A stretch of 64,000 bases of DNA from Candidatus Treponema caballi (lineage in GTDB: Bacteria > Spirochaetota > Spirochaetia > Treponematales > Treponemataceae), in contig JAGHRS010000015.1 of assembly GCA_018066285.1 (NCBI GenBank), forward strand, positions 1 to 64,000, in the 5' to 3' direction. Under the pieces are notes generated by a model that was not told where the DNA came from, did no database searches, and saw only the letters and a program-made list of their open reading frames with translations. How positions within the stretch are numbered: the stretch's first letter is position 1; each line of letters opens with the position of its first letter. Both the position numbers and the translations under genes were made by a program. Of the stretch, positions 1 to 64,000 are shown piece after piece.

Positions 1-30
1 ATGAAAAATAAGGAAATGAAAGACAAATAA
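1..30 (+). CDS. possible C-terminal end of a gene cut by the window edge
   Basis: Frame 1 reads nine codons and stops at TAA 28-30, followed directly by a strong terminator. This fits the last residues of a plus-strand gene whose body lies outside the window. The product cannot be identified. The visible residues are mostly Lys, Glu and Met. Confidence 0.3.
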   Translation: MKNKEMKDK

Positions 31-93
31 TTGTTCTTTTAAAGAACAAAAGCCAGATTTATGAGATTTTTTTTCTCAAAAATCTGGCTTTTG
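31..93 (+). terminator. palindrome and intrinsic terminator
   Basis: A 19-bp palindrome (31-49, arms TTGTTCTTT and AAAGAACAA around one T) abuts a 13-bp hairpin: AAAAGCCAGATTT at 48-60 pairs with AAATCTGGCTTTT ending at 92, and the inner part GAGA...TCTC also pairs. The stem ends in a T run on the plus strand and is A-rich at its other foot, so it could terminate from either side. Confidence 0.8.
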
Positions 94-240
94 TTTCAGG
101 CCTTAAAATTGTAGACCTTTTTCAGTGGCCTCCATCTCTGCGGTCCTTTTTTTTCGCTACCCCCTCTAGCGGGCCTCAGACGCCGGCCCGCAACGCCCGG
201 CTTGTGGATGGACAGCCTTTGCAAATAGGGGGGAGGGTGC

Positions 241-500
241 GACCGTCCATTCTGCGTTTTGAAAGCCATGTGGACGGTCGTTTTTTCAGTATTTTATCAG
301 TGTGACCGTCCAACTGTGAGCCAGACGGGTTTAAGGACGGTCGTTTTGCTTATAAGAGGGGGAGATTTAGGAAAAATCGGTTGCATTTTTGTGAGAAAGA
401 CCGTCCAGCCGTCTGTCAGATAAGGCCTTGGACGGTCGCACGCTGATATCCGCTAAAAAAAGACCGTCCAACGGCACCGTTTGGGGTGAGCTGGACGGTC
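241..500. repeat. array of four 39-bp inverted-repeat units
   Basis: Four units share the arms GACCGTCCA and TGGACGGTC at 241-279, 304-342, 399-437 and 462-500. Each is exactly 39 bp: 9-bp arms around a 21-bp centre that differs between units. One right arm starts with A instead of T. Start-to-start distances are 63, 95 and 63 bp. Some centres hold a smaller hairpin, e.g. AACGG/CCGTT near 470-482. The array sits just downstream of hisD. It could be a REP/BIME-like element, a binding-site array, or tandem RNA hairpins. Confidence 0.85.
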
Positions 501-517
501 GTTCTATTTACAGCTAC

Positions 518-1876
518 TTACGCTTTTCTGATGCGGGCTGCAGCGGCGTGGCCTGCGAGGCCCTCAGTGTCGCCGAGTGTGGCGGCCGTGTTGATTGAGT
601 GCAGGACGCCGTCCTTGTAGCTTCCGTCAGCGTTGTTCTCAGTTCTGAGCGTCGTAACCGTCTTCAGGAAGTGGCGGACGGCTAATCCGCCGGTAAACTT
701 GGCGGCGCCGCTTGTCGGAAGGATATGGTTCAGGCCGGCTGCGTAGTCACCAAGGACTTCAGCTGCTTCGTGGCCGATGAACAGCGTTCCGTAGTTATGC
801 GTGAGCTTTATGAGCGTGTCGCGCTTTTCGCCTGCATCCATTGCAATTTCAAGGTGCTCCGGCGCCTTGTTGTTTGCAATAAAAGCGGCCTGCTCAAGGC
901 TGTCTGCAATGATAATCAGGCCGTTGTTGTCTATGCTGACGCGCGCCGTCTTTGCTGTCGGAAGCTTGGCGAGCTGCTTTTCAATTTCTGCGCTGACCTG
1001 TTCTGCAAAGCCCTTTGTAAACGTAACGAGAATTGCCATTGCATCTGGGTCGTGCTCTGCCTGAGCGAGCATGTCTGCGGCGACCCATGCAGGCTTTGCG
1101 GTTTCATCCGCTATGACAAAGGCCTCTGTCGGGCCCGCGATGAAGTCAATGCCGACATCGCCGAATACTGACTTCTTGGCATCGGTAACGTACTTGTTGC
1201 CCGGGCCCGCGATGACGCTGCACTTCGGGACTGACTCAGTTCCGTAAGCCATTGCAGCTACAGACTGAGCGCCGCCCAGAGCGAACACCTTGTCGACGCC
1301 GCAAATCCATGCGGTGGCCATGATGCTTTCGTCAGCGTACGGGCGGCTTGTTCCGTCGGGAGCCGGGCGGGACGGTGTGCAGAGAACGGTTTCACTGCAG
1401 CCGGCGGCCTTTGCAGGAGCCGCGCACATGACGAGCGAGCTGAACAGCGGGAAGCGGCCTGCAGGAACGTAGAGGCCGGCTGTCTCCACCGGAATTGTCT
1501 TCTGACCGGTGATGAGGCCCGGCTCAAGTTCAACCTCAAAGTCGGAGAAGCATTCGCGCTGCTTTTTTGCGAACGTGAGTGCCAGGTCAAATGAGTGAGA
1601 AACTGCCTCGTACAGCTCAGGATTGTTTTTCTTAAGGTCATCGGCAGCGGCCTTGAGCGTATCCTTTGGAATGAGGAAGCTTTCTGGCTTTGACTGCTGG
1701 AAGCCCTGCTCAAAAAGCTCGGCGTCAATCTCGTGAAGCGCCTTGTCTCCATCCGCTTTTACGCGATTGAGATACGCAAGAACCTTCTCGTGGACATTTT
1801 CGCCAGAAGAGCCGGTGATGACACGCGGCTGAAACAGAGACTGTGGAACTTCGCTTGCGTTAATGATCTTTATCAT
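518..1876 (-). CDS. hisD: histidinol dehydrogenase HisD
   Basis: Catalyses the last two steps of histidine synthesis, the NAD-dependent oxidation of L-histidinol to L-histidine, in the cytoplasm. The 452-residue length is slightly above the usual 430. Family motifs are visible: GPGN followed by the PTE segment, AQAEHDPDA carrying the Gln and His zinc ligands, APEHLE with the catalytic Glu-His pair, and GDYAAGLNHILPT. The ATG overlaps the stop of the upstream HisA-IE gene by 4 bp (ATGA), so the two are translationally coupled. No other his genes lie in the window. Confidence 0.97.
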   Translation of the reverse strand: MIKIINASEVPQSLFQPRVITGSSGENVHEKVLAYLNRVKADGDKALHEIDAELFEQGFQQSKPESFLIPKDTLKAAADDLKKNNPELYEAVSHSFDLALTFAKKQRECFSDFEVELEPGLITGQKTIPVETAGLYVPAGRFPLFSSLVMCAAPAKAAGCSETVLCTPSRPAPDGTSRPYADESIMATAWICGVDKVFALGGAQSVAAMAYGTESVPKCSVIAGPGNKYVTDAKKSVFGDVGIDFIAGPTEAFVIADETAKPAWVAADMLAQAEHDPDAMAILVTFTKGFAEQVSAEIEKQLAKLPTAKTARVSIDNNGLIIIADSLEQAAFIANNKAPEHLEIAMDAGEKRDTLIKLTHNYGTLFIGHEAAEVLGDYAAGLNHILPTSGAAKFTGGLAVRHFLKTVTTLRTENNADGSYKDGVLHSINTAATLGDTEGLAGHAAAARIRKA

Positions 1877-3195
1877 TTTTTGTGCCTCCGGTCGAGCTCA
1901 TCCATGACGTCTTTCCAGGTGACGCCTTCCTTGCACATGAGCACGTTCAGGAAGTAGAGCAGGTCCGCGCATTCCCAGATGACTTCATCCTTGCCCTCAG
2001 CTTCGGTGACTTCCTCAGCTTCTTCCTCGATTTTTTCGCGGACGCGCTTTTCGTCAAGGCTTGCGGTATAGCTGCCCGGAGTCGGGTTTGCGAGACGGCC
2101 CTGCAGTGTTTCGTACAGGCGCTCCATCGTGCTTTTTGCCATGGCTTCGCTTGTCCAGCAAGTCCAGCTGTTTGTGTGGCAGGCAGGGCCATGCGGGATG
2201 ACCGTTGCGAGAACGGTGTCGCGGTCGCAGTCTGCCCTTAGGCGGACAACTTCAAGATAGTTGCCTGAGTGCTCGCCCTTTGTCCAGAGCACGTTGCGTG
2301 TGCGGCTCCAGAACGTGAGTTTTCCTGCGTCGAATGATTTATTAATAGCTTCGCGGTTTGCGTAGCCCATCATCATGTTTTCGCCCTGAACTGACTGGGC
2401 AATGACAGGGATAAGGCCTGCTGTGGTATCTTTTGCTTTTTCCCAGTTGAGGCACTCGATGAACGCTTCCTTAAGTGAAACCTTGCCGGTGTAAAGCGCC
2501 ATTCCCATCTGAACGTCGCAGCCCATCTTCTCAAGCTTGACTGCTTCTTCAAGGGTTGAAACACCGCCGGCTACAACAATGCGGCACTTGACGGCATTGC
2601 GCAGAGCCTCTGCCTGAGCCAAGTCGGTGCCCTGCATGCAGCCTTCTTTTTCAACGCAGGTGAAGAGCATTTCTTCGCAGTACTGCTCTGCGGCCTTTGC
2701 GCCTTCAATAAGCGGAATGCCGGCGGTCTCCGTCCAGCCTTTGACGGCTATTTCGCCATTAATTGCATCAACTGAAATGATTATTCTGTGTTTGCCGATT
2801 GCAGCAACAAGTTCATCCAGGAACGCCGTGTTGAGGATGGCGCCGTTAGCACGGTCTTCAGCCTTGGCCCATGCCGCTGACCCGATGATTACTTTCTCAG
2901 CGCCGAGGCTTATGAGCTCTTTCGCTTTCTTTACATCGCGGATGCCGCCGCCCACGCGTACGTTTCCCTTGCGGAGCAGGCTTTTCAGAAGCTCTGTGTT
3001 GGCCGTGGTTCCCTTGAGCTTGCCTTCGGTAACGACATTGCCGAGCGCTGCGTCCAGGTCAATGACAGCGACTTCGCCGTAGCGGTCGAATTCTTTGATG
3101 AGGGCATCTGCGTCGTCGCGCTGGAGGACGAGATCCTTGCCGTTCTTAAGCTGAACGACTTTTCCGTCTTTTAAGTCAATGGATGAAATAATCAT
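1873..3195 (-). CDS. hisA: HisA-HisI-HisE trifunctional fusion
   Basis: One 440-residue chain covers three histidine-pathway steps. Residues 1-250 are a HisA isomerase barrel with the putative catalytic Asp7 (SIDLKDG) and Asp143 (SVDAINGE) and the phosphate-binding GGGIRD. Residues 255-355 are HisI (phosphoribosyl-AMP cyclohydrolase) with metal ligands DCDRDT at 322-327 and GPACH at 336-340. Residues 357-440 are HisE (phosphoribosyl-ATP pyrophosphatase) with EEEAEEV and ECADLLYF. HisIE and HisIE-HisD fusions are well known; HisA joined to HisIE is uncommon. There is no Shine-Dalgarno before the ATG, which lies 6 bases after a -10 box. Confidence 0.93.
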   Translation of the reverse strand: MIISSIDLKDGKVVQLKNGKDLVLQRDDADALIKEFDRYGEVAVIDLDAALGNVVTEGKLKGTTANTELLKSLLRKGNVRVGGGIRDVKKAKELISLGAEKVIIGSAAWAKAEDRANGAILNTAFLDELVAAIGKHRIIISVDAINGEIAVKGWTETAGIPLIEGAKAAEQYCEEMLFTCVEKEGCMQGTDLAQAEALRNAVKCRIVVAGGVSTLEEAVKLEKMGCDVQMGMALYTGKVSLKEAFIECLNWEKAKDTTAGLIPVIAQSVQGENMMMGYANREAINKSFDAGKLTFWSRTRNVLWTKGEHSGNYLEVVRLRADCDRDTVLATVIPHGPACHTNSWTCWTSEAMAKSTMERLYETLQGRLANPTPGSYTASLDEKRVREKIEEEAEEVTEAEGKDEVIWECADLLYFLNVLMCKEGVTWKDVMDELDRRHKK

Positions 3196-3201
3196 GCATA
3201 A

Positions 3202-3230
3202 AGTGTAGCAAAAAGCCGCACCTTATGCAA
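3202..3230 (-). promoter_or_regulatory. promoter of hisA-IE-hisD, probably leaderless
   Basis: On the minus strand TTGCAT (3225-3230), a 17-base spacer and TACACT (3202-3207) are followed by six bases and then the ATG at 3193-3195. Transcription would begin at or beside the A of the start codon. No Shine-Dalgarno is present. The motif ATGCA recurs three times between 3194 and 3250, which may be an operator. Confidence 0.65.
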
Positions 3231-3268
3231 TTAGAGTGTATTTTTATGCAGTTGGCTGGATGTGCTGA

Positions 3269-3670
3269 TTACGCCAGCACCGCGTCGACGCCCTGGCTTT
3301 TGCACAGGTCATACAGCTTTTTGTCGCTTGTCAGGAGCGTGGCGGCTTTTCGGCGGGCGAGCGTCAGGTAGAACATATCGTAAGCAGAATGGTCCAGGCG
3401 GATGGCCTCATGCAGGCTTTCAAGAACGCTGTCGACAGGGTCAATGAACTGGTCAATCAGTTGAAGGGCTTTTACAAGCGTCATTTTTCCGTTATCTAAA
3501 TCCATTATTCCTGCCCGAACGTTTTTCCAACAAACTTGGGTAACTTCCGATTCATAGAGGATGGGTGCATACACGCGGTCAGCTTCTGCGATAGCCTTGT
3601 TAAAAACAGGTGCGCCAGAACGGTTGAGTAACATTGCGAATGCGGCGCTTGCATCAAGAACTACATTCAT
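3269..3670 (-). CDS. vapC: PIN-domain toxin (VapC family)
   Basis: A 133-residue PIN-domain protein, probably a ribonuclease toxin that cuts RNA unless bound by the antitoxin encoded just upstream. The acidic metal-binding set is in place: Asp6 (VVLDASAA), Glu40 or Glu42, Asp98 (SAYDMFY) and Asp116 (LTSDKKL). The ATG overlaps the antitoxin stop by 4 bp, the usual arrangement. Family assignment is secure; the RNA target cannot be told from sequence. Confidence 0.9.
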   Translation of the reverse strand: MNVVLDASAAFAMLLNRSGAPVFNKAIAEADRVYAPILYESEVTQVCWKNVRAGIMDLDNGKMTLVKALQLIDQFIDPVDSVLESLHEAIRLDHSAYDMFYLTLARRKAATLLTSDKKLYDLCKSQGVDAVLA

Positions 3671-3981
3671 CTGTCACGGTCCTCCCGAATCATTTCTTCC
3701 GGTGTCTGTGCTCCTTCTGGCAGATGCAGGTTCAGTGCTTCTATTTCAGCGAGCACTTGCAATCTGCGCTGCCGGTTCCTTTGAGCTTTGGTCATGGGAG
3801 TGTCTTCCACTTTTACCAGATATGGAGAGAAAGTGTTTTCTTCACCATATTCCTCTGCGCCGACTGCTCTGCCGAGTATGCAGATTGTCTCTTGAGTAAT
3901 GCTCCGGTTGTCTTTTTTTGCCATTTGGGCAAGTTTCTCGTAAAGATCATCCGGAAAATTGCGTACCTGAAGAAGTGCCAT
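3667..3981 (-). CDS. vapB: VapB/FitA-like ribbon-helix-helix antitoxin
   Basis: 104 residues beginning MALLQVRNFPDDLYEKL. The N terminus has the pattern of an Arc/FitA-type ribbon-helix-helix DNA-binding fold, with a strand and then two helices up to about residue 45. The charged C terminus would neutralise VapC. The open frame extends 11 codons upstream, but the start at 3981 is chosen because AGGAGGA lies 7 bases before it. A perfect inverted repeat spans the promoter, suggesting autorepression by the VapBC complex. Confidence 0.88.
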   Translation of the reverse strand: MALLQVRNFPDDLYEKLAQMAKKDNRSITQETICILGRAVGAEEYGEENTFSPYLVKVEDTPMTKAQRNRQRRLQVLAEIEALNLHLPEGAQTPEEMIREDRDR

Positions 3982-4003
3982 TGTGTCATCCTCCTGTGTG
4001 ACT

Positions 4004-4042
4004 GATGTATGCAATTATGATGCAGATTGCATACATCGTCAA
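4004..4042 (-). promoter_or_regulatory. vapBC promoter and operator
   Basis: Minus-strand TTGACG (4037-4042), 17 bases, then CATAAT (4014-4019). A perfect 12-bp inverted repeat, GATGTATGCAAT at 4004-4015 and ATTGCATACATC at 4026-4037, covers the -10 box and reaches the -35 box. This is the expected geometry for autoregulation by an antitoxin dimer. Confidence 0.8.
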
Positions 4043-4056
4043 GGGACAATGGGCAT

Positions 4057-4085
4057 GAAAAAAGCCCGCATGGTGTGCGGGCTTT
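4057..4085 (-). terminator. intrinsic terminator after the 4107-4898 lipoprotein gene
   Basis: Ten-bp stem AAAGCCCGCA (4061-4070) with TGCGGGCTTT (4076-4085) and a 5-base loop. On the minus strand the stem is followed by a run of T. It closes the minus-strand transcript and lies just upstream of the vapBC promoter. Confidence 0.85.
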
Positions 4086-4106
4086 GTCTGTCAGCAGAAC
4101 GCGGAG

Positions 4107-4898
4107 TTATTGCTGCTGCATCTGGAGCTTATTAAACTTCCAGGTTATGTTTACATCACTGGCTGTTGGTTCTGTTACATCTGCATATCCAATACCGCCG
4201 AGAGGGAAAACAAGTCCTTTTACTGCGGAGCCATCAGGAGGAGTAAGAGTTCCTTCTAATTCACCATTAATATAAATACCAATTTTACCATCGTTACGAG
4301 TTGCAACTTTTATTACGTTTTCCTGTCCTACAGGTTTGATGAATTCTGATCCTACCCAGCCGCCGCTTAAGCCATGAAACGTTGTTCCATCATAATACTC
4401 TAAAACATAGCTGTCATCGCAAAGGAAAAGTTCGTAATAGGTTCGACCGTTGCCAGTAGTACTATTTCCGAATAAAAATGCAACTCCGTAACCTGATGCT
4501 TCTTCACCTGAAGTTTTCTTTATGCTGACTTCAAACCCGATGCATGAGTCAAAATAAGGGTTAAAATCAAATGATTTAAAAGTGCCTTGTTGTGAACTGG
4601 CGTAATAATCATGTACGTTATTATCATTATCTGTATACGTTGCTGCGTTTCTATCTTCAGAATAGTCAAAGTTAAAACTTATAATCTGGGTCGTTTTATC
4701 ACTTGAGAAATAATCAGGTCTGTGGTTTGCAGAATAACTTGCGTCTTTTGATTTATCACGTGCGAGTGTCGCAGTATTCCACGTTCCTGCGTCTGCAGCT
4801 GGGTCAATTTCCTCTTCTGGTTCCCGCGGACATCCGGTCAGAATCAGTGATGCGGCAAGAATAAGCAGAACGGCAATAAGTAATTTTGTGCGTTTCAT
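4107..4898 (-). CDS. lipoprotein with a probable concanavalin/laminin-G-like beta-sandwich
   Basis: 263 residues. A basic N terminus and hydrophobic stretch end in the lipobox LTGC, so the mature protein should be acylated and membrane-anchored. An acidic linker follows. The remainder alternates short beta strands with many aromatic residues and contains GKIGIYINGELEGT, a pattern typical of concanavalin-like or 3-keto-disaccharide-hydrolase-like sandwiches. No catalytic motif is recognisable, so a carbohydrate-binding or surface role is inference. AGGAG precedes the ATG. Confidence 0.7.
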   Translation of the reverse strand: MKRTKLLIAVLLILAASLILTGCPREPEEEIDPAADAGTWNTATLARDKSKDASYSANHRPDYFSSDKTTQIISFNFDYSEDRNAATYTDNDNNVHDYYASSQQGTFKSFDFNPYFDSCIGFEVSIKKTSGEEASGYGVAFLFGNSTTGNGRTYYELFLCDDSYVLEYYDGTTFHGLSGGWVGSEFIKPVGQENVIKVATRNDGKIGIYINGELEGTLTPPDGSAVKGLVFPLGGIGYADVTEPTASDVNITWKFNKLQMQQQ

Positions 4899-5020
4899 TT
4901 TGTCATCTCCTTTTTTAAACGCGTTGTAAATAAGTTCTGAAAAAATCAGTTATGATTCTCTCTATATTTACTAGGATAACACGTTAATTAAGAGATGTCC
5001 AATAAGGCGGCAGGAATTGC

Positions 5021-6121
5021 TTATTCTTCCGCGTACTTTCCGCTCAGGGCAAGCACAGCGAACAGATACAGGCAGTTGTCGTAGTAACGGCGGTTGCCTG
5101 TACGTGGCGGCGTTTCCCAGAAGCGGCGGACAATTTTCTCACACGCAGCGGAAGTCTTATCCGAGCAGGCAAGCGTTGTCTGTGCCAGTGTTGCAAGCAG
5201 GCCTGTCGGATGCAGCGCCGGAATGACGGTCGGTGTTCCATCCACGTTGTACTTGCGGTATGCAGTTATTTCTGTGTCCTGGAAAAAGGTGACGAGCTTA
5301 TCTGCAACGTCAGAAAGTTCCGGTGTCTTTCCGTTCCAGAGTGCATCAAGTCCAATGTTGGCGCCAGTGCGGTATGCGTCGCTGAAGAAGTCTCCGTGAC
5401 CTTTTGGCGGTCCGTATGGGTTCGGGCTTCCGTCATTATATGCGTATTCCGCTGTCATGCCGGTTACCGGATGAGCTGCTGTAACGAGATAATTGCGGCT
5501 TGCGGCGGCTGCTTTTACCCAGAATTTTGCGTCGCGTTTATCTGCGTAATCTGCGAAGTGTTCGTAAAAATGCGGAAGGTGATATGACGGGTCGGTAAAT
5601 GGACATGCGGGAACAAAACGGATGAGATAATTCCAGCGGTTCCACATCTTGTAGTGATGATGAAGGACGGTATGCAGGATTTTGCGTGCCCACCATCCAT
5701 AGTTTTCGGGAGCGCCTTCTTCATCTGAGCTTCCCCATTTGCGGTCGGCAAGAATCAGATCCATGGCAAAGAATTCTTCCCCATCAGGAGCGGGCCCGTA
5801 CGCGTTTTTGGTACCGTCAAGCTGGCATGACCAGGCAAAATAACCCTTCATGACGCTTTCTTTCATATACATGTGTTTAAGTGCCCATTTCCAGAGCTTG
5901 TCGAAGATTTCCTTTTTATCCATCTGGACGGCGAACATCATGGCATAAGACATGCCTTCCGTACGGACGTCATTGTTGCCTGTGTCTGTGACAAAAGCCG
6001 TTCCATCATCGTTTTCAGCATAAAAACGTTCATTGCTTTCAAAAACAGCTTCCCATGCTGAGGCAACTTTTCTGTCTATCTGTTCCTGTGTATAACCGTA
6101 TTTTAAGAATGTGTTTACCAT
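5021..6121 (-). CDS. GH8 reducing-end xylose-releasing exo-oligoxylanase
   Basis: 366 residues with no signal peptide, so it should act in the cytoplasm on imported xylo-oligosaccharides, releasing xylose from the reducing end. Catalytic residues of the Rex group of GH8 are visible: general acid Glu55 (DVRTEGMSYAMM), general base Asp248 (FFSDAYRTGANIG) and His304 (PALHPTG), the residue that distinguishes Rex enzymes from endo-acting relatives. The length matches the family. It reads in the same direction as ppk and the 4107 lipoprotein gene. Confidence 0.9.
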   Translation of the reverse strand: MVNTFLKYGYTQEQIDRKVASAWEAVFESNERFYAENDDGTAFVTDTGNNDVRTEGMSYAMMFAVQMDKKEIFDKLWKWALKHMYMKESVMKGYFAWSCQLDGTKNAYGPAPDGEEFFAMDLILADRKWGSSDEEGAPENYGWWARKILHTVLHHHYKMWNRWNYLIRFVPACPFTDPSYHLPHFYEHFADYADKRDAKFWVKAAAASRNYLVTAAHPVTGMTAEYAYNDGSPNPYGPPKGHGDFFSDAYRTGANIGLDALWNGKTPELSDVADKLVTFFQDTEITAYRKYNVDGTPTVIPALHPTGLLATLAQTTLACSDKTSAACEKIVRRFWETPPRTGNRRYYDNCLYLFAVLALSGKYAEE

Positions 6122-6193
6122 AGTACTACTTTTCCTGCAATTTTAAATGAACTGTAAACTTTCTCGATAATGCGTATTTTCTTTATCGGCAGA

Positions 6194-8314
6194 TTAGCGG
6201 CGGACTATGAACTCGCGTGGAATCTTTTTTGAAAGCGCGTCAGCTTTTTTTCTGTATTCGTTGTACAGGAATTCCTGAGCGCGTACTTCATCTTCGCCTG
6301 TGACAGGTTTACGACGTACCCATGTACCTGTGCTTTCAAGATAATGCGCTTTTGTGTTATCCCGGAAGTACGTGAGGAGTTCGTCTTTAAGCGCGCTGAA
6401 AATGTCCTGCTGAACGACCGGGAACATAAGCTCTACGCGGCGGTCAAGGTTACGCGGCATCCAGTCAGCGCTTGAAAGATACAGCTCTTCTGCGCCCGCA
6501 TTCTGAAAGTAAAACATCCGGGAGTGCTCAAGGTAACGGTCAACAATGCTTACGACGGAAATGTTTTCGCTCTGTTTCTTTACGCCCGGCACGAGCATGC
6601 AGATGCCGCGTACGTTGAGCAGAACGCGCACGTTCGAGCAGCTGGCACGGTAGAGCGCTTCTATGATTTCCTCGTGAGCGAGGCTGTTCATCTTTGCAAT
6701 GATGAGTCCGGGGCTTTCCGGCGTTGACGTCTGGATTTCCCTTTCAATAAGCGAAAGAAGACGCGACTTCAGGTTGATTGGCGCCATGTACAGGTTCTTC
6801 ATGGTCTGGATGGCAGAGTAGCCTGAAATCATGTTGAAGAAGAGCGTCGCGTCGTTTGCTATCTGGACATTTGTCGTAAAGAGAGAGATGTCGCTGTACA
6901 GGCGGGCAGTCTTGTCGTTGTAGTTTCCGGTGGACATGTGCACATACCGCTGAATGCCGTCCTGTTCGCGGCGTACGATGAGCAGCATCTTTGCGTGCAC
7001 TTTCAGGTTCTGGATGCCGTATACGACGATGGCGCCTGCCTGTTCAAGCTCAGCCGCCCACGAAATGTTCCGCTTTTCATCAAAGCGTGCCTTAAGCTCA
7101 ACGAACGCGGTGACCTGTTTTCCGTTCTGCGCCGCTTTTTCGAGTGCGCGTACAATAGGCGAATCACCGCTTGTCCGGTACAGCGTCATCTTGATTGCAA
7201 GCACCGACGGATCAGATGCGGCGTCGTTCAGGAGTCTGACGACAGGGTCGTACGCTTCGTACGGCACATGCAGCATGACATCTTTCTGGCGCAGTGTTGC
7301 CCAAAGCGGCTGGTTTTCAGGGAAGGCGACGGACAGGCAGTTTTTCCACTGCGGGTTCTTAAGCTTCTGAAAGCCTTCGACTGTGGTGACATCTGTAAGC
7401 GTAGAGATGTCTACAATACCGCTTGTCGGATAGATGTCACTGTCAGAAAGCGCAAGTTTCTCTTTAAGGATGGCCTGAATGCGCTTACTTTCATCGTTGC
7501 AGACAAGACGTACTGCCCGCGCTGACTCGCGTTTTGAAAGAGCTTCTTCCATTGCCTGGATGAAGTCGCTTTTTGTTTCTTCATCAACAGCGAAGTCCGC
7601 GTCGCACGTGACTTTGAAAAGGAGCTTTTCTGTAATGCTGTAGCCCGGGAAAAGCTGCGTTCCGTACAGGCTGATGATGTCATCAACAAGGGTAAACTGC
7701 TTTTCGTCCGCTGTTGAAGGCAGCCAGATGACGCGCGGTATGCTTGTCGGAATCTGGACTATGGCAAGCGGCTCCTTCACCGGCTTTAAAAGCTCGGGAA
7801 GCTCGTTTTCCGGAAGCAGCGGCTGAAGCAGGAACGCTGCATGAAGGCGCAGGTTGGTGATGTACGGGAACTGTCCGTTGTCGTTGGTGCGCCTGGGTGT
7901 CAGAAGCGGGAAGATTTCCTGCCTGAAAAGGCGTTCGGTGTATTCTTTCTGCTCAAGCGAGTATTTCTTTGCGGGAACGTAGGTGAGACCGTGCTTTTCG
8001 AGCGCCGGGAAAATCTCCTTGTTCAGGACATGGTTCTGGATATGCGTCAGTTCGTGGACACGCTCTGAAATGCGTTCAAGCTGCTGTCTGGCAGTAAGGC
8101 CGGAGCTGTCGCGCCAGTCAGGGTCTTTTTCTGCGGTATGGCGGAGTCCTGCCACACGGATCATGAAAAACTCGTCAAAGTTTGAGGTGACGATTGTCAG
8201 GAACTTAAGGCGCTCGAGCAGAGGAACGCTTTTGTCGGCCGCTTCATCAAGAACGCGGGCGTTGAACTCAATCCATGAAAGCTCACGGTTGAAGAACTTC
8301 TGCTTCTTTCCCAT
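6194..8314 (-). CDS. ppk1: polyphosphate kinase Ppk1
   Basis: Reversibly transfers the terminal phosphate of ATP onto inorganic polyphosphate. The 706-residue length is typical. The catalytic His sits in LKVHAKMLLI, followed by MSTGNYNDKTARLYSD, and the second conserved His is in YLEHSRMFYF. The frame can be read from GTG at 8326, but ATG 8314 is preferred: GAGG lies 6 bases before it and the mature-like start MGKKQKFFNRELSWIEFN fits the family. It follows ppx almost directly, so synthesis and breakdown of polyphosphate are co-transcribed. Confidence 0.95.
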   Translation of the reverse strand: MGKKQKFFNRELSWIEFNARVLDEAADKSVPLLERLKFLTIVTSNFDEFFMIRVAGLRHTAEKDPDWRDSSGLTARQQLERISERVHELTHIQNHVLNKEIFPALEKHGLTYVPAKKYSLEQKEYTERLFRQEIFPLLTPRRTNDNGQFPYITNLRLHAAFLLQPLLPENELPELLKPVKEPLAIVQIPTSIPRVIWLPSTADEKQFTLVDDIISLYGTQLFPGYSITEKLLFKVTCDADFAVDEETKSDFIQAMEEALSKRESARAVRLVCNDESKRIQAILKEKLALSDSDIYPTSGIVDISTLTDVTTVEGFQKLKNPQWKNCLSVAFPENQPLWATLRQKDVMLHVPYEAYDPVVRLLNDAASDPSVLAIKMTLYRTSGDSPIVRALEKAAQNGKQVTAFVELKARFDEKRNISWAAELEQAGAIVVYGIQNLKVHAKMLLIVRREQDGIQRYVHMSTGNYNDKTARLYSDISLFTTNVQIANDATLFFNMISGYSAIQTMKNLYMAPINLKSRLLSLIEREIQTSTPESPGLIIAKMNSLAHEEIIEALYRASCSNVRVLLNVRGICMLVPGVKKQSENISVVSIVDRYLEHSRMFYFQNAGAEELYLSSADWMPRNLDRRVELMFPVVQQDIFSALKDELLTYFRDNTKAHYLESTGTWVRRKPVTGEDEVRAQEFLYNEYRKKADALSKKIPREFIVRR

Positions 8315-8322
8315 GCAACGCC

Positions 8323-9852
8323 TCACACCATGAGCAGTGAGTAACCGAAGACAGCCTCAAACAGGTCGCCTTTTTCGCTCAGAGCCGCTTTCTCAAGATT
8401 TGTGTCATGTGTTCCATGGATATGCAGGATGAATTTATCCTCTTTTATTTCAGTGTCAAAATCAGTCAGTTTCTGCGTGTGGCTTCTGTCGAGCGCATCG
8501 GCAACACGGAGCAGGGCAGTCAGTTTCAGGACAGTCACGCGTTCATCACGTGGGAGGGAATGAAAGGCTTCATCAGCCTGTTTTGGAGTAGAGCCTCTAT
8601 GATAACGGGATACGAGGGAGACAATTTTCATGTCTTCTTTGTTCAGTCCGAAAATGTCCGAGTTGGATATGATGTACTGGCTGTGCATCTGATGATCACT
8701 GCCGCGGATGAAGTTTCCAATGTCGTGCAGGATAGCCGCAATCTCCAGAAGCAGGCGGCTGTGTCCGTCAAGACCTAGCTCTCCGCGCATGTCATCAAAC
8801 AGATGCAGTGCCACTTTCTCAACGTAAGCGGCGTGCGGCTCATCAATGTGGTAACGCTTTCCAAGGTTGCGCGCAGAAGCTGCTATCTGTGAGATGAACT
8901 CCTGCTGCAGCGTGTCGGACGGCGCGGAAATGCGGCTTAGAATGACGCCCTCGCGTATTGATGTGTCTGAAACGATGACCTGCTGTGCTGACGTCTGATT
9001 TAAAAAGAGCTGATAGGTCAGGAGCCCTACGCCAAGCGCACGAGCTTCTGCATACGAGCAGTTGAACCGCGCCATTCGCTCTTCTTCTGAATACTGCTGC
9101 ATTTCATCAACAAAGCGGTTGAAGTCGTCTTTTTCAATTGTCCAGGCATGAAGCGAAACCTGCTTTCCAATGGCAAGAGCAGCAGTGCGTGCTTCCGGTC
9201 CGATTGTCACAAACTGCCGGATGCGCGAAAGACTTATTTCCGTGTTCAGGTTTTCGCTTGTATTGTGGACGTATTCTGAAAGATAGCGGTGTACATCATC
9301 AGCTGAACCGAGGAAGGACTTCATGTTCTGCTCAACGATGACGGTTCCCATGCGCAGGCTGTGGACAGCGGCCATTTTGCCGTGTTCAAGCATCATGAGC
9401 TCGGTTGAGCCGCCGCCGGTTTCAATGATGACGGAGTTTTCCGTCTTCAGTTCAGGCAGGTCATTGTGAAGCGAATCAAGCAGGGCGATGTACATGAGGC
9501 GGTTTTCTTCAATGCCGTCAATCACCTTTACTTTGAAGCCCGTTTTTACGAGTATGCGGTCAAGAACGCTGTCACGGTTCTTTGCTTCACGCATGGCGCT
9601 GGTTGCAATTACCTGGACGTGGTTTGAATCAATACCCCAGCCGGCAAGTTGCTCTCTGAAACGGGAAAGCACTTTGAGGCATTCGAGCAGTGTGTTGCGG
9701 GACACTAATCCTGTAGTGAAAACATCCCATCCAAGGGATACAGAGACTTCTGATCTGTCAATGACTGTCCACTGTCCGGGACCGGTAATCTCGCACGCCA
9801 TGAGGCGTATGCCGGTAGACCCGATTTCAACTACTGCCTCAAGCGCTGTCAT
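8323..9852 (-). CDS. ppx: Ppx/GppA exopolyphosphatase with C-terminal HD domain
   Basis: 509 residues. The N-terminal two thirds are an actin-like ASKHA phosphatase: VEIGSTGIRLMA (phosphate-1 loop), ATSAMREAKN, and IETGGGSTELMM (phosphate-2 loop). The C-terminal third carries the HD metal motif HDIGNFI. Together these give polyphosphate or pppGpp hydrolysis. An AAGGAG lies close before the ATG. The gene sits between an (alpha/alpha)6 glycosidase and ppk1 with gaps of about 10 bases or less. Confidence 0.92.
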   Translation of the reverse strand: MTALEAVVEIGSTGIRLMACEITGPGQWTVIDRSEVSVSLGWDVFTTGLVSRNTLLECLKVLSRFREQLAGWGIDSNHVQVIATSAMREAKNRDSVLDRILVKTGFKVKVIDGIEENRLMYIALLDSLHNDLPELKTENSVIIETGGGSTELMMLEHGKMAAVHSLRMGTVIVEQNMKSFLGSADDVHRYLSEYVHNTSENLNTEISLSRIRQFVTIGPEARTAALAIGKQVSLHAWTIEKDDFNRFVDEMQQYSEEERMARFNCSYAEARALGVGLLTYQLFLNQTSAQQVIVSDTSIREGVILSRISAPSDTLQQEFISQIAASARNLGKRYHIDEPHAAYVEKVALHLFDDMRGELGLDGHSRLLLEIAAILHDIGNFIRGSDHQMHSQYIISNSDIFGLNKEDMKIVSLVSRYHRGSTPKQADEAFHSLPRDERVTVLKLTALLRVADALDRSHTQKLTDFDTEIKEDKFILHIHGTHDTNLEKAALSEKGDLFEAVFGYSLLMV

Positions 9853-9861
9853 GCCGGCTCC

Positions 9862-11292
9862 TTAAAGCTTGTCGATAAGCATTGAGCACTTACCTGATGG
9901 AATAGGCAGTGTCTTTTTCTTCTGGCCGAGAATGTTGATGGTGAAATAGTACAGCTTTTCGCTTTCCATCTGGATTTCCCATCCACGTATACTCTTGTTT
10001 GACAGGATTGTAATCATGTTGCGCTTGAGCGACAGGTTTTCAATACCCATGACCTCAAGGTTAGGAATAATCCAGTCAACGGTCTTTCTCGGCAGGCTGA
10101 TTGAAAGTCCGATGACGTTTTCAAGCATGAGTGCGATTGTTGAAAGACCTGCTGTGTGCACATAGTGGCTGCGTGGCTCGTGTGCCTCATCCTTGGAAAC
10201 AGACTTGCCTTCTTTTGTCGGCTGGTAGCATTCCCAGAGATCGCCTTTCTGCTTACTGTCGCCCGGGAACATGCCGTCGAGCAGGTAGTACAGGTGGCGG
10301 ATTGCGCATTCGCGTGCCATATCGTAGCGCTGGTACTTTTCAAGGCCCTTGATGATCATGAAGTTGAACGCCGGATATACGCTTCCGCAGAAGCCGTTTC
10401 CGGTCGGATCAAAATGCGGGTCATCAGCGGAAAGCGTCGGGAACGGATGGTCTGTGCCGAACGTTTCCGGATTGCTTAAGTGGCTTACCAGCGCGTCAGC
10501 TTTGTCTTCGTTCGGGATTTCTGCCATGAGTGGCCAGAAGCCGGCGGCTGTCTTCTGCGGCAGCTGCTCCTCGTTTTTGTCGAGGTCGTGGTAGAAGCCT
10601 GTATCTGCATTCCACATGCGGGAATTGATGCGTGTCTTGAGTGAGAAGTACATCCTCTTGTACTGGAAGCTCAAATCCTTGTCATTGAGGATGTCTCCCA
10701 GGGCAGACATGTACAGTGCGTTTATGGCGAGGGCGCTGTTGAAATCAACAGGATAAAATGTGCCTTCACGTGGTGCATTGTACATAGTTGAGGCTGTAAC
10801 AGGAACGGAATACAATCCGTTTTCCTGCTTGAAGTTTTCATCGAGCCAGGTCATGTACTTCTGCAGAACCGGCATGACTTCCTTTACGCGGCGTTTGTTT
10901 GCAGACTTGTGGAACAGGTTGAACTCTGCCCATGCAAAAAGCGGCAGACCGACACCATCCGGATTGTCATCTGTGAGGACAGGTTTGTCTGTTTTCGTAT
11001 CATAGCGCCAGTGGATTGCTCCGTTTGGTTCCTGACGGGCATAGAAATAGTCAAGGTTCTGGTTTGCCGGATAGTTCCTGTTTGAATAGACGAGAAAGAA
11101 AGATGAAAAAATAGATTCAAACTGATCAAGAATCTGTGCATCGTTCTGAGGATACAGAAAAAGACCGTCTGCAGTCTGTTCCAGGTTTTTTGGATCAAGC
11201 CAGAATTCCTGAAGCCAGGCCCACGTTTTGTCGTAAATATCGACGAAGTCCTGATCGTAAAAGTGAATCTTTGGAAAATCGCGTTTGTTCAC
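9862..11292 (-). CDS. (alpha/alpha)6-barrel glycoside hydrolase, GH63/GH37/MGH1-like
   Basis: 476 residues without a signal peptide. The patterns GVGLPLFAWAEF, MWNADTGFYHDLD, FGTDHPFPTLSADDP and the C-terminal HTAGLSTIALMLENVIG match the GH63/GH37/mannosylglycerate-hydrolase superfamily. The exact substrate (trehalose-like, glucosylglycerate-like or oligosaccharide) cannot be set. The usual YWRG-PVW patch is altered to GFCGSVYPAFN, so specificity may differ. The start is GTG at 11290-11292 with AAGGAG five bases upstream. It is the first gene of an apparent operon with ppx and ppk1. Confidence 0.78.
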   Translation of the reverse strand: MNKRDFPKIHFYDQDFVDIYDKTWAWLQEFWLDPKNLEQTADGLFLYPQNDAQILDQFESIFSSFFLVYSNRNYPANQNLDYFYARQEPNGAIHWRYDTKTDKPVLTDDNPDGVGLPLFAWAEFNLFHKSANKRRVKEVMPVLQKYMTWLDENFKQENGLYSVPVTASTMYNAPREGTFYPVDFNSALAINALYMSALGDILNDKDLSFQYKRMYFSLKTRINSRMWNADTGFYHDLDKNEEQLPQKTAAGFWPLMAEIPNEDKADALVSHLSNPETFGTDHPFPTLSADDPHFDPTGNGFCGSVYPAFNFMIIKGLEKYQRYDMARECAIRHLYYLLDGMFPGDSKQKGDLWECYQPTKEGKSVSKDEAHEPRSHYVHTAGLSTIALMLENVIGLSISLPRKTVDWIIPNLEVMGIENLSLKRNMITILSNKSIRGWEIQMESEKLYYFTINILGQKKKTLPIPSGKCSMLIDKL

Positions 11293-11439
11293 ACACGCTC
11301 CTTAAAATAACAACATTTTTTTTGTAATTTGACGCAGTGTCAACATACAGTATATCATATTTTAAATAAAGGTGATATATCTATTTTAGCAATTTTGGAA
11401 TGAAATTACTATTTTATAACGAAATAAGGATGAAATCCA
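11293..11439. promoter_or_regulatory. divergent promoter region
   Basis: An AT-rich spacer separates the minus-strand glycosidase operon from the plus-strand GatB-like fusion. AAGGA lies 9 bases before the plus-strand ATG at 11440, and TATAAC near 11416 is a weak plus-strand -10 candidate. The minus strand has TTGACA near 11338 with no convincing -10 box. No clear operator was found. Confidence 0.35.
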
Positions 11440-13794
11440 ATGTATCAGTCCCATGTCTATCTTGAAGCCCGGATCCTGCTGCCAACAGCGCCTGCTGTTT
11501 TTACCATAACAGATAATCCCGTTTCTTATTCTGTCAATCCTGTTGTCCTGCAGCAGGTGGCCTCTCTTTCGCGTGCCCTTGGCTGTACGTGGAAGGAGGA
11601 TGCGCGTTTTGAGCATATAACGGGAACGCTTTCCGTTCCGCCAGAATACAAGCTTTCGGGGCTTTCAGTGTGCATTGCGGAAAACGGCAGCCTTGCCATT
11701 GAGTTTCACCGCCGCCAGAAGAAAATCCTTATTGAAGAACTCCGCATAGAAGAAGACGCCGGCCGTCTTACGCGTTCCGACGGCAATACCCGCATGGACT
11801 ACACACACGCCGGCATGGCGAGTGTGCGCATCCGTACGAGCGATGACTTTGAGCTTGGTGAGGAAGCGTATCTGTTCCTGGATGAACTCCGCCGGCTCCT
11901 GCAGTATCTGGGGCTGTGCGGCGATATGCCGGCAGATGCGCTCATCAGATGTAACGCACACGTTGCGCTTGCCAAGTACCCGGACATGCCTGATTACTAT
12001 GTTAAGCTCAGAAACCTGAACTCGTTCAATTTCGTCAGGAAAGCGGTCAACTCAGAACTTTCCCGGCAGGAAGAAATCCTCGTTTCGGGAAAAACGGTCG
12101 CATCTGAAAGCAGACTCTGGAACGAACGCCAGAGCATTACCGAGTCATACAAGACGCGGCAGACAGTGAACAGCCGCTTTGCTCCTGTTGATGAGGCTGC
12201 GCCTTTCCATCCGGGAAGTCCGGTCCCTGCTGAGTATGCAGATTCCCTTACTCCTATAGAACTGCCCGGCGCCCGTCGTGACAGACTTTGTTCGCAGTAT
12301 GGGCTTTCTCGTACAAGGAGCGAGCTCATCTGCGATGAAAAGAGCCGGGCTGATTTTTACGAAGCGGCGGTCGCAGCCGGTGCTGACAGCATGGACGCTG
12401 CCCACTGGATTTCTTCCGAGTTGCCGCGAATCCTTAAAAGAAGCGGTATCGCTTCGGGCTTTGGAAAGCTTACTCCTGAAAAGTTTGCAGCTGTCATCAG
12501 GATGTTCTCTGCCAATGCCGTCAACTCTGGTATGGCAAAGCAACTGCTTCAGTCTGTGCTCGAAACAGGTTCTGAACCAGAAGTGCTGGTCAAGCAGCGC
12601 GGATGGACGCAGATTACGAGTGAAAAAGAGCTGCTTCCGTTAATCCGCCAGGTAATCAGCGAAAACCCTGCGGAAGCGGAAAAGCTTTCTGTCGGTGAAA
12701 TGGCGCCGCTCGAATTCCTGACCGGACTCATCATGAAGAAGACAAACGGCATGGCAGACCCGCTTGCCGTCAAGGCACTCATAAAAAAAGAGCTCCATAT
12801 CAGTGTTGTGTACGTGCTCTCGTTCGGAGGCGCAATCTGCGGCAAGCACAGGGAAGACGGCTCTGTGGCGCCTGCTGATGAACGTACGCTCGACGCGCTT
12901 CTGGCAGAAAGCTCTTCTGGCATCAAGTACCAGGTTGTGCCGCTCGGCCATATGCTCAGCGAAGAGATTGAGCCAGGAGACTGGGCAACGCTCATCACCG
13001 AGATTGCGGCGCGTATCACGGCAGGAACTGCGAACGGCATTGTCGTAGCCCATGGCACAGATACGCTGCCATATACAGCGGCACTGCTGTACTGGCTTTT
13101 CTCAGACGCGGATGTGCCGGTTGTGCTTACAGCTTCCTCAACGACACCTGACATGTCTGATGAAGCGGCGTGCAACATGAAGCTCGCGGTGGAAACTGCG
13201 TGCCAGAAGAAAAGCGGCGTGTATGTTGCATTTGGCGGCAAACTGCTTTCTCCGCTCAACCTCAAGTTCATGAAACCGACTCCGGACGGCTTTACCAACT
13301 GGAACATGGAAAAGCCCGTTTTCACACGCTCTGGTCCGCTCGCCTTCCAGTTCTCAGGCATATCCGACCTGGACGCTTTTGTCCTGAAGCAGATCCTGCG
13401 TGAAGCTGCTGACAGCATGCTGGTGTGCCGCGTGTATCCTGGACTCAGGTCGGAAACGTACGCTTCCCTCATTGATGAAGGCATAACGCGCTTTTTCCTT
13501 GAACTGTATGAAACGGGAACAGGCAGCATGCGTGGCAGTGACTACTCACTCAAGCAACTGCTCATGCGCGGCAAGAAAAAGGACTGCCGCTTCTACTGCA
13601 CGTCACAGCAGGAAAGCTGCCTGAACTTTGCAGATTACGCGACCAGCCGCCGTATGTGGCGTGAAGGCGCCGTTCCTATGGGAAAGCTGACGACCGAATC
13701 CGTAGTTGCGCTCTATTTCGCAGCGTCGCTTGCCTCAGACTCAGAGGAAGAGCTTGATCAGTTCATGGAAACGTACGCAGAAATGTACAGCTGA
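11440..13794 (+). CDS. GatB/GatE-like protein fused to an L-asparaginase/GatD-like domain
   Basis: 784 residues. Residues 1-245 resemble the GatB/GatE cradle (RIEEDAGR at 102-109, KLRNLNSFNFV at 189-199). Residues 285-452 resemble the helical and YqeY-like tail that reads tRNA (WISSELPRILK, LTGLIMKKTNGMADP). Residues 453-784 resemble a type I asparaginase: HGTDT at 538-542 is intact and VAFGGKLLSP is present, but the nucleophile motif TGGT has become FGGA at 462-465. Archaeal tRNA-dependent amidotransferase uses GatD (asparaginase-like) plus GatE (GatB-like) as separate chains; here both are one. The lost nucleophile and the altered GatB motif (DYTHAG for DYNRAG) argue for a changed or regulatory role. 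Confidence 0.85.
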   Translation: MYQSHVYLEARILLPTAPAVFTITDNPVSYSVNPVVLQQVASLSRALGCTWKEDARFEHITGTLSVPPEYKLSGLSVCIAENGSLAIEFHRRQKKILIEELRIEEDAGRLTRSDGNTRMDYTHAGMASVRIRTSDDFELGEEAYLFLDELRRLLQYLGLCGDMPADALIRCNAHVALAKYPDMPDYYVKLRNLNSFNFVRKAVNSELSRQEEILVSGKTVASESRLWNERQSITESYKTRQTVNSRFAPVDEAAPFHPGSPVPAEYADSLTPIELPGARRDRLCSQYGLSRTRSELICDEKSRADFYEAAVAAGADSMDAAHWISSELPRILKRSGIASGFGKLTPEKFAAVIRMFSANAVNSGMAKQLLQSVLETGSEPEVLVKQRGWTQITSEKELLPLIRQVISENPAEAEKLSVGEMAPLEFLTGLIMKKTNGMADPLAVKALIKKELHISVVYVLSFGGAICGKHREDGSVAPADERTLDALLAESSSGIKYQVVPLGHMLSEEIEPGDWATLITEIAARITAGTANGIVVAHGTDTLPYTAALLYWLFSDADVPVVLTASSTTPDMSDEAACNMKLAVETACQKKSGVYVAFGGKLLSPLNLKFMKPTPDGFTNWNMEKPVFTRSGPLAFQFSGISDLDAFVLKQILREAADSMLVCRVYPGLRSETYASLIDEGITRFFLELYETGTGSMRGSDYSLKQLLMRGKKKDCRFYCTSQQESCLNFADYATSRRMWREGAVPMGKLTTESVVALYFAASLASDSEEELDQFMETYAEMYS

Positions 13795-13807
13795 TTGAAG
13801 GGTGACA

Positions 13808-13848
13808 ATAAAAAAGGCCTGCACTTCATGATAGCGGGCCTTTTTTAT
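13808..13848. terminator. bidirectional intrinsic terminator
   Basis: ATAAAAAAGGCCTGC (13808-13822) pairs with GCGGGCCTTTTTTAT (13834-13848) with one wobble. It lies between convergent genes and has T runs on both strands, so it serves both. Confidence 0.92.
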
Positions 13849-13867
13849 GCGTTGTCTGTCGTGCAGT

Positions 13868-15580
13868 TTATTTCTCGAGGGTAACGACTTCAGTTTCAGA
13901 ACGCTGGCGGTATTTCAGCAGCAGTGTGTTGGTGTCAGCGTTATAGACATATCCGGATGAGTTGTATGTCTCAAACCGTGGGTCGGTACGGAACTGCATG
14001 CCGTAAATCTGGATAATGCTGAACGGCTTTATGCCGGTTACAATCATGTAATGAATGCCGTTCTGCGGGAATGTTGCCGTGAATTCTGTAATGCCTTCTG
14101 CAGTTGTTCTGTAGGTCATGTTCTGTGCGACTGTCCAGGCCCATACAGGTTCTGTTCCCTTGTCGTCAAGCAGCGCAACATGCGGATAGTATTTGTTTTC
14201 CGGTGCAAACAGCGGGTACAGTTCCGCGAGTTCCTCTGTCGTCAGTGTGTACAGCTCACTCAATGCTGAGTTCAGGAGCATGTAGCCCGCCTGCTGTACT
14301 GTGTTGTCAGATCTGAGCGTTCCTGTCTGTGCAAGTGCAAGACCTGCTTTTGCCGTAGTTATGCGGTCAACAGGCTCGTCGTTTTCCATAAGGATAAGTT
14401 TGTCCTCTGCAAGCTGTGCGCGCTTTTCAAGAAGTGCTGTGCAGGAATCGAGCACCGGTTCAAGGCGTGAAGCATATGAAGCTTTCTGCTCTGACAGTTT
14501 TACGTACAGCTGCAGGATGGCACCTGCCTGTGCAACGGTGACTGTGTCAAAATCAAGTGATTGTGCCATATCCAGAATCGGATTGCAGGCTGAAGCTCCG
14601 TGTGTCAGCAGATACATGTCCAGATTCTGTATCTCGTAGACTGCAGGATTATTGGAAACGACGGCACCGGTAATCTGTGATTCAAGCTCGTTCAGTGTAC
14701 TTCTGAGACCCGGGGCAACAGAGGCGAGTGTGTCAAAATATGGGGATGAGAAGAACGTGTGTCCTTCTTTGGCTTTCAGTGAATCAGGAATCTGTTCCAG
14801 TGCCTGGGTCAGGTTGCCTTTGTATGCCTGTTCTGCAATCCAGGCTGAAATGGCCTGTTCAGATGCATTCTGGAAGCTTGCTTTTGGGAATGCAGTTGCA
14901 ACGGCTGAACGCAGCTGTTGCTTTGTATCTTTGAAGACAGACTGCTGTGCAAGTTCAAGACCGGTGACATCCTCAAACGTAAAGATATGGATTTCCTTTC
15001 TGTAGCCGTAGCTCATCCGTGGCAGTTCTGCAGAAAGCGTCAGTCCTGTTTCCGTAATTCCTGCAGCGGTCAGTTCATATTCTGCTTCCTTGGTGGAAAG
15101 AATGACTCTGTGCTCATCGTCAGAAGAAACGTCTGAGGTAGTGAATGCTGCGACCATTTTGTACGGAATGGTGACATAATCAGCATCTTTTGGAAGATTT
15201 GCCTTTATGGTATATGGAATATCCGCAGGGTCTGGAGAGTTCCAGGTCAGTGTAACATCATTGTCGAATATCAGTGAAAGGGTGTTGTCTCCTTCCTCGT
15301 AATCAATGAAAGTCAGGGGAATGTCTGTGTTATTCTTCCGCAGGATAACAGGATATGTATCGTTTGCTGAAAAATTGAAACCACCTGCCGAAAGCTGGAA
15401 ATTGTTGCTCAATACCTGCTGATTGTTATGATTTACTGTCTCAGATATAATGAACTGAAAAGGACCGATTATTCTGGTAATAATTGATTCTTTTCTGAAC
15501 TGAATGAAAAAAATGCCGAAAATAATGAGTATGTAAAGGACGGTAAGTCCAAACATTTTTCTTACTGGATGTCTTGTCAT
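13868..15580 (-). CDS. membrane-anchored protein of unknown function
   Basis: About 570 residues with one N-terminal transmembrane segment (VLYILIIFGIFFI) after a basic start, and a large extracytoplasmic part. Residues up to about 200 look beta-rich; the centre is helical (QTGTL, QQAGYMLLNSALSEL), and the C terminus is beta again. I do not recognise the family. The longer reading from 15607 is rejected because a promoter -10 box lies downstream of that codon; ATG 15580 fits a leaderless transcript. It is divergent from the TPR lipoprotein gene. Confidence 0.75.
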   Translation of the reverse strand: MTRHPVRKMFGLTVLYILIIFGIFFIQFRKESIITRIIGPFQFIISETVNHNNQQVLSNNFQLSAGGFNFSANDTYPVILRKNNTDIPLTFIDYEEGDNTLSLIFDNDVTLTWNSPDPADIPYTIKANLPKDADYVTIPYKMVAAFTTSDVSSDDEHRVILSTKEAEYELTAAGITETGLTLSAELPRMSYGYRKEIHIFTFEDVTGLELAQQSVFKDTKQQLRSAVATAFPKASFQNASEQAISAWIAEQAYKGNLTQALEQIPDSLKAKEGHTFFSSPYFDTLASVAPGLRSTLNELESQITGAVVSNNPAVYEIQNLDMYLLTHGASACNPILDMAQSLDFDTVTVAQAGAILQLYVKLSEQKASYASRLEPVLDSCTALLEKRAQLAEDKLILMENDEPVDRITTAKAGLALAQTGTLRSDNTVQQAGYMLLNSALSELYTLTTEELAELYPLFAPENKYYPHVALLDDKGTEPVWAWTVAQNMTYRTTAEGITEFTATFPQNGIHYMIVTGIKPFSIIQIYGMQFRTDPRFETYNSSGYVYNADTNTLLLKYRQRSETEVVTLEK

Positions 15581-15588
15581 TTTAAGAC

Positions 15589-15617
15589 AGTTTAGCTGAT
15601 GAAGCATTGAAAATCAA
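15589..15617 (-). promoter_or_regulatory. promoter of the 13868-15580 gene, probably leaderless
   Basis: TTGATT (15612-15617), 17 bases, TAAACT (15589-15594), then eight bases to the ATG at 15578-15580. No Shine-Dalgarno is visible. The predicted start site is one base before the start codon. Confidence 0.6.
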
Positions 15618-15657
15618 CTGCCGGATTTGACACCAGAAAACATTCAGGATGTAATAT

Positions 15658-17109
15658 ATGAAGAGTCTGAACAGAAAACACATTATTGCAGTCTGCATAA
15701 GTCTGATGCTTGTGCTTGTCTTTTTTTCATGCGGAACGACAGAAGAAGCTGCATCACAGGCAGAAGAAGAGTTTGTTCCTGTTGTAACACCGGAAGAAAA
15801 AACAGTAATGGATCTCAGTCCGAAACCGGTTTTTACGGAAGAGTCCTTTGTGAAATCTCTTCAGGAAACGCTTTCTTCCGGCTCTCTTGAAGAAGCGCTT
15901 GCCCTTTTTGATGACATTCCCGTGGAAAACGAAGAAAGTTATGACCTCAACTACATTCATGCATCGCTGCTCATTTCAAGCGGTGACTATGATAAAGCTT
16001 CTGAAATAGCAGATAAGCTGCTTGAAGCCCAGCCCGCAAATACGGACGCGCTTCTGCTTCAGACTGTTATTGCAAAGGCTACTGGTAACACAGAAGAGAA
16101 GAAAAAGCTACTGAATCAGATTCTTGAATCAGATCCCAACAATTCGGATGCAAATACAGAGCTTGGTAATGAGCATATGCTCAAGAAGAACTGGCGGCTT
16201 GCCCGGGACTACTATTACAGGGCTTACCGCTCAGATTCATCGAATATGGAAGCTCTTGCGGGGTATGGCAAGAGTTCTTACTATCTCGGTCTTCTTGAGG
16301 ATGCGGAGAGGGCTTTCCGCACCATCATTGAAAAGTATCCGGACGATGCTTTCTCCTGGGCTTATCTTGCAAAATTGTATTCAGAATGGGACAAATACAA
16401 CGACGCTGTTGACTGCGCTTATCATGCTGTTCTGGCAGAGCCGGAATATTCCGATTACTGGCTTGATTATGGCGATTACCTGACAAAACTGAAAAGATAT
16501 GATGAAGCTGAAGAGGCTTTTACAAAGGCAATATCGCTGCGTCCTGAATACTTCCTTGGATATGTGTATCGTGGCGGTGTCTATGATACACAGGGGAAGT
16601 TTGACCTTGCCAGAGTCGATTACGAGAAAGTCGCCCAATTGCGTCCGGAATACTATTATATCTATGAATCTCTTGCTTTTCTTGCCTGGCATGATGAAGA
16701 CTGGACTGCCGCCCGGGAGTGGTTTACAAAAGCAGCAGCTGCAAGTCCCAAGGATACGACGTATCCGATGCTCATAGCGGTATGTATGTATCACGAGGGT
16801 AACACCCGTGCTGCAAAAGATTACGTGTATAAGACGGTTCTCAAGAAATTTGCCAGCAGTTCATCAGAATATGCGGTCATGCGTCTGTTTTACGATAATG
16901 TAGGTGATGGAAATGTTGCCAATAAGATTCAGAGCGAATCAAACGTAAATACGCGCGGTAAACTGCTTTTCTATCTTGCCCAGTACTATGAAATTCGGGG
17001 TAAAGACAATCTTGCTCAAAAGTATTATATTGCTATAAGCGAAATGGAAGCTCCTATGTTCATAGAAAGCCGTCTCAGTGACTGGTCTCTTGAAAAAATG
17101 ATGAACTGA
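15658..17109 (+). CDS. tetratricopeptide-repeat lipoprotein
   Basis: 483 residues. Signal segment and lipobox FFSC predict an acylated protein. From about residue 95 to the end the chain is a series of 34-residue TPR helices with the usual A/G/Y/P spacing, e.g. GDYDKASEIADKLLEAQP and KRYDEAEEAFTKAISLRP. TPR lipoproteins of spirochaetes act as scaffolds at the periplasmic face; the partner is unknown. AGGA precedes the ATG. It lies 51 bases upstream of the TraB-family gene in the same direction. Confidence 0.88.
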   Translation: MKSLNRKHIIAVCISLMLVLVFFSCGTTEEAASQAEEEFVPVVTPEEKTVMDLSPKPVFTEESFVKSLQETLSSGSLEEALALFDDIPVENEESYDLNYIHASLLISSGDYDKASEIADKLLEAQPANTDALLLQTVIAKATGNTEEKKKLLNQILESDPNNSDANTELGNEHMLKKNWRLARDYYYRAYRSDSSNMEALAGYGKSSYYLGLLEDAERAFRTIIEKYPDDAFSWAYLAKLYSEWDKYNDAVDCAYHAVLAEPEYSDYWLDYGDYLTKLKRYDEAEEAFTKAISLRPEYFLGYVYRGGVYDTQGKFDLARVDYEKVAQLRPEYYYIYESLAFLAWHDEDWTAAREWFTKAAAASPKDTTYPMLIAVCMYHEGNTRAAKDYVYKTVLKKFASSSSEYAVMRLFYDNVGDGNVANKIQSESNVNTRGKLLFYLAQYYEIRGKDNLAQKYYIAISEMEAPMFIESRLSDWSLEKMMN

Positions 17110-17160
17110 TACTGCATTTCTGGCAGTGGAAGCTTCAAAAAACAACTTTAAGGAAAAAAA

Positions 17161-18339
17161 ATGACACGCACAGAAAAACGCATATCATGTAACGGCCGCG
17201 AAATTATTCTTGTTGGAACAGCACACGTTTCACAGGCAAGTATTGATGAAGTTACGGAAGTTATAAAAACAGAAACACCAGACTGCGTCGCCATTGAACT
17301 TGATGACCAGCGCCTTGAATCCCTGAGAAATCCGGAGAACTGGCGCAATCTTGATATCGTGAAGGTTCTTAAAGAAGGCAAGGGCTTCCTCATGCTTGCA
17401 AACCTCGTGCTTTCTTCATTCCAGCGCCGCATGGGCGTTAATGCCGGAGTAAAGCCGGGCGACGAGATGAAGGCCGCTATTGCTGTTGCTGAAGAAATGC
17501 ACATCAGGACGGCGATGGTTGACCGTCCGATAAACGTGACGCTGCGCCGTGCATGGGCAAAGAACAGCCTGTGGGGCAAGTGCAAACTGCTTGCAACCCT
17601 GCTTTCAACAGCTTTTGACAAAGAGGAAATCCCTCCTGAAGAAATAGAGAAGATGAAAGATTCCAGCGAGATGGACAGCATGATGGCCGAACTCGCTGAT
17701 TATCTGCCGACAGTCAAGGAAGTGCTCATTGACGAGCGCGACATGTATCTTGCACGCTCAATCTGGGCTGCAGGCGGAACAAAGACCGTCGCTGTTCTCG
17801 GTGCAGGCCATCTGCCTGGTGTTGAAAAGCACATTCAGGCGCTCGCAGCCGCTGAAGAAACAACTGACGTTTCTGCCATTTCAGAAGTGCCGCCCGCAGG
17901 TGTCGGTGCTAAAATTGCAGGACTCGTCTTCCCGGTTGCAATCGTTGCGCTTATCGTAGCAGGTTTCTTCAAGGGCGGCGCATCCTACTCACTGGACATG
18001 CTCGTCCGCTGGCTGCTCTGGAACGGCTCTCTCGCCGCTCTTGGAACGCTGATTGCCGCCGGACATCCGCTTGCGATACTCGTTGGCTTTGTGGGAGCCC
18101 CGGTCGCAACACTGAACCCGGTCATAGGCATCGGCCTTTTCACAGGCATCGTCCAGGCATGGGCGAAAAAGCCTAAAATTGAAGACATGGAGCATCTGAA
18201 CGAAGATGCCGGCAGTATGAAGACATTCTACAAGAACCGCATCCTGCGCGTTCTGCTCGTATTCTTCCTGTCGTCAATCGGCGGCGCAATCGGAAACTTC
18301 ATCGCAGTTCCGACGCTCATTGCGAACCTGGCAGGCTGA
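17161..18339 (+). CDS. TraB/PrgY (GumN/TIKI) family membrane protein
   Basis: 392 residues. The N-terminal domain begins with the family signature LVGTAHVSQAS and continues with CVAIELDDQR; RDMYLARSIW and VLGAGHLPGV follow. The last 150 residues hold several transmembrane segments (LVFPVAIVALIVAGFF, HPLAILVGFVGAPVATLNP, VLLVFFLSSIGGAIGNFI). Relatives include PrgY/TraB, which limit peptide pheromone activity, and the TIKI metalloproteases. A proteolytic or pheromone-limiting role here is inference. AAGGA precedes the ATG. Confidence 0.88.
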   Translation: MTRTEKRISCNGREIILVGTAHVSQASIDEVTEVIKTETPDCVAIELDDQRLESLRNPENWRNLDIVKVLKEGKGFLMLANLVLSSFQRRMGVNAGVKPGDEMKAAIAVAEEMHIRTAMVDRPINVTLRRAWAKNSLWGKCKLLATLLSTAFDKEEIPPEEIEKMKDSSEMDSMMAELADYLPTVKEVLIDERDMYLARSIWAAGGTKTVAVLGAGHLPGVEKHIQALAAAEETTDVSAISEVPPAGVGAKIAGLVFPVAIVALIVAGFFKGGASYSLDMLVRWLLWNGSLAALGTLIAAGHPLAILVGFVGAPVATLNPVIGIGLFTGIVQAWAKKPKIEDMEHLNEDAGSMKTFYKNRILRVLLVFFLSSIGGAIGNFIAVPTLIANLAG

Positions 18340-18378
18340 AAAGAAGCCTGCAGCAGCATGCCGCAAACGGGTGTGTGC

Positions 18379-18804
18379 TTACGCTGCGAACGGATTCACG
18401 ATTTTGACCCCGTTTATCAGCTGTCCGTCAGCTAAATCCTCTGAGTAAAGCACAACGCAGCCGCTTTTCTCTGCTGATGAAAGAATGAGTGAGTCCCAGA
18501 ACGAAAGCCTGTTCCGAATACTGATGTCGATTGCATCAAAAATGTGGGGCAGAGTGACCTGGTCGACAGAAAAGACTTCTGCATACCCTGTAACGAATTC
18601 TTTTGCCTTATCAGGGGTACATAACTTTTTTCGTGTAACAACGCTGTAAAATTCCTGCAGACTCTGTGTTGAGATGAATCCATTGTTGTTTTTACCAGAT
18701 GTATCAATCAAGTTACGGGCAATGGCTTGTTTCTGTTTATCGCGACCATCTATTGCATAAACCAGTATGTTTGAGTCGAAGAAAACTGTATCAGTATCTG
18801 TCAT
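18379..18804 (-). CDS. PIN-domain toxin paired with an XRE antitoxin
   Basis: 141 residues. Metal-binding acidic residues of the PIN fold are present: Asp10 (FFDSNILVY), Glu51 (SLQEFYSVV), Asp104 (SFWDSLIL) and Asp123 (YSEDLADG). This is a likely ribonuclease toxin. Its ATG lies inside the 3' end of the XRE gene (14-bp overlap), which suggests translational coupling. It belongs to a different PIN subgroup from the toxin at 3269-3670. Confidence 0.88.
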   Translation of the reverse strand: MTDTDTVFFDSNILVYAIDGRDKQKQAIARNLIDTSGKNNNGFISTQSLQEFYSVVTRKKLCTPDKAKEFVTGYAEVFSVDQVTLPHIFDAIDISIRNRLSFWDSLILSSAEKSGCVVLYSEDLADGQLINGVKIVNPFAA

Positions 18805-19345
18805 ATATTTCTTCTCTTGTCATTTTCGTGCCGTCTGAGCAGATATGCAGTTCATCACTCAGGTCAATGATCTTTTGAAATGCCTGCCGTTTCCGATTAA
18901 TACGCTCTTTTCTTCCAGTTTCCCCTTTAAGCAGCTCGCAGAGTTTTTCCATCAGTTCAAGCTTTTCCGTGTATATCAGTTTTGGAAGCATATCCATGAT
19001 ATATCCCAGATACGAGGCTTGTTCTGTCAGAACGGGCTGTCCTGCCGGATCAGCAACCTCAAGCAGCGGCTCTGCTGTTTCATCCGGATATGTCATTTCA
19101 CGGTGAATTGCACCTTCTGCAGACGGCATGCTTTTTTCACAGACAGCATCTCCAATCGTACCGTCAATGATGTATTCGTAGGGAACACGATAAAAGTGTG
19201 CCAGTTCACGAATAACTTTAACCGGCGGATCAACTTCGCCCTGTTCATACTTAATGTACATCTGTCGTGAGATGTTGAGGAATGTCGCAATTGAGTTCTG
19301 GGAGTAATTGTTCATCTCCCGCAGCTGTTTCAGTATCTTGTCCAT
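18791..19345 (-). CDS. XRE-family helix-turn-helix antitoxin/regulator
   Basis: 184 residues from MDKILKQLREM. An XRE/Cro helix-turn-helix occupies residues 1-60 (SQNSIATFLNISRQMYIKYEQGE then PPVKVIRELAHFYRV). The remainder is a charged linker and a helical tail that may bind the toxin. The open frame runs 30 codons further upstream, but ATG 19345 is chosen because a consensus promoter ends six bases before it. There is no Shine-Dalgarno. Confidence 0.82.
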   Translation of the reverse strand: MDKILKQLREMNNYSQNSIATFLNISRQMYIKYEQGEVDPPVKVIRELAHFYRVPYEYIIDGTIGDAVCEKSMPSAEGAIHREMTYPDETAEPLLEVADPAGQPVLTEQASYLGYIMDMLPKLIYTEKLELMEKLCELLKGETGRKERINRKRQAFQKIIDLSDELHICSDGTKMTREEIYDRY

Positions 19346-19351
19346 ACGAAT

Positions 19352-19380
19352 AATATAGTGTGCAGGATATGAAATGTCAA
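19352..19380 (-). promoter_or_regulatory. XRE-PIN promoter, probably leaderless
   Basis: Consensus TTGACA (19375-19380), 17 bases, TATATT (19352-19357), six bases, then ATG. The start codon falls at the expected start site. It is back to back with the promoter at 19426-19453. Confidence 0.8.
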
Positions 19381-19425
19381 AATAAAAAGACAAAAAATGT
19401 ATAAGATAATATACTTGGGCTGTTA

Positions 19426-19453
19426 TTGACAGCACCTGAATCTGTTGTACACT
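19426..19453 (+). promoter_or_regulatory. promoter of the aspartyl-protease lipoprotein gene, probably leaderless
   Basis: TTGACA (19426-19431), 16 bases, TACACT (19448-19453), six bases, then ATG at 19460. No Shine-Dalgarno is present. The geometry matches the divergent XRE promoter 45 bases away. Confidence 0.78.
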
Positions 19454-19459
19454 GAATAC

Positions 19460-20488
19460 ATGAGAAAAAGTCTCATTTTCATGATGAGCCTGCTGTTTAC
19501 AGCGCTTATCCTTCTTTTTTCATGCCAGAAAAACGGGCAGACAGCTTCAGGCGAAGCTTCTTCAAACCAGCCAGAATACCGCCTTGGGGTTTTCCTTGAG
19601 TATAAGGATAATCATGGCCTTTTTACGTCAGAGACGCTTCCGGAAGTGGCTGAATTCTGGAGCAACGCGGCCAAGGCGGGCCAGATTACCAAATACACCC
19701 TGCTGACAAAAGATGAGTATGTCATCCCACTTGAACAGAATGGATACTGGCTCGTTCCCGTTTCGCTCAACGGAAAGCAGAAACGGTTTGTTTTTGATAC
19801 TGGTTGCAACGTCATTTCACTAAGTAGAAGCACAGCAAAAGAGTTCGGCATCACAAGCATTGATGACGTGCATGACTACTACCTGTTCCCGCGCGAGCTT
19901 AATCTTGGCTTTGTAAGATATGAGTATCCGGGAACGACTTCGTTTGCGTATTATGACAACGAAGATGGCATTATCGGATGGACATACTATGCGGGAACTG
20001 CTGATACGCTGACAATCGATATGCCGGGAAAACAGCTTGTAATCAACGGGAAACGTCCGGAAGACGGAGGCATTCCTCTTGATGAAACCCTGCTTGCTGC
20101 AGGACGGATTGTGATTCCTGTGGAGATTGAAGGGCATACATATACTGCAGCTCTTGATACGGGCTGGAGCAGTGATTCTGTCGCAAACTCAAAGACGACG
20201 CATTTTCCGCTTATTGAAGAATCGCGCCTTTATACGAGTTTGTCTTTTTCATGGGCAAGAGTCCGGGGCTTTGCCTGTACATACGAAGTTCCTGAGCTGA
20301 CAGCTGGCAGTGTTGTTCTTCGCGATTTTACGTTCAGGCTTCTTGACGATGAGTACACGGATGAGACTCTTGAAAAGAGCATGACCGGGTATGGCATCGA
20401 TATGATCCTCGGTGGCGATTTCTTCAGTCAGTGCCGTCTGACCATAGATTACGCCAACCGTCTCTGCTGGGTGGAACCTCCGGAGTAA
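19460..20488 (+). CDS. bilobal aspartyl-protease-like lipoprotein
   Basis: 342 residues from the leaderless ATG; a longer reading from TTG 19445 overlaps the -10 box and is rejected. The lipobox LFSC at Cys22 predicts a membrane anchor. Two retropepsin-type lobes are visible: FVFDTG at 111-115 with DGIIG at 169-173, and ALDTG at 231-235 with MILGGDFF near the C terminus. Each lobe thus has its own DTG and hydrophobic-Gly motif, as in pepsin. Substrate is unknown. It may work with the neighbouring zincin, but that is inference from position. Confidence 0.82.
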   Translation: MRKSLIFMMSLLFTALILLFSCQKNGQTASGEASSNQPEYRLGVFLEYKDNHGLFTSETLPEVAEFWSNAAKAGQITKYTLLTKDEYVIPLEQNGYWLVPVSLNGKQKRFVFDTGCNVISLSRSTAKEFGITSIDDVHDYYLFPRELNLGFVRYEYPGTTSFAYYDNEDGIIGWTYYAGTADTLTIDMPGKQLVINGKRPEDGGIPLDETLLAAGRIVIPVEIEGHTYTAALDTGWSSDSVANSKTTHFPLIEESRLYTSLSFSWARVRGFACTYEVPELTAGSVVLRDFTFRLLDDEYTDETLEKSMTGYGIDMILGGDFFSQCRLTIDYANRLCWVEPPE

Positions 20489-20515
20489 AGTTCCAATGGG
20501 AGAAAACTGAACTAA

Positions 20516-21433
20516 ATGAAAAATCGTCCTTTGATTGCAGCCTGTCTGCCCATTATCCTTTCCATGCTTCTTTCATCCTGCTCACACGGCTACAATCCGC
20601 TTGACAAGGTTAAATCCATCCCCCGCGATTCCCTCGTCTGGCTTGAGTCATACGACGGAGCTTCCGGCTACAAGAACCACAAGCTTACCTCAGACGAAAA
20701 GGATCTGATTCAGGAAACATTCCGCACGCTTCCTCCCGTCCTTCAGGAAGCGCTTGAAAACGATGTGTACGCCATCTATTTTGTGGATGGCATGTGGTAC
20801 GGCGCCCTGACTTCGCGCATTCCCGACCTTAACCAGTGCATCATCTTCATTAATCCTGACACGCTGAGTACATCCCTTTCAGAGTGGCTCACTTACCGTG
20901 ACAACACTATCTTTTCAGATGCGTCGGACACATCTTGCTTTGTGTCTGGCTGCGGAAAAAAGGGAGAAAAGTACACGGGCTTCCTGCATACGCTTACGCA
21001 TGAACTTGCGCACGTGTACGACTACATTGACCGCGTTACGCCGTATGTAGAAGACGGCATGAAAGACAATATAAAAGCAGATTCGCTTTTCTACGACACC
21101 TGGAAAGACCGCACACAGCCCCGGAACGGATATGGCACGAGTCAGCTTGAGCAGGTGGCATTCTACGGTTTTGGCGGCTGTGTATCCAGCAGTCTGGCTG
21201 CGGAAATGCTGGGCTGGCTTTCATCCTCGCCGTTCAGCTCTCTGTACGGGGCCACAAACTGGGCAGACGATTTTGCTGAAACGCTCACGTACTACTGGCT
21301 GAACAAAAAGCTCGGATTAGACTACGAAGTCACTTATCTGCAGAATGGTCAGGAAACAGCACATTTCACCTGGTCTGAAAGCGAGGCTGCAAAACGCTGG
21401 AAGCCGCTTTGCAAAGAGATTTGTGGAAAATAA
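20516..21433 (+). CDS. zincin metallopeptidase-like lipoprotein
   Basis: 305 residues. Lipobox LSSC at Cys22. The zinc site HELAH is at 162-166 (LHTLTHELAHVYD), and Glu255 in DDFAETLTYYWL is a good third ligand, giving a gluzincin-like layout. It starts 27 bases after the aspartyl-protease gene, with GGGAGA upstream. Both genes would place peptidase-like domains on the outer face of the membrane. The family is not one I can name. Confidence 0.78.
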   Translation: MKNRPLIAACLPIILSMLLSSCSHGYNPLDKVKSIPRDSLVWLESYDGASGYKNHKLTSDEKDLIQETFRTLPPVLQEALENDVYAIYFVDGMWYGALTSRIPDLNQCIIFINPDTLSTSLSEWLTYRDNTIFSDASDTSCFVSGCGKKGEKYTGFLHTLTHELAHVYDYIDRVTPYVEDGMKDNIKADSLFYDTWKDRTQPRNGYGTSQLEQVAFYGFGGCVSSSLAAEMLGWLSSSPFSSLYGATNWADDFAETLTYYWLNKKLGLDYEVTYLQNGQETAHFTWSESEAAKRWKPLCKEICGK

Positions 21434-21442
21434 ATATTTCTG

Positions 21443-21471
21443 TTGACAGAATCAATAGGGGGGGGTATAGT
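21443..21471 (+). promoter_or_regulatory. strong promoter of the radical SAM/peptide locus
   Basis: TTGACA (21443-21448), a 17-base spacer that ends in a run of eight G, then TATAGT (21466-21471). The predicted start near 21478 leaves a leader of about 250 bases before the radical SAM start codon. The G8 run makes the spacer prone to slippage, so promoter strength could vary. Confidence 0.75.
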
Positions 21472-21585
21472 TTATTTAAGAGAGAGTGAGTTTTGTTATT
21501 TAGTTAAAAAAGTAAGAAATAAAAAACAAAGTAACAATTCAACGTGTTCAATCACCACTTTTTATAGTTTTTCTCATCGAATATG

Positions 21586-21687
21586 TCCTGCGTTGCAGGA
21601 TAAAAAACGGGCAGCCGTTCTCGTAAAACGTCTGCCCGAAACGTGATAGCTATAAAAGACTACCAAATTCACCTTTTATGCTATCAC
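21586..21687. promoter_or_regulatory. three consecutive hairpins in the radical SAM leader
   Basis: Hairpin 1: TCCTGC/GCAGGA (21586-21600). Hairpin 2: CGGGCAG with CTGCCCG (21608-21638) and an inner CGTT/AACG. Hairpin 3: a 15-bp stem with one bulge, GTGATAGC(T)ATAAAAG (21643-21658) with CTTTTATGCTATCAC (21673-21687). On the minus strand hairpin 2 is followed by TTTTTT, which makes it an intrinsic terminator for an antisense RNA. On the plus strand the set could act as an attenuator or protein-binding leader. Confidence 0.7.
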
Positions 21688-21725
21688 AAAAAAATAAATG
21701 TGTAAAATGCACAAAAGGGAAGAAA

Positions 21726-23045
21726 ATGTTTGTTTCAAAACGTACTCTGTTCTTTAAATCAGAACGTAATGGGTATCTACTCTTTTCTGGAAATTCTAAC
21801 AGCCTTTATCAAATAGAGGATGAACTTGTTCCAGCAATTCAAAGAATGATTGAAAAAGGAGATACTTCTCAATTACCAGAAGATGTTGAGAAAGAATTTA
21901 GAAAAAGTGGAATAATCCTATTTGAAGATGATGAAGAATTTCTTCATCGCATGTATCTGAAATCTATGATTGCCAGATTTCGCAAGGGTGATTTGACTTT
22001 AACAATTGCGCCTACGCTGGCCTGTAATTTTAAGTGTACATATTGCTATGAAGGAGAAAGGGCCCAAGGTGGCAATATGGATGATAATGTAATAAAAGGA
22101 TTGGTTAATTTCGCAAAAAAAGGAGAATACAAAAAGGTCCATATTGTATGGTATGGAGGAGAACCACTTCTTGCTTTTGATATAATAAAGAAAATAAATG
22201 ACGAATTTGACAAAGAAGGAATAGAGTTGGCTCCTCAGTCTGCTGTCACGAATGGTTCTTTGTTAACTACTGATATTTTACAGTATGCAATTGATCGAAA
22301 GTTTAGCTATATGCAAATCACTATTGATGGTGATGAAGTTACGCATAATGCCCATAGGCCGATGAAAAACGGAGAGAACAGTTATCAGACTATTCTACAT
22401 AAATTAGATAATGCTTATGAATATTTAAAAACAACAAACCAGTCATTTCTTTTTTCAATTCGTGTGAATGTAGATGAGAATACCTGTGATTTATATCCTG
22501 ATGTAGTGAAAACACTGAAATCCCGATATTCATCAATGGTAAGTTGCTATCCTGCATTCATCGAAAAACCAAATGATGCTGAATGTCATCATGATAACTG
22601 TATGGTTTCTGCTGATCAGGCAGGTTTTATTCTTAAGTTAGCTAGAGAGAGAGGAATACAACTTACACAAACGTATCCTCTTAGTAATCGGCTGCTTAAT
22701 TGCGCTGCTCTAAAATTAGATAATTTTGTTATTTCTCCCACAGGAGATATGTATAAATGCTGGGAAGATATCGGAATTTTAGATTATTCTGTTGGTAATG
22801 TAACCTCGTCATCTTATGATAAGAATAATACTACGTTTAAGTATTTGCTTACTGCAAGTGGATATGAAAATGAAGAGTGCAGGAAGTGCCTTTTTTTATT
22901 TTCTTGTGCAGGAGGGTGCCCTAAAAAACGGCTTACGAATTTACAAAAGAAAATTGTATTGAATCCAGTGTGTTCAGTTATTAAGAATGCACCTGAACAA
23001 TTTATAGAAAGTTATTTCGAATTGAAAAATAGAGCTGCTTTGTGA
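21726..23045 (+). CDS. SPASM-domain radical SAM peptide maturase
   Basis: 439 residues from ATG 21726, chosen for GGGA upstream and the typical N terminus. The first 90 residues resemble the wing region common to peptide-modifying radical SAM enzymes. CxxxCxxC at 100-107 (CNFKCTYC) binds the SAM cluster; WYGGEPLL follows. The C terminus has the canonical SPASM set: Cys326, GDMYKC ending at 345, CxxC at 385-388, Cys394, Cys398 and Cys416, enough for two auxiliary clusters. It probably makes C-S or C-C crosslinks in the precursor encoded downstream. The gene is clearly AT-richer than its neighbours, suggesting transfer. Confidence 0.93.
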   Translation: MFVSKRTLFFKSERNGYLLFSGNSNSLYQIEDELVPAIQRMIEKGDTSQLPEDVEKEFRKSGIILFEDDEEFLHRMYLKSMIARFRKGDLTLTIAPTLACNFKCTYCYEGERAQGGNMDDNVIKGLVNFAKKGEYKKVHIVWYGGEPLLAFDIIKKINDEFDKEGIELAPQSAVTNGSLLTTDILQYAIDRKFSYMQITIDGDEVTHNAHRPMKNGENSYQTILHKLDNAYEYLKTTNQSFLFSIRVNVDENTCDLYPDVVKTLKSRYSSMVSCYPAFIEKPNDAECHHDNCMVSADQAGFILKLARERGIQLTQTYPLSNRLLNCAALKLDNFVISPTGDMYKCWEDIGILDYSVGNVTSSSYDKNNTTFKYLLTASGYENEECRKCLFLFSCAGGCPKKRLTNLQKKIVLNPVCSVIKNAPEQFIESYFELKNRAAL

Positions 23046-23201
23046 AGTGTACCTTGAAAGCGGACGTTTTTGTCTAACTTTTTGAGTACAACTTCATAAG
23101 AGTAGCTTTAAATTAAATTCAAGGAATAAATATAAGCGGAATAACTGAAGGTGCACATTCAAAAAAAGCTGGGTATTTATTTACTTGAAAAGGAGATAAT
23201 T

Positions 23202-23474
23202 ATGAGAAAAATCGAAAGTTTTTCTATTGCGGAATCATTTGGCTGGGAAACAACCAGTGAAAATGAATTAATGGAAGTAAATGGAGGTAGTGGAAAACGT
23301 GATACCTATTGTGGTTGTTACGGGGATGGAGGATATTGCAATAATGTTAATATTAATAGCAATAACAATAGCAATAGCAACAATACAAATGTTAATGTAT
23401 CCGCGAAGGTTCCAATTTGCGGAGATATTAAACCTGCAAAAACAAACCAGGGCCTTAAACAGTCTGCTCGCTAG
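23202..23474 (+). CDS. double-glycine RiPP precursor peptide, Cys/Asn-rich
   Basis: 90 residues with the best Shine-Dalgarno of the locus (AAAAGGAGATAATT then ATG). Residues 1-29 form a leader that ends in ELMEVNGG, the ELxxVxGG signature cut by C39 peptidases. The 61-residue core starts SGKRDTYCGCYGDGGYC: Cys37, 39, 46 and Tyr36, 40, 45. A tract with 12 Asn in 19 residues follows (47-65), alternating with Ser, Val and Ile, then Cys73 and a Lys-rich tail. No known family was recognised. Position between a SPASM enzyme and a C39 exporter supports a modified, exported peptide. Confidence 0.85.
   Translation: MRKIESFSIAESFGWETTSENELMEVNGGSGKRDTYCGCYGDGGYCNNVNINSNNNSNSNNTNVNVSAKVPICGDIKPAKTNQGLKQSAR
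23355..23378 (+). repeat. hexanucleotide repeat (AATARC)4 inside the precursor gene
   Basis: Four in-frame copies of AATAGC/AATAAC encode Asn-Ser or Asn-Asn pairs in the middle of the Asn tract. Gain or loss of units would change the core length without breaking the frame. Confidence 0.75.
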
Positions 23475-23482
23475 TTGAACTT

Positions 23483-23517
23483 CTCCTGAGCAGGATAATA
23501 TATGTTCTGCTCAGGAG
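23483..23517 (+). promoter_or_regulatory. stem-loop directly after the precursor gene
   Basis: Perfect 11-bp stem CTCCTGAGCAG (23483-23493) with CTGCTCAGGAG (23507-23517) and a 13-base loop, 8 bases past the precursor stop. No T run follows. It could protect the precursor mRNA 3' end or reduce read-through into the export genes, giving more peptide than transporter. Confidence 0.75.
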
Positions 23518-23532
23518 TGAATTGAGCCCTTT

Positions 23533-25035
23533 ATGAATCGATATATCAGAGTAGTTTACTTCATAATTATCAGCCTTTCACTCCTCCTGTTTTCATGCAG
23601 TAACTACAAGGAAATTGATATTACACCTGTTTCTGTCCGCGACATAGAAGTCTGCACGTTCAGTGATGCTCCTTTATGGAATGTTCACAAACACATTACA
23701 TATGAGCAGGCTGTAGAAGATGCTGATGACATCTGCTATCTGTTGAATACATGCTATATTGCCTACGATGAAATGCTCAAAAAGGGTTTCTCTGAGAAAA
23801 CGTTTCTTGCGGCAGTAAAAGACCAGTTTGCTGACTGTAATCTGATTCAGAGGGATGAGTTCTGTAACTTTTTGTATGTACAACTATCTCCCTATATACA
23901 AGATGCTCATGCTTCTATAGAGGGACAAGCTTTTTATCAAGATGCGGACATATTCTTTTCTGATTATTATGTCAGACAATCTGCCAGGGGCTATGAAATA
24001 GTCGAACCATCTCCGGATGAATACGTTGGCAGTATCATTACGGAATGTCTTGATGAATATTTGTTTCGTTATCCGTCAAAGGGAGAGAATGTTTTTCGTT
24101 TAGGAATTGTTTCGGTTTATCCGTTCAGTGAAATTACTGTTCAGACTGCTTCTGGTCCTCTTTCCATAACGCTGGAAAAGGAGGATGTAATTGAAAAAAC
24201 GGAAGATGAACTGTCTGCTTTTTCTACTGATGATTCTTTATATATCAAGTGTTCTACGTTTGATCCTGACAGTCTTCCTGATAAACAAAGCCTTGATGCA
24301 TTTGTTGGTTATGCTGATCTTGTAAAGCAGAAAAAATACGCCATAATCGATGTCCGGGAGAATGGCGGTGGACTGGGTTTGTACCAGTTTAACTTTCTTA
24401 AAGCTATTTTCATGAATGAAGAAAAGTCATTTGGTGATTATGTTTCCAACAGGATTCTTTTATATAAAATAGATACACAGAGCGATAGTTCAACGTATAT
24501 ATGTTCGCCATTGATTGTAAAAAGTTTATCTGCTTTCAGAGATCACTATGTAAAGGATGTCAGTGTTTTAGGGAATATCAAATCATTTAATACGGAATAT
24601 CAGAATGATAATCCTCATAGGAGTCTTGTCGTTACCCGTAATACAACAGGAATCAGAAGTAATTATAAAACAGAATATTCAGGAACGTTGATTTTTTTAA
24701 TTGACAGGAATTCCGCTTCTGCAGCTGAAGCGCTATGCATAGAGGCAAAATCAGTATTCCCGGAATCACAGGTTTATATTCTTGGAGAGAATTCTTTTGG
24801 GGCTATGAGTAATGGAACTCCACTCCAATATGTTTTGAAGCATAGCAGAATTATCGTAAGCCTTCCGATTCAGAGACAAGGCGGCGAGGTTGCTTATTTC
24901 CAAGGTGAAGGAATTGGTATTTATCCGGATTACTGGTCAACAACAGAAGATTTGAACGAGACAATCAACTTTATTACAGGAGATTCAAAGATGAGAAGTC
25001 TTCTGACGTCCTTGTTTTATAAGGAGACTCATTGA
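23533..25035 (+). CDS. S41-family peptidase-like lipoprotein
   Basis: 500 residues with lipobox LFSC at Cys22. The C-terminal half has the S41 (tail-specific protease/IRBP) pattern: IIDVRENGGG, FLIDRNSASAAE with the candidate nucleophile Ser in SAS, and GENSFGAMSNG where many CtpA-type enzymes have GxxTxGKG. The catalytic Lys of that motif is missing, so either another residue serves or the protein binds peptide without cutting. It ends one base before the C39 exporter starts. A role in trimming or sensing the exported peptide is inference. Confidence 0.82.
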   Translation: MNRYIRVVYFIIISLSLLLFSCSNYKEIDITPVSVRDIEVCTFSDAPLWNVHKHITYEQAVEDADDICYLLNTCYIAYDEMLKKGFSEKTFLAAVKDQFADCNLIQRDEFCNFLYVQLSPYIQDAHASIEGQAFYQDADIFFSDYYVRQSARGYEIVEPSPDEYVGSIITECLDEYLFRYPSKGENVFRLGIVSVYPFSEITVQTASGPLSITLEKEDVIEKTEDELSAFSTDDSLYIKCSTFDPDSLPDKQSLDAFVGYADLVKQKKYAIIDVRENGGGLGLYQFNFLKAIFMNEEKSFGDYVSNRILLYKIDTQSDSSTYICSPLIVKSLSAFRDHYVKDVSVLGNIKSFNTEYQNDNPHRSLVVTRNTTGIRSNYKTEYSGTLIFLIDRNSASAAEALCIEAKSVFPESQVYILGENSFGAMSNGTPLQYVLKHSRIIVSLPIQRQGGEVAYFQGEGIGIYPDYWSTTEDLNETINFITGDSKMRSLLTSLFYKETH

Positions 25036-27213
25036 ATGCACTACCGTCAGCAATACGATGAAACAGACTGCGGGGCTGCGTGCCTTGCGATGATAGCTTC
25101 TCATTTCGGCAAATCATTGAGCATAGCCGAGGTTCGCCGCCAGGCTGGAACTGACCAGATAGGCACCAATCTGCTCGGTCTTGTTGAGGCTGCAAAAAAG
25201 TATGGCCTTAAGGCAGAGGCTGTTAAAGGTGGTCCTGAGGCGCTCAACAGAAAGACGCCAGTTCCTTTCATTGCTCATCTGCACATTAAGGATGAAGAAA
25301 AAGATCTTGATGTTACGCATTTCGTCGTCATAAAGAAAATTACTAAAAAGCAGATTACTGTCTGGGATCCGGATCCTGAAAAGAAAAAACGCACGATTCC
25401 GCTCGCTGATTTCCTGAAAGACTGGACAGGTTATGCCGTCTTCTTTGAGCCTGATTTCACTTTTGTAAGCGACAAAGACAGCAACAAAAAGACAGGTGGC
25501 AGACTTTTCAAGTTCCTTCCGGTTTTTGTTCCCTACAAAAAACTTATCCTGTTTTCTCTTCTCGCTTCACTCATCCTCATTTTCTTTGGCATTGTAAGTT
25601 CGTTCTATTATAAATACCTTTTCGATGAAGTCATTTACGCAAAAGCTTCATTTACGCTCGTCACACTGTCTGTCGGCATGCTTGTTGTCATTGTTACTCA
25701 GTCTGTCATCGAAACAATCCGGAGTGTTCTTCTTTCGCACTTCTCGTTTAAGACGGATCTGACGCTCAATTTCTCGTACCTGTCGCACATTTTTAAGCTG
25801 CCAATTTCGTTTTTCGAAAGCCGTAAATCCGGTGAAATCCTGTCCCGGCTTGGTGATCTGGATACGGTAAAGAATACTCTTTCCAACACCGTCATGTCAG
25901 GTCTACTCGATGTAATCATGTTGCTTGTCATAGGTCCGGTGCTGTTCTCGGTGAATAGTGCACTTTTCGGCATTTCTCTGTGCACGGTGCTTGTTGTAAG
26001 TGTTATTGTCTTCTTCTTTTCTAAAGTGTACAAACGTTACTACAGCGAAGTGATGAGTCAGAATGCGGATGTACAGTCGTACCTTTATGAATCGATAAAC
26101 GGTGTCGCGACAGTAAAAGCGCTGAACGCAGAACAGAAAGTGTTTGAATCGTATGAAAAGAAAAAGATGAAGGCCGTTGATACAAGCTGGCATTTAAATC
26201 GTTTCAGTATTTCGCAGAATCTTCTGACCGGTCTGGTCAGCGGAATCAGTTCAATCCTCGTGTACTTGATAGGTTGCCGTTTCATCATAAACGACACTTT
26301 GACCCTGGGAACGCTAATTTCCTTCAATGCACTTTCAGGCTATTTTACGGGGCCTCTGTTCCGTCTTGTGAACATGCAGTCTGGCCTTCAGGAAGCGCTT
26401 GTTGCGTCTGAGCGTGTTGGCGAGATTCTTGAGCTTGAAAAAGAGCAGGATGACACTTCTCATCTGCTGATGCCGGAAAGCATTCAGGGTCAGATAGACA
26501 TTCAGGACATAACTTTCAGGTACGGTACACGTAAGAACATATACGAGCACCTTTCAATGACCATAAACAAAGGGGAGTGGACAGCGATTGTCGGTCCTTC
26601 GGGATGTGGTAAGACGACGCTCACCAAACTGCTCCTTAAGTTTTACGAGGTACAGGAAGGTCGCATTTTCATTGATGGAACCGATATCCGCGACATTGAT
26701 GCGGCAACGTTTCGTTCAAAGGTTGGCTATGTACCACAGGATGTTTTCCTTTTCTCGGGAACTGTCGCAGAGAACATCGCCATGCATCAGCCGTGTGCCA
26801 CAATAGAAGAGATCATGCTTGCCGCAAAAAAAGCAGGCGCTCACGAGTTTATTGAAAAACTCCCAAAACGCTATGATACAGTACTTGGCGAACATGGCGG
26901 CGGTCTTTCAGGTGGTGAAAAGCAGCGGCTTGCCCTCGCGCGCTGTCTTCTCGGAAGTCCCGCGTTCATTATTCTTGATGAAGCGACCAGTAATCTTGAT
27001 ACAGTGAGCGAGCAGGCTATCCACAAGGTTATTGAAAGCCTCAGGGATGAGCATATCACCGTCATCCTGATAGCGCATCGTCTTTCAACAGTGAAGAATT
27101 GTGACACCATCTTCGTCATGCAGGATGGCCGCATCGTCGAAAAGGGCAACCACGCGGAGCTTTTGAAAGCGGGCGGCCTCTACAGCGAGATGTGGCAGGG
27201 AGCGTCAGTATGA
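25036..27213 (+). CDS. peptidase-containing (C39) ABC exporter
   Basis: 725 residues. An N-terminal C39 protease domain (1-140) with Gln6, Cys12 (DETDCGAAC), His95 (VTHFVVI) and Asp111 (WDPDP) should cut the double-glycine leader. Six transmembrane helices follow (about 165-450). The C-terminal ATPase has GPSGCGKTTL, LSGGEKQRLALARCLL and IILDEATSNLD. All catalytic residues appear intact. ATG follows the S41 stop with no gap. Homologues include LanT/PCAT and bacteriocin exporters. Confidence 0.95.
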   Translation: MHYRQQYDETDCGAACLAMIASHFGKSLSIAEVRRQAGTDQIGTNLLGLVEAAKKYGLKAEAVKGGPEALNRKTPVPFIAHLHIKDEEKDLDVTHFVVIKKITKKQITVWDPDPEKKKRTIPLADFLKDWTGYAVFFEPDFTFVSDKDSNKKTGGRLFKFLPVFVPYKKLILFSLLASLILIFFGIVSSFYYKYLFDEVIYAKASFTLVTLSVGMLVVIVTQSVIETIRSVLLSHFSFKTDLTLNFSYLSHIFKLPISFFESRKSGEILSRLGDLDTVKNTLSNTVMSGLLDVIMLLVIGPVLFSVNSALFGISLCTVLVVSVIVFFFSKVYKRYYSEVMSQNADVQSYLYESINGVATVKALNAEQKVFESYEKKKMKAVDTSWHLNRFSISQNLLTGLVSGISSILVYLIGCRFIINDTLTLGTLISFNALSGYFTGPLFRLVNMQSGLQEALVASERVGEILELEKEQDDTSHLLMPESIQGQIDIQDITFRYGTRKNIYEHLSMTINKGEWTAIVGPSGCGKTTLTKLLLKFYEVQEGRIFIDGTDIRDIDAATFRSKVGYVPQDVFLFSGTVAENIAMHQPCATIEEIMLAAKKAGAHEFIEKLPKRYDTVLGEHGGGLSGGEKQRLALARCLLGSPAFIILDEATSNLDTVSEQAIHKVIESLRDEHITVILIAHRLSTVKNCDTIFVMQDGRIVEKGNHAELLKAGGLYSEMWQGASV

Positions 27214-28373
27214 AGAATTCTCTGAAACTCATAGACTACAAGACATTCGAAAAAACGTCGCCATTCTTTATGCTGAAGCCGTCAAAAGGCTGTTATGCGT
27301 TTATTCTTACGGTGCTTGTCGTACTGGCTGCCACATTCATCTGGGCTGCTTTTGCCCCTTTTGATGAAGTTGTAGATGCTTCAGCTGTTCTCCGCACACT
27401 TGATGTCGTTTCTTCTGTAAAATGTGTTACAAGCGGGCAGATGGTTCAAAAAGCGTATGTGAATGACTCATTTGTGAAACAGGGAGATTTCCTCTTTTCC
27501 CTTGATGTGACCAATTTTGAGAAACAACGTGAATCATATGCCCTTCAGCTGGCTGCAAATCAGGAAAATCTAGATATATATTCTGCACTTCTTAAAACAA
27601 TTGAACTGGATGAAATACCTGAGAACCTCGTTGAAAATCCTGATTCAAAGGCATATCTGGTTGCCCGTGATTATCTTCTCCAGAAGAAGAATTATTCGCT
27701 GGCTGTTTCAACGGCTCTGAATGCGCTTGAAAAAGAGAAAGCTATGACTACCTTTCAGTCTGTTGCGTTTCAGATAAAGGAACTTGAAACCGAATACGAA
27801 AAGCAAAAACTCCAGGCGGAAACATGGGTAAACAGTCAGCATATGAATGCCCTCAATTATGTCACTCAGTACGAAAAGGAAAAGATTATCATTGAAAGTA
27901 CGCTGGCTGATATTGACCGTACAATCCAGAATGCAACGATTACAGCTCCTATTTCGGGGCGTGTAGCTGAAATGACCCGGCTTAATATCGGTGATTACAT
28001 TCTCTCTGGAACAGAAGTACTGAAAATTGTCCCTGAAGATGCAGATGCTCTCATTGCAGATATTTACGTAAATGCTGCTTCCATGCCGCTTGTGAAGACG
28101 GGAAATCCCGTACTTTTGAAGTTCCCAGGTCTTCCACCATCACGGTACGGTCAGCTGGAAACTACAGTTTCGGTAATTCCGCCAGATGCTTCTTCTGTTG
28201 TTGATGGAAATGCTGTTTTCATCATTCAGGCCCTTATCGAAAATCCTGTTCTTCGCGCGAAAGATGGCGAAGAAGCGATCCTTCTGCCTGGAATAGCTGC
28301 TTCAGCAAAAATAGCGACTGGAAGAGATACGGTCTTACGGATGATCCTGAAAAAGCTGGATTTTCTTCACTAA
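27210..28373 (+). CDS. HlyD-like membrane fusion protein
   Basis: About 387 residues from ATG 27210, which overlaps the exporter stop by 4 bp (ATGA). One N-terminal transmembrane segment (YAFILTVLVVLAATFIWAAF), a lipoyl-like half motif (VTSGQMVQKAYVNDSFVKQGDFLF), a helical hairpin of about 140 residues, and the second half motif (TAPISGRVAEMTRLNIGDYI). It links the inner-membrane C39 exporter to an outer-membrane channel in a type I-like secretion path. Confidence 0.92.
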   Translation: MKNSLKLIDYKTFEKTSPFFMLKPSKGCYAFILTVLVVLAATFIWAAFAPFDEVVDASAVLRTLDVVSSVKCVTSGQMVQKAYVNDSFVKQGDFLFSLDVTNFEKQRESYALQLAANQENLDIYSALLKTIELDEIPENLVENPDSKAYLVARDYLLQKKNYSLAVSTALNALEKEKAMTTFQSVAFQIKELETEYEKQKLQAETWVNSQHMNALNYVTQYEKEKIIIESTLADIDRTIQNATITAPISGRVAEMTRLNIGDYILSGTEVLKIVPEDADALIADIYVNAASMPLVKTGNPVLLKFPGLPPSRYGQLETTVSVIPPDASSVVDGNAVFIIQALIENPVLRAKDGEEAILLPGIAASAKIATGRDTVLRMILKKLDFLH

Positions 28374-28465
28374 ACTTTTGCATTTTCTTATTATTTCAGT
28401 TTTTTTTAAGCGAACCCCGTTATTTTTTACTCATTATGTTGTTTAATACAAAAAAGGAGATAAAC

Positions 28466-29905
28466 ATGAAGAAAACGTTAAGGACTCTGACCGTCCTCTG
28501 CTCTGTTTTCTTTGCAGCATCCGGCCTTTCTGCACAGACCCCTCAGACGACATACGAAAGCCTGCTTTCAGGTTATTTCGACAACGACATGAAGATGAAG
28601 GAACTGAACATTTCCGTTCAGCAGGCTGAGATATCGTATCAGAAAACACTCATCAACAATGAAACGACATTCCAGCTTTCAACAGGTTCTCTCTCGATGG
28701 AGTTCGGTAATAACTCGACCAGTTTTTCCATCCGTCCGGAAGCTTCTCTGACCATTCCTGACAAAGATAACCTTCAGGTGACAGTGTCTGCGCCAGTATC
28801 TATCCGGAATGCGAACGACACTACAACGACTGCACTTAACGATGCAGGCATCACCGTTTCAAAGAATCTCATTTCCACAACGGATGAGACTACGGCCATC
28901 AACATGGAGAAAGCCGAACGGTCGTTAGGTGAAGCGTACAGAAAGGTTGCTTCACGCAAAGTCGCTATGGAAAAAGAGTTTCTTTCCTCCCTTAAGTCAC
29001 TGTTTTCAAGCCGTTCATCAGTGCTGAAAGCGCAGAGTACGCTGTTCGATAAACAGGACGCCATCAGTACCTTGAAGACACAGGGCTATCTTGAGTCTTC
29101 GTCCAAGTACCGTTCTGCAGTGCTCGCTGAAAAGTCCGCTGCCCGTAAGCTTGAGGAAGCCGAGCGTTCCTTCAGTGCGTCCCTTTCTTCTTTTGCGGAA
29201 AAATGCGGCGTCTTGTCTTCTTCCATTGACCTTTCATCCATTGAAATCCCGGATGAAGAACTGATTTCCATAACAGACTTTGACGCCGACTCTTACTCAG
29301 AACTTGAATCTGCCATCTGGAACCATTACATAAACGGACGCTCCCGTGCAAACAAGTCAGACTGGACGCTTTCCGCAAACGGCGGCGTGGGCGTGACAGC
29401 TTCCACAGACGATCGCACTGACACCACAACAAGCGTGAAAGCCGGTCTTTCTGCCACCTACAAAGCATGGACAGCTTCTGCAAACGTTTCCGTTCCTTTT
29501 GGCGATGACAGCAAGTCAACGTCAGTTTCCTTTTCCTTAACCTGGAAACCGTCCACCGTCCGTACGCAGGATCTTGATGACAAATCAGCTGAACTTACTT
29601 CTCTTCAGGAAGAACTTTCCATAGAGCAGGCCCGTTCATCCTATGAAGATACAGTCGAAAGTTACGAGACAAAGCGTGACAATCTACTCTGGCAGCTTGA
29701 AGAACAGACGGATGAAGTTGACATGTACAAGGCGCTTGCTGATGACATGAAAAACTGGTACGACCAGGGCTACATAGCAGAATCAGAATATAAGAATGCA
29801 GTAACGCAGTATGAAGACGCCCTTGCGGCTCTTCAAAGCACGAAAATAGACTTTCTTACTTACAACAGGGATGTACAGTCGCTGTTCATCCGGGAGGAAC
29901 AGTAA
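28466..29905 (+). CDS. TolC-like outer-membrane efflux protein
   Basis: 479 residues from ATG 28466, which has AAGGAGATAAAC just before it. A cleavable signal peptide ends near GLSAQ. Two long helical repeats (about 150-240 and 365-470) flank a central strand-rich part with many Ser/Thr, as in TolC/OEP channels. It lies between the HlyD-like adaptor and the MacA-like adaptor, and so could serve both exporters. It is spaced 92 bases from the upstream gene and may be a new translational unit. Confidence 0.85.
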   Translation: MKKTLRTLTVLCSVFFAASGLSAQTPQTTYESLLSGYFDNDMKMKELNISVQQAEISYQKTLINNETTFQLSTGSLSMEFGNNSTSFSIRPEASLTIPDKDNLQVTVSAPVSIRNANDTTTTALNDAGITVSKNLISTTDETTAINMEKAERSLGEAYRKVASRKVAMEKEFLSSLKSLFSSRSSVLKAQSTLFDKQDAISTLKTQGYLESSSKYRSAVLAEKSAARKLEEAERSFSASLSSFAEKCGVLSSSIDLSSIEIPDEELISITDFDADSYSELESAIWNHYINGRSRANKSDWTLSANGGVGVTASTDDRTDTTTSVKAGLSATYKAWTASANVSVPFGDDSKSTSVSFSLTWKPSTVRTQDLDDKSAELTSLQEELSIEQARSSYEDTVESYETKRDNLLWQLEEQTDEVDMYKALADDMKNWYDQGYIAESEYKNAVTQYEDALAALQSTKIDFLTYNRDVQSLFIREEQ

Positions 29906-29907
29906 AA

Positions 29908-31026
29908 ATGGCACAGGAAACAAAATCATCCAAAAACAGAAAGCGCGCCAGAATAAGGCGCCTTATCATTACAGCTGTCATTCTGCTGATTGCAGGTGCG
30001 GCAGCTTTCTTCTATTTTACAAAGAAAAATACGCCGGTTGTCGTTGAAGAAAAAGCGTTCTACACAGTCACAAAAGAAACGTACGAGAATGTCATTTCGG
30101 TTTCAGGCAACATTTCTGCCGCTCAGAAACAGGAACTGCAGGCTGCGGGCGCTGGAACTGTTACGGCTGTATATGTAAAGTCGGGTGATCATGTAAAGAA
30201 AGGCGATGTAATTCTTGAACTTGATGATACTGACCAGCGCTATAACCTTGAAAAGCACGATTACGACATTACACAGAAGCGGATTAACGGTTCACAGCGA
30301 GAGATTGAACTGATGCTTGCACAGCGGGAAACGCTTGTAAAGAAGCTCAATGACAGAAAAGTTGTTGCAACGTTTGACGGCATCGTCGTAAAGCTCTCTG
30401 TCGCTGTCGGCGACTATCTTCAGGCTCAGGACTCTGTCGGCACTATTATTGACCGCTCATACATGACAACGTCTGTTGAAGTTGTTGAAACAGACGTCGC
30501 AAAGCTTAAAATCGGCCAGAAAGTAACCTTCACCTTTCCGGCGTACAGCAAGCCTGTTGAAGGCTATGTCTACGCGTATCCTAACATGGGAACAATCACC
30601 AACCGTGGTGCAACCGTCGTTCCTGTTGATGTACGCATCGACAACCCGCCGGATGAAATCCTGCCGAACTATTCATTCACCGGGGAAATCGAGATTACTG
30701 CGCCTAAGACAGTTATACTCGTAGAAAACCAGGCCATCGGATATGGCGATGACGGACAGACGTTTGCAGAAATCATGCTCCCGGACGGCTCAACCCGCAA
30801 GGTTGACGTCACTGTTGAGCAGTACGACCGTACTCACGTCAACGTAACAGAAGGCCTTTCAGGCAATGAAACGCTCAAATCACAGAGTGCAACGGCTCCA
30901 TCAGGCCAGTATACGTTCCAGGCATCAGGTTCTGCCGGTGATGACTTCTCAGGCTTCCCAGGTGGCGGCGGCTTCGGCGGCGGAATGCCGGGTGGAATGG
31001 GTGGCGGATTCCCCGGCGGCCGGTAA
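29908..31026 (+). CDS. macA: MacA-like periplasmic adaptor
   Basis: 372 residues with one N-terminal transmembrane segment (RRLIITAVILLIAGAAAFFYF). The lipoyl halves are GAGTVTAVYVKSGDHVKKGD and VVATFDGIVVKLSVAVGDYL, joined by a short helical hairpin, followed by a beta-barrel domain. The C terminus has an unusual Gly/Pro/Met/Phe-rich tail (from about 345). It starts 3 bases after the TolC-like gene and precedes a MacB-type ABC pair. Confidence 0.88.
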   Translation: MAQETKSSKNRKRARIRRLIITAVILLIAGAAAFFYFTKKNTPVVVEEKAFYTVTKETYENVISVSGNISAAQKQELQAAGAGTVTAVYVKSGDHVKKGDVILELDDTDQRYNLEKHDYDITQKRINGSQREIELMLAQRETLVKKLNDRKVVATFDGIVVKLSVAVGDYLQAQDSVGTIIDRSYMTTSVEVVETDVAKLKIGQKVTFTFPAYSKPVEGYVYAYPNMGTITNRGATVVPVDVRIDNPPDEILPNYSFTGEIEITAPKTVILVENQAIGYGDDGQTFAEIMLPDGSTRKVDVTVEQYDRTHVNVTEGLSGNETLKSQSATAPSGQYTFQASGSAGDDFSGFPGGGGFGGGMPGGMGGGFPGGR

Positions 31027-31049
31027 CATCACTTTCAGGAGCACCAACA

Positions 31050-31745
31050 ATGGCTGAACCAGTTATTGAAATGAAGGATGTCTGGCGCGTCTACGCAATG
31101 GGAGAGGAAGAAGTCCAGGCACTCCGCGGCATTTCGTTCAAAATAGAAGAAGGCGAGTTCGTCTCCATTATGGGGCCTTCAGGCTCAGGTAAGTCAACGT
31201 GCATGAACATGATTGGCTGCCTTGACCGGCCTACATCAGGCGACGTCATCATAAACGGCCGCCTTACCGCCGAAATGACCGAAACCGAGCTTGCCGAGCT
31301 CAGGAACGATACCGTCGGCTTCGTCTTCCAGCAGTATCACCTGCTTTCCACCATGACCGTGCTTGAAAATGTCATGCTGCCGCTGCGTTACCAGGGCATT
31401 CCCCGCGGTGAGCGTCGTGCGCTTGCAGAAGCGGCGCTGGCACAGGTCGGTCTTTCAGAACGCCTCAAGCACCGCCCGCACGAACTTTCCGGCGGTCAGA
31501 AGCAGCGTGTTGCCATCGCACGTGCAATGGTCACAAAGCCCCGCATCATTCTTGCGGATGAGCCGACGGGTGCGCTTGATTCAGAAACCGGTAAGCAGGT
31601 GCTCGCTCTTTTCCGCGAAATCAACGAAAAAGACGGTACCACAATCGTCATCGTAACGCATGACCCTGGAATAGGCGCCTCAACTCCGCGCTGCATTCGC
31701 ATTCTCGATGGCAACATCGCCAGTGAGGAGGCAGAGAATGTTTGA
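31050..31745 (+). CDS. macB: MacB/LolD-type ABC transporter ATPase
   Basis: 231 residues, all ATPase. Walker A GPSGSGKST, Q-loop FQQYHLL, signature LSGGQKQRVAIARAM, Walker B IILADEPTGALD and the switch His in VTHDPG. In E. coli MacB the ATPase and permease are one chain; here they are separate, the permease following with an 8-bp overlap. Confidence 0.93.
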   Translation: MAEPVIEMKDVWRVYAMGEEEVQALRGISFKIEEGEFVSIMGPSGSGKSTCMNMIGCLDRPTSGDVIINGRLTAEMTETELAELRNDTVGFVFQQYHLLSTMTVLENVMLPLRYQGIPRGERRALAEAALAQVGLSERLKHRPHELSGGQKQRVAIARAMVTKPRIILADEPTGALDSETGKQVLALFREINEKDGTTIVIVTHDPGIGASTPRCIRILDGNIASEEAENV

Positions 31746-32907
31746 AGATTTCCTTAACGCACTCCAGAACTTCCGCATGAACAAGATGCGTACGTTCCTG
31801 TCACTGCTTGGTGTCATCATCGGTGTCGCATCCGTCATCATCATTACGACGCTCGGTGAAAGCGCCACGGCAAACATCCGCGGCTCATTCGGTACCGCCG
31901 GCCTTGACCAGGTCTCGCTCCGGTCCGGCTTCATGAACAGGCGCAGCAGTTCAAGCATCACCTTCAACGACGACTTCCGTGATGACCTCTGGAAGTACAT
32001 CCCGAACCTGAAGCAGATATTCCTGGTAAACTCAGCGTCTGGCACCATTTCTTACGGCGATGAATCAGCATCTGCCAGCGCAACCTGTGTTGAAACAGGC
32101 TATCTGGAGATGAACAACGTCGAGCTTTCTGAAGGCACTTTCTTTGATATTTCTGATAACGTGCAGGGTGCCCAGAAAGTCATTATAGGTGATGACCTTG
32201 CAGAAGCTCTGTTTCCCGACGGTGGAGCACTTGGTAAGAATGTTCTTTTCATAATCCAGAACGCACGGTTCGGTTTTGAAATCAGTGGCATTATTACAGA
32301 TGGTGGTACGTCTGCCTATATTCCGCGTGGTTTTTACATCAAGAAAATCTCTCCGCGTGATGTGGCAGATTCTGTCGTCATCCAGGTAACCGACCAGAAT
32401 CTTGCTTCAGATGTTGCAGATGCAATCGAAGAATATGCAGAACAGGTAACCGGTCAGTCAAATTCCATAAGCGTCCAGTCAATGCAGAGTATGATAGAAC
32501 AGTTCGATGACATAATGGGAACTGTAACCATGCTCCTTTCAGGTATTGCTGCAATTTCGCTACTTGTAGGTGGTGTCGGCATCATGAACATCATGATTGT
32601 TACCGTAACTGAACGGCGCAAGGAAATCGGCATCAGAAAAGCACTTGGTGCAACCCCGGGCGATATCCGCGGCCAGTTCCTCGTCGAGTCAGCAACCATC
32701 ACGCTTTTTGGCGGCTTCCTCGGTATCCTGACGGGCATCGGTATAAGCTACGTGGCGGTCAAAATCCTGGATTGGGGATTCGCCATCAAGTGGACAGCCT
32801 GTATCCTTGCGTTCGTGTTCAGCGCATTTGTCGGCGTCTTTTTCGGATTAAGCCCAGCCGCCCGCGCAGCCAAACTCGATCCTGTAGATGCCCTGGCAAG
32901 CGAATAG
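31738..32907 (+). CDS. MacB-type ABC transporter permease (FtsX-like)
   Basis: 389 residues from ATG 31738 (GAGGAGG upstream). An N-terminal transmembrane helix (TFLSLLGVIIGVASVIIITT), a large periplasmic domain, and three C-terminal helices starting near MGTVTMLLSGIAAISLLVGGVGIMN, with the coupling segment RRKEIGIRKALGA. This is the MacB/FtsX fold, which moves substrates mechanically from the periplasm through a TolC-like channel. The stop codon abuts that of the convergent radA with no spacer. Confidence 0.93.
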   Translation: MFEDFLNALQNFRMNKMRTFLSLLGVIIGVASVIIITTLGESATANIRGSFGTAGLDQVSLRSGFMNRRSSSSITFNDDFRDDLWKYIPNLKQIFLVNSASGTISYGDESASASATCVETGYLEMNNVELSEGTFFDISDNVQGAQKVIIGDDLAEALFPDGGALGKNVLFIIQNARFGFEISGIITDGGTSAYIPRGFYIKKISPRDVADSVVIQVTDQNLASDVADAIEEYAEQVTGQSNSISVQSMQSMIEQFDDIMGTVTMLLSGIAAISLLVGGVGIMNIMIVTVTERRKEIGIRKALGATPGDIRGQFLVESATITLFGGFLGILTGIGISYVAVKILDWGFAIKWTACILAFVFSAFVGVFFGLSPAARAAKLDPVDALASE

Positions 32908-34257
32908 TTATTTGAACAGTGCTGCCACGAGCGCTTTTACGTCGCGTACGCTCACTGCGCCTGTTTCCTTTCCCGGCACAAGCACAGTGTCAAAGCCAAG
33001 CTCTTTAGCTGTCTTTACGCGCTGACGCAATCCGCGTACGGGGCGTATTTCCCCTGCAAGACTCAGTTCACCGACGACAGCAGTGTTTTCCTTTAACGGC
33101 ACGTCAGTGCGGGCTGAGTACAAAGCCGCAGCCAGTGCCGCGTCTACCGCGCTTTCTGTAAGCCGCACCCCACCCGCTACGTTTATGTAGATGTCGTTGT
33201 CGCTGAACCGGATTCCCGTGCGTTTTTCAAGCACAGCGGCAACACGGCTCACGCGCGCGCTGTCTATGTTGTCAGAATAGACGCGTGTAATGGAAGCTTT
33301 TGCCGGCACTGTAAGCGCCTGGATTTCCACCATGAAGACGCGCGTTCCTTCCATGACAGGCACAACGGCAACGCCAGCTGGCAGACCTTCCGGCCGCTTG
33401 ATGACAAACATGCCGCTCGGATCCGGAACAGCTGAAAGTCCTTTCTCATCCATAGAAAAGATACCGAGCTCATCCGTAGAGCCAAAACGGTTCTTCTGCG
33501 CTCTCAAGAAGCGGATGTCGTCATCGTTCCGCTCAAAGGCAAGCACAGTGTCCACAAGATGCTCAAGCGCTTTCGGTCCGGCAATGCCGCCGTCCTTGGT
33601 GACGTGTGCCACAACGAAAAGGACAGAATCGCGTTCCTTTACCCAGCTCACGAGCTCGTTTGCGCAGTATTTCAGCTGATTTATCGTTCCCGGAATCAAC
33701 CCTGCTTCGGGACTGTATATCGTCTGAATGGAATCGACTATAACCATGACGGGATTGAGTGCGTTCAAAGCATTTTCTATATCTTCCAGGACAGAAGTGC
33801 ACAGCAGCTCTATGTTGTCCCGTGAAACGCCAAGTCTGTCTGCTCTGTTCCTGATCTGGGCAGCAGATTCCTCGCCGGACACGTAGAGGACGCGCCGTGC
33901 GTTTCCCTGGGCTGCAACGGCGGCGGCAGCCTGCAGGAGCATGGTTGATTTTCCAATCCCAGGTTCACCGCCCACCAGGGTCGCTGACCTTTTCATAACG
34001 CCGCCGCCCATCACGCGATCGAACTCTCCAATGCCTGAAAAGAGTCTTGCACCCTCTTCAGCGGGCACGGCAGAAAGCGGAATTGGTTTCGCTTTTTCGA
34101 CACTGCCTGGCAAAGCGCGTGTTCCCGCTGAAATTATTTTTTCTTCAGAAAAAGTATTCCATTCTCCGCAATTCGGACAGCGTCCCATCCATTTTGGCTG
34201 TCTGTAGCCGCAAGATGAGCAGACAAAAGCGGTTTCAGTCTCTTTTTTCTTTGCCAT
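32908..34257 (-). CDS. radA: DNA repair protein RadA (Sms)
   Basis: 449 residues. N-terminal zinc finger CSSCGYRQPKWMGRCPNC, RecA-like core with Walker A GEPGIGKST, the RadA-specific KNRFGSTDELGIF, and a C-terminal Lon-like domain (VYINVAGGVRLTE onward). It processes recombination intermediates as a branch-migration helicase. AGGGGA lies 9 bases before the ATG. Confidence 0.97.
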   Translation of the reverse strand: MAKKKETETAFVCSSCGYRQPKWMGRCPNCGEWNTFSEEKIISAGTRALPGSVEKAKPIPLSAVPAEEGARLFSGIGEFDRVMGGGVMKRSATLVGGEPGIGKSTMLLQAAAAVAAQGNARRVLYVSGEESAAQIRNRADRLGVSRDNIELLCTSVLEDIENALNALNPVMVIVDSIQTIYSPEAGLIPGTINQLKYCANELVSWVKERDSVLFVVAHVTKDGGIAGPKALEHLVDTVLAFERNDDDIRFLRAQKNRFGSTDELGIFSMDEKGLSAVPDPSGMFVIKRPEGLPAGVAVVPVMEGTRVFMVEIQALTVPAKASITRVYSDNIDSARVSRVAAVLEKRTGIRFSDNDIYINVAGGVRLTESAVDAALAAALYSARTDVPLKENTAVVGELSLAGEIRPVRGLRQRVKTAKELGFDTVLVPGKETGAVSVRDVKALVAALFK

Positions 34258-34277
34258 AGTACTAATCCCCTATGTAA

Positions 34278-34291
34278 TAAACCATGGTTTA
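34278..34291. promoter_or_regulatory. 14-bp palindrome upstream of radA
   Basis: TAAACCATGGTTTA is a perfect palindrome 20 bases upstream of the radA start codon. It is a possible operator; the binding factor is unknown. Confidence 0.5.
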
Positions 34292-34310
34292 CAACTTTTT
34301 TCTTTTTTAG

Positions 34311-34339
34311 TTGACACAATAATTTAATTGTGCTAATCT
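34311..34339 (+). promoter_or_regulatory. promoter of the candidate sRNA
   Basis: TTGACA (34311-34316), exactly 17 bases, TAATCT (34334-34339). The spacer holds an inverted repeat CACAAT...ATTGTG (34315-34332) that could be an operator. Confidence 0.75.
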
Positions 34340-34345
34340 AATCTT

Positions 34346-34438
34346 AGCTTGTAAATAAGCTGATAAACTCTCTCCGATGTCCGGCTTGCTGGACGAAGGG
34401 GCTCCGGAAAACGTTGTTCTTCGGAGCCCCTTTTCTTT
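34346..34438 (+). ncRNA. candidate free-standing small RNA
   Basis: A predicted transcript of about 90 nt starts 7 bases after a consensus promoter. It holds AGCTT/AAGCT (34346-34361), GTCC/GGAC (34379-34394) and a strong intrinsic terminator AAGGGGCTCCG/CGGAGCCCCTT (34396-34432) with a T run. No open reading frame fits and the next gene is on the other strand. The rest of the gap to 34594 shows nothing definite. No known RNA family was recognised. Confidence 0.7.
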
Positions 34439-34440
34439 TA
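34396..34440 (+). terminator. intrinsic terminator of the sRNA
   Basis: 11-bp stem AAGGGGCTCCG with CGGAGCCCCTT, then TTCTTTTA. Strong on the plus strand. Confidence 0.9.
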
Positions 34441-34594
34441 TCCATCTCCTGTGAAACATCCTCTGCAAACTGGTTTTGTTTTGTCGTATTATGACATTTC
34501 ACCATCACATCCTGACATAATCAGACGTCGCGTGTTTGAAAATTCGCTTTTATATTTTACAAATATCGACTTTTCAGCTTCTTAGATGCTGATG

Positions 34595-35455
34595 TCAGAT
34601 TGTGTCCTGCTTTGCAATCGTGGTGCTTCCTGCTGGTACGGATTCCGTGAGCCAGACATTTCCACCGATGGTGCTTCCTTTTCCAATGACCGTTTTGCCA
34701 CCGAGAATTGTAGCGCCTGCGTATATAGTAACGTCGTCCTCAATGGTTGGATGCCTCTTCTTGTTGCTCATCTCCTTTCTGACGCTTAAAGCCCCCAGAG
34801 TTACACCCTGATAGAGTTTTACCCTGTTTCCGATGACTGTTGTTTCGCCAATGACTATTCCCGTACCGTGATCAATGAAGAATGATTCGCCAATCTCGGC
34901 TCCCGGATGAATGTCTATGCCTGTTTTTCCGTGAACATGTTCTGACATGATGCGTGGAATGAGTGGCACGCCATATATATGAAGAAAGTGTGCAATGCGG
35001 TAGACGAGAATTGCTTCAAGTCCGGGATATGAAAGGATTATCTCTTCTTCGCTCCGTGCAGCCGGATCACCCTCCAGCGCTGCCTTCACGTCAAGCTGTG
35101 TCTTCCGTCTGATTTCTGGTATTTCTTCAATTAAGGCCAGCACTGTCTGTTCTGCCAGTTTGAAGCAGTGGGACCCCGCAGAGTCTTTCTTCAGGTACAG
35201 AAGTGCCTTCTGTGTTTCTCCCGTCAGCTGGGCGATAATACGGTTAACCCTTTCTCCTGTGGTATATTTCAGATTTTCAGAATCAATCTTTTCTGCTTTT
35301 TTGAATCCGGGAAAAATCAATGCCTGTAAATCTGACAGGGCTGAAACGACTGTTTCCCTGTTTGGGAAAGTAACGTCTTTCTGTGCATTTATGCCGCCGT
35401 ATTTTTCGTAAGAAATGAGAATGTTGTCTATCAAAGTATCTATACTTTTCATCAT
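34595..35455 (-). CDS. cysE: serine O-acetyltransferase CysE
   Basis: 286 residues. Transfers acetyl from acetyl-CoA to serine for cysteine synthesis. The N-terminal helical domain is followed by left-handed beta-helix hexapeptide repeats with the family core [20 protein letters not shown] and [11 protein letters not shown]. It is the larger SAT form related to plant enzymes. No Shine-Dalgarno precedes the tandem ATG codons at 35450-35455; a promoter ends 7 bases upstream. Confidence 0.95.
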
Positions 35456-35462
35456 ATTTTAA

Positions 35463-35491
35463 TATATACTGTCACTCGGCAAAAAATTCAA
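35463..35491 (-). promoter_or_regulatory. cysE promoter, probably leaderless
   Basis: TTGAAT (35486-35491), 17 bases, TATATA (35463-35468), seven bases, then ATG. The predicted start site is at or next to the start codon. Confidence 0.6.
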
Positions 35492-35522
35492 TTCAGATTG
35501 AAGTTTTTTAGATTTTTTTATA

Positions 35523-35567
35523 TTGACAAAAGAAAAATCAGTCTGTATATTAGTGAGACGTCTCACT
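35523..35567 (+). promoter_or_regulatory. superoperon promoter with 16-bp palindrome at the start site
   Basis: TTGACA (35523-35528), 17 bases, TATATT (35546-35551). Directly after the -10 box lies the perfect palindrome AGTGAGACGTCTCACT (35552-35567), which covers the predicted start site near 35558. This would drive tRNA-Thr, rpmG, tRNA-Trp, secE, nusG and beyond. A repressor site or a 5' RNA hairpin are both possible. Confidence 0.85.
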
Positions 35568-35583
35568 TCATTAGGATGAGTAT

Positions 35584-35656
35584 GCCTTTATAGCTCAGTC
35601 GGTAGAGCGCAACCATGGTAAGGTTGAGGTCAACAGTTCGATCCTGTTTGAAGGCT
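35584..35656 (+). tRNA. tRNA-Thr (anticodon GGT)
   Basis: 73 nt cloverleaf: acceptor GCCTTTA with TGAAGGC, D arm GCTC...GAGC, anticodon stem CAACC/GGTTG around loop ATGGTAA, T arm AACAG TTCGATC CTGTT. No CCA is encoded. Confidence 0.95.
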
Positions 35657-35687
35657 GTAGCTTATAAAGTATCTAAGGAGTACTATT

Positions 35688-35864
35688 ATGGGAAAGAAAG
35701 CAAAAACAGCAGTTGAAATTATTGCTCTTCAGTGCAGCGAATGCAAGCGCAGAAACTACACAACATATAAGAACCGCAAGAACATTCAGGGCAAGCTTGA
35801 ACTTAATAAATATTGCCCGTTCGACCGCAAGCATACTCTTCATAAAGAAGTAAAGGTAAAATAA
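35688..35864 (+). CDS. rpmG: 50S ribosomal protein L33
   Basis: 58 residues, preceded by AAGGAG. The zinc ribbon is partly altered: the first pair CSEC is present but the second is CPFD rather than CPxC, so one ligand is Asp. It lies between two tRNA genes in the superoperon, a usual order in treponemes. Confidence 0.95.
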
Positions 35865-35896
35865 GTTTATAATCCCTTCGGGGTTTATATATATTT

Positions 35897-35969
35897 AGGC
35901 CAGTAGCTCTAATGGTAGAGTGGCGGTCTCCAAAACCGTTTGTTGCGGGTTCGAATCCTGCCTGGCCTG
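35897..35969 (+). tRNA. tRNA-Trp (anticodon CCA)
   Basis: 73 nt cloverleaf: acceptor AGGCCAG with CTGGCCT, anticodon loop CTCCAAA, T loop TTCGAAT. No encoded CCA end. It is followed directly by secE. Confidence 0.95.
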
Positions 35970-35997
35970 TTATTCTTAAATATAGCGAGGACTACAA

Positions 35998-36174
35998 GTG
36001 AAAGTCGTTCAGTTTTTTAAAGAATGTGGAGCTGAGCTCAAGAAGGTTGTATGGCCTGGAAAGGATGATGTTGTATCATCTGTAAAAGTAGTTCTGATTT
36101 CTACAATCGTCGTTGCTGTTATTCTTGGTTTGTTTGACTACCTGTTTACCAGCGGAATGAACCTCATTTTCTAG
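35998..36174 (+). CDS. secE: preprotein translocase subunit SecE
   Basis: 58 residues starting at GTG with GAGG 8 bases upstream. Short single-helix form: amphipathic helix with KKVVWPGKDDVV, then one transmembrane segment. It stabilises SecY, encoded far downstream in the same operon. Confidence 0.95.
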   Translation: MKVVQFFKECGAELKKVVWPGKDDVVSSVKVVLISTIVVAVILGLFDYLFTSGMNLIF

Positions 36175-36186
36175 GAATAAAAACAC

Positions 36187-36744
36187 ATGGCAAAGGGTTG
36201 GTATATACTTCATACATACTCTGGTTATGAAAACAAGATTGAGCGTACAATCCGTTCTCTTCTTGAGCGTGGTGACCTTTCTAAGGAAATCGTTCTTGAT
36301 GTCAAGGTTCCTGTAGAGGAAGTCTGCGAAGTTAAAGACGGAAAGAAGCGCAATATCACAAAGAAGTTCCTTCCCGGCTACATCATGATAGAACTTGATC
36401 TTCCTGAACTCGGATGGAAGGATACCTGCTCTGTCATCCGCCGTATCAATGGTGTAACTGCATTTGTCGGAACTAGCAGTACGGTGCGTCCACGTCCAAT
36501 CTCTCCGGAAGAAGCAAAAGCCCTGCTCCAGAAAGCAGGTGAAATCAAGGGTGAAAAACCTGTCCGCATGAAGCAGTCATTCTCTGTCGGCGAGCAGGTC
36601 AAGATTATCGACGGCCCATTCGCTACATTCCAGGGCGCAATCGAAGAAGTTAATCTTGAGAAAAATAAACTGCGTGTCGTTGTCCAGATTTTCGGACGTG
36701 CTACACCGGTTGAAGTTGATCTATTACAGGTTGAAAAGGTTTAG
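36187..36744 (+). CDS. nusG: transcription antitermination factor NusG
   Basis: 185 residues: NGN domain starting GWYILHTYSGYE and a C-terminal KOW domain (VGEQVKIIDGPFATFQG). It binds RNA polymerase and links it to ribosomes or Rho. It sits 12 bases after secE. Confidence 0.97.
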   Translation: MAKGWYILHTYSGYENKIERTIRSLLERGDLSKEIVLDVKVPVEEVCEVKDGKKRNITKKFLPGYIMIELDLPELGWKDTCSVIRRINGVTAFVGTSSTVRPRPISPEEAKALLQKAGEIKGEKPVRMKQSFSVGEQVKIIDGPFATFQGAIEEVNLEKNKLRVVVQIFGRATPVEVDLLQVEKV

Positions 36745-36863
36745 TATCCGCCCTGCGGGTACTTTTCTTTGTTTTGGGAGAGCGGTCCTTCCGTTGGACT
36801 GAGGCCGTTCGCTAGACTGGTGCCGCTTGCGGTACCAGACACACCAATTTAAGGAGATAAAAA
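36745..36863 (+). promoter_or_regulatory. rplK leader with hairpins
   Basis: The 119-base spacer has CTGGTGCCG/CGGTACCAG (36817-36838) and a GGTCC/GGACT hairpin (about 36785-36800). By analogy with other bacteria, this is where L1 could repress the L11-L1 operon; no L1 site was proven by eye. Confidence 0.5.
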
Positions 36864-37295
36864 ATGGCCAAGAAAAAGGTAACTGCCGTAATCAAGCTGC
36901 AGTGTCCAGCTGCAAAAGCGACACCAGCTCCGCCAATCGGACCGGCTCTCGGACCTCACGGAGTAAGTGCTCCTCAGTTTGTTCAGCAGTTTAACGACCG
37001 CACAAAGACCATGGAACCGGGACTTATCATCCCAGTCGTCATCACTGTTTATCAGGACAAGTCATTCACTTTCATCCTGAAGACACCACCGGCAGCTGTT
37101 CTTATCAAGAAGGCTGTAGGAATCGAAAAAGGTTCTGGAAATTCAATCCTGAACAAAGTCGGAACTCTTTCTGCTGCAAAGCTTGAAGAAATCGCAAAAA
37201 TGAAGATGCCTGACATCAATGCTATTGATCTCGAAGGCGCTAAGAACATCATCGCTGGTACTGCACGCAGTATGGGCGTAGAAGTGGAGCGGTAA
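36864..37295 (+). CDS. rplK: 50S ribosomal protein L11
   Basis: 143 residues. N-terminal [19 protein letters not shown] and C-terminal RNA-binding [10 protein letters not shown] are the L11 signatures. It forms the GTPase-associated centre with L10 and L7/L12. AAGGAG precedes the ATG. Confidence 0.98.
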
Positions 37296-37296
37296 C

Positions 37297-37977
37297 ATGA
37301 AGCACGGAAAGAAATATCTCGAAGCACTTAAGAAGTATGATTCAACTGCATCATTCCCAGTCACAAAGGCTTGCGAAATGGTAAAGGAACTGAAGTTCTC
37401 AAAGTTTGATGAGACTGTTGAAGCTCATGTTAACCTGAGACTCGGAAAGAATCAGACAGTACGTGATACACTCGTATTCCCAAATCAGTTCAGAGGCGAA
37501 AAGAAAGTCCTGGTTTTCTGTAAGGATGACCGCGTAAAGGAAGCTCTTGACGCTGGTGCAGCATTCGCAGGTTCAACAGAATACGTCGACAAGGTAAAGG
37601 GCGGCTGGCTCGATTTCGATATCGCAGTTGCAACACCTGACATGATGAAGGACGTTGGACGCCTTGGTATGGTTCTCGGACGCAAAGGTCTCATGCCTAA
37701 CCCGAAGACAGGTACCGTTACTAACGACATCGTTGCTGCTATCAACGAACTGAAGAAAGGTCGTGTAGAATACCGCGCTGATAAGTCAGGTATTGTACAT
37801 ATCGCTGTTGGCAAGTGTTCTATGGAAGCTGGCCAGATTGCCGAAAACGTTTCAGCTCTTCTTTCTGAAATCTCAAAGAAGAAGCCTGCTGACGCAAAGG
37901 GCGATTATTTCAAATCAGTTTCAGTAAGCTCAACAATGGGCCCTGGAATCTGGGTTGAGTACAAGGATGGTGAGTAA
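37297..37977 (+). CDS. rplA: 50S ribosomal protein L1
   Basis: 226 residues with the L1 pattern LGRKGLMPNPKTGTVT. It forms the L1 stalk and is a known translational repressor of its own operon in other bacteria. One base separates it from rplK. Confidence 0.98.
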   Translation: MKHGKKYLEALKKYDSTASFPVTKACEMVKELKFSKFDETVEAHVNLRLGKNQTVRDTLVFPNQFRGEKKVLVFCKDDRVKEALDAGAAFAGSTEYVDKVKGGWLDFDIAVATPDMMKDVGRLGMVLGRKGLMPNPKTGTVTNDIVAAINELKKGRVEYRADKSGIVHIAVGKCSMEAGQIAENVSALLSEISKKKPADAKGDYFKSVSVSSTMGPGIWVEYKDGE

Positions 37978-37979
37978 TT

Positions 37980-38519
37980 ATGGCTATCAAAGCAAAAAAA
38001 CTCCAGCCTGCTAAAGTAGAAGCAATCGCTACAGTTAAGTCTGTACTTGAAAGCTACAATGATTTCATCTTCGCTGATTATCGTGGAATGACCGTTGCTC
38101 AGATTACTGAGCTCCGCAAGCAGCTTCGCGAAAAGGGATGTGAATTCAAGGTTATCAAGAACAATTTTGCAGGCGTTGCTTTCAAGGAACTGAAAGTAAC
38201 AGACGATGTAGACCAGTATCTCAGTGGTCCTACAGCAATCGCACTTGCAAAGGAAGATTCAAACGAAATCGCTAAGATTCTGTTTGACTTCGCAAAGGAA
38301 ACACCTGCACTTCAGGTCAAGGGTGCTCTCATTGAGAATGAAATCTACGATGCTGCAAAGATCGAGGCTTTCTCAAAGCTCCCAGGCAAGAAGCAGATGA
38401 TTGCAATGATTATGTCTACGATCAACGCGCCGGTTCAGAAACTGGCTGCTACAATCAAGGCATACGCAGACAAGAAAGCAGAAGAAGGCGGAGATGCTCC
38501 AGCTCCTGCTGCAGAGTAA
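37980..38519 (+). CDS. rplJ: 50S ribosomal protein L10
   Basis: 179 residues. Core pattern DYRGMTVAQITELRKQLR; the C-terminal helix that binds L7/L12 dimers ends in a Gly/Ala/Pro tail. Two bases separate it from rplA. Confidence 0.98.
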   Translation: MAIKAKKLQPAKVEAIATVKSVLESYNDFIFADYRGMTVAQITELRKQLREKGCEFKVIKNNFAGVAFKELKVTDDVDQYLSGPTAIALAKEDSNEIAKILFDFAKETPALQVKGALIENEIYDAAKIEAFSKLPGKKQMIAMIMSTINAPVQKLAATIKAYADKKAEEGGDAPAPAAE

Positions 38520-38626
38520 GTAACTTTTTCGGGATGCCGCTGGTTTTCCCGATAAACAAATGCGTCAGGCTTCACAGCTGTCGTCCTGTCGCATAAAACA
38601 AATACAATTATTAAGGAGAAGATAAT
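38520..38626 (+). promoter_or_regulatory. rplJ-rplL spacer hairpins
   Basis: Two stem-loops: CGGGA/TCCCG near 38530-38551 and TGCG(T)CAGG with CCTG(T)CGCA (38561-38593). No T run. They may tune the higher yield of L7/L12 over L10. Confidence 0.55.
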
Positions 38627-39010
38627 ATGGCAGCTCTCACAACAGATCAGATTCTTGATGCTATCGCATCAATGACAGTACTCGAGGCTTCCGAGCTCGT
38701 TAAGGCTATGGAAGAGAAGTTCGGCGTAACAGCAGCAGTAACAGCAGTTGCAGCTCCAGGAGCAGCAGGTGCAGCAGCTGGTGGCGCAGAAGAGCAGACA
38801 GAATTCAATGTTTCACTCGAAGGATTCGACGCAGCAAAGAAGATTGCAGTTATCAAGGCTGTACGTGAAGTTACAGGTCTTGGTCTTAAGGAAGCTAAGG
38901 ACCTTGTTGAAGGTGCTCCAAAGCCACTTAAGGAAGCTGTATCTAAGGAAGATGCTGCAAAGATCAAGGAAACAGTTGAAGCAGCAGGTGGAACAGTTAA
39001 GATTGCATAA
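38627..39010 (+). CDS. rplL: 50S ribosomal protein L7/L12
   Basis: 127 residues. N-terminal dimer helix, Ala/Gly hinge (about 40-55), and the C-terminal factor-binding domain [23 protein letters not shown] strong AAGGAG precedes it, fitting its multi-copy stoichiometry. Confidence 0.98.
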
Positions 39011-39029
39011 GTTTGCACTTAACGGTCTG

Positions 39030-39122
39030 GAATGCAGTTTTGCTTTTGCAGGACTGCATTCTGCTACAACTAATTAACGACTCTGTTATTTAAGCTGCCG
39101 GAAACAGTGTATTCCGGCAGCT
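39030..39122 (+). promoter_or_regulatory. rplL-rpoB attenuator-like hairpins
   Basis: A 9-bp perfect stem GAATGCAGT/ACTGCATTC (39030-39061) and an 11-bp perfect stem AGCTGCCGGAA/TTCCGGCAGCT (39093-39122). A CTGCAG-GCGA-CTGCAG hairpin follows near 39150. Without T runs these look like processing or partial attenuation sites, where other bacteria reduce rpoBC expression relative to rplJL. Confidence 0.7.
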
Positions 39123-39197
39123 ATGCCCGTCTAAAAAAGATGCGCGGACTGCAGGCGACTGCAGGGTTTGAAACCGTTAAAGTTTATAGGGGGATTT

Positions 39198-42100
39198 ATG
39201 TTCGCAAAAAGCCGGACAATCAACCGTCAGTACATTGGTAAAAACATCCAGAACTTCATGGAGCTGCCTGACTTAATTGATATTCAGCTCTCATCTTATG
39301 AAAGTTTTCTCCAGAAAACAAAACTGGATAATAAAGAAAAGCCCGAAGTGCAGGGCCTTGAAGAAGTATTTCAGTCAACATTCCCGATTGAAAGCCCTAA
39401 TGGCGACATGCTTCTTGAATATGAATATTACGAACTCGACGAAGCAAATATAAAATTCTCAGAGCAGGATTGTAAGCAGAAAGGTCTTACCTACTCTGTT
39501 CCTCTCAAAGCGCGTATTAATCTGATTTTCCAGCAGACTGGTGAAATCAGGCAGAAAGATATTTACATGGGAGATATTCCTCTCATGACAGATCGCGGTA
39601 CGTTCATCATCAATGGTGCTGAGCGTGTCGTCGTTTCTCAGATCCACCGTTCTCCTGGTGTTATCTTCAGCCATGAGAAGGGCGTTTATTCAAGCCGCAT
39701 CATTCCGTACCGCGGATCATGGCTTGAGTTTGAGATTGACCAGAAGAAAGAACTGATTTTCGCAAAGATTGACCGCAAGAAGAAGATTCTCGGAACAATC
39801 TTCCTGCGCGCTCTCGGATACAACACACGCGAGGAGATCATCAAGGCTTTCTATGAAGTCGAGAAGATTTCCATTAAAGACACAAAGGATATGCGCGAAA
39901 ACCTCGTCGGCAAGGTTCTTGCTGAGGCTGTATACGCTAAGGATGCAGAATCCGGAGAAGAAAAGAAGATTTTCCGCGCCGGTGAGAAACTGCAGCCGCA
40001 TATCATTGACGAACTCTTTACACACAAAGAGATTAAGTCTCTTACTGTCATCAAATTTGATGCAGAAGGTTCCCTCAACTCACAGATGATCGTCAACTGC
40101 TTTGAAAAAGAGGAAATCCGCTATACAAAGGAAGGCGCTGAATCTGACGAACCAACAAAAGAAGATGCACTTTCTGCAGTATACTCAGTCCTTATGCCTG
40201 GTGAGCCAATCACTGTCGAGGCTGCTGAGAAAGACCTTACTACAATGTTCTTCTCTCTCCGCCGCTACGACCTGGGCCGCGTAGGACGCTACAAGCTCAA
40301 TAAGAAGCTTGATCTCGATACTCCGATGGAAGAGCACACTCTTACAAAGGATGATATCATCCAGACAATGAAGTTCTTCATCCGTGTGTACATCGGTGAG
40401 GAAAATACAGACGATATCGACCATCTCGGTAACCGCCGCGTCCGCTCTGTCGGTGAGCTCATGACAAACCAGCTCAAGACTGCATTTGCCCGTATGGAGC
40501 GCATCGCTAAGGAACGCATGGGTCTTAAGGAAACTGAGACAATGAAGCCTCAGGACCTAATCTCAATCAAACCGATTGTTGCTTCTATCAAGGAGTTCTT
40601 CGGATCCAGCCAGCTGTCACAGTTCATGGATCAGGTCAACCCGCTTGCTGAGCTTACCCACAAGCGCCGTATCAACGCTCTCGGTCCTGGTGGTCTTTCA
40701 CGTGACCGCGCAGGCTTTGAAGTTCGCGATGTTCACTACACACACTACGGCCGCATGTGTCCTATTGAAACTCCTGAAGGTCCAAACATTGGTCTTATCG
40801 TTTCAATGGCTATCTATGCACGCGTAAACGAATACGGCTTCCTTGAGGCTCCATACCGCAAGATTGAGAACGGAAAGGCTTCAAATCACGTTGATTACCT
40901 GACTGCAATGGATGAAGACAAGTACTACATCGGACAGGCTTCTGCTCCGATGGACAAGGACGGAAACTTCATCAACTCAACACTTGCATGCCGCCGCTAT
41001 GGTGATTACTCATCACGTGAGCCGGCAGACGTTCAGTACATGGACGTTTCACCAAAGCAGGTCATTTCAGTTTCTGCTGCTCTTATTCCATTCCTTGAGC
41101 ATGACGACGCTAACCGTGCTCTGATGGGTTGTAACATGCAGCGTCAGGCAGTTCCTCTGCTCTTCCCGGAGCCACCAATCGTTGGTACTGGTATGGAGCA
41201 GAAGTGTGCTTATGACTCTGGCGTTCTCGTCAAGGCAAAGCGCGCCGGCGAAGTCTGCTGGGTAACTTCAGACGAAGTCCGCGTTCAAACAAAAGAGCAG
41301 GCTAAGACTGGTGAGTATGATTCATATCCGCTGCTCAAGTATCAGCGCACAAACCAGGATACCTGTTATCATCAGCGCCCTGTTGTTGAGCTTGGTCAGA
41401 AAGTTGAGAAGGGTACAGTCCTTGCTGACGGTCCTGCAACATTCAATGGCGAGCTCGCTCTTGGCCGCAACATCCTCGTTGGTTTCGTTCCGTGGAATGG
41501 ATACAACTATGAGGACGCCGTCCTGATTTCACAGCGCGTTGTAAAGGAAGATATGTATACTTCCATCCATATCAAGGAGTTCATGACAGAAATCCGCGAG
41601 ACTAAGCTGGGACCTGAAAAGATCACACGCGATATCCCGAATACTGCTGAAAAGACACTTGATAATCTGGACAGCGAAGGTATTATCCGCATCGGTGCAA
41701 AGGTCCGCTCCGGCGACATTCTCGTTGGTAAGACAACACCGAAGAGTGAGACAGAAACAACACCAGAGTTCAAGCTGTTGAACTCAATTTTCGGTGAAAA
41801 GGCTCGTGAAGTTCGTGACTCATCACTGCGTGTTCCACACGGAGTTGAAGGAACTGTTATTGATGTACAGCGCCTCAAGAGAACAGAGGGTGACGACCTG
41901 AATCCAGGTGTTGATGAAGTTGTAAAGGTTCTCATCGCGACAAAGCGCAAGCTCCGCGAAGGTGATAAGATGGCTGGACGCCATGGAAACAAGGGTGTTG
42001 TCGCCCGCATTCTTCCAATTGAGGATATGCCATACCTCGATGATGGTACTCCTCTTGATGTCTGCCTTAACCCGCTTGGTGTTCCTTCCCGTATGAACAT

Positions 42101-42707
42101 CGGTCAGATCATGGAATCTGAGCTTGGTCTCGCAGGTAAGTATCTGAACGAGTGGTATGAAGCTCCTGTTTTCCAGTCTCCTTCAAACGAGCAGATTGAA
42201 AATAAGCTGATGGAAGCTGGTTTCGACCGTACTTCAAAGGCAACGCTCCATGACGGACGCACTGGAGAAGCTTTTCAGAACTCAGTATTCGTCGGTGTCA
42301 TTTACTACCTGAAACTGCACCACCTTGTTGATGACAAGATGCACGCACGTTCAACAGGACCATACTCACTCGTTACTCAGCAGCCACTTGGTGGTAAGGC
42401 TCAGTTCGGTGGTCAGCGTCTTGGTGAAATGGAGGTTTGGGCACTTGAGGCTTACGGTGCTGCAAATACTCTGCAGGAACTTATGACAATCAAGTCTGAT
42501 GATATGAATGGCCGTTCAAAGATTTACGAGTCTATCGTAAAGGGTGAACCTTCAACACCAGCTGGTGTTCCAGAGTCATTCAACGTTCTTGTTCAGGAAC
42601 TTCGTGGTCTTGCTCTTGACTTCACCATCTATGATGCAAAGGGCAAGCAGATTCCTCTGACAGAACGCGACGAAGAACTGATTGCAAAGTCTGGTTCTAA
42701 TTTCTAA
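39198..42707 (+). CDS. rpoB: RNA polymerase beta subunit
   Basis: 1169 residues from ATG 39198 (AGGGGG just upstream), not the longer reading from 39168. The rifampicin region reads [18 protein letters not shown] then [13 protein letters not shown]: the residue equal to E. coli Ser531 is Asn (codon 493, AAC at 40674). This is the known cause of natural rifampicin resistance in treponemes. The C terminus carries the [14 protein letters not shown] motif that contacts beta prime. Confidence 0.98.
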
Positions 42708-42714
42708 CAACTGC

Positions 42715-42756
42715 CAGGGCAGCGTATGCTGCCCTGTAAGCGGCTTTTTACAGCCG
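42715..42756 (+). promoter_or_regulatory. rpoB-rpoC spacer hairpins
   Basis: 9-bp perfect stem CAGGGCAGC-GTAT-GCTGCCCTG (42715-42736), then CGGCT/AGCCG (42741-42756). No terminator T run; likely an RNA processing or stability element. Confidence 0.65.
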
Positions 42757-42774
42757 TATATATAGGAGAATAAA

Positions 42775-47031
<4,257 letters not shown>

Positions 47032-47061
47032 TTGACAGATTCTGCCCGAATTTGTTAAGAT
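47032..47061 (+). promoter_or_regulatory. possible internal promoter for rpsL-rpsG
   Basis: TTGACA (47032-47037), 18 bases, TAAGAT (47056-47061), followed by an ACCGG/CCGGT hairpin near 47099-47116 and AGGAGAAGG before rpsL. It would let the S12-S7 pair be expressed apart from rpoBC. Confidence 0.55.
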
Positions 47062-47136
47062 GTTCAAACCCTGTCAAAAGGGTGCTGATTTGAAATTCAC
47101 CGGGGTGCTGACCGGTAAGTAAATAGGAGAAGGCTA

Positions 47137-47511
47137 ATGCCTACAATTAATCAGTTGATTCGTCAGGGACGTAAGTCAGTAGCGAACAGTACGAAGTCTC
47201 CCGCGCTTCAGTCCTGTCCGCAGAAACGTGGCGTATGTACACGTGTTATGACTGTTACCCCAAAGAAGCCTAACTCAGCTCTCCGCAAGGTAGCTCGTGT
47301 TCGGTTAAGCAATGGTATTGAAGTTACTGCATATATTCCAGGTGTTGGACATAACTTGCAGGAACACTCAGTTGTTCTTATCCGCGGTGGTCGTGTAAAG
47401 GACCTTCCTGGTGTGCGTTATCACATCATCCGTGGTACAAAAGATACACTCGGTGTAGAAGATCGCAAGCGCGGACGTTCAAAGTACGGCGCAAAGCGGC
47501 CTAAGGCATAA
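47137..47511 (+). CDS. rpsL: 30S ribosomal protein S12
   Basis: 124 residues. The decoding-centre loop [11 protein letters not shown] keeps the Lys whose change gives streptomycin resistance (E. coli Lys42/43), and [10 protein letters not shown] keeps the second site. Wild-type at both. Confidence 0.98.
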
Positions 47512-47522
47512 GGAGTAGAAAG

Positions 47523-47993
47523 ATGGGAAGAAAGAATAAAAGCATCAACCGCCCGATCGCTCCTGATGCAAGATACAACAGCGTTGTAATCACAAAATTC
47601 ATCCTCCGCATGATGCTGGATGGAAAGAAAGCTACAGCTACACGCATTATTTATGATGCAATGGATGAGCTGAAGGCCAAGACAGACAAAGATCCTCTTG
47701 AAATCTTCATGAAAGCTCTTGATAACGTAAAGCCAATGGTCGAAGTTAAGTCACGCCGCGTTGGTGGTGCAACTTATCAGGTACCTATCGAAATCCGCGA
47801 GTCACGCCGCGAAGCCCTTGCAATGCGCTGGGTTATCGGTGCCGCCCGCAGTAAGAGCGGTCACGGAATGGGTGAGCGCCTTGCTTCTGAACTTCTGGAT
47901 GCATATAACAACACAGGTACTGCATACAAGAAGAAGGAAGATACACACAAGATGGCAGAAGCAAACAAAGCTTTTGCTCACTACCGCTGGTAG
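47523..47993 (+). CDS. rpsG: 30S ribosomal protein S7
   Basis: 156 residues; initiates assembly of the 30S head. Core pattern [22 protein letters not shown]. It is followed by a terminator and not by fusA, unlike the classical str operon. Confidence 0.98.
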
Positions 47994-48001
47994 TAAGAAA
48001 G

Positions 48002-48027
48002 AGAGCACCGCAAGGTGCTCTTTTTTT
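48002..48027 (+). terminator. intrinsic terminator after rpsG
   Basis: GAGCACC-GCAA-GGTGCTC (48003-48020) followed by seven T. It separates the rpsL-rpsG unit from tuf. Confidence 0.93.
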
Positions 48028-48072
48028 ATGTATAGAAACGAATAATCACATCTAAAAAAGAATAAAATCTAC

Positions 48073-48101
48073 TTGAACAAATCTTTTATTTATTGTATAA
48101 G
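48073..48101 (+). promoter_or_regulatory. promoter upstream of tuf
   Basis: TTGAAC (48073-48078), 17 bases, TATAAG (48096-48101); predicted start near 48108. It would give a leader of about 450 bases before tuf. Confidence 0.75.
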
Positions 48102-48107
48102 TATAGT

Positions 48108-48420
48108 TCCATGGGTGTATTATACCCTGGGTTAGTTATTGGACTACGAGTTCTTTGATATTCAGGCGACCTTACGAGGGGTTGGCGTATGTCGTAAAGG
48201 TGCTGTTCTGCAGCATCAGATTGAGCAGTCCAAGAATTGGAAGATTCCTGTCGTTGACAGTATCTTATATAAATGGTTTTTGGGTTCCTGAATGAGTAGT
48301 TTTCTTAGGAAAACGAAAGGCTCTCGGAAGCCAGACCAGTCATCAAAACAGGTTTGATGGTGATAGGTGGTTTCGGCCGGACAGTTCGAACAGATGAGCT
48401 GTTAGTTACAAAAATTGTAT
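48108..48420 (+). ncRNA. candidate structured RNA or long tuf leader
   Basis: From the predicted start the sequence folds into a chain of local stems: CCA(T)GGGT/ACCCTGG (48109-48130), CCTTACGA/TCGTAA(A)GG (48170-48200), TGCTG/CAGCA (48201-48215), CTGTC/GACAG (48248-48260), GTTTTC/GAAAAC (48299-48314), GGCT/AGCC (48319-48332), CATCAAA/TTTGATG (48341-48359), AACAG/CTGTT (48389-48403) and TACAA/TTGTA (48407-48419). No terminator is clear before tuf. It does not look like tmRNA, RNase P RNA, SRP RNA or 6S RNA. A 50-codon TTG-start frame (48139-48291) exists but lacks a ribosome binding site. Confidence 0.55.
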
Positions 48421-48476
48421 CGACCTTCTTACTATCTTTTATCAATTCAATTCTGTTTTTAATGAGTGTGTGTAGC

Positions 48477-48511
48477 GAATGTTCCTACTCCTTGTGGAGT
48501 GTGCGGCATTC
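48477..48511 (+). promoter_or_regulatory. nested hairpin before tuf
   Basis: Outer stem GAATG/CATTC (48477-48481, 48507-48511) around ACTCC-TTGT-GGAGT (48487-48500). It lies about 50 bases before the tuf start and could affect initiation or processing. Confidence 0.55.
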
Positions 48512-48558
48512 TTGATATACAACACAAAACCTTTTTAACGCCTTTATGGAGGATCAAA

Positions 48559-49743
48559 ATGGCAAAGGAAAAGTTCGAAAGAACAAAGCCGCACATGAAC
48601 GTAGGTACTATCGGCCACGTCGACCATGGTAAGACTACACTTTCAGCGGCAATCACAATGCATTGCGCCAAGAAGTTTGGTGACAAGGCTCTCAGGTATG
48701 ATGAAATTGATAATGCCCCTGAGGAAAAGGAACGCGGTATTACAATCAACACACGTCACCTCGAGTATCAGTCAACAAAGCGTCACTACGCTCATATCGA
48801 CTGCCCGGGCCATGCTGACTACATCAAGAACATGATTACTGGTGCTGCTCAGATGGATGGTGCTATCCTCGTTGTTTCAGCTCCTGACTCAGTTATGCCA
48901 CAGACACGCGAGCACCTTCTGCTTGCACGCCAGGTTGGCGTTCCAAAGATCATCGTATTCCTGAACAAGGTTGACCTTCTCGATGATCCAGAGCTTCTTG
49001 AGCTCGTTGAAGCAGAAGTTTCAGAGACTGTAGAAAGCTACGGATTCAAAGACACACCAATCATCAAGGGATCTGCATTCAAGGCTCTTGCTGACGGTGC
49101 TTCTGCAGAAGATACAGCATGTATCGATGAACTTCTCGACACAATGGACAGCTACTTCGACGACCCGGTTCGCGATGACCAGCTCCCATTCCTGATGCCA
49201 ATCGAAGACATCTTCACAATCTCTGGTCGTGGTACTGTTGTTACTGGACGTATCGAGCGCGGTGTTGTTAACATGAACGACCCTGTTGAAATCGTCGGTA
49301 TCCGCCCAACACAGACTTCAACTGTAACTGGTATCGAAATGTTCCAGAAGACACTTGATACAGGTATGGCTGGTGATAACGTTGGTATTCTTCTCCGCGG
49401 TATTGAGAAGAAGGAAGTTGAGCGCGGACAGGTTCTGGCAAAGCCAGGCACAATCCAGCCTCACACAAAGTTCAGAGGACAGCTCTATGTTCTCAGCAAG
49501 GAAGAGGGTGGACGCCACAGCCCATTCTTCACAGGCTATCGCCCACAGTTCTACTTCAGAACAACAGATATCACAGGAACAGTTATCCTGCCTGATGGTG
49601 TCGACATGGTAAAGCCAGGTGACAACGTTGAGATCATTGGTGAACTGATTCACCCAGTTGCTATGGACAAAGGTCTTAAGTTCGCTATCCGTGAGGGTGG
49701 ACGCACTATCGCTTCTGGCCAGGTAACATCAATCGAAGAATAA
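48559..49743 (+). CDS. tuf: elongation factor Tu
   Basis: 394 residues from ATG 48559 (GGAGG upstream). P-loop GHVDHGKT, effector segment [19 protein letters not shown] and NKVD GTPase motifs. It delivers aminoacyl-tRNA to the ribosome. It is the first coding gene of the S10-spc-alpha cluster. Confidence 0.98.
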
Positions 49744-49755
49744 TTTGATTAGAGT

Positions 49756-49787
49756 ATTACCGGTGCTGCTTCGGCGGTGCCGGTAAT
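49756..49787 (+). promoter_or_regulatory. stable UUCG-capped stem between tuf and rpsJ
   Basis: 14-bp stem (three wobbles) from 49756-49769 and 49774-49787, closed by the stable tetraloop TTCG at 49770-49773. It ends 6 bases before the rpsJ Shine-Dalgarno. No T run, so processing, mRNA protection or translational control is likely. Confidence 0.75.
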
Positions 49788-49803
49788 TATTCTGGAGGAA
49801 AAA

Positions 49804-50112
49804 TTGGCTACTGAAAAGATTCGTGTCAGACTTCGTGCATTTGATGTAGAGCTGATCGATCAGAGTGCAAAAGCCATCGTGCAGACAGTACAGAAAGCAG
49901 GTGCTAAGGTTTCAGGACCTATCCCGCTTCCAACAAGAATCAACAAGGTAACAGTACTGCGCTCACCTCACGTTAACAAGAAGTCACGTGAGCAGTTTGA
50001 GATGCGCACACACAAGCGCCTTATTGATATCATCGAGCCATCAGCGGATGTCATGGACTCACTGATGAAGCTTGAACTGCCGGCAGGTGTAGATGTTGAA
50101 ATTAAGCAGTAA
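49804..50112 (+). CDS. rpsJ: 30S ribosomal protein S10 (TTG start)
   Basis: 102 residues, the standard S10 length, when started at TTG 49804, with GGAGG 5 bases upstream. The longer frame from 49777 would include the Shine-Dalgarno itself. Core patterns [10 protein letters not shown] and [19 protein letters not shown]. Confidence 0.95.
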
Positions 50113-50181
50113 GGCTTAACCTTACTGTAACGGTACGGTTCCCTGGATCGGGAATGGCGGCCGATAAGGAGAACTATCAGA

Positions 50182-50802
50182 ATGAAAGGTCTGATTGCAA
50201 AAAAAGTGGGCATGACCCAGGTATTCGACGAAAACGGGAATCTGACACCAGTAACCGTGATCCAGGTCGAACCTAACAAGGTTGTTGCCCTGAAGAGCAA
50301 GGAAAACTGTGGTTACGATGCAGTTGTGCTTGGAATCGGTGATCTGAAGAAGAACAAGGTTTCAAAGCCATATGCCGGCCAGTTTTCAGCTGACATTGCT
50401 CCAAAGCGTTACCTGAAAGAATTCCGCGATTTCGAGAAAGAAGTAGCGGTTGGTGACGAAGTAGGATTGGAGCTCTTTGAAGGTGTTCGTTTCCTTGATG
50501 TTACAGCAACATCAAAAGGAAAGGGATTCCAGGGTGTTATGAAGAGATGGGGTTTCCATGGTGGACGTGCTACCCATGGTTCAAAATTCCATCGCGAGGC
50601 CGGTGGTACCGGACAGTGTACATCTCCAGGACATAGTTTCAAGAACGTTAAGATGCCTGGCCACATGGGATGTGACAGAATTACTGTTCAGAATCTCCGT
50701 ATCGTAAAGATTGATCCTGAACTCAAAGTTGTGATGGTTCGCGGTTCTGTACCGGGAATTAAAAACTGTACGCTGATCGTCAAGTCCGCGGTTAAGAAAT
50801 AA
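50182..50802 (+). CDS. rplC: 50S ribosomal protein L3
   Basis: 206 residues with the loop FHGGRATHGSKFHREAG that reaches toward the peptidyl transferase centre. AAGGAG precedes the ATG. Confidence 0.98.
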   Translation: MKGLIAKKVGMTQVFDENGNLTPVTVIQVEPNKVVALKSKENCGYDAVVLGIGDLKKNKVSKPYAGQFSADIAPKRYLKEFRDFEKEVAVGDEVGLELFEGVRFLDVTATSKGKGFQGVMKRWGFHGGRATHGSKFHREAGGTGQCTSPGHSFKNVKMPGHMGCDRITVQNLRIVKIDPELKVVMVRGSVPGIKNCTLIVKSAVKK

Positions 50803-50814
50803 CGAGGCAGATAG

Positions 50815-51453
50815 ATGGAAAAGAAAGTCTATTCAATCGATGGTAAAGAACTCAGGACTATTACTCTTGACGATAACGTATTTGGCCTCCCGGTCAATGA
50901 AGATGTTATCTATTATGCCATCAATAACGAATTAGCTAATAAGCGTGTTGGAACAGCCTGTACAAAGGGTCGTGCTGAAGTACACGGAAGCAACGCCAAG
51001 CCTTACAAGCAGAAGGGCACTGGTAATGCACGCCGTGGTGATAAGAAATCCCCAATTACAGTCGGTGGCGGTACAATTTTTGGACCAAAGCCACGTGATT
51101 TTGGCTTCGAGCTTCCTAAGAAGGTAAAGCGCCTGGCTATGAAATCAATCCTGAGTGAGAAAGCTCAGAATGATACGCTTACAATAGTAGAAGATTTTAC
51201 AGTAGAAAGCGGAAAAACAAAGGATCTGGTTGCTATTCTCAATCGTTTTGCAAAAGACGAGAGAACAGTTGTTATCCTCAAGGATGACGACGCAATGATC
51301 AGAAGAGCAGGTAAAAACATTCCTAACCTCTCATTCCTTTCATATAACCGTCTTCGCGCACATGACCTTTTCTATGGAAGAAAGGTAATCGTGCTTGAAA
51401 CAGCTGCAAAAAATCTTTCTGATTTTTACTGTGAAGATAAGGAGGCTAAATAA
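50815..51453 (+). CDS. rplD: 50S ribosomal protein L4
   Basis: 212 residues. The exit-tunnel loop KPYKQKGTGNARRG is intact. In many bacteria L4 also represses the S10 operon; no leader site was verified here. It ends in TAATG, overlapping rplW. Confidence 0.98.
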   Translation: MEKKVYSIDGKELRTITLDDNVFGLPVNEDVIYYAINNELANKRVGTACTKGRAEVHGSNAKPYKQKGTGNARRGDKKSPITVGGGTIFGPKPRDFGFELPKKVKRLAMKSILSEKAQNDTLTIVEDFTVESGKTKDLVAILNRFAKDERTVVILKDDDAMIRRAGKNIPNLSFLSYNRLRAHDLFYGRKVIVLETAAKNLSDFYCEDKEAK

Positions 51454-51737
51454 TGATGTTAGAAGATGTCCTTATTGAGCCTGTACTGTCTGAAAAGGCT
51501 ACCTTACTTCGCGAAGAGGGCAAGTACGTTTTCAAAGTTGCCCCAGCTGCAAGTAAGACAGAAATCATGGAAGCTGTACGTAAGCTTTTTGGTGTTAAGG
51601 TCGTAAGCTGCACAACAGTTAATGTTCGTGGAAAGCTTAAGAGAATTAGAACAAGAGCTGGTAGAACTTCCGATTGGAAGAAGGCTATCGTCCGGCTTGC
51701 GCCAGGCGAGACTATCAAGGTGTTCGAGGGCGTCTGA
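51453..51737 (+). CDS. rplW: 50S ribosomal protein L23
   Basis: 94 residues; lies at the tunnel exit and docks SRP and trigger factor. The first ATG overlaps the rplD stop by one base. Pattern IEPVLSEKATLL. Confidence 0.97.
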   Translation: MMLEDVLIEPVLSEKATLLREEGKYVFKVAPAASKTEIMEAVRKLFGVKVVSCTTVNVRGKLKRIRTRAGRTSDWKKAIVRLAPGETIKVFEGV

Positions 51738-51771
51738 GCCCGCGACCGCGTGTTAAGAAGGGGAACCAGAT

Positions 51772-52596
51772 ATGGCTCTTAAGATTTATAAACCAATGAC
51801 TGCAGGAACTCGAGGACGTATCGACCTGCGGAATGATGAGCTGACCACAAACAAGCCTGAAAAAAGCTTGACTTCTGGTCGCAAGTCAAACGGTGGACGC
51901 GGTGCTAAGGGACGTATTTCAGTACGTCACCAGGGCGGCGGACACAAACAGAAGTACAGAGAGATTGACTTCAAACGCGATAAGCATGGAATTCCTGGAA
52001 CAGTTCGCACAATCGAATATGATCCAAACCGCAGTGCAAACATCGCACTGATTTTCTATGCTGACGGCGAGAAGCGCTATATTATCGCTCCAAAAGGACT
52101 GCAGGTCGGACAGAAGATTGTTTCTGGCGACAATGTAGCACCAACAGTTGGTAATGCACTTCCACTTGAATCAATCCCAGTTGGTTTTACAGTTCATAAT
52201 ATCGAACTCAACCTCGGAAGAGGTGGACAGCTTGCACGTTCTGCTGGAGCAAGTGCTCTGGTTGCTGCAAAAGAGGGTGAGTATGTAACAATCCGCCTTC
52301 CATCCGGTGAAGTTCGCCGTGTGCATCAGAAGTGCTATGCAACAATCGGTATTGTCGGAAATGAAGACCGCATGAATGTTCAGCTCGGTAAAGCTGGCCG
52401 CAACAGATGGCGGGGTATCCGTCCTACTGTTCGTGGTATGGCTATGAACCCTGTTGACCACCCACTTGGTGGTGGTGAAGGTGCTGGTAAGGGACGTAAC
52501 CCGGTTACACCGTGGGGACAGCCTTGTCGTGGATATAAGACTCGCAATAAGCGAAAGACGTCAGACAAGTTCATTGTTTCACGTCGTAAGAAGTAG
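51772..52596 (+). CDS. rplB: 50S ribosomal protein L2
   Basis: 274 residues with the family signature near residues 222-235 ([18 protein letters not shown]), including the conserved His close to the peptidyl transferase centre. AAGGGG precedes the start. Confidence 0.98.
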
Positions 52597-52610
52597 TTGA
52601 GGAGATAACC

Positions 52611-52886
52611 GTGTCAAGATCTGTTAAAAAAGGTCCTTTTGTTGAGAAAAGCCTTTACAAGAAGGTTATTGAGATGAACAAGGTGGCAGACAGGAAGATG
52701 ATTAAAACATATTCCCGCTGCTCAACTATTATCCCTGAAATGGTTGGAAATACTATTTCAGTGTATAACGGCAAGTCATGGGTGCCAGTATACGTAACTG
52801 AAAACCTCGTTGGCCACAAGCTCGGCGAGTTTTCTCCAACACGTATCTTCCGTGGTCATGGCGGCGATAATAAGGCTGGAAAGTAA
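52611..52886 (+). CDS. rpsS: 30S ribosomal protein S19
   Basis: 91 residues from GTG 52611 (GAGGAG upstream). Patterns [14 protein letters not shown] and [18 protein letters not shown]. It binds the head of the 30S with S13. Confidence 0.97.
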
Positions 52887-52898
52887 TAGGTGGATATG

Positions 52899-53255
52899 AT
52901 GGCTGAAAAAAGCGGATATATAGCCACTACAAAGTTCCTTATTGCATCACCTACAAAGGTACGCCCTGTAGCAAATGTAATTAAACGGAAGACTTGTTCA
53001 GAGGCTATGGCTATTCTTGAGAATATGCCACAGAAAGGTGCAAAGCTCATTGCAAAGACTCTTAAGTCAGCAACAGCTAATGCACTGTATGCAAACAAGA
53101 AGCTTGATGAAGATATGCTCTACGTTAAGGAAATTCGCATTGACGAAGGTCCGAGACTCAAGAGAGTCTGGTTCCGCGCTCGCGGAAGAGCAGATATGCT
53201 CGTAAGACGTATGTGCCATATCACCGTCATGGTAGATGAAAAGGCGGGGGAATAA
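52899..53255 (+). CDS. rplV: 50S ribosomal protein L22
   Basis: 118 residues. Start ATG 52899 is chosen over ATG 52896 and GTG 52890 because AGGTGG ends 5 bases before it. The tunnel hairpin region ends in [18 protein letters not shown]. Confidence 0.92.
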
Positions 53256-53256
53256 G

Positions 53257-54018
53257 ATGGGTCAGAAAGTTAATCCTATCGGATTGCGCCTTGGCGTAAA
53301 TAAGACCTGGCAGTCTCGCTGGTATGCAGATTATCGTGAGTACGCAGATTTAGTACTCGAAGATCTGAAGATCCGCAAGATGGTCGAGGAATTACCGGAG
53401 TGCAAGAATGCTGACATTGCAGAAATTGAAATCGTCAGACATCCCCAGCGTGTGACTATTGTCATTCACACTGCTCGCGCCGGTGTAATTATTGGTGTTA
53501 AAGGTGCCAATATCGAGAAAATTGGTGCAGAAATCCAGAAGAAGCTGACAAAGAAAGTACAGATTAAGATCAAAGAGATTAAGCGTGCTGAAGTTAATGC
53601 TTCTCTGATTGCACAGAACGTTGCCCGCCAGCTGGTTAACCGCGGTTCATTCCGCAAGGCTCTCAAGCAGGCATCAAGCGGCGCTATGAAAGCAGGTGCT
53701 CAGGGTGTAAAGATCAGACTGAGTGGCCGTCTCGGTGGTGCTGAAATGTCTCGTACAGAAGAACACAAAGAGGGACGCGTTCCTCTTCACACTCTTCGTG
53801 CAGATATCGATTATGGTTTCGCTGAAGCTCACACAACATTCGGTAAAATCGGTGTTAAGGTATGGGTTTTCAATGGAATGAACTATGGACACGAGCAGAA
53901 TGAAGATGCTGGACAGCTTCTTAAAAAGCGCCGTGAACGGACCGACCGCACTGACAAGGCTGAACACACAGAAGCCAAGAAAGAGCGCGCTCCACGTGCT
54001 AAGGCTGCAAGGAGTTAA
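53257..54018 (+). CDS. rpsC: 30S ribosomal protein S3
   Basis: 253 residues from [13 protein letters not shown] (the seven extra codons upstream are not used; GGGGGAA precedes 53257). KH domain ([16 protein letters not shown]) and C-terminal domain ([14 protein letters not shown]). The last 30 residues form a charged Lys/Arg/Ala tail beyond the usual end. Confidence 0.97.
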
Positions 54019-54020
54019 TC

Positions 54021-54440
54021 ATGGCTCTGAGTCCTAAAAGAGTAATGCATCGTAAGGTGCAGCGCGGTAGAATTAATGGTAATGCTACCCGCGGAAATTA
54101 TCTTGATTTTGGTGATGTAGCACTTGTTGCTCTTGAGCCAATCTGGTTGAGCGCAAAACAGCTCGAAGCTGCCCGTGTTGCTCTGAACCGTAAGCTGAAC
54201 CGTAAGGGTCAGGTATGGATTCGCGTATTCCCGGACAAGCCAATTTCTAAGCATCCTGCCGACAGCCGCATGGGTAAAGGTAAGGGAGCTCCAGAATACT
54301 GGGCATGCGTAATCAAGCCAGGTCAGATTATTTTCGAGATCGGCGGTGTTGATGTGGCTCTTGCAGAACAGGCAGTTACACTGGCTGGAAGCAAGCTTCC
54401 AATCAAGACTAAAGTAGCTTATAAAACACGTGTGGAGTAA
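54021..54440 (+). CDS. rplP: 50S ribosomal protein L16
   Basis: 139 residues. Pattern [13 protein letters not shown] and [19 protein letters not shown]; contacts tRNA in the A site. Two bases after rpsC. Confidence 0.98.
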
Positions 54441-54450
54441 GGAGTAAAAG

Positions 54451-54654
54451 ATGGCAAAAGCTGAAAAGAAAGAACTGTCTTATTCTGAACTCGTCGCGAA
54501 GCGGAATGAGCTTAAGAAGAAGTATATGGATCTCCGGTTCCAGATGGTAATCGGTCACGTAGATAACCCAATGCAGAAGCGTACAATGCGCCGCGAAATT
54601 GCAGCACTGAATACGCTCATCCGGCAGAAAGAAATTGCCGGCTTGGATAAGTAG
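54451..54654 (+). CDS. rpmC: 50S ribosomal protein L29
   Basis: 67 residues, two-helix protein at the tunnel exit, LSYSELVAKRNELKKKYMDL. AAGGAG upstream. Confidence 0.97.
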   Translation: MAKAEKKELSYSELVAKRNELKKKYMDLRFQMVIGHVDNPMQKRTMRREIAALNTLIRQKEIAGLDK

Positions 54655-54664
54655 GAGCTGACCC

Positions 54665-54934
54665 GTGGAAGAAACAGTTCAGAATAAAGCTACAAAACGC
54701 AGTTTCGTCGGTATCGTAACAAGCGACAAGATGGATAAGACCATCGTAGTTTCAGTTACAACAAAGAAGCTGCACCCGCTTTATAAAAAATACGTAACGC
54801 GCGTCAAGAAATGCAAGGCACACGATGAGAAGAACGATGCGCATGTTGGTGATACAGTTCGTATCGTAGAGTGCCGCCCGCTCAGTGCTGACAAGTGCTG
54901 GCGCCTTGAAGAAATCGTTGAGCGTGCACGCTAA
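54665..54934 (+). CDS. rpsQ: 30S ribosomal protein S17 (GTG start)
   Basis: 89 residues. GTG 54665 with AGGAG upstream. OB-fold patterns [18 protein letters not shown] and [14 protein letters not shown]. Confidence 0.97.
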
Positions 54935-54948
54935 GGAGAAAGACAGAT

Positions 54949-55317
54949 ATGATTCAGATGCAGTCAAATTTGAACGTAGCTGATAACTCCGGCGCTAAAA
55001 TCGTTCAGTGTATCAAGGTTATCGGTGGATCACACCGCCGTTACGCATCTATTGGTGATGTAATTGTTGTAGCAGTTAAGGATGCAATTCCTACTTCTAC
55101 AATCAAGAAGGGATCAATTGAAAAGGCTGTAATCGTTCGCATCGCGAAAGAGTACCGCCGCCCAGACGGAACTTATATCCGCTTTGATGACAACGCTTGC
55201 GTTATCATCGATGCTAACAAGAACCCGAAAGGAAAGCGTGTATTTGGTCCCGTAGCCCGTGAGCTCCGTGATATGGATTATATGAAGATCGTATCACTCG
55301 CTCCGGAAGTACTGTAA
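54949..55317 (+). CDS. rplN: 50S ribosomal protein L14
   Basis: 122 residues; standard length. [17 protein letters not shown] and the C-terminal FGPVARELR are L14 signatures. AAGGAG upstream. Confidence 0.98.
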
Positions 55318-55342
55318 TACAGGTTCTTAGGAGAAATTGAAT

Positions 55343-55657
55343 ATGGTTAAGAAGTTCAAAATCCGCAAGGACGATACAGTCCAGATTATTGCTGGTAAGG
55401 ATAAGGGTAAAACAGGCCAGGTTATTCGCGTAATTCCTGCAAAGGACAGAGTAATCGTTGGCGGTGCAAACCTTGTTAAGAAGGCAATGAGAAAGAAGAA
55501 CCAGCAGGATCGTGGCGGAATCGCAGAAGTTGAAGCACCAATCCACATTTCTAATGTGGCTATTGTATGCAAGAAATGCGGTCCTACCAGAATTGGATAT
55601 AAACTCGACGGCGACAAGAAAGTTCGCGTCTGCCGTAAATGTGGAGACACACTGTAA
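55343..55657 (+). CDS. rplX: 50S ribosomal protein L24
   Basis: 104 residues from ATG 55343 (AGGAG 9 bases before). KOW motif [18 protein letters not shown]. The C terminus has a CxxC...CxxC zinc ribbon (CKKCG and CRKCG). Overlaps rplE by TAATG. Confidence 0.97.
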
Positions 55658-56208
55658 TGAGTAATTATGTACCCCGGCTTAAGAAAGTCTATAAGGACAC
55701 AATCGCCCCTGAGCTCTTTAAGGAACTCGGTTACAAGTCCGTCATGCAGATTCCTTCTATTAAGAAGATCGTAGTCAGCATGGGCGTTGGTGAAGCACTT
55801 GCAAATAAGAAACTCCTTGATGCCGCAGTAACTGACCTCACAGCAATCACAGGTCAGAAGGCTGTAAAAACCAAGGCGAGAAAATCTATTGCAAACTTCA
55901 AGCTTCGCGAGGGCAATGAGATTGGTGTAATGGTAACATTACGCGGTGCAAGAATGTATGAATTTCTGGATCGCCTTATTAATGTTGCATTACCTCGTGT
56001 TAAGGATTTCCGCGGTATCAAGGCAACAGGCTTTGATGGACATGGAAATTATTCTCTTGGTATTACTGAACAGATTATCTTCCCAGAAATCGACTTCGAT
56101 AAGATCGAAAAGGTTGCTGGTATGAATATCAACATCGTTACCAGTGCTCTTACTGACAGCGATGCCCGTGCTCTTCTTACCAAGTTCGGAATGCCCTTCA
56201 GGAAGTAA
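55657..56208 (+). CDS. rplE: 50S ribosomal protein L5
   Basis: 183 residues from [10 protein letters not shown]; the ATG overlaps the rplX stop. Pattern [10 protein letters not shown] and [15 protein letters not shown]. Binds 5S rRNA. Confidence 0.97.
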
Positions 56209-56219
56209 GTGAGGAGTTC

Positions 56220-56405
56220 ATGGCTAAAAAATCAATGATTATCAAGGCGAACCGCACTCCAAAGTACAGCACCAGAAAATACAACCGGTGCCAGATTTGC
56301 GGTCGTCCACGTGGATATCTTCGGAAATTCAAGATGTGTCGTCTTTGTTTCCGCAAGTTAGCAAGTGAAGGCCTGTTACCAGGTGTCACCAAGTCTAGCT
56401 GGTAG
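56220..56405 (+). CDS. rpsZ: 30S ribosomal protein S14 type Z
   Basis: 61 residues, the short zinc-binding form with CQICG and CRLCF. No zinc-free paralogue is in the window. Confidence 0.97.
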
Positions 56406-56419
56406 AGTAGGAGATAAAA

Positions 56420-56818
56420 ATGAGCGTTTCAGACCCTATAGCAGATATGCTTACCAAGGTTAGGAATGCGGCTATGGCCCGCCACGAGAAGGTTGATGTT
56501 ACAACCAGCAAGCTCAAGCTTGAGATCGTGAAAATTCTGAAGACTGAAGGTTATATCAAGAATTTTAAGAAGGTTACTCAGGATGGCACAAATGTTATCC
56601 GGATTTTCCTTAAGTATGATGATCAGAATAATCCTGTAATTCATGGTATCCAGAAGATTTCTACTCCAGGTTGCCGTGTCTATTCTGGTTATAAGGATCT
56701 GCCCCGTAAGTTTAACGGCTACGGTACAGTAATTGTTTCTACCTCTCTCGGAGTTACCACAGGTAAGAAAGCTTCAGAGAAGATGGTAGGCGGTGAACTT
56801 CTTTGCACTGTCTGGTAA
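56420..56818 (+). CDS. rpsH: 30S ribosomal protein S8
   Basis: 132 residues; [14 protein letters not shown] at the start and [12 protein letters not shown] near the end. Known in other bacteria to repress the spc operon. Confidence 0.98.
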
Positions 56819-56830
56819 TAGAGGAAAGTT

Positions 56831-57370
56831 ATGTCAAGAATTGGTAAGCTTCCTGTAGCAATTCCAGCAGGTGTAAAGGTTACAGTCGCTAACTCTCTTA
56901 TTACAGTTGAGGGCCCAAAGGGTAAGCTCACACAGGATTACAACGACCTCGTTGATATCGCTGTAAAAGAGAATGAAGTTATCGTAACACCAAAGTGCGA
57001 TTCAAAGCCAGCTAACGCAGCTCATGGCCTGTATCGCAATCTGGTACAGAATATGGTTATTGGTGTATCCCAGGGATACTCAAAGAGCCTGATTATTAAT
57101 GGTGTCGGTTTCCGCGCTGATGTTCAGGGTAAGATGCTTGTCATGAACCTTGGTTATTCAACAGACTTTATTGCTGTAATTCCAGAAGGACTTACAGTAA
57201 CTACTGATGACCAGGGCAAGATTACAATTTCCGGTATCAACAAGCAGCAGGTTGGTGAATTTGCTGCAGATATCAGAAAGCTTCGCAAGCCTGAGCCTTA
57301 TAAGGGAAAAGGTATCCGTTATGAAACAGAGACTATCAGACGTAAAGTCGGTAAGTCAGGTGTAAAATAA
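56831..57370 (+). CDS. rplF: 50S ribosomal protein L6
   Basis: 179 residues, two repeated domains; [16 protein letters not shown] and the C-terminal [14 protein letters not shown]. Confidence 0.98.
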
Positions 57371-57382
57371 GGGGTGACCGAT

Positions 57383-57745
57383 ATGTTTAAGAGATATAAC
57401 GACAAAGAAAGAAAACGGCTTAAGAGAAAGGTTCACATCCGCAAGACCCTCCGTGGTACTGCAGATCGCCCACGCATGACAGTTACCCGCAGCAATACAA
57501 ATCTGTATATGCAGGTTATTGATGATGATGCAGGAAAGACTCTTGCTTCCATTTCAACACTCGAAAAAGAGTTTGCTTCACTGAAGCCAAACACAAAGGG
57601 TGCTGAAGCTCTTGGTGAGGCAATGGGTAAGCGCCTTCTTGAGAAGAAGATCAAGACTGTGGTTTTTGACCGCAACGGTTATCTGTACCATGGTGTTGTA
57701 AAAGCTCTTGCTGACGGCGCTCGTAAAGCCGGTATCGTATTCTAG
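57383..57745 (+). CDS. rplR: 50S ribosomal protein L18
   Basis: 120 residues from ATG 57383, with AAGGGGTG upstream; the GTG reading at 57374 would use the Shine-Dalgarno as code. 5S rRNA-binding patterns [21 protein letters not shown]. Confidence 0.95.
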
Positions 57746-57754
57746 GAGAAGGCG

Positions 57755-58273
57755 ATGGAACACCAGAAGAATTTTGATAAAGAACAGCCAAAAGAGAAAG
57801 AGTTTGTTGAAAAGCTCGTAAAGCTGAACCGCACTGCAAAAGTTGTAAAGGGCGGTCGCCGCTTCTCTTTCGCTGCATTGACTGTTGTCGGTGATAAAAA
57901 GGGTAGAGTAGGATTTGGCTTCGGAAAGGCTAACGACGTTACTGAAGCAATCCGCAAGAGTGTTGATCGCGCAAAGCGCAACCTCATTACTATTCCTTTA
58001 AAGAATGGAACCATTCCACATGAGGTTCAGGCTCAGTACAAGGGCTCTTCAGTACTTCTTATGCCAGCATGTTCTGGTACCGGTATCATCGCCGGTGGCT
58101 CAGTCCGTGCAATCATGGAAGCTGCTGGAGCAACTGACGTCATGTCTAAGTCTCTCGGTTCTAACACCGCTGTTAACGTTGTCCGCGCAACATTTGAAGC
58201 CTGCAAGGGTCTGATGGATGCACGCACAATTGCAAAGAACAGGGGCAAGACCCTGAATGATTTGTGGGGTTAA
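57755..58273 (+). CDS. rpsE: 30S ribosomal protein S5
   Basis: 172 residues with a Lys/Glu-rich N terminus before the double-stranded RNA-binding domain (LNRTAKVVKGGRRFSF). GGRRFSF and GTGIIAGG are family landmarks. Confidence 0.97.
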   Translation: MEHQKNFDKEQPKEKEFVEKLVKLNRTAKVVKGGRRFSFAALTVVGDKKGRVGFGFGKANDVTEAIRKSVDRAKRNLITIPLKNGTIPHEVQAQYKGSSVLLMPACSGTGIIAGGSVRAIMEAAGATDVMSKSLGSNTAVNVVRATFEACKGLMDARTIAKNRGKTLNDLWG

Positions 58274-58277
58274 TGTC

Positions 58278-58475
58278 ATGGCAAAAGCAAAGACTAAGAA
58301 AGTTAAGGTTACTTTAATCCGCAGTACAATCGCACAGAAGCCTGAAAAGGTTGCAACTGTACGTTCACTCGGACTGAAGAAAATCAACTCTACAGTAGAA
58401 CACGACGCAACTCCTGCTATCATGGGTATGATTGCTGCTGTTTCTCACTTGGTAAAAGTTGAGGAGATGAACTGA
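58278..58475 (+). CDS. rpmD: 50S ribosomal protein L30
   Basis: 65 residues from MAKAKTKKVKV. IRSTIAQKPEKVATVRSLGL is the L30 core. Its TGATG stop-start overlaps rplO. Confidence 0.94.
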   Translation: MAKAKTKKVKVTLIRSTIAQKPEKVATVRSLGLKKINSTVEHDATPAIMGMIAAVSHLVKVEEMN

Positions 58476-58930
58476 TGTCAGATTACAATCTTCACGCACC
58501 ATATGGTGCCAACAAAAAGAAGAGAATCGTTGGACGCGGTTCATCTTCAGGTCTTGGTACAACAGCCGGAAAGGGAAATAAGGGACAGCAGTCCCGCTCT
58601 GGCGGAAAGGTATACGTTGGATTCGAAGGAGGCCAGATGCCTCTTTACAGACGTATTGCACGCCGCGGTTTCTCAAACTACTGGTTCAAGAAAGAGTATG
58701 CCATCGTTAACCTGGCTGAGCTCGAAGCAAAGTTTGCTGACGGCGAGACAGTTAACCGCGAATCACTCGTTCTGAAGGGACTGGTAAACAAGGCTGATGC
58801 CCTTATAAAGGTTCTTGGCGATGGAGACATCACTAAGAAATTAACAGTTAGCGTTGATAAAGTTTCAGCTTCTGCAAAAGCGAAGATTGAAAAGGTTGGC
58901 GGAACAGTTACTGTAACTGGCGAAAACTAA
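58475..58930 (+). CDS. rplO: 50S ribosomal protein L15
   Basis: 151 residues. Gly-rich N terminus RGSSSGLGTTAGKGNKGQQ and FEGGQMPLYRR. Precedes secY, the usual order. Confidence 0.98.
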   Translation: MSDYNLHAPYGANKKKRIVGRGSSSGLGTTAGKGNKGQQSRSGGKVYVGFEGGQMPLYRRIARRGFSNYWFKKEYAIVNLAELEAKFADGETVNRESLVLKGLVNKADALIKVLGDGDITKKLTVSVDKVSASAKAKIEKVGGTVTVTGEN

Positions 58931-58944
58931 GCGGGTAGATTAAC

Positions 58945-60264
58945 ATGGCAAACAATGCAATTGCTAATATGTTCAGAGTAAAGGAACTGCGTCAGCGCAT
59001 CCTCTTTACAGTAGTTATCCTCGCTGTTTTCCGTCTTGGTAGTATTCTTACAATCCCAGGCATTGATCCACAGGCTCTGACAAATTATTTCGATTCATTT
59101 ACAACCGGAAACTCATTTGTCGACTATATGGACTTCTTTGCTGGTGGTGCATTCTCTAACTTCTCTGTATTCATGCTCGGTGTTATGCCGTACATCTCTA
59201 CACAGATTATTATGCAGCTTGCACTGATCATCTTCCCGTCTCTCAAGAAGATTGCACAGGAAGATGGTGGTCAGAAGAAGGTAAATACCTGGACTCGCGT
59301 TGGTACAGTTTTTGTCTGTCTTATTCAGTCACTCGCAGTCAGAGTATATGCTGCCAGTATTCCGGGTGCTATCATCATCCAGAACAAGGCAATCTTTACT
59401 ATTGTTATCATGCTGACTGTAACAACAGGTACTATGGTAACTGTTTGGCTTGGTGAACAGATTACTGCAAGAGGTATTGGAAACGGTATCTCAATGCTGA
59501 TCTTCGCCGGTATCGTTGCTCGTCTTCCAGCTGCAGTATGGGAACTGATTCGTCTCGTACAGAGCGGAGAGATCAACGTTGTATTCGTTATTGTAGTGTT
59601 TCTCATGTTCGTCGGAATCATTGCTCTCGTTGTTTACGAACAGCAGGGTGAAAGAAAGATTCCTGTTCACTATGCAAAGCGCGTAGTTGGCAGAAAGATG
59701 TACGGCGGACAGAGCACATACATTCCATTCAAGATTAATCCATCTGGAGTTATTCCGGTCATCTTTGCATCGTCATTCCTGACCTTCCCGCTTCAGATTG
59801 CATCAAGCCTTGGACCGAATGTACGGTGGCTTAATAAGCTTGCTAATTTCCTTACACCATCTGGTATTTGGTATAACGTATTCCTCGTACTGTTAATCGT
59901 ATTCTTTGCATACTTCTACACTCAGGTAACACTGAACCCCTCCGAAATCGCAAAGAATATCCGTGAAAACGGTGGTTCCATTCCCGGAATCAGAACTGAC
60001 AAGATGGAAGAATATATGCAGAAGGTCCTTAACAGACTGATGCTGCCTGGATCTCTGTATCTTGCAGCTATTGCAATATTACCAACTATCATCCAGAACC
60101 TGTTTGGTTTCCCTCAGTCAATTTCAATGTTGATGGGTGGTACCTCGCTGCTGATTCTGGTTGGTGTCGATCTTGATACAATGAGTCAGGTTGAGGCTCT
60201 TCTTAAGATGCATCACCATGACGGATTGGTTAAGAAAGGAAAGCTTCGTTCAAGAAACCTGTAG
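58945..60264 (+). CDS. secY: protein translocase channel SecY
   Basis: 439 residues, ten transmembrane helices. Patterns SIFMLGVMPYI-type (FSVFMLGVMPYISTQIIMQL region), GIGNGISMLIFAGI and the cytoplasmic loop KINPSGVIPVIFASS. Works with SecE encoded at 35998. Confidence 0.98.
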   Translation: MANNAIANMFRVKELRQRILFTVVILAVFRLGSILTIPGIDPQALTNYFDSFTTGNSFVDYMDFFAGGAFSNFSVFMLGVMPYISTQIIMQLALIIFPSLKKIAQEDGGQKKVNTWTRVGTVFVCLIQSLAVRVYAASIPGAIIIQNKAIFTIVIMLTVTTGTMVTVWLGEQITARGIGNGISMLIFAGIVARLPAAVWELIRLVQSGEINVVFVIVVFLMFVGIIALVVYEQQGERKIPVHYAKRVVGRKMYGGQSTYIPFKINPSGVIPVIFASSFLTFPLQIASSLGPNVRWLNKLANFLTPSGIWYNVFLVLLIVFFAYFYTQVTLNPSEIAKNIRENGGSIPGIRTDKMEEYMQKVLNRLMLPGSLYLAAIAILPTIIQNLFGFPQSISMLMGGTSLLILVGVDLDTMSQVEALLKMHHHDGLVKKGKLRSRNL

Positions 60265-60318
60265 TTTTTTGTTCGAACCTGTAGAATAAGTTTGGAAAAT
60301 AGTGTTTAATAGACGGAT

Positions 60319-60355
60319 GTCGGGTTGTAACCATTGTGGTTTGCTAAAACCCGAC
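60319..60355 (+). promoter_or_regulatory. two-tier stem-loop between secY and rpmJ
   Basis: Outer perfect stem GTCGGGTT/AACCCGAC (60319-60326, 60348-60355) with inner AACCA-TTG-TGGTT (60329-60341). It occupies the 121-base gap where many bacteria hold adk, map and infA. No T run. Confidence 0.7.
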
Positions 60356-60385
60356 TTCCAAAACACAAATTCCCAGGGGGATTTT

Positions 60386-60499
60386 ATGAAAGTACGAACC
60401 AGCGTAAAGCCCATATGTGATAAGTGTAAGGTTATCAAAAGAAACGGCATTGTCCGCATCATTTGTCAGAACCCTAAACACAAGCAGAGACAGGGCTGA
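60386..60499 (+). CDS. rpmJ: 50S ribosomal protein L36
   Basis: 37 residues from ATG 60386 (AGGGGG upstream). Zinc-binding form with CDKC, then Cys and His in [11 protein letters not shown]. Confidence 0.97.
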
Positions 60500-60509
60500 G
60501 GAGTAACAG

Positions 60510-60878
60510 ATGGCTCGAATCGCGGGAGTTGACCTCCCTAATAAACATGTCAATATCGCATTGACATATATTTATGGTATTGGACGTGCTTCTGCAGATG
60601 AAATCTGCGAGAAGGCAAAGATAGATCCTAACCGCATGATGAATGATCTTTCTATTGATGAAGTTGCTGAACTCCGCAACATCATTGATAACAACTACAA
60701 GGTTGAAGGTCGTCTTCGTTCAGAGATTGGATTGAATATCAAACGTCTCATGGATATCGGATGTTATCGTGGTCTCAGACACCGCAAAGGTCTGCCGGTT
60801 CGTGGACAGCGCACCCGTACAAATTCTCGCACACGCAAGGGTAAGAAGAAGACCGTTGCTGCCAAGAAAAAGGCTTAA
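60510..60878 (+). CDS. rpsM: 30S ribosomal protein S13
   Basis: 122 residues; [12 protein letters not shown] and the C-terminal [14 protein letters not shown], which reaches toward the P-site tRNA. Confidence 0.98.
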
Positions 60879-60895
60879 GGTGGAGGTAAAGTAAC

Positions 60896-61276
60896 GTGGC
60901 AACCGTAAAAAAGCGGAAGGAAAAGAAAAGCGTATACGAAGGTAACGTATACATTCAGGCGACGTTTAACAACACGATCGTAACAATTACAGACCTTAAG
61001 GGAAATGCTCTTTCCTGGGCTTCATCCGGTGGTCTTGGTTTCCGCGGAGCAAAGAAATCTACTCCGTTCGCAGCACAGTCAGTAGCAGAAACAGCTGTTC
61101 AGAAGGCTCTCGGCTATGGCTTGCGGGAAGTTCATGTGTACGTTAAGGGACCTGGCGTTGGTCGCGAATCAGCAGTTCGCTCAATTGGTGCTCTGGGACT
61201 GAAGGTAAAGTCAATTTCTGATGTTACCCCAATTCCACACAATGGATGCCGTCCTAGAAAGACACGCCGCATGTAA
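60896..61276 (+). CDS. rpsK: 30S ribosomal protein S11 (GTG start)
   Basis: 126 residues from GTG 60896 (TGGAGG upstream). [17 protein letters not shown] and C-terminal [13 protein letters not shown]. Confidence 0.97.
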
Positions 61277-61294
61277 TATAGGAGACGTTGAAGT

Positions 61295-61930
61295 ATGGCA
61301 AGATATACTGGCCCTGTATGCAGACTTTGCAGAACAGAGCAGAAAAAGTTGTTCCTGAAGGGCGACCGCTGCAAGAGTGACAAGTGTCCAATCAACAAGA
61401 AGCGCGGAACTCCTGGAAAGGATCCAAAGGCTAGAGTAGGTAAGCGCAGTGAGTATGGTCTTCAGCTCCGCGAAAAGCAGAAGCTTAAGAGAACATACGG
61501 CATGCTTGAGAAGCAGTTCGAGCTGACATTCGACAAGGCTCTGCGTATGCCAGGAATTACTGGTGAAAACCTTATCAAACTTCTTGAGAGCAGACTTGAC
61601 AATGTTGTATTCAGAATGCACTTTGCATCAAGCCGCAATCAGGCTCGTCAGCTTGTAACACACGGTCATTTCACAGTTAATGGAAAGGCTGTTAACATTC
61701 CAAGCTATGAAGTTAAGCCAGGCGATGTTATCGAAGTAGTCGAAAAGAGCAAGAAGATGGTTGCTATCCTTGAAGCATTGAAGGAAGTAGCAAAGTCAGG
61801 AAACTATCCTTGGGTCAATGTTGACATTGATGCAGAGAAGGGAACTTTCGTTTCATATCCTGAGCGCGCAGCAATCGCCGATCTCGCTGATATCAAAGAA
61901 CAGCTCGTTGTTGAGCTCTACTCTAAATAA
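61295..61930 (+). CDS. rpsD: 30S ribosomal protein S4
   Basis: 211 residues. S4 RNA-binding domain LESRLDNVVFRMHFASSRNQ and HGHFTVNGKAVNIPS. The N terminus has CRLC and CKSDKC, a zinc-ligand set. Confidence 0.98.
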   Translation: MARYTGPVCRLCRTEQKKLFLKGDRCKSDKCPINKKRGTPGKDPKARVGKRSEYGLQLREKQKLKRTYGMLEKQFELTFDKALRMPGITGENLIKLLESRLDNVVFRMHFASSRNQARQLVTHGHFTVNGKAVNIPSYEVKPGDVIEVVEKSKKMVAILEALKEVAKSGNYPWVNVDIDAEKGTFVSYPERAAIADLADIKEQLVVELYSK

Positions 61931-61939
61931 GGAGTTCAG

Positions 61940-62995
61940 ATGGCCCGCAAAAATCTGCTTAAAGGCTTTAAAAAGCCAAAGGGAATTACTTTTGAGCATC
62001 TTGAAACAAATCCGAATTACGGAAAGTTCACTGCTTATCCCTTTGAAACAGGCTTTGGAACAACTGTAGGTAACACACTCCGCAGAATCCTCCTTTCTTC
62101 AATTCAGGGTTATGCGATTACATCAATTCGTATTACATCATACGATGCTGATAATGTTCCTCATGTTATTTCCAGTGAATTTGAATCAATTCCAAACGTC
62201 GTCGAAGATGCGCTCGAGGTTTTGAATAGTATCAAACAGATTCGTTTGCGGCTTCCTGAGGATGTTGAGCAGGAAACGTTCCTTTTCGAGTTCAAAGGAC
62301 CTGGAAAGGTTACAAGTGATATGTTCGACAAGGGTGAGCAGCTTGAAGTTATGACTAAGGGAATGCACCTTTTCACAATGATGGAAGGATGCAATCTCGA
62401 AGTTGAAGTTCAGGTTGACCTTGGTCGTGGATATGTTCCTGCTGAAGTAAATGAGCATTATATTGAAGTTGTTGGTACAATTCCACTTGATGCTATCTTT
62501 ACTCCAATTCCAAAGGTAAAGTACACAATTGAACCTTGCAGAGTTGGACAGCGTAACGACTATGACAAGCTCGTAATTGAAATCTGGACAGATGGCACAG
62601 TTTCCCCAGAGAACGCACTTGCTGAAGCTGCAAAGATTGCAAAGGATCACTTCGCAATCTTCGTAAACTTCAATGACAGTGATGATTCTCATGGCGACGA
62701 GTTGAATGAGGGTGACGAAAGAATCCGCCAGCTTCTGAATACTCCGGTTGAGGAACTTGAGCTTTCAGTCCGCTCTTCAAACTGTCTGAAGAATGCCAAT
62801 ATCCGCACAATCGGAGAACTGACAAAGAAGACAGAAGAAGATATTGCCAAGACTAGAAACTTCGGCAAAAAAAGTCTGACAGAAATCAAGGAAAAGCTCC
62901 AGGAATGGGGTCTGAATCTTGGTATGACAGACTACAGTCATTTGAAGAATGCTGTCAATTTCTCAAAGCAGAAGGAAGAATCAGATGAATCATAA
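61940..62995 (+). CDS. rpoA: RNA polymerase alpha subunit
   Basis: 351 residues. N-terminal dimer domain with [18 protein letters not shown], an acidic linker, and the C-terminal domain ([19 protein letters not shown]) that contacts UP elements. rplQ begins inside its last 11 bases. Confidence 0.98.
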
Positions 62996-63620
62996 GAATG
63001 GATTTAATCCGCTTTCACGTACAACGGCTCACCGTCGTGCTATGTCTAGAAATATGGTAACTTCTCTGTTCCGCTACGAACGCATTACCACAACTAAGTC
63101 AAAGGCACAGGAAGTCAGAAAGGCTGCGGAGAAACTTATTACACGTGCTAAAGTTGATACAGTTCACAACCGCAGACAGGCTGCCAGATACATTCAGGAT
63201 GAAATCATTCTGGCTAAGCTCTTCAAGGATATCGGACCTCGCATGAAGGACCGCAATGGTGGTTATACACGTATCCTGAAGCTCGGTTTCCGCCAGGGCG
63301 ATGCAGCTGATATGGTTATCCTTGAACTTGTTGATTACAAGCTCGATACAGGAAAGAACGCAGAAAAGAAAGCTGCAAAAGCTGAAAAGAAGGCTGCAAA
63401 AGCAGAATCAGCAGCAAAGGCTGAGAAGAAGGCTGAAAAAGCTGAAACTGCAGAAACAGAAGAAAAGGCAGAAGCTACAAAGCCAGCAGCAAAGAAACCT
63501 GCAGCAAAGAAAACAACAACAGCTGCTAAGAAGCCTGCTGCTGCTAAGAAGCCTGCAACAAAGAGTGCCAAAGCTGCTCCAAAGGCTGAAAAAGCTGATG
63601 AGCCAGAGGCTAAGGAGTAA
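62985..63620 (+). CDS. rplQ: 50S ribosomal protein L17 with Lys/Ala-rich tail
   Basis: 211 residues from [17 protein letters not shown]; the start overlaps rpoA by 11 bp. Residues 1-120 are standard L17. Residues 125-211 are a low-complexity tail of Lys, Ala, Glu, Pro and Thr, with [16 protein letters not shown] and repeated KPAA(A)KK units, like histone H1-type tails. The tail nearly doubles the protein. Confidence 0.95.
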
Positions 63621-63623
63621 TCT

Positions 63624-63824
63624 ATGTCAAAAGCACATCGCGGAAAAGGTATTCGTGAACTTGCTGCACACGGACGCGGAAAATGCGCTCGCTGTGGTAA
63701 GGATGCAATCAAGACTCTTTACGAAGTCGAAATCGACGGCGCAAAGGCCAAGATTTGCAAGTATTGCAATGCTGCCATTAAGAACGAAAAGAAAAAGGCA
63801 GCCGCAGCTCCAGCTGCTGAGTAA
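63624..63824 (+). CDS. small zinc-ribbon protein of unknown function
   Basis: 66 residues. Starts 3 bases after rplQ. A CARC (21-24) and CKYC pair suggests a zinc ribbon; the basic N terminus and Lys/Ala/Pro tail suggest nucleic-acid or ribosome binding. The tail resembles that of L17 just upstream. I do not recognise a named family. Confidence 0.8.
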   Translation: MSKAHRGKGIRELAAHGRGKCARCGKDAIKTLYEVEIDGAKAKICKYCNAAIKNEKKKAAAAPAAE

Positions 63825-63849
63825 TCGTAACTGGTAAAAAGCAATACAC

Positions 63850-63907
63850 AGCCGCCCACGATCATTAATGAAGCGTGCTTCATTAGGTTGGGCGGCTTTA
63901 TTTTTGT
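63850..63907 (+). terminator. two-tier terminator at the end of the ribosomal operon
   Basis: Outer stem AGCCGCCCA/TGGGCGGCT (63850-63858, 63889-63897) and inner perfect stem TAATGAAGC/GCTTCATTA (63866-63874, 63877-63885), then TTATTTTTG. Confidence 0.9.
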
Positions 63908-63925
63908 CTTTATCCGGAGACAGTA

Positions 63926-64000
63926 ATGCTTGATGAACAGATAGAAAATTTCATTAATACTCTTTTACGAAAAGAATTAAGCATGTTTTCGGTTAAGAAT
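63926..64000 (+). CDS. start of an unidentified gene cut by the window edge
   Basis: ATG 63926 with CGGAGA 7 bases upstream opens a frame of 25 codons (MLDEQIENFINTLLRKEL...) that runs out of the window. It lies after the operon terminator. Too short to assign; a helical N terminus is all that can be said. Confidence 0.6.
   Translation, partial: MLDEQIENFINTLLRKELSMFSVKN

Follow-up and report, generated by a model that had tools for sequence, protein, structure and literature searches.

A GatB–asparaginase fusion in Treponema: relic of a native spirochaetal amidotransferase subunit and putative regulator

Why would a bacterium maintain a single protein that joins a subunit of a tRNA-dependent amidotransferase to an asparaginase-like domain, when signature residues of both are altered? 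The question is raised by a gene of Candidatus Treponema caballi located in the window, that is, the whole 64,000-nucleotide stretch of DNA analyzed here. The gene and its parts are as follows.

11440..13794, + strand: orphan gatB·ans fusion gene, 784 aa, ATG start, a single ORF
11440..12255, + strand: GatB cradle (former kinase/transamidase) domain, residues 1-272
12256..12798, + strand: GatB helical domain and YqeY tail (the tRNA-binding part in GatB), residues 273-453
12799..13791, + strand: pseudo-asparaginase/GatD-like domain, residues 454-784

Three Pfam domains are recognized in the protein: GatB_N (residues 32-247, 1.6e-28), GatB_Yqey (305-452, 1.6e-32), and Asparaginase (457-623, 1.1e-27). 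The GatB domains score above the Pfam cut-offs, and the match to GatB_Yqey spans positions 1-148 of 148, so that the tail is full-length. Thus, an earlier note on this locus was right to describe GatB-type and asparaginase-like domains in one chain with a tRNA-binding-type tail. An assembly artefact joining two genes is ruled out, since one open frame spans the fusion in seven of seven genomes of the same genus, and the frame is intact in nearly all of the 63 genomes that carry it (E < 1e-100) among 195 sampled Treponemataceae.

The earlier note also considered the chain to be a copy of archaeal GatDE, and this part of its interpretation did not hold. The NCBIfam models of bacterial GatB give 242 bits (NF004012, cut-off 338) and 216 bits (TIGR00133, cut-off 314.8), below both cut-offs, and the GatE models give 47 and 23 bits, below their cut-offs of 456 and 319.55. 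With 242 bits for GatB against 47 for GatE, the first half belongs to GatB and not to GatE; moreover, GatA is still present in the bacterial operon of the fusion. A Foldseek search with the AlphaFold model of the protein (mean pLDDT 85, pTM 0.63) retrieves GatB chains first, followed by type I asparaginases and GatD. The name "GatD-like" for the second half was fair, since GatD and the type I asparaginases resemble this half to about the same degree: profile A2 matches 4q0m (2.4e-37) and 1zq1 (2.5e-37) equally. For the fold, Foldseek gives 9ufr, 4q0m, and 1zq1 with probability 1.00.

Intact fusion operons and the orphan locus

Outside Treponemataceae and one sister family (f3), the GatB site of the fusion is intact, with the motifs GLEIH, CPVCMGYPG, HLEEDAG, DYNRAG, and RCDAN, and intact fusions score 622 and 553 bits, above the NF004012 and TIGR00133 cut-offs. 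The order gatA-gatB·ans-aspS2 is observed in 25 of 25 loci with an intact fusion. In 23 of them the arrangement is complete, with a glycoside hydrolase (GH) gene divergent from gatC-gatA-gatB·ans-aspS2; the other two end at contig edges. The aspS2 product is a non-discriminating Asp-tRNA synthetase: it exceeds the cut-offs that NCBIfam sets for aspartate--tRNA(Asn) ligase. Because asnB was not found in nine of ten intact-fusion genomes (the tenth has a fragment), AsnRS is encoded in all ten, and GlnRS in six of the seven tested, the operon probably represents a tRNA-dependent route to asparagine, as judged from a gene set that covers AsnB, not AsnA. Deinococcus and Thermus provide comparison systems for asparagine made on tRNA(Asn) (PMC4206432). 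No other GatB was found in five intact-fusion genomes searched with the full profile. It is unlikely that the asparaginase domain supplies ammonia in the intact fusions, since the nucleophile is absent from all of them and gatA is in the operon.

Full-length fusions were found by a search of the phylum in family f3 of the same order and in families f11, f16, f17, and f21 of the class, and 61 of 394 genomes were positive in a class-wide search with the asparaginase domain. Among the relatives in the genome collection are records labelled Treponema denticola, T. porcinum, and Gracilinema caldarium. Viral contigs contained no relatives, and a viral origin was rejected on this ground. Unfused relatives (loci L187-L194 and L248) have an equal operon lacking the domain. 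The unfused gatB of L187 and L188 (genomes G415 and G487) is nested beside the fused L180 with support 0.996, which suggests secondary loss of the domain. At L191 (G480:C1:1589919-1592701), AsnRS and an aspS2-type gene are adjacent, beside gatB.

In the window, the same GH gene adjoins the fusion.

9862..11292, − strand: MGH1-like glycoside hydrolase gene, divergent neighbour, also divergent from gatC in intact operons
11293..11439, no strand: 147-bp intergenic gap; in intact-operon relatives, the GH gene and gatB·ans are separated by gatC and gatA

In the intact operons, gatC has this GH gene as its divergent neighbour, which makes the GH gene an anchor of the ancestral gatCAB locus. In all six f3 loci it adjoins gatB·ans alone; of 109 Treponemataceae-type loci, 91 contain a member of the GH cluster, and the sampled ones have the identical divergent layout. 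The orphan locus of Treponemataceae and f3 lacks gatC, gatA, and aspS2. In the GatB tree, which contains no other phyla, the orphan clade (support 1.0) branches from within the intact fusions, and the asparaginase-domain tree agrees (0.999; both are FastTree supports). The nesting in both trees and the GH-marked locus argue that the window gene is an in-place remnant of the native gatB and an ortholog of the Spirochaetia GatB·asparaginase fusion. Almost certainly, the orphan is a relic of the native Spirochaetia gatB that has lost its catalytic residues. The history starts in an ancestor with the gatB of a gatC-gatA-gatB-aspS2 operon, which gained a C-terminal type I asparaginase/GatD-like domain lacking the threonine nucleophile. 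Many Spirochaetia still use the fusion as GatB. In Treponemataceae and f3, gatC, gatA, and aspS2 were lost at the GH-marked locus, with an operon containing an unfused gatB elsewhere.

Such an operon can indeed be observed. The search for gatCAB proposed in the earlier note revealed a second, canonical gatB together with gatA and gatC on contig C35 of the source genome. No GlnRS was found in this genome, so Gln-tRNA(Gln) presumably depends on the C35 gatCAB. On C47 lies a gene for a canonical type I asparaginase, its TGGT intact. Throughout Treponemataceae and f3, the operon with unfused gatB sits away from the orphan locus, and working gatB and gatA genes accompany the orphan in the same genome wherever tested. 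In the GatB tree, the Spirochaetia GatB clade does not include the GatB that works in Treponemataceae, a placement suggesting that the native gatB was replaced. The working operon of f3 still contains aspS2 in several genomes. With regard to L195 and L240, which are f3 working operons, and to L231, the NCBIfam gatC model has no match in the two f3 genomes tested (G370 and G452) or in G025, a Treponemataceae genome of 1.1 Mb; L240 has a weak tblastn match to gatC.

Rewritten sites in the two halves

The sites were compared between 61 orphans (55 from Treponemataceae and six from f3) and 24 intact fusions. In the GatB half of the window protein, the following positions are of interest.

11470..11472, + strand: R11, replacing the Mg-ligand His of GLExH (H in 24/24 intact fusions, R in 61/61 orphans)
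11749..11754, + strand: E104-E105, acidic pair of the HLEEDAG motif, kept
11827..11829, + strand: R130, replacing the Mg-ligand Glu of LLEIVTEPD (E in 24/24 intact fusions, R in 58/61 orphans)
11953..11955, + strand: N172, replacing Asp of RCDAN (D in 24/24 intact fusions, N in 60/61 orphans)
12004..12006, + strand: K189, replacing Glu of VEIKNLNS (E in 24/24 intact fusions, K in 61/61 orphans)

In a model of yeast GatB, H36, E156, and E186 are Mg ligands, and E34, T189, N230, and S232 contact ATP (PMC4027206). By motif alignment, not superposition, the first and third of these Mg ligands correspond to R11 and R130 of the orphan. H102R is found in all 61 orphans, and the equivalent of N174 is changed to Y, F, or H. 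Of the Mg/ATP-site motifs of GatB (LExH, EE, EIVT, DANxS), orphans keep EE and the T; E9, E104, E105, T133, S195, R225, and W227 are conserved. The change in the DYNRAG motif noticed earlier is real, this motif being DYTHAG (residues 120-125) in the window protein. The N-terminal Cys cluster CPxCxGxPG is kept by the intact fusions, missing from the window cradle, and gone or remodelled in many orphans.

Of 140 cradle columns fixed in the intact fusions, 30 are kept and 13 switched in orphans. The substitutions are fixed and charge-changing, and thus are not a product of drift. With the ATP/Mg pocket rewritten by H11R, H102R, E130R, D172N, and E189K, the orphan should no longer phosphorylate aminoacyl-tRNA, a full absence of catalysis being unprovable from sequence. 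The tail may still bind tRNA, but only 13 of its 39 columns fixed in the intact fusions are kept by orphans, so retention of this ability is not assured. The bacterial GatB subunits of GatCAB (S. aureus 3ip4/2g5i, A. aeolicus 3h0l, T. maritima 3al0), which share the cradle, the helical part, and YqeY, are among the best fold and sequence matches, and the orphan has E9, E104, E105, and T133 in common with them. It differs from them in the Mg-ligand His and Glu replaced by Arg, in D172N and E189K, in the lost Cys cluster, in the added C-terminal pseudo-asparaginase, and in the absence of adjacent gatC and gatA. Further counterparts are the intact Spirochaetia fusions (loci L176-L180 and L279-L298), with the same two-part chain, FGGA/MGGA, SEE, HGTDT, TSQQ, and GH-side locus; they differ from the orphan in the intact GatB site and in membership of gatC-gatA-gatB·ans-aspS2.

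Three motifs characterize the asparaginase-like half.

12823..12834, + strand: FGGA (residues 462-465) in place of the catalytic TGGT
12958..12966, + strand: S507-E508-E509, invariant in 85/85 fused domains and aligned with SED of GatD 1zq1
13051..13065, + strand: HGTDT (residues 538-542), ligand-site motif, kept

Both the replacement of TGGT by FGGA and the persistence of HGTDT had been recorded correctly in the earlier note. TGGT is absent from all 85 fused domains (55 Treponemataceae orphans, six f3 orphans, and 24 intact fusions). Its position is mostly occupied by (F/M)GG(A/S/T/V), with Ala at the nucleophile position in all intact fusions and Ala, Ser, Thr, or Val in orphans. Loss of the nucleophile before orphaning is strongly supported. 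HGTDT is kept in most fused domains; its Asp is altered in five of 55 orphans and the K609 site in 10 of 55, and for those orphans a strict asparagine-sensor reading is weaker. Orphans keep 49 of the 72 columns fixed in intact fusions and have switched none, so that the asparaginase-like domain is better conserved than the GatB half.

The domain shares its fold with type I L-asparaginases (P. furiosus 4q0m, T. kodakarensis 5ot0), and S507, T540, D541, and K609 are mostly kept; it differs from them in that TGGT is never present and in the Tyr-containing loop. The fold is likewise common to archaeal GatD (1zq1, 2d6f), from which the fusion is distinguished by the missing TGGT, by the lack of a match to the GatD N-terminal region, and by GatB, not GatE, as partner. 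As the nucleophile is missing, the domain should not hydrolyse asparagine. According to their entry titles, PDB 7c8x and 5dnc are Thr-to-Ala asparaginases crystallized with bound Asn; thus, a dead asparaginase is able to hold substrate. The fused domain itself may hold an amino acid ligand in the same way.

Possible role of the orphan and alternatives

In 20 close pairs, dN/dS is 0.02-0.11 for all domains, with the exception of 0.22 in one domain of one pair, which shows strong purifying selection on the orphan gene. About 60 sampled species keep it intact. Retention under strong selection despite the lost catalytic residues probably reflects a new, non-catalytic job. The gene is missing from about two thirds of Treponemataceae genomes and thus is dispensable there.

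The reading we favour is that the orphan is a relic and a double pseudoenzyme, probably a ligand-binding regulator (the ligand perhaps being asparagine or aspartate) on a tRNA-binding scaffold; as a whole, we hold this explanation to be evenly balanced between right and wrong, and the sensor or regulator role of the orphan, taken separately, to fall slightly short of that. The asparaginase-like domain would bind Asn, or else Asp, Gln, or Glu, without hydrolysis. In the intact operon, it could act as a product sensor on the asparagine-making enzyme; in the orphan, it would gate a regulator whose GatB half, with its basic pocket, serves as a scaffold binding tRNA or a partner. More tentatively, the GatCAB of many Spirochaetia may have a built-in asparagine sensor, the catalytically dead domain on GatB, for feedback control of tRNA-dependent asparagine synthesis; in Treponema the sensor would have survived the loss of the enzyme and now act on its own as a regulator whose GatB pocket is charge-reversed. 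The earlier suggestion of a repurposed tRNA-linked amidotransferase or sensor agrees with this. That the fusion once was, and in relatives still is, the working GatB lay beyond the view of the earlier note, as did the fixation of the rewritten site in the whole clade.

We know of no built-in regulatory domain on any GatB. The titles and abstracts returned by literature searches contained no description of this GatB·asparaginase fusion, which is weak evidence, as subscription journals were largely outside the scope. In many spirochaetes, a defined operon encodes a pathway enzyme that has a dead asparaginase-like domain fused to it, and the orphans provide a natural experiment: the pathway genes disappeared, and the fused subunit stayed, with a rewritten site. 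Both feedback regulation of tRNA-dependent asparagine synthesis and the route from an amidotransferase subunit to a pseudoenzyme with a new role thus become testable.

Another scenario, which we consider rather unlikely, is a neofunctionalized enzyme, in which the basic cradle pocket performs other chemistry or binds another anionic substrate, such as a nucleotide, a phosphorylated metabolite, or the 3' end of aminoacyl-tRNA. Mere decay would not give the observed pattern, in which the five pocket substitutions are fixed, not drifting, and seven other residues from E9 to W227 are conserved. However, two of the three modelled Mg ligands are replaced by Arg, many members have lost or remodelled the Cys cluster, and no metabolic gene accompanies the orphan beyond neighbours that are also found without it. 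Still less probable is a partner or decoy subunit that docks to GatA or to the working GatCAB, or holds tRNA(Asn) or tRNA(Gln), with no ligand sensing. The GatB fold and full tail are kept, and working gatB and gatA are available in the same genome; however, the working GatA belongs with a GatB of a different lineage, so co-evolution of the interface is unexpected, and the better conservation of the asparaginase-like half points away from the GatB face.

A decaying pseudogene is very improbable. Its absence from many genomes of the family and the broken frames in G009 and G023 would fit decay, but full-length ORFs 43-66% identical across more than 10 genera, with invariant motifs, do not, and the dN/dS values refute it for the lineages tested. 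At these two loci (G009:C21, L071; G023:C1, L072), a stop or frame change interrupts the fusion, reflecting either decay or a sequencing error. Finally, a working single-chain GatDE-like amidotransferase, suggested by the domain content and the similarity to GatD of 1zq1, can practically be dismissed, given a GatB half that is not GatE, the absence of TGGT and the altered GatB site in all orphans, and a complete gatCAB elsewhere in the genome.

A functional link of the orphan with the divergent GH gene found no support, this gene being present in 190 of 195 family genomes, whether or not the fusion is there. A link with asnB was rejected: asnB occurs in 16 of 21 orphan-bearing Treponemataceae and in seven of 22 without the orphan, a difference confounded by phylogeny. 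Convergent to the fusion lies a gene (13868-15607, − strand) for a 579-aa protein that has no Pfam match over the cut-off and is conserved in about half of the loci. It belongs to a conserved block (6194-18339) with the order ppk - ppx/GppA - GH - [gatB·ans] - unknown 579-aa protein - TPR - TraB, which is observed in many Treponemataceae and partly in f3.

Follow-up and report, generated by a model that had tools for sequence, protein, structure and literature searches.

What the linked genes of one Treponema locus make, and whether the product belongs to a named class of RiPP, is the question raised by a 64,000-nucleotide stretch of Candidatus Treponema caballi (contig JAGHRS010000015.1), referred to here as the window. 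The original prediction described a path in which a peptide is modified, its leader cut and the product exported. Most of the parts that it named are present; the starts of the maturase and HlyD genes and the membership of the TolC-like gene needed revision, and genes lying upstream had been overlooked. Judged from its sequence, the gene island very probably encodes the synthesis, cross-linking, trimming and export of a small peptide rich in Cys, and the RiPP locus is sound, conserved and probably functional, of a subfamily without a name.

The promoter proposed ahead of the maturase gene was found as a promoter-like TTGACA-17-TATAGT element at 21443-21471 (+), with 11 of 12 consensus matches. 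The maturase 5′ leader (21475-21725, +) is strongly structured (z = -7.2 versus shuffles) and contains three stable hairpins, one of which encloses the annotated start at 21678. This leader is possibly an attenuator. It was rejected as a conserved riboswitch on the grounds that it has no Rfam match, is present in single copy in the genome and is unlike the leaders of relatives. The annotated maturase open reading frame spans 21678-23045; given that a hairpin encloses its first ATG and that homologues begin MF(V/L)SKR, the likelier start is GGGAAGAAAATG at 21726, which would give a gene spanning 21726-23045 (+).

The encoded radical SAM/SPASM peptide maturase has an RRE-like N-terminus, a radical SAM core and a SPASM domain, and the same three parts are seen in its predicted structure (pLDDT 87.4). 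The CX3CX2C motif comprises C116, C120 and C123. The canonical 7-Cys SPASM domain that had been reported was confirmed as C342, C361, C401, C404, C410, C414 and C432, which match the CX9-15GX4C...CX2CX5CX3C...C spacing read directly in the sequence. All ten cluster Cys are invariant across 24 rows of homologues. Scanning genome contigs with the single maturase sequence revealed no relatives, and an alignment-based scan yielded 515, of which 80 were retained. In a tree of 86 homologues, the window sequence groups with five others of the Treponema family (100/99) and then with L016 (100/97), apart from all other phyla; the Treponema maturase clade is well supported. The system is also carried by a rumen strain, T. 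bryantii B25 (loci L020 and L024). Second radical-SAM proteins are encoded within the clusters of three relatives (L012, 13125-15590; L013, 4753-7218; L015, 6998-8653); that of L012 is 821 residues long and also carries a Methyltransf_24 domain, and its L013 homologue is likewise of 821 residues.

Comparison with NCBIfam models gave full-length best matches of 204 bits with TIGR04463, 196 bits with CefB and 184 bits with Clo7bot, against respective cut-offs of 525, 600 (NF038107) and 600 bits (TIGR04334). Scores were lower with PapB (127 bits, cut-off 340), the SCIFF-subtype ranthipeptide maturase (101 bits, cut-off 425), the cyclophane models YhhB (61 bits) and GrrM (56 bits) and the sactipeptide enzyme RumMC (61 bits); the lengths of these models are unequal, and with every one of them the score stays under the cut-off. 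The maturase relatives score like the window protein. In a Foldseek search with the predicted structure, CteB ranked first (8e-20), and it was also the top match of the sequence profile among solved structures (111 bits). VIA-align placed CteB (Z 26.7, 399 residues aligned, RRE included) level with anSME (Z 27.1, 335 aligned), and TigE, SuiB and ChlB were among the other fold matches. The maturase is a member of a broad Clo7bot/CefB/TIGR04463/PapB/SCIFF-like group, and CteB is one of the solved structures nearest to it in fold.

The SCIFF/ranthipeptide maturases CteB and PapB share with the window enzyme the RRE-like N-terminus, the radical SAM core and the 7-Cys SPASM domain. By contrast, the window maturase is only ∼20% identical to them, and its locus has a non-SCIFF precursor, T1SS-type export and an S41 neighbor. 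The Clo7bot, CefB and TIGR04463 maturases also act on Cys-rich targets, but the window precursor does not match theirs, and the one reference plasmid locus inspected for each of Clo7bot and TIGR04463 contains no S41 gene and no annotated C39 exporter, both of which are present in the window.

The precursor gene (23202-23474, +) encodes 90 residues, with the leader MRKIESFSIAESFGWETTSENELMEVNGG and a 61-residue core that contains 4 Cys, 13 Asn and a DTYCGC motif. The predicted ELxxVxGG element is present as ELMEVNGG. The core is long, with an Asn-rich middle devoid of Cys and a basic tail; an AATAGC repeat of 4.3 copies (23355-23380) encodes the Asn-rich part and is a possible place of length variation. 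Common to the leaders of six genomes are the motif M[KR]x[IM]E[SD]F...SFG and a GG or GA ending; the leader of L016 has a looser form. When 274 genomes of the family were searched with a leader profile, strong matches (E below 1e-12) were obtained in all six genomes that encode a close maturase and in none of the other 268, and always adjoined the maturase gene; the profile was made from the six genomes' own leaders, so that the information lies in the absence from the 268, some of which are incomplete. Together with the domain content, this co-occurrence, put forward earlier as a check, supports the RiPP locus well. A second leader copy in genome G044 is decayed and contains an internal stop, and in L015 (15500-16500) a decayed precursor copy, MKTLESFNVLESFG, is followed by a stop, with a further double-Gly peptide nearby.

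It is very improbable that the locus yields a double-Gly bacteriocin or signal peptide that stays unmodified, beside a degenerate or unrelated maturase. Treponema denticola provides a precedent in its TepA/TepB C39-HlyD exporters with double-Gly peptides, for which no maturase has been described (PMC4947327), but the window maturase is intact, is conserved (46-48% identity) with all cluster Cys invariant, and has the leader as its neighbor wherever it occurs in these genomes. The precursor and its relatives gave no match above cut-off to Pfam or NCBIfam precursor models, the Clo7bot and SCIFF precursor models included, and the maturase falls far below every equivalog cut-off. The earlier statement that the core fits no named class therefore holds; the wider claim of novelty does so in part, as membership of the broad maturase group indicates that the chemistry is not wholly new on present evidence. 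Literature searches on Treponema RiPPs, radical SAM/SPASM proteins, Clo7bot and ranthipeptide lipoprotein immunity returned no description of this system.

The number of core Cys residues is four in the window, L012, L013 and L015, five in L016 and one in L011 and L014. A residue of the set Asn, Asp or Glu precedes Cys as [NDE]xxC in five of six independent cores, where 2.6 would be expected by shuffling (p 0.026, uncorrected); this motif alone stood out among nine tried and is not significant after correction, and the test counts related loci as independent. Its spacing equals that of the Asn-Cys link of the ranthipeptide NxxcA, in which Cys23 is joined to Asn20 (PMC8326336). We regard it as quite unlikely that the enzyme instead forms sactipeptide α-thioethers or C-C cyclophanes, or introduces a change other than a cross-link, such as a TigE- or anSME-like oxidation. 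The presence of anSME, SuiB, ChlB and TigE among the fold neighbors and the single Cys of two precursors are consistent with such chemistry; the scores with Clo7bot, CefB and TIGR04463 (184-204 bits) and PapB, which exceed those with YhhB, GrrM and RumMC though all stay below cut-off, speak against it by favoring maturases of Cys-rich peptides and ranthipeptide models.

Export would be served by a PCAT-type C39 peptidase-ABC exporter (25036-27213, +). The catalytic residues claimed for it are present (Q6, C12, H95 and D111), its ATPase motifs are intact, and it scores 601 bits with the C39 peptide exporter model TIGR01193 (cut-off 524) and 563 bits with PCAT1. The HlyD-family periplasmic adaptor (27210-28373, +) is also present as predicted, with its start probably at ATG 27210, within an ATGA overlap with the exporter gene. 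PCAT1 and T. denticola TepA/TepB resemble the window system in combining a C39-ABC exporter, an HlyD partner and double-Gly leaders; unlike the TepA loci, the window locus includes a maturase. The TolC-like gene (28436-29905, +), which follows the HlyD gene at a distance of 62 bp, had been counted in a single six-gene unit. It is instead a resident gene that heads a conserved, vertically inherited OMF-MacA-MacB operon and directly follows TraB in congeners G002, G003 and G006. Its product is nonetheless the probable outlet for the exporter.

In these three congeners the gene order is TraB-OMF-MacA-MacB, with the same flanks as in the window, and window positions 18340-28435 (∼10.1 kb) correspond to only 78 bp (G002), 53 bp (G003) and 252 bp (G006). 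The island comprises nine genes (18379-28373), seven of them in the same orientation from the aspartyl lipoprotein to HlyD and two, encoding HTH and PIN proteins, in the opposite one; there is no gap between the S41 and exporter genes, and the exporter and HlyD genes overlap. Of the seven genomes representing the genus, just one encodes the maturase. The GC content of the radical SAM, precursor and S41 genes is 34-38%, compared with 47% for the window. The empty site in three congeners and this low GC content point to acquisition, and the simplest reading is that the ∼10-kb RiPP module was inserted as an island upstream of the TolC-like gene in the window's lineage; three losses in the congeners are a less simple possibility. 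Given that the GC content of the exporter gene is nearer the background, the island may be composite in origin.

The protease-like envelope lipoprotein of the original prediction (23533-25035, +) was identified as a member of the S41 family (PF03572, 8.7e-11). The His of its DxH motif (H126) and the catalytic Ser (S396) are invariant in 16 rows of S41 homologues. The protein lacks the Lys typical of C-terminal processing peptidases, LGENSFGAMSNG occupying the position where the GxxTxGKG motif of S41A enzymes would be expected, and S41 proteins next to maturases mostly lack this Lys. PDB profile matches, at low identity, include the nisin-resistance protein NSR (4y68), an S41 enzyme whose Ser236/His98 dyad serves to cut nisin (PMC4698656); the fold search was based on a moderate model (pLDDT 69). 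NSR is likewise envelope-anchored and acts on a RiPP, and the invariant S396 and H126 of the window protein would fit a Ser-His pair without Lys like that of NSR; but NSR is a resistance factor against the product of another strain, whereas the window S41 gene lies within a biosynthetic locus.

An S41 gene adjoins the maturase gene in five of the seven family loci. In the window, L012, L013 and L016 it comes next after the precursor gene, and L014 has S41 genes in two positions around its maturase gene. In L011 its place is taken by a double-DTG aspartyl-type lipoprotein and in L015 by a DUF4932 lipoprotein with HEFSH. In L185 (12563-15175), a stretch in which no maturase was found, an S41 gene adjoins a DUF4932 gene. 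The scanned distant loci (L025-L099) contain 12 S41 genes. Nine of these are less than 1 kb away from the maturase, in a region that makes up 14% of the flank (p 4e-6, with loci counted as independent although related); the remaining three are in the far flank, for all its sixfold greater length. The nine near genes are on the maturase strand, often overlapping or touching the maturase gene, and belong to Bacteroidales and further Bacteroidota, to Bacillales and to Thermoanaerobacter; their loci fall at scattered positions of the maturase tree. This recurrence of S41 beside the maturase, which the original prediction did not develop, is the most interesting part of the analysis.

The invariant Ser and His without Lys and the presence among the matches of NSR, which cleaves nisin, favor by analogy a role for the S41 lipoprotein as an envelope protease for immunity, with trimming as the other candidate. 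That it is a maturation protease of the same pathway, cutting the exported peptide once more, perhaps in its Asn-rich tail, we consider unlikely. Fungal dikaritin RiPP clusters have conserved S41 peptidases (PMC6514808), and the length of the 61-residue core, with its Cys-free middle and basic tail, and the recurrence of S41 next to the maturase are in keeping with trimming, but C39 cleavage already removes the leader, and the cores of L012, L013 and L016 (21-29 residues) offer little to trim, S41 being present there nonetheless. A literature search on S41 peptidases with RiPPs returned eukaryotic or fungal papers only and no bacterial system of this kind.

We hold it to be slightly on the probable side that the island is a horizontally acquired, ranthipeptide-like module for a Cys cross-linked RiPP, with leader binding, C39 cleavage, export and a dedicated S41 envelope protease. 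The set of genes, the intactness of the catalytic residues, the conservation of the linkage and the fold are what the analysis shows; the cross-link type, the S41 role and an antibacterial or signaling activity are what we infer. The RRE-like domain of the maturase would bind the precursor leader ([IM]E[SD]F...SFG...GG/GA), and the enzyme would oxidatively cross-link core Cys, most likely through ranthipeptide-type (non-α) thioethers to nearby Asn, Asp or Glu side chains. The exporter C39 domain would cleave after Gly-Gly, and the peptide would exit via ABC-HlyD and then probably through the TolC-like protein of the resident operon. In the envelope, the S41 lipoprotein would be a Ser-His protease dedicated to the peptide, most likely inactivating peptide that returns to the producer, as NSR inactivates nisin, or alternatively making a final cut. 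Against a ranthipeptide-like product, the L011 and L014 cores beside the maturase have one Cys only, which limits thioether patterns, and SPASM enzymes of similar fold (TigE, SuiB, ChlB) perform other chemistry. Against a dedicated S41 protease, two of the seven loci have an aspartyl or a DUF4932 lipoprotein in its stead; against an NSR-like role are the low identity, the moderate model and a correspondence of its active-site His with His98 of NSR that is putative.

Ranthipeptides and other Cys-rich radical SAM peptides are common, but little is known of what they do and of how their producers are protected. The conserved gene for an envelope protease next to the maturase in several phyla offers a handle on both. 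We raise as a tentative possibility, with the balance of probability somewhat against it, a cross-phylum class of radical SAM RiPP with its own envelope protease for immunity or activation (S41 Ser-His, interchangeable in Treponema with double-DTG or HExxH lipoproteins), in which the producer would protect itself by proteolysis and not by binding or efflux; in this genome the module would use the resident OMF-MacAB operon for its outlet. The antiSMASH ranthipeptide rule applied in a recent rumen survey depends on the SCIFF precursor model TIGR03973 (PMC13289728). The window precursor does not match this model, and loci of its kind would thus escape TIGR03973-based detection of ranthipeptides.

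The upstream genes that had been missed are two lipoprotein genes (19445-20488 and 20516-21433) and the HTH/PIN pair (18379-19435). The HTH_3 gene (18791-19435, -; Pfam HTH_3, 1.2e-11), at the island edge, and the PIN-domain gene (18379-18804, -; Pfam PIN, 1.2e-11) overlap by 14 bp, are missing from the empty site of the congeners and probably form a toxin-antitoxin-like or regulatory pair. The second lipoprotein (20516-21433, +) is zincin-like, with HELAH; it was rejected as a core part, since 15 other genomes of the family have homologues and none of six contexts read contains a maturase, and its connection to the RiPP is weak. The first (19445-20488, +) is a double-DTG, retropepsin-like protein (Pfam Asp_protease_2, 1.4e-13, in two stretches; D118 and D238), whose gene has a promoter-like site of its own at 19426; both DTG motifs are present in four of four homologues from L011 and L014. 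It was downgraded from core part to possible partner, as relatives occur in 45 of 274 genomes and about 5 of 20 sampled contexts adjoin double-Gly peptides or a C39 exporter. Near double-DTG aspartyl-type lipoproteins in L011, L014, L178, L186, L190 and L194, a second family of double-Gly peptides was observed, with leaders like GFSVMSTEELYEINGG and cores often rich in Ser/Thr, as if the two were paired as peptide and protease.
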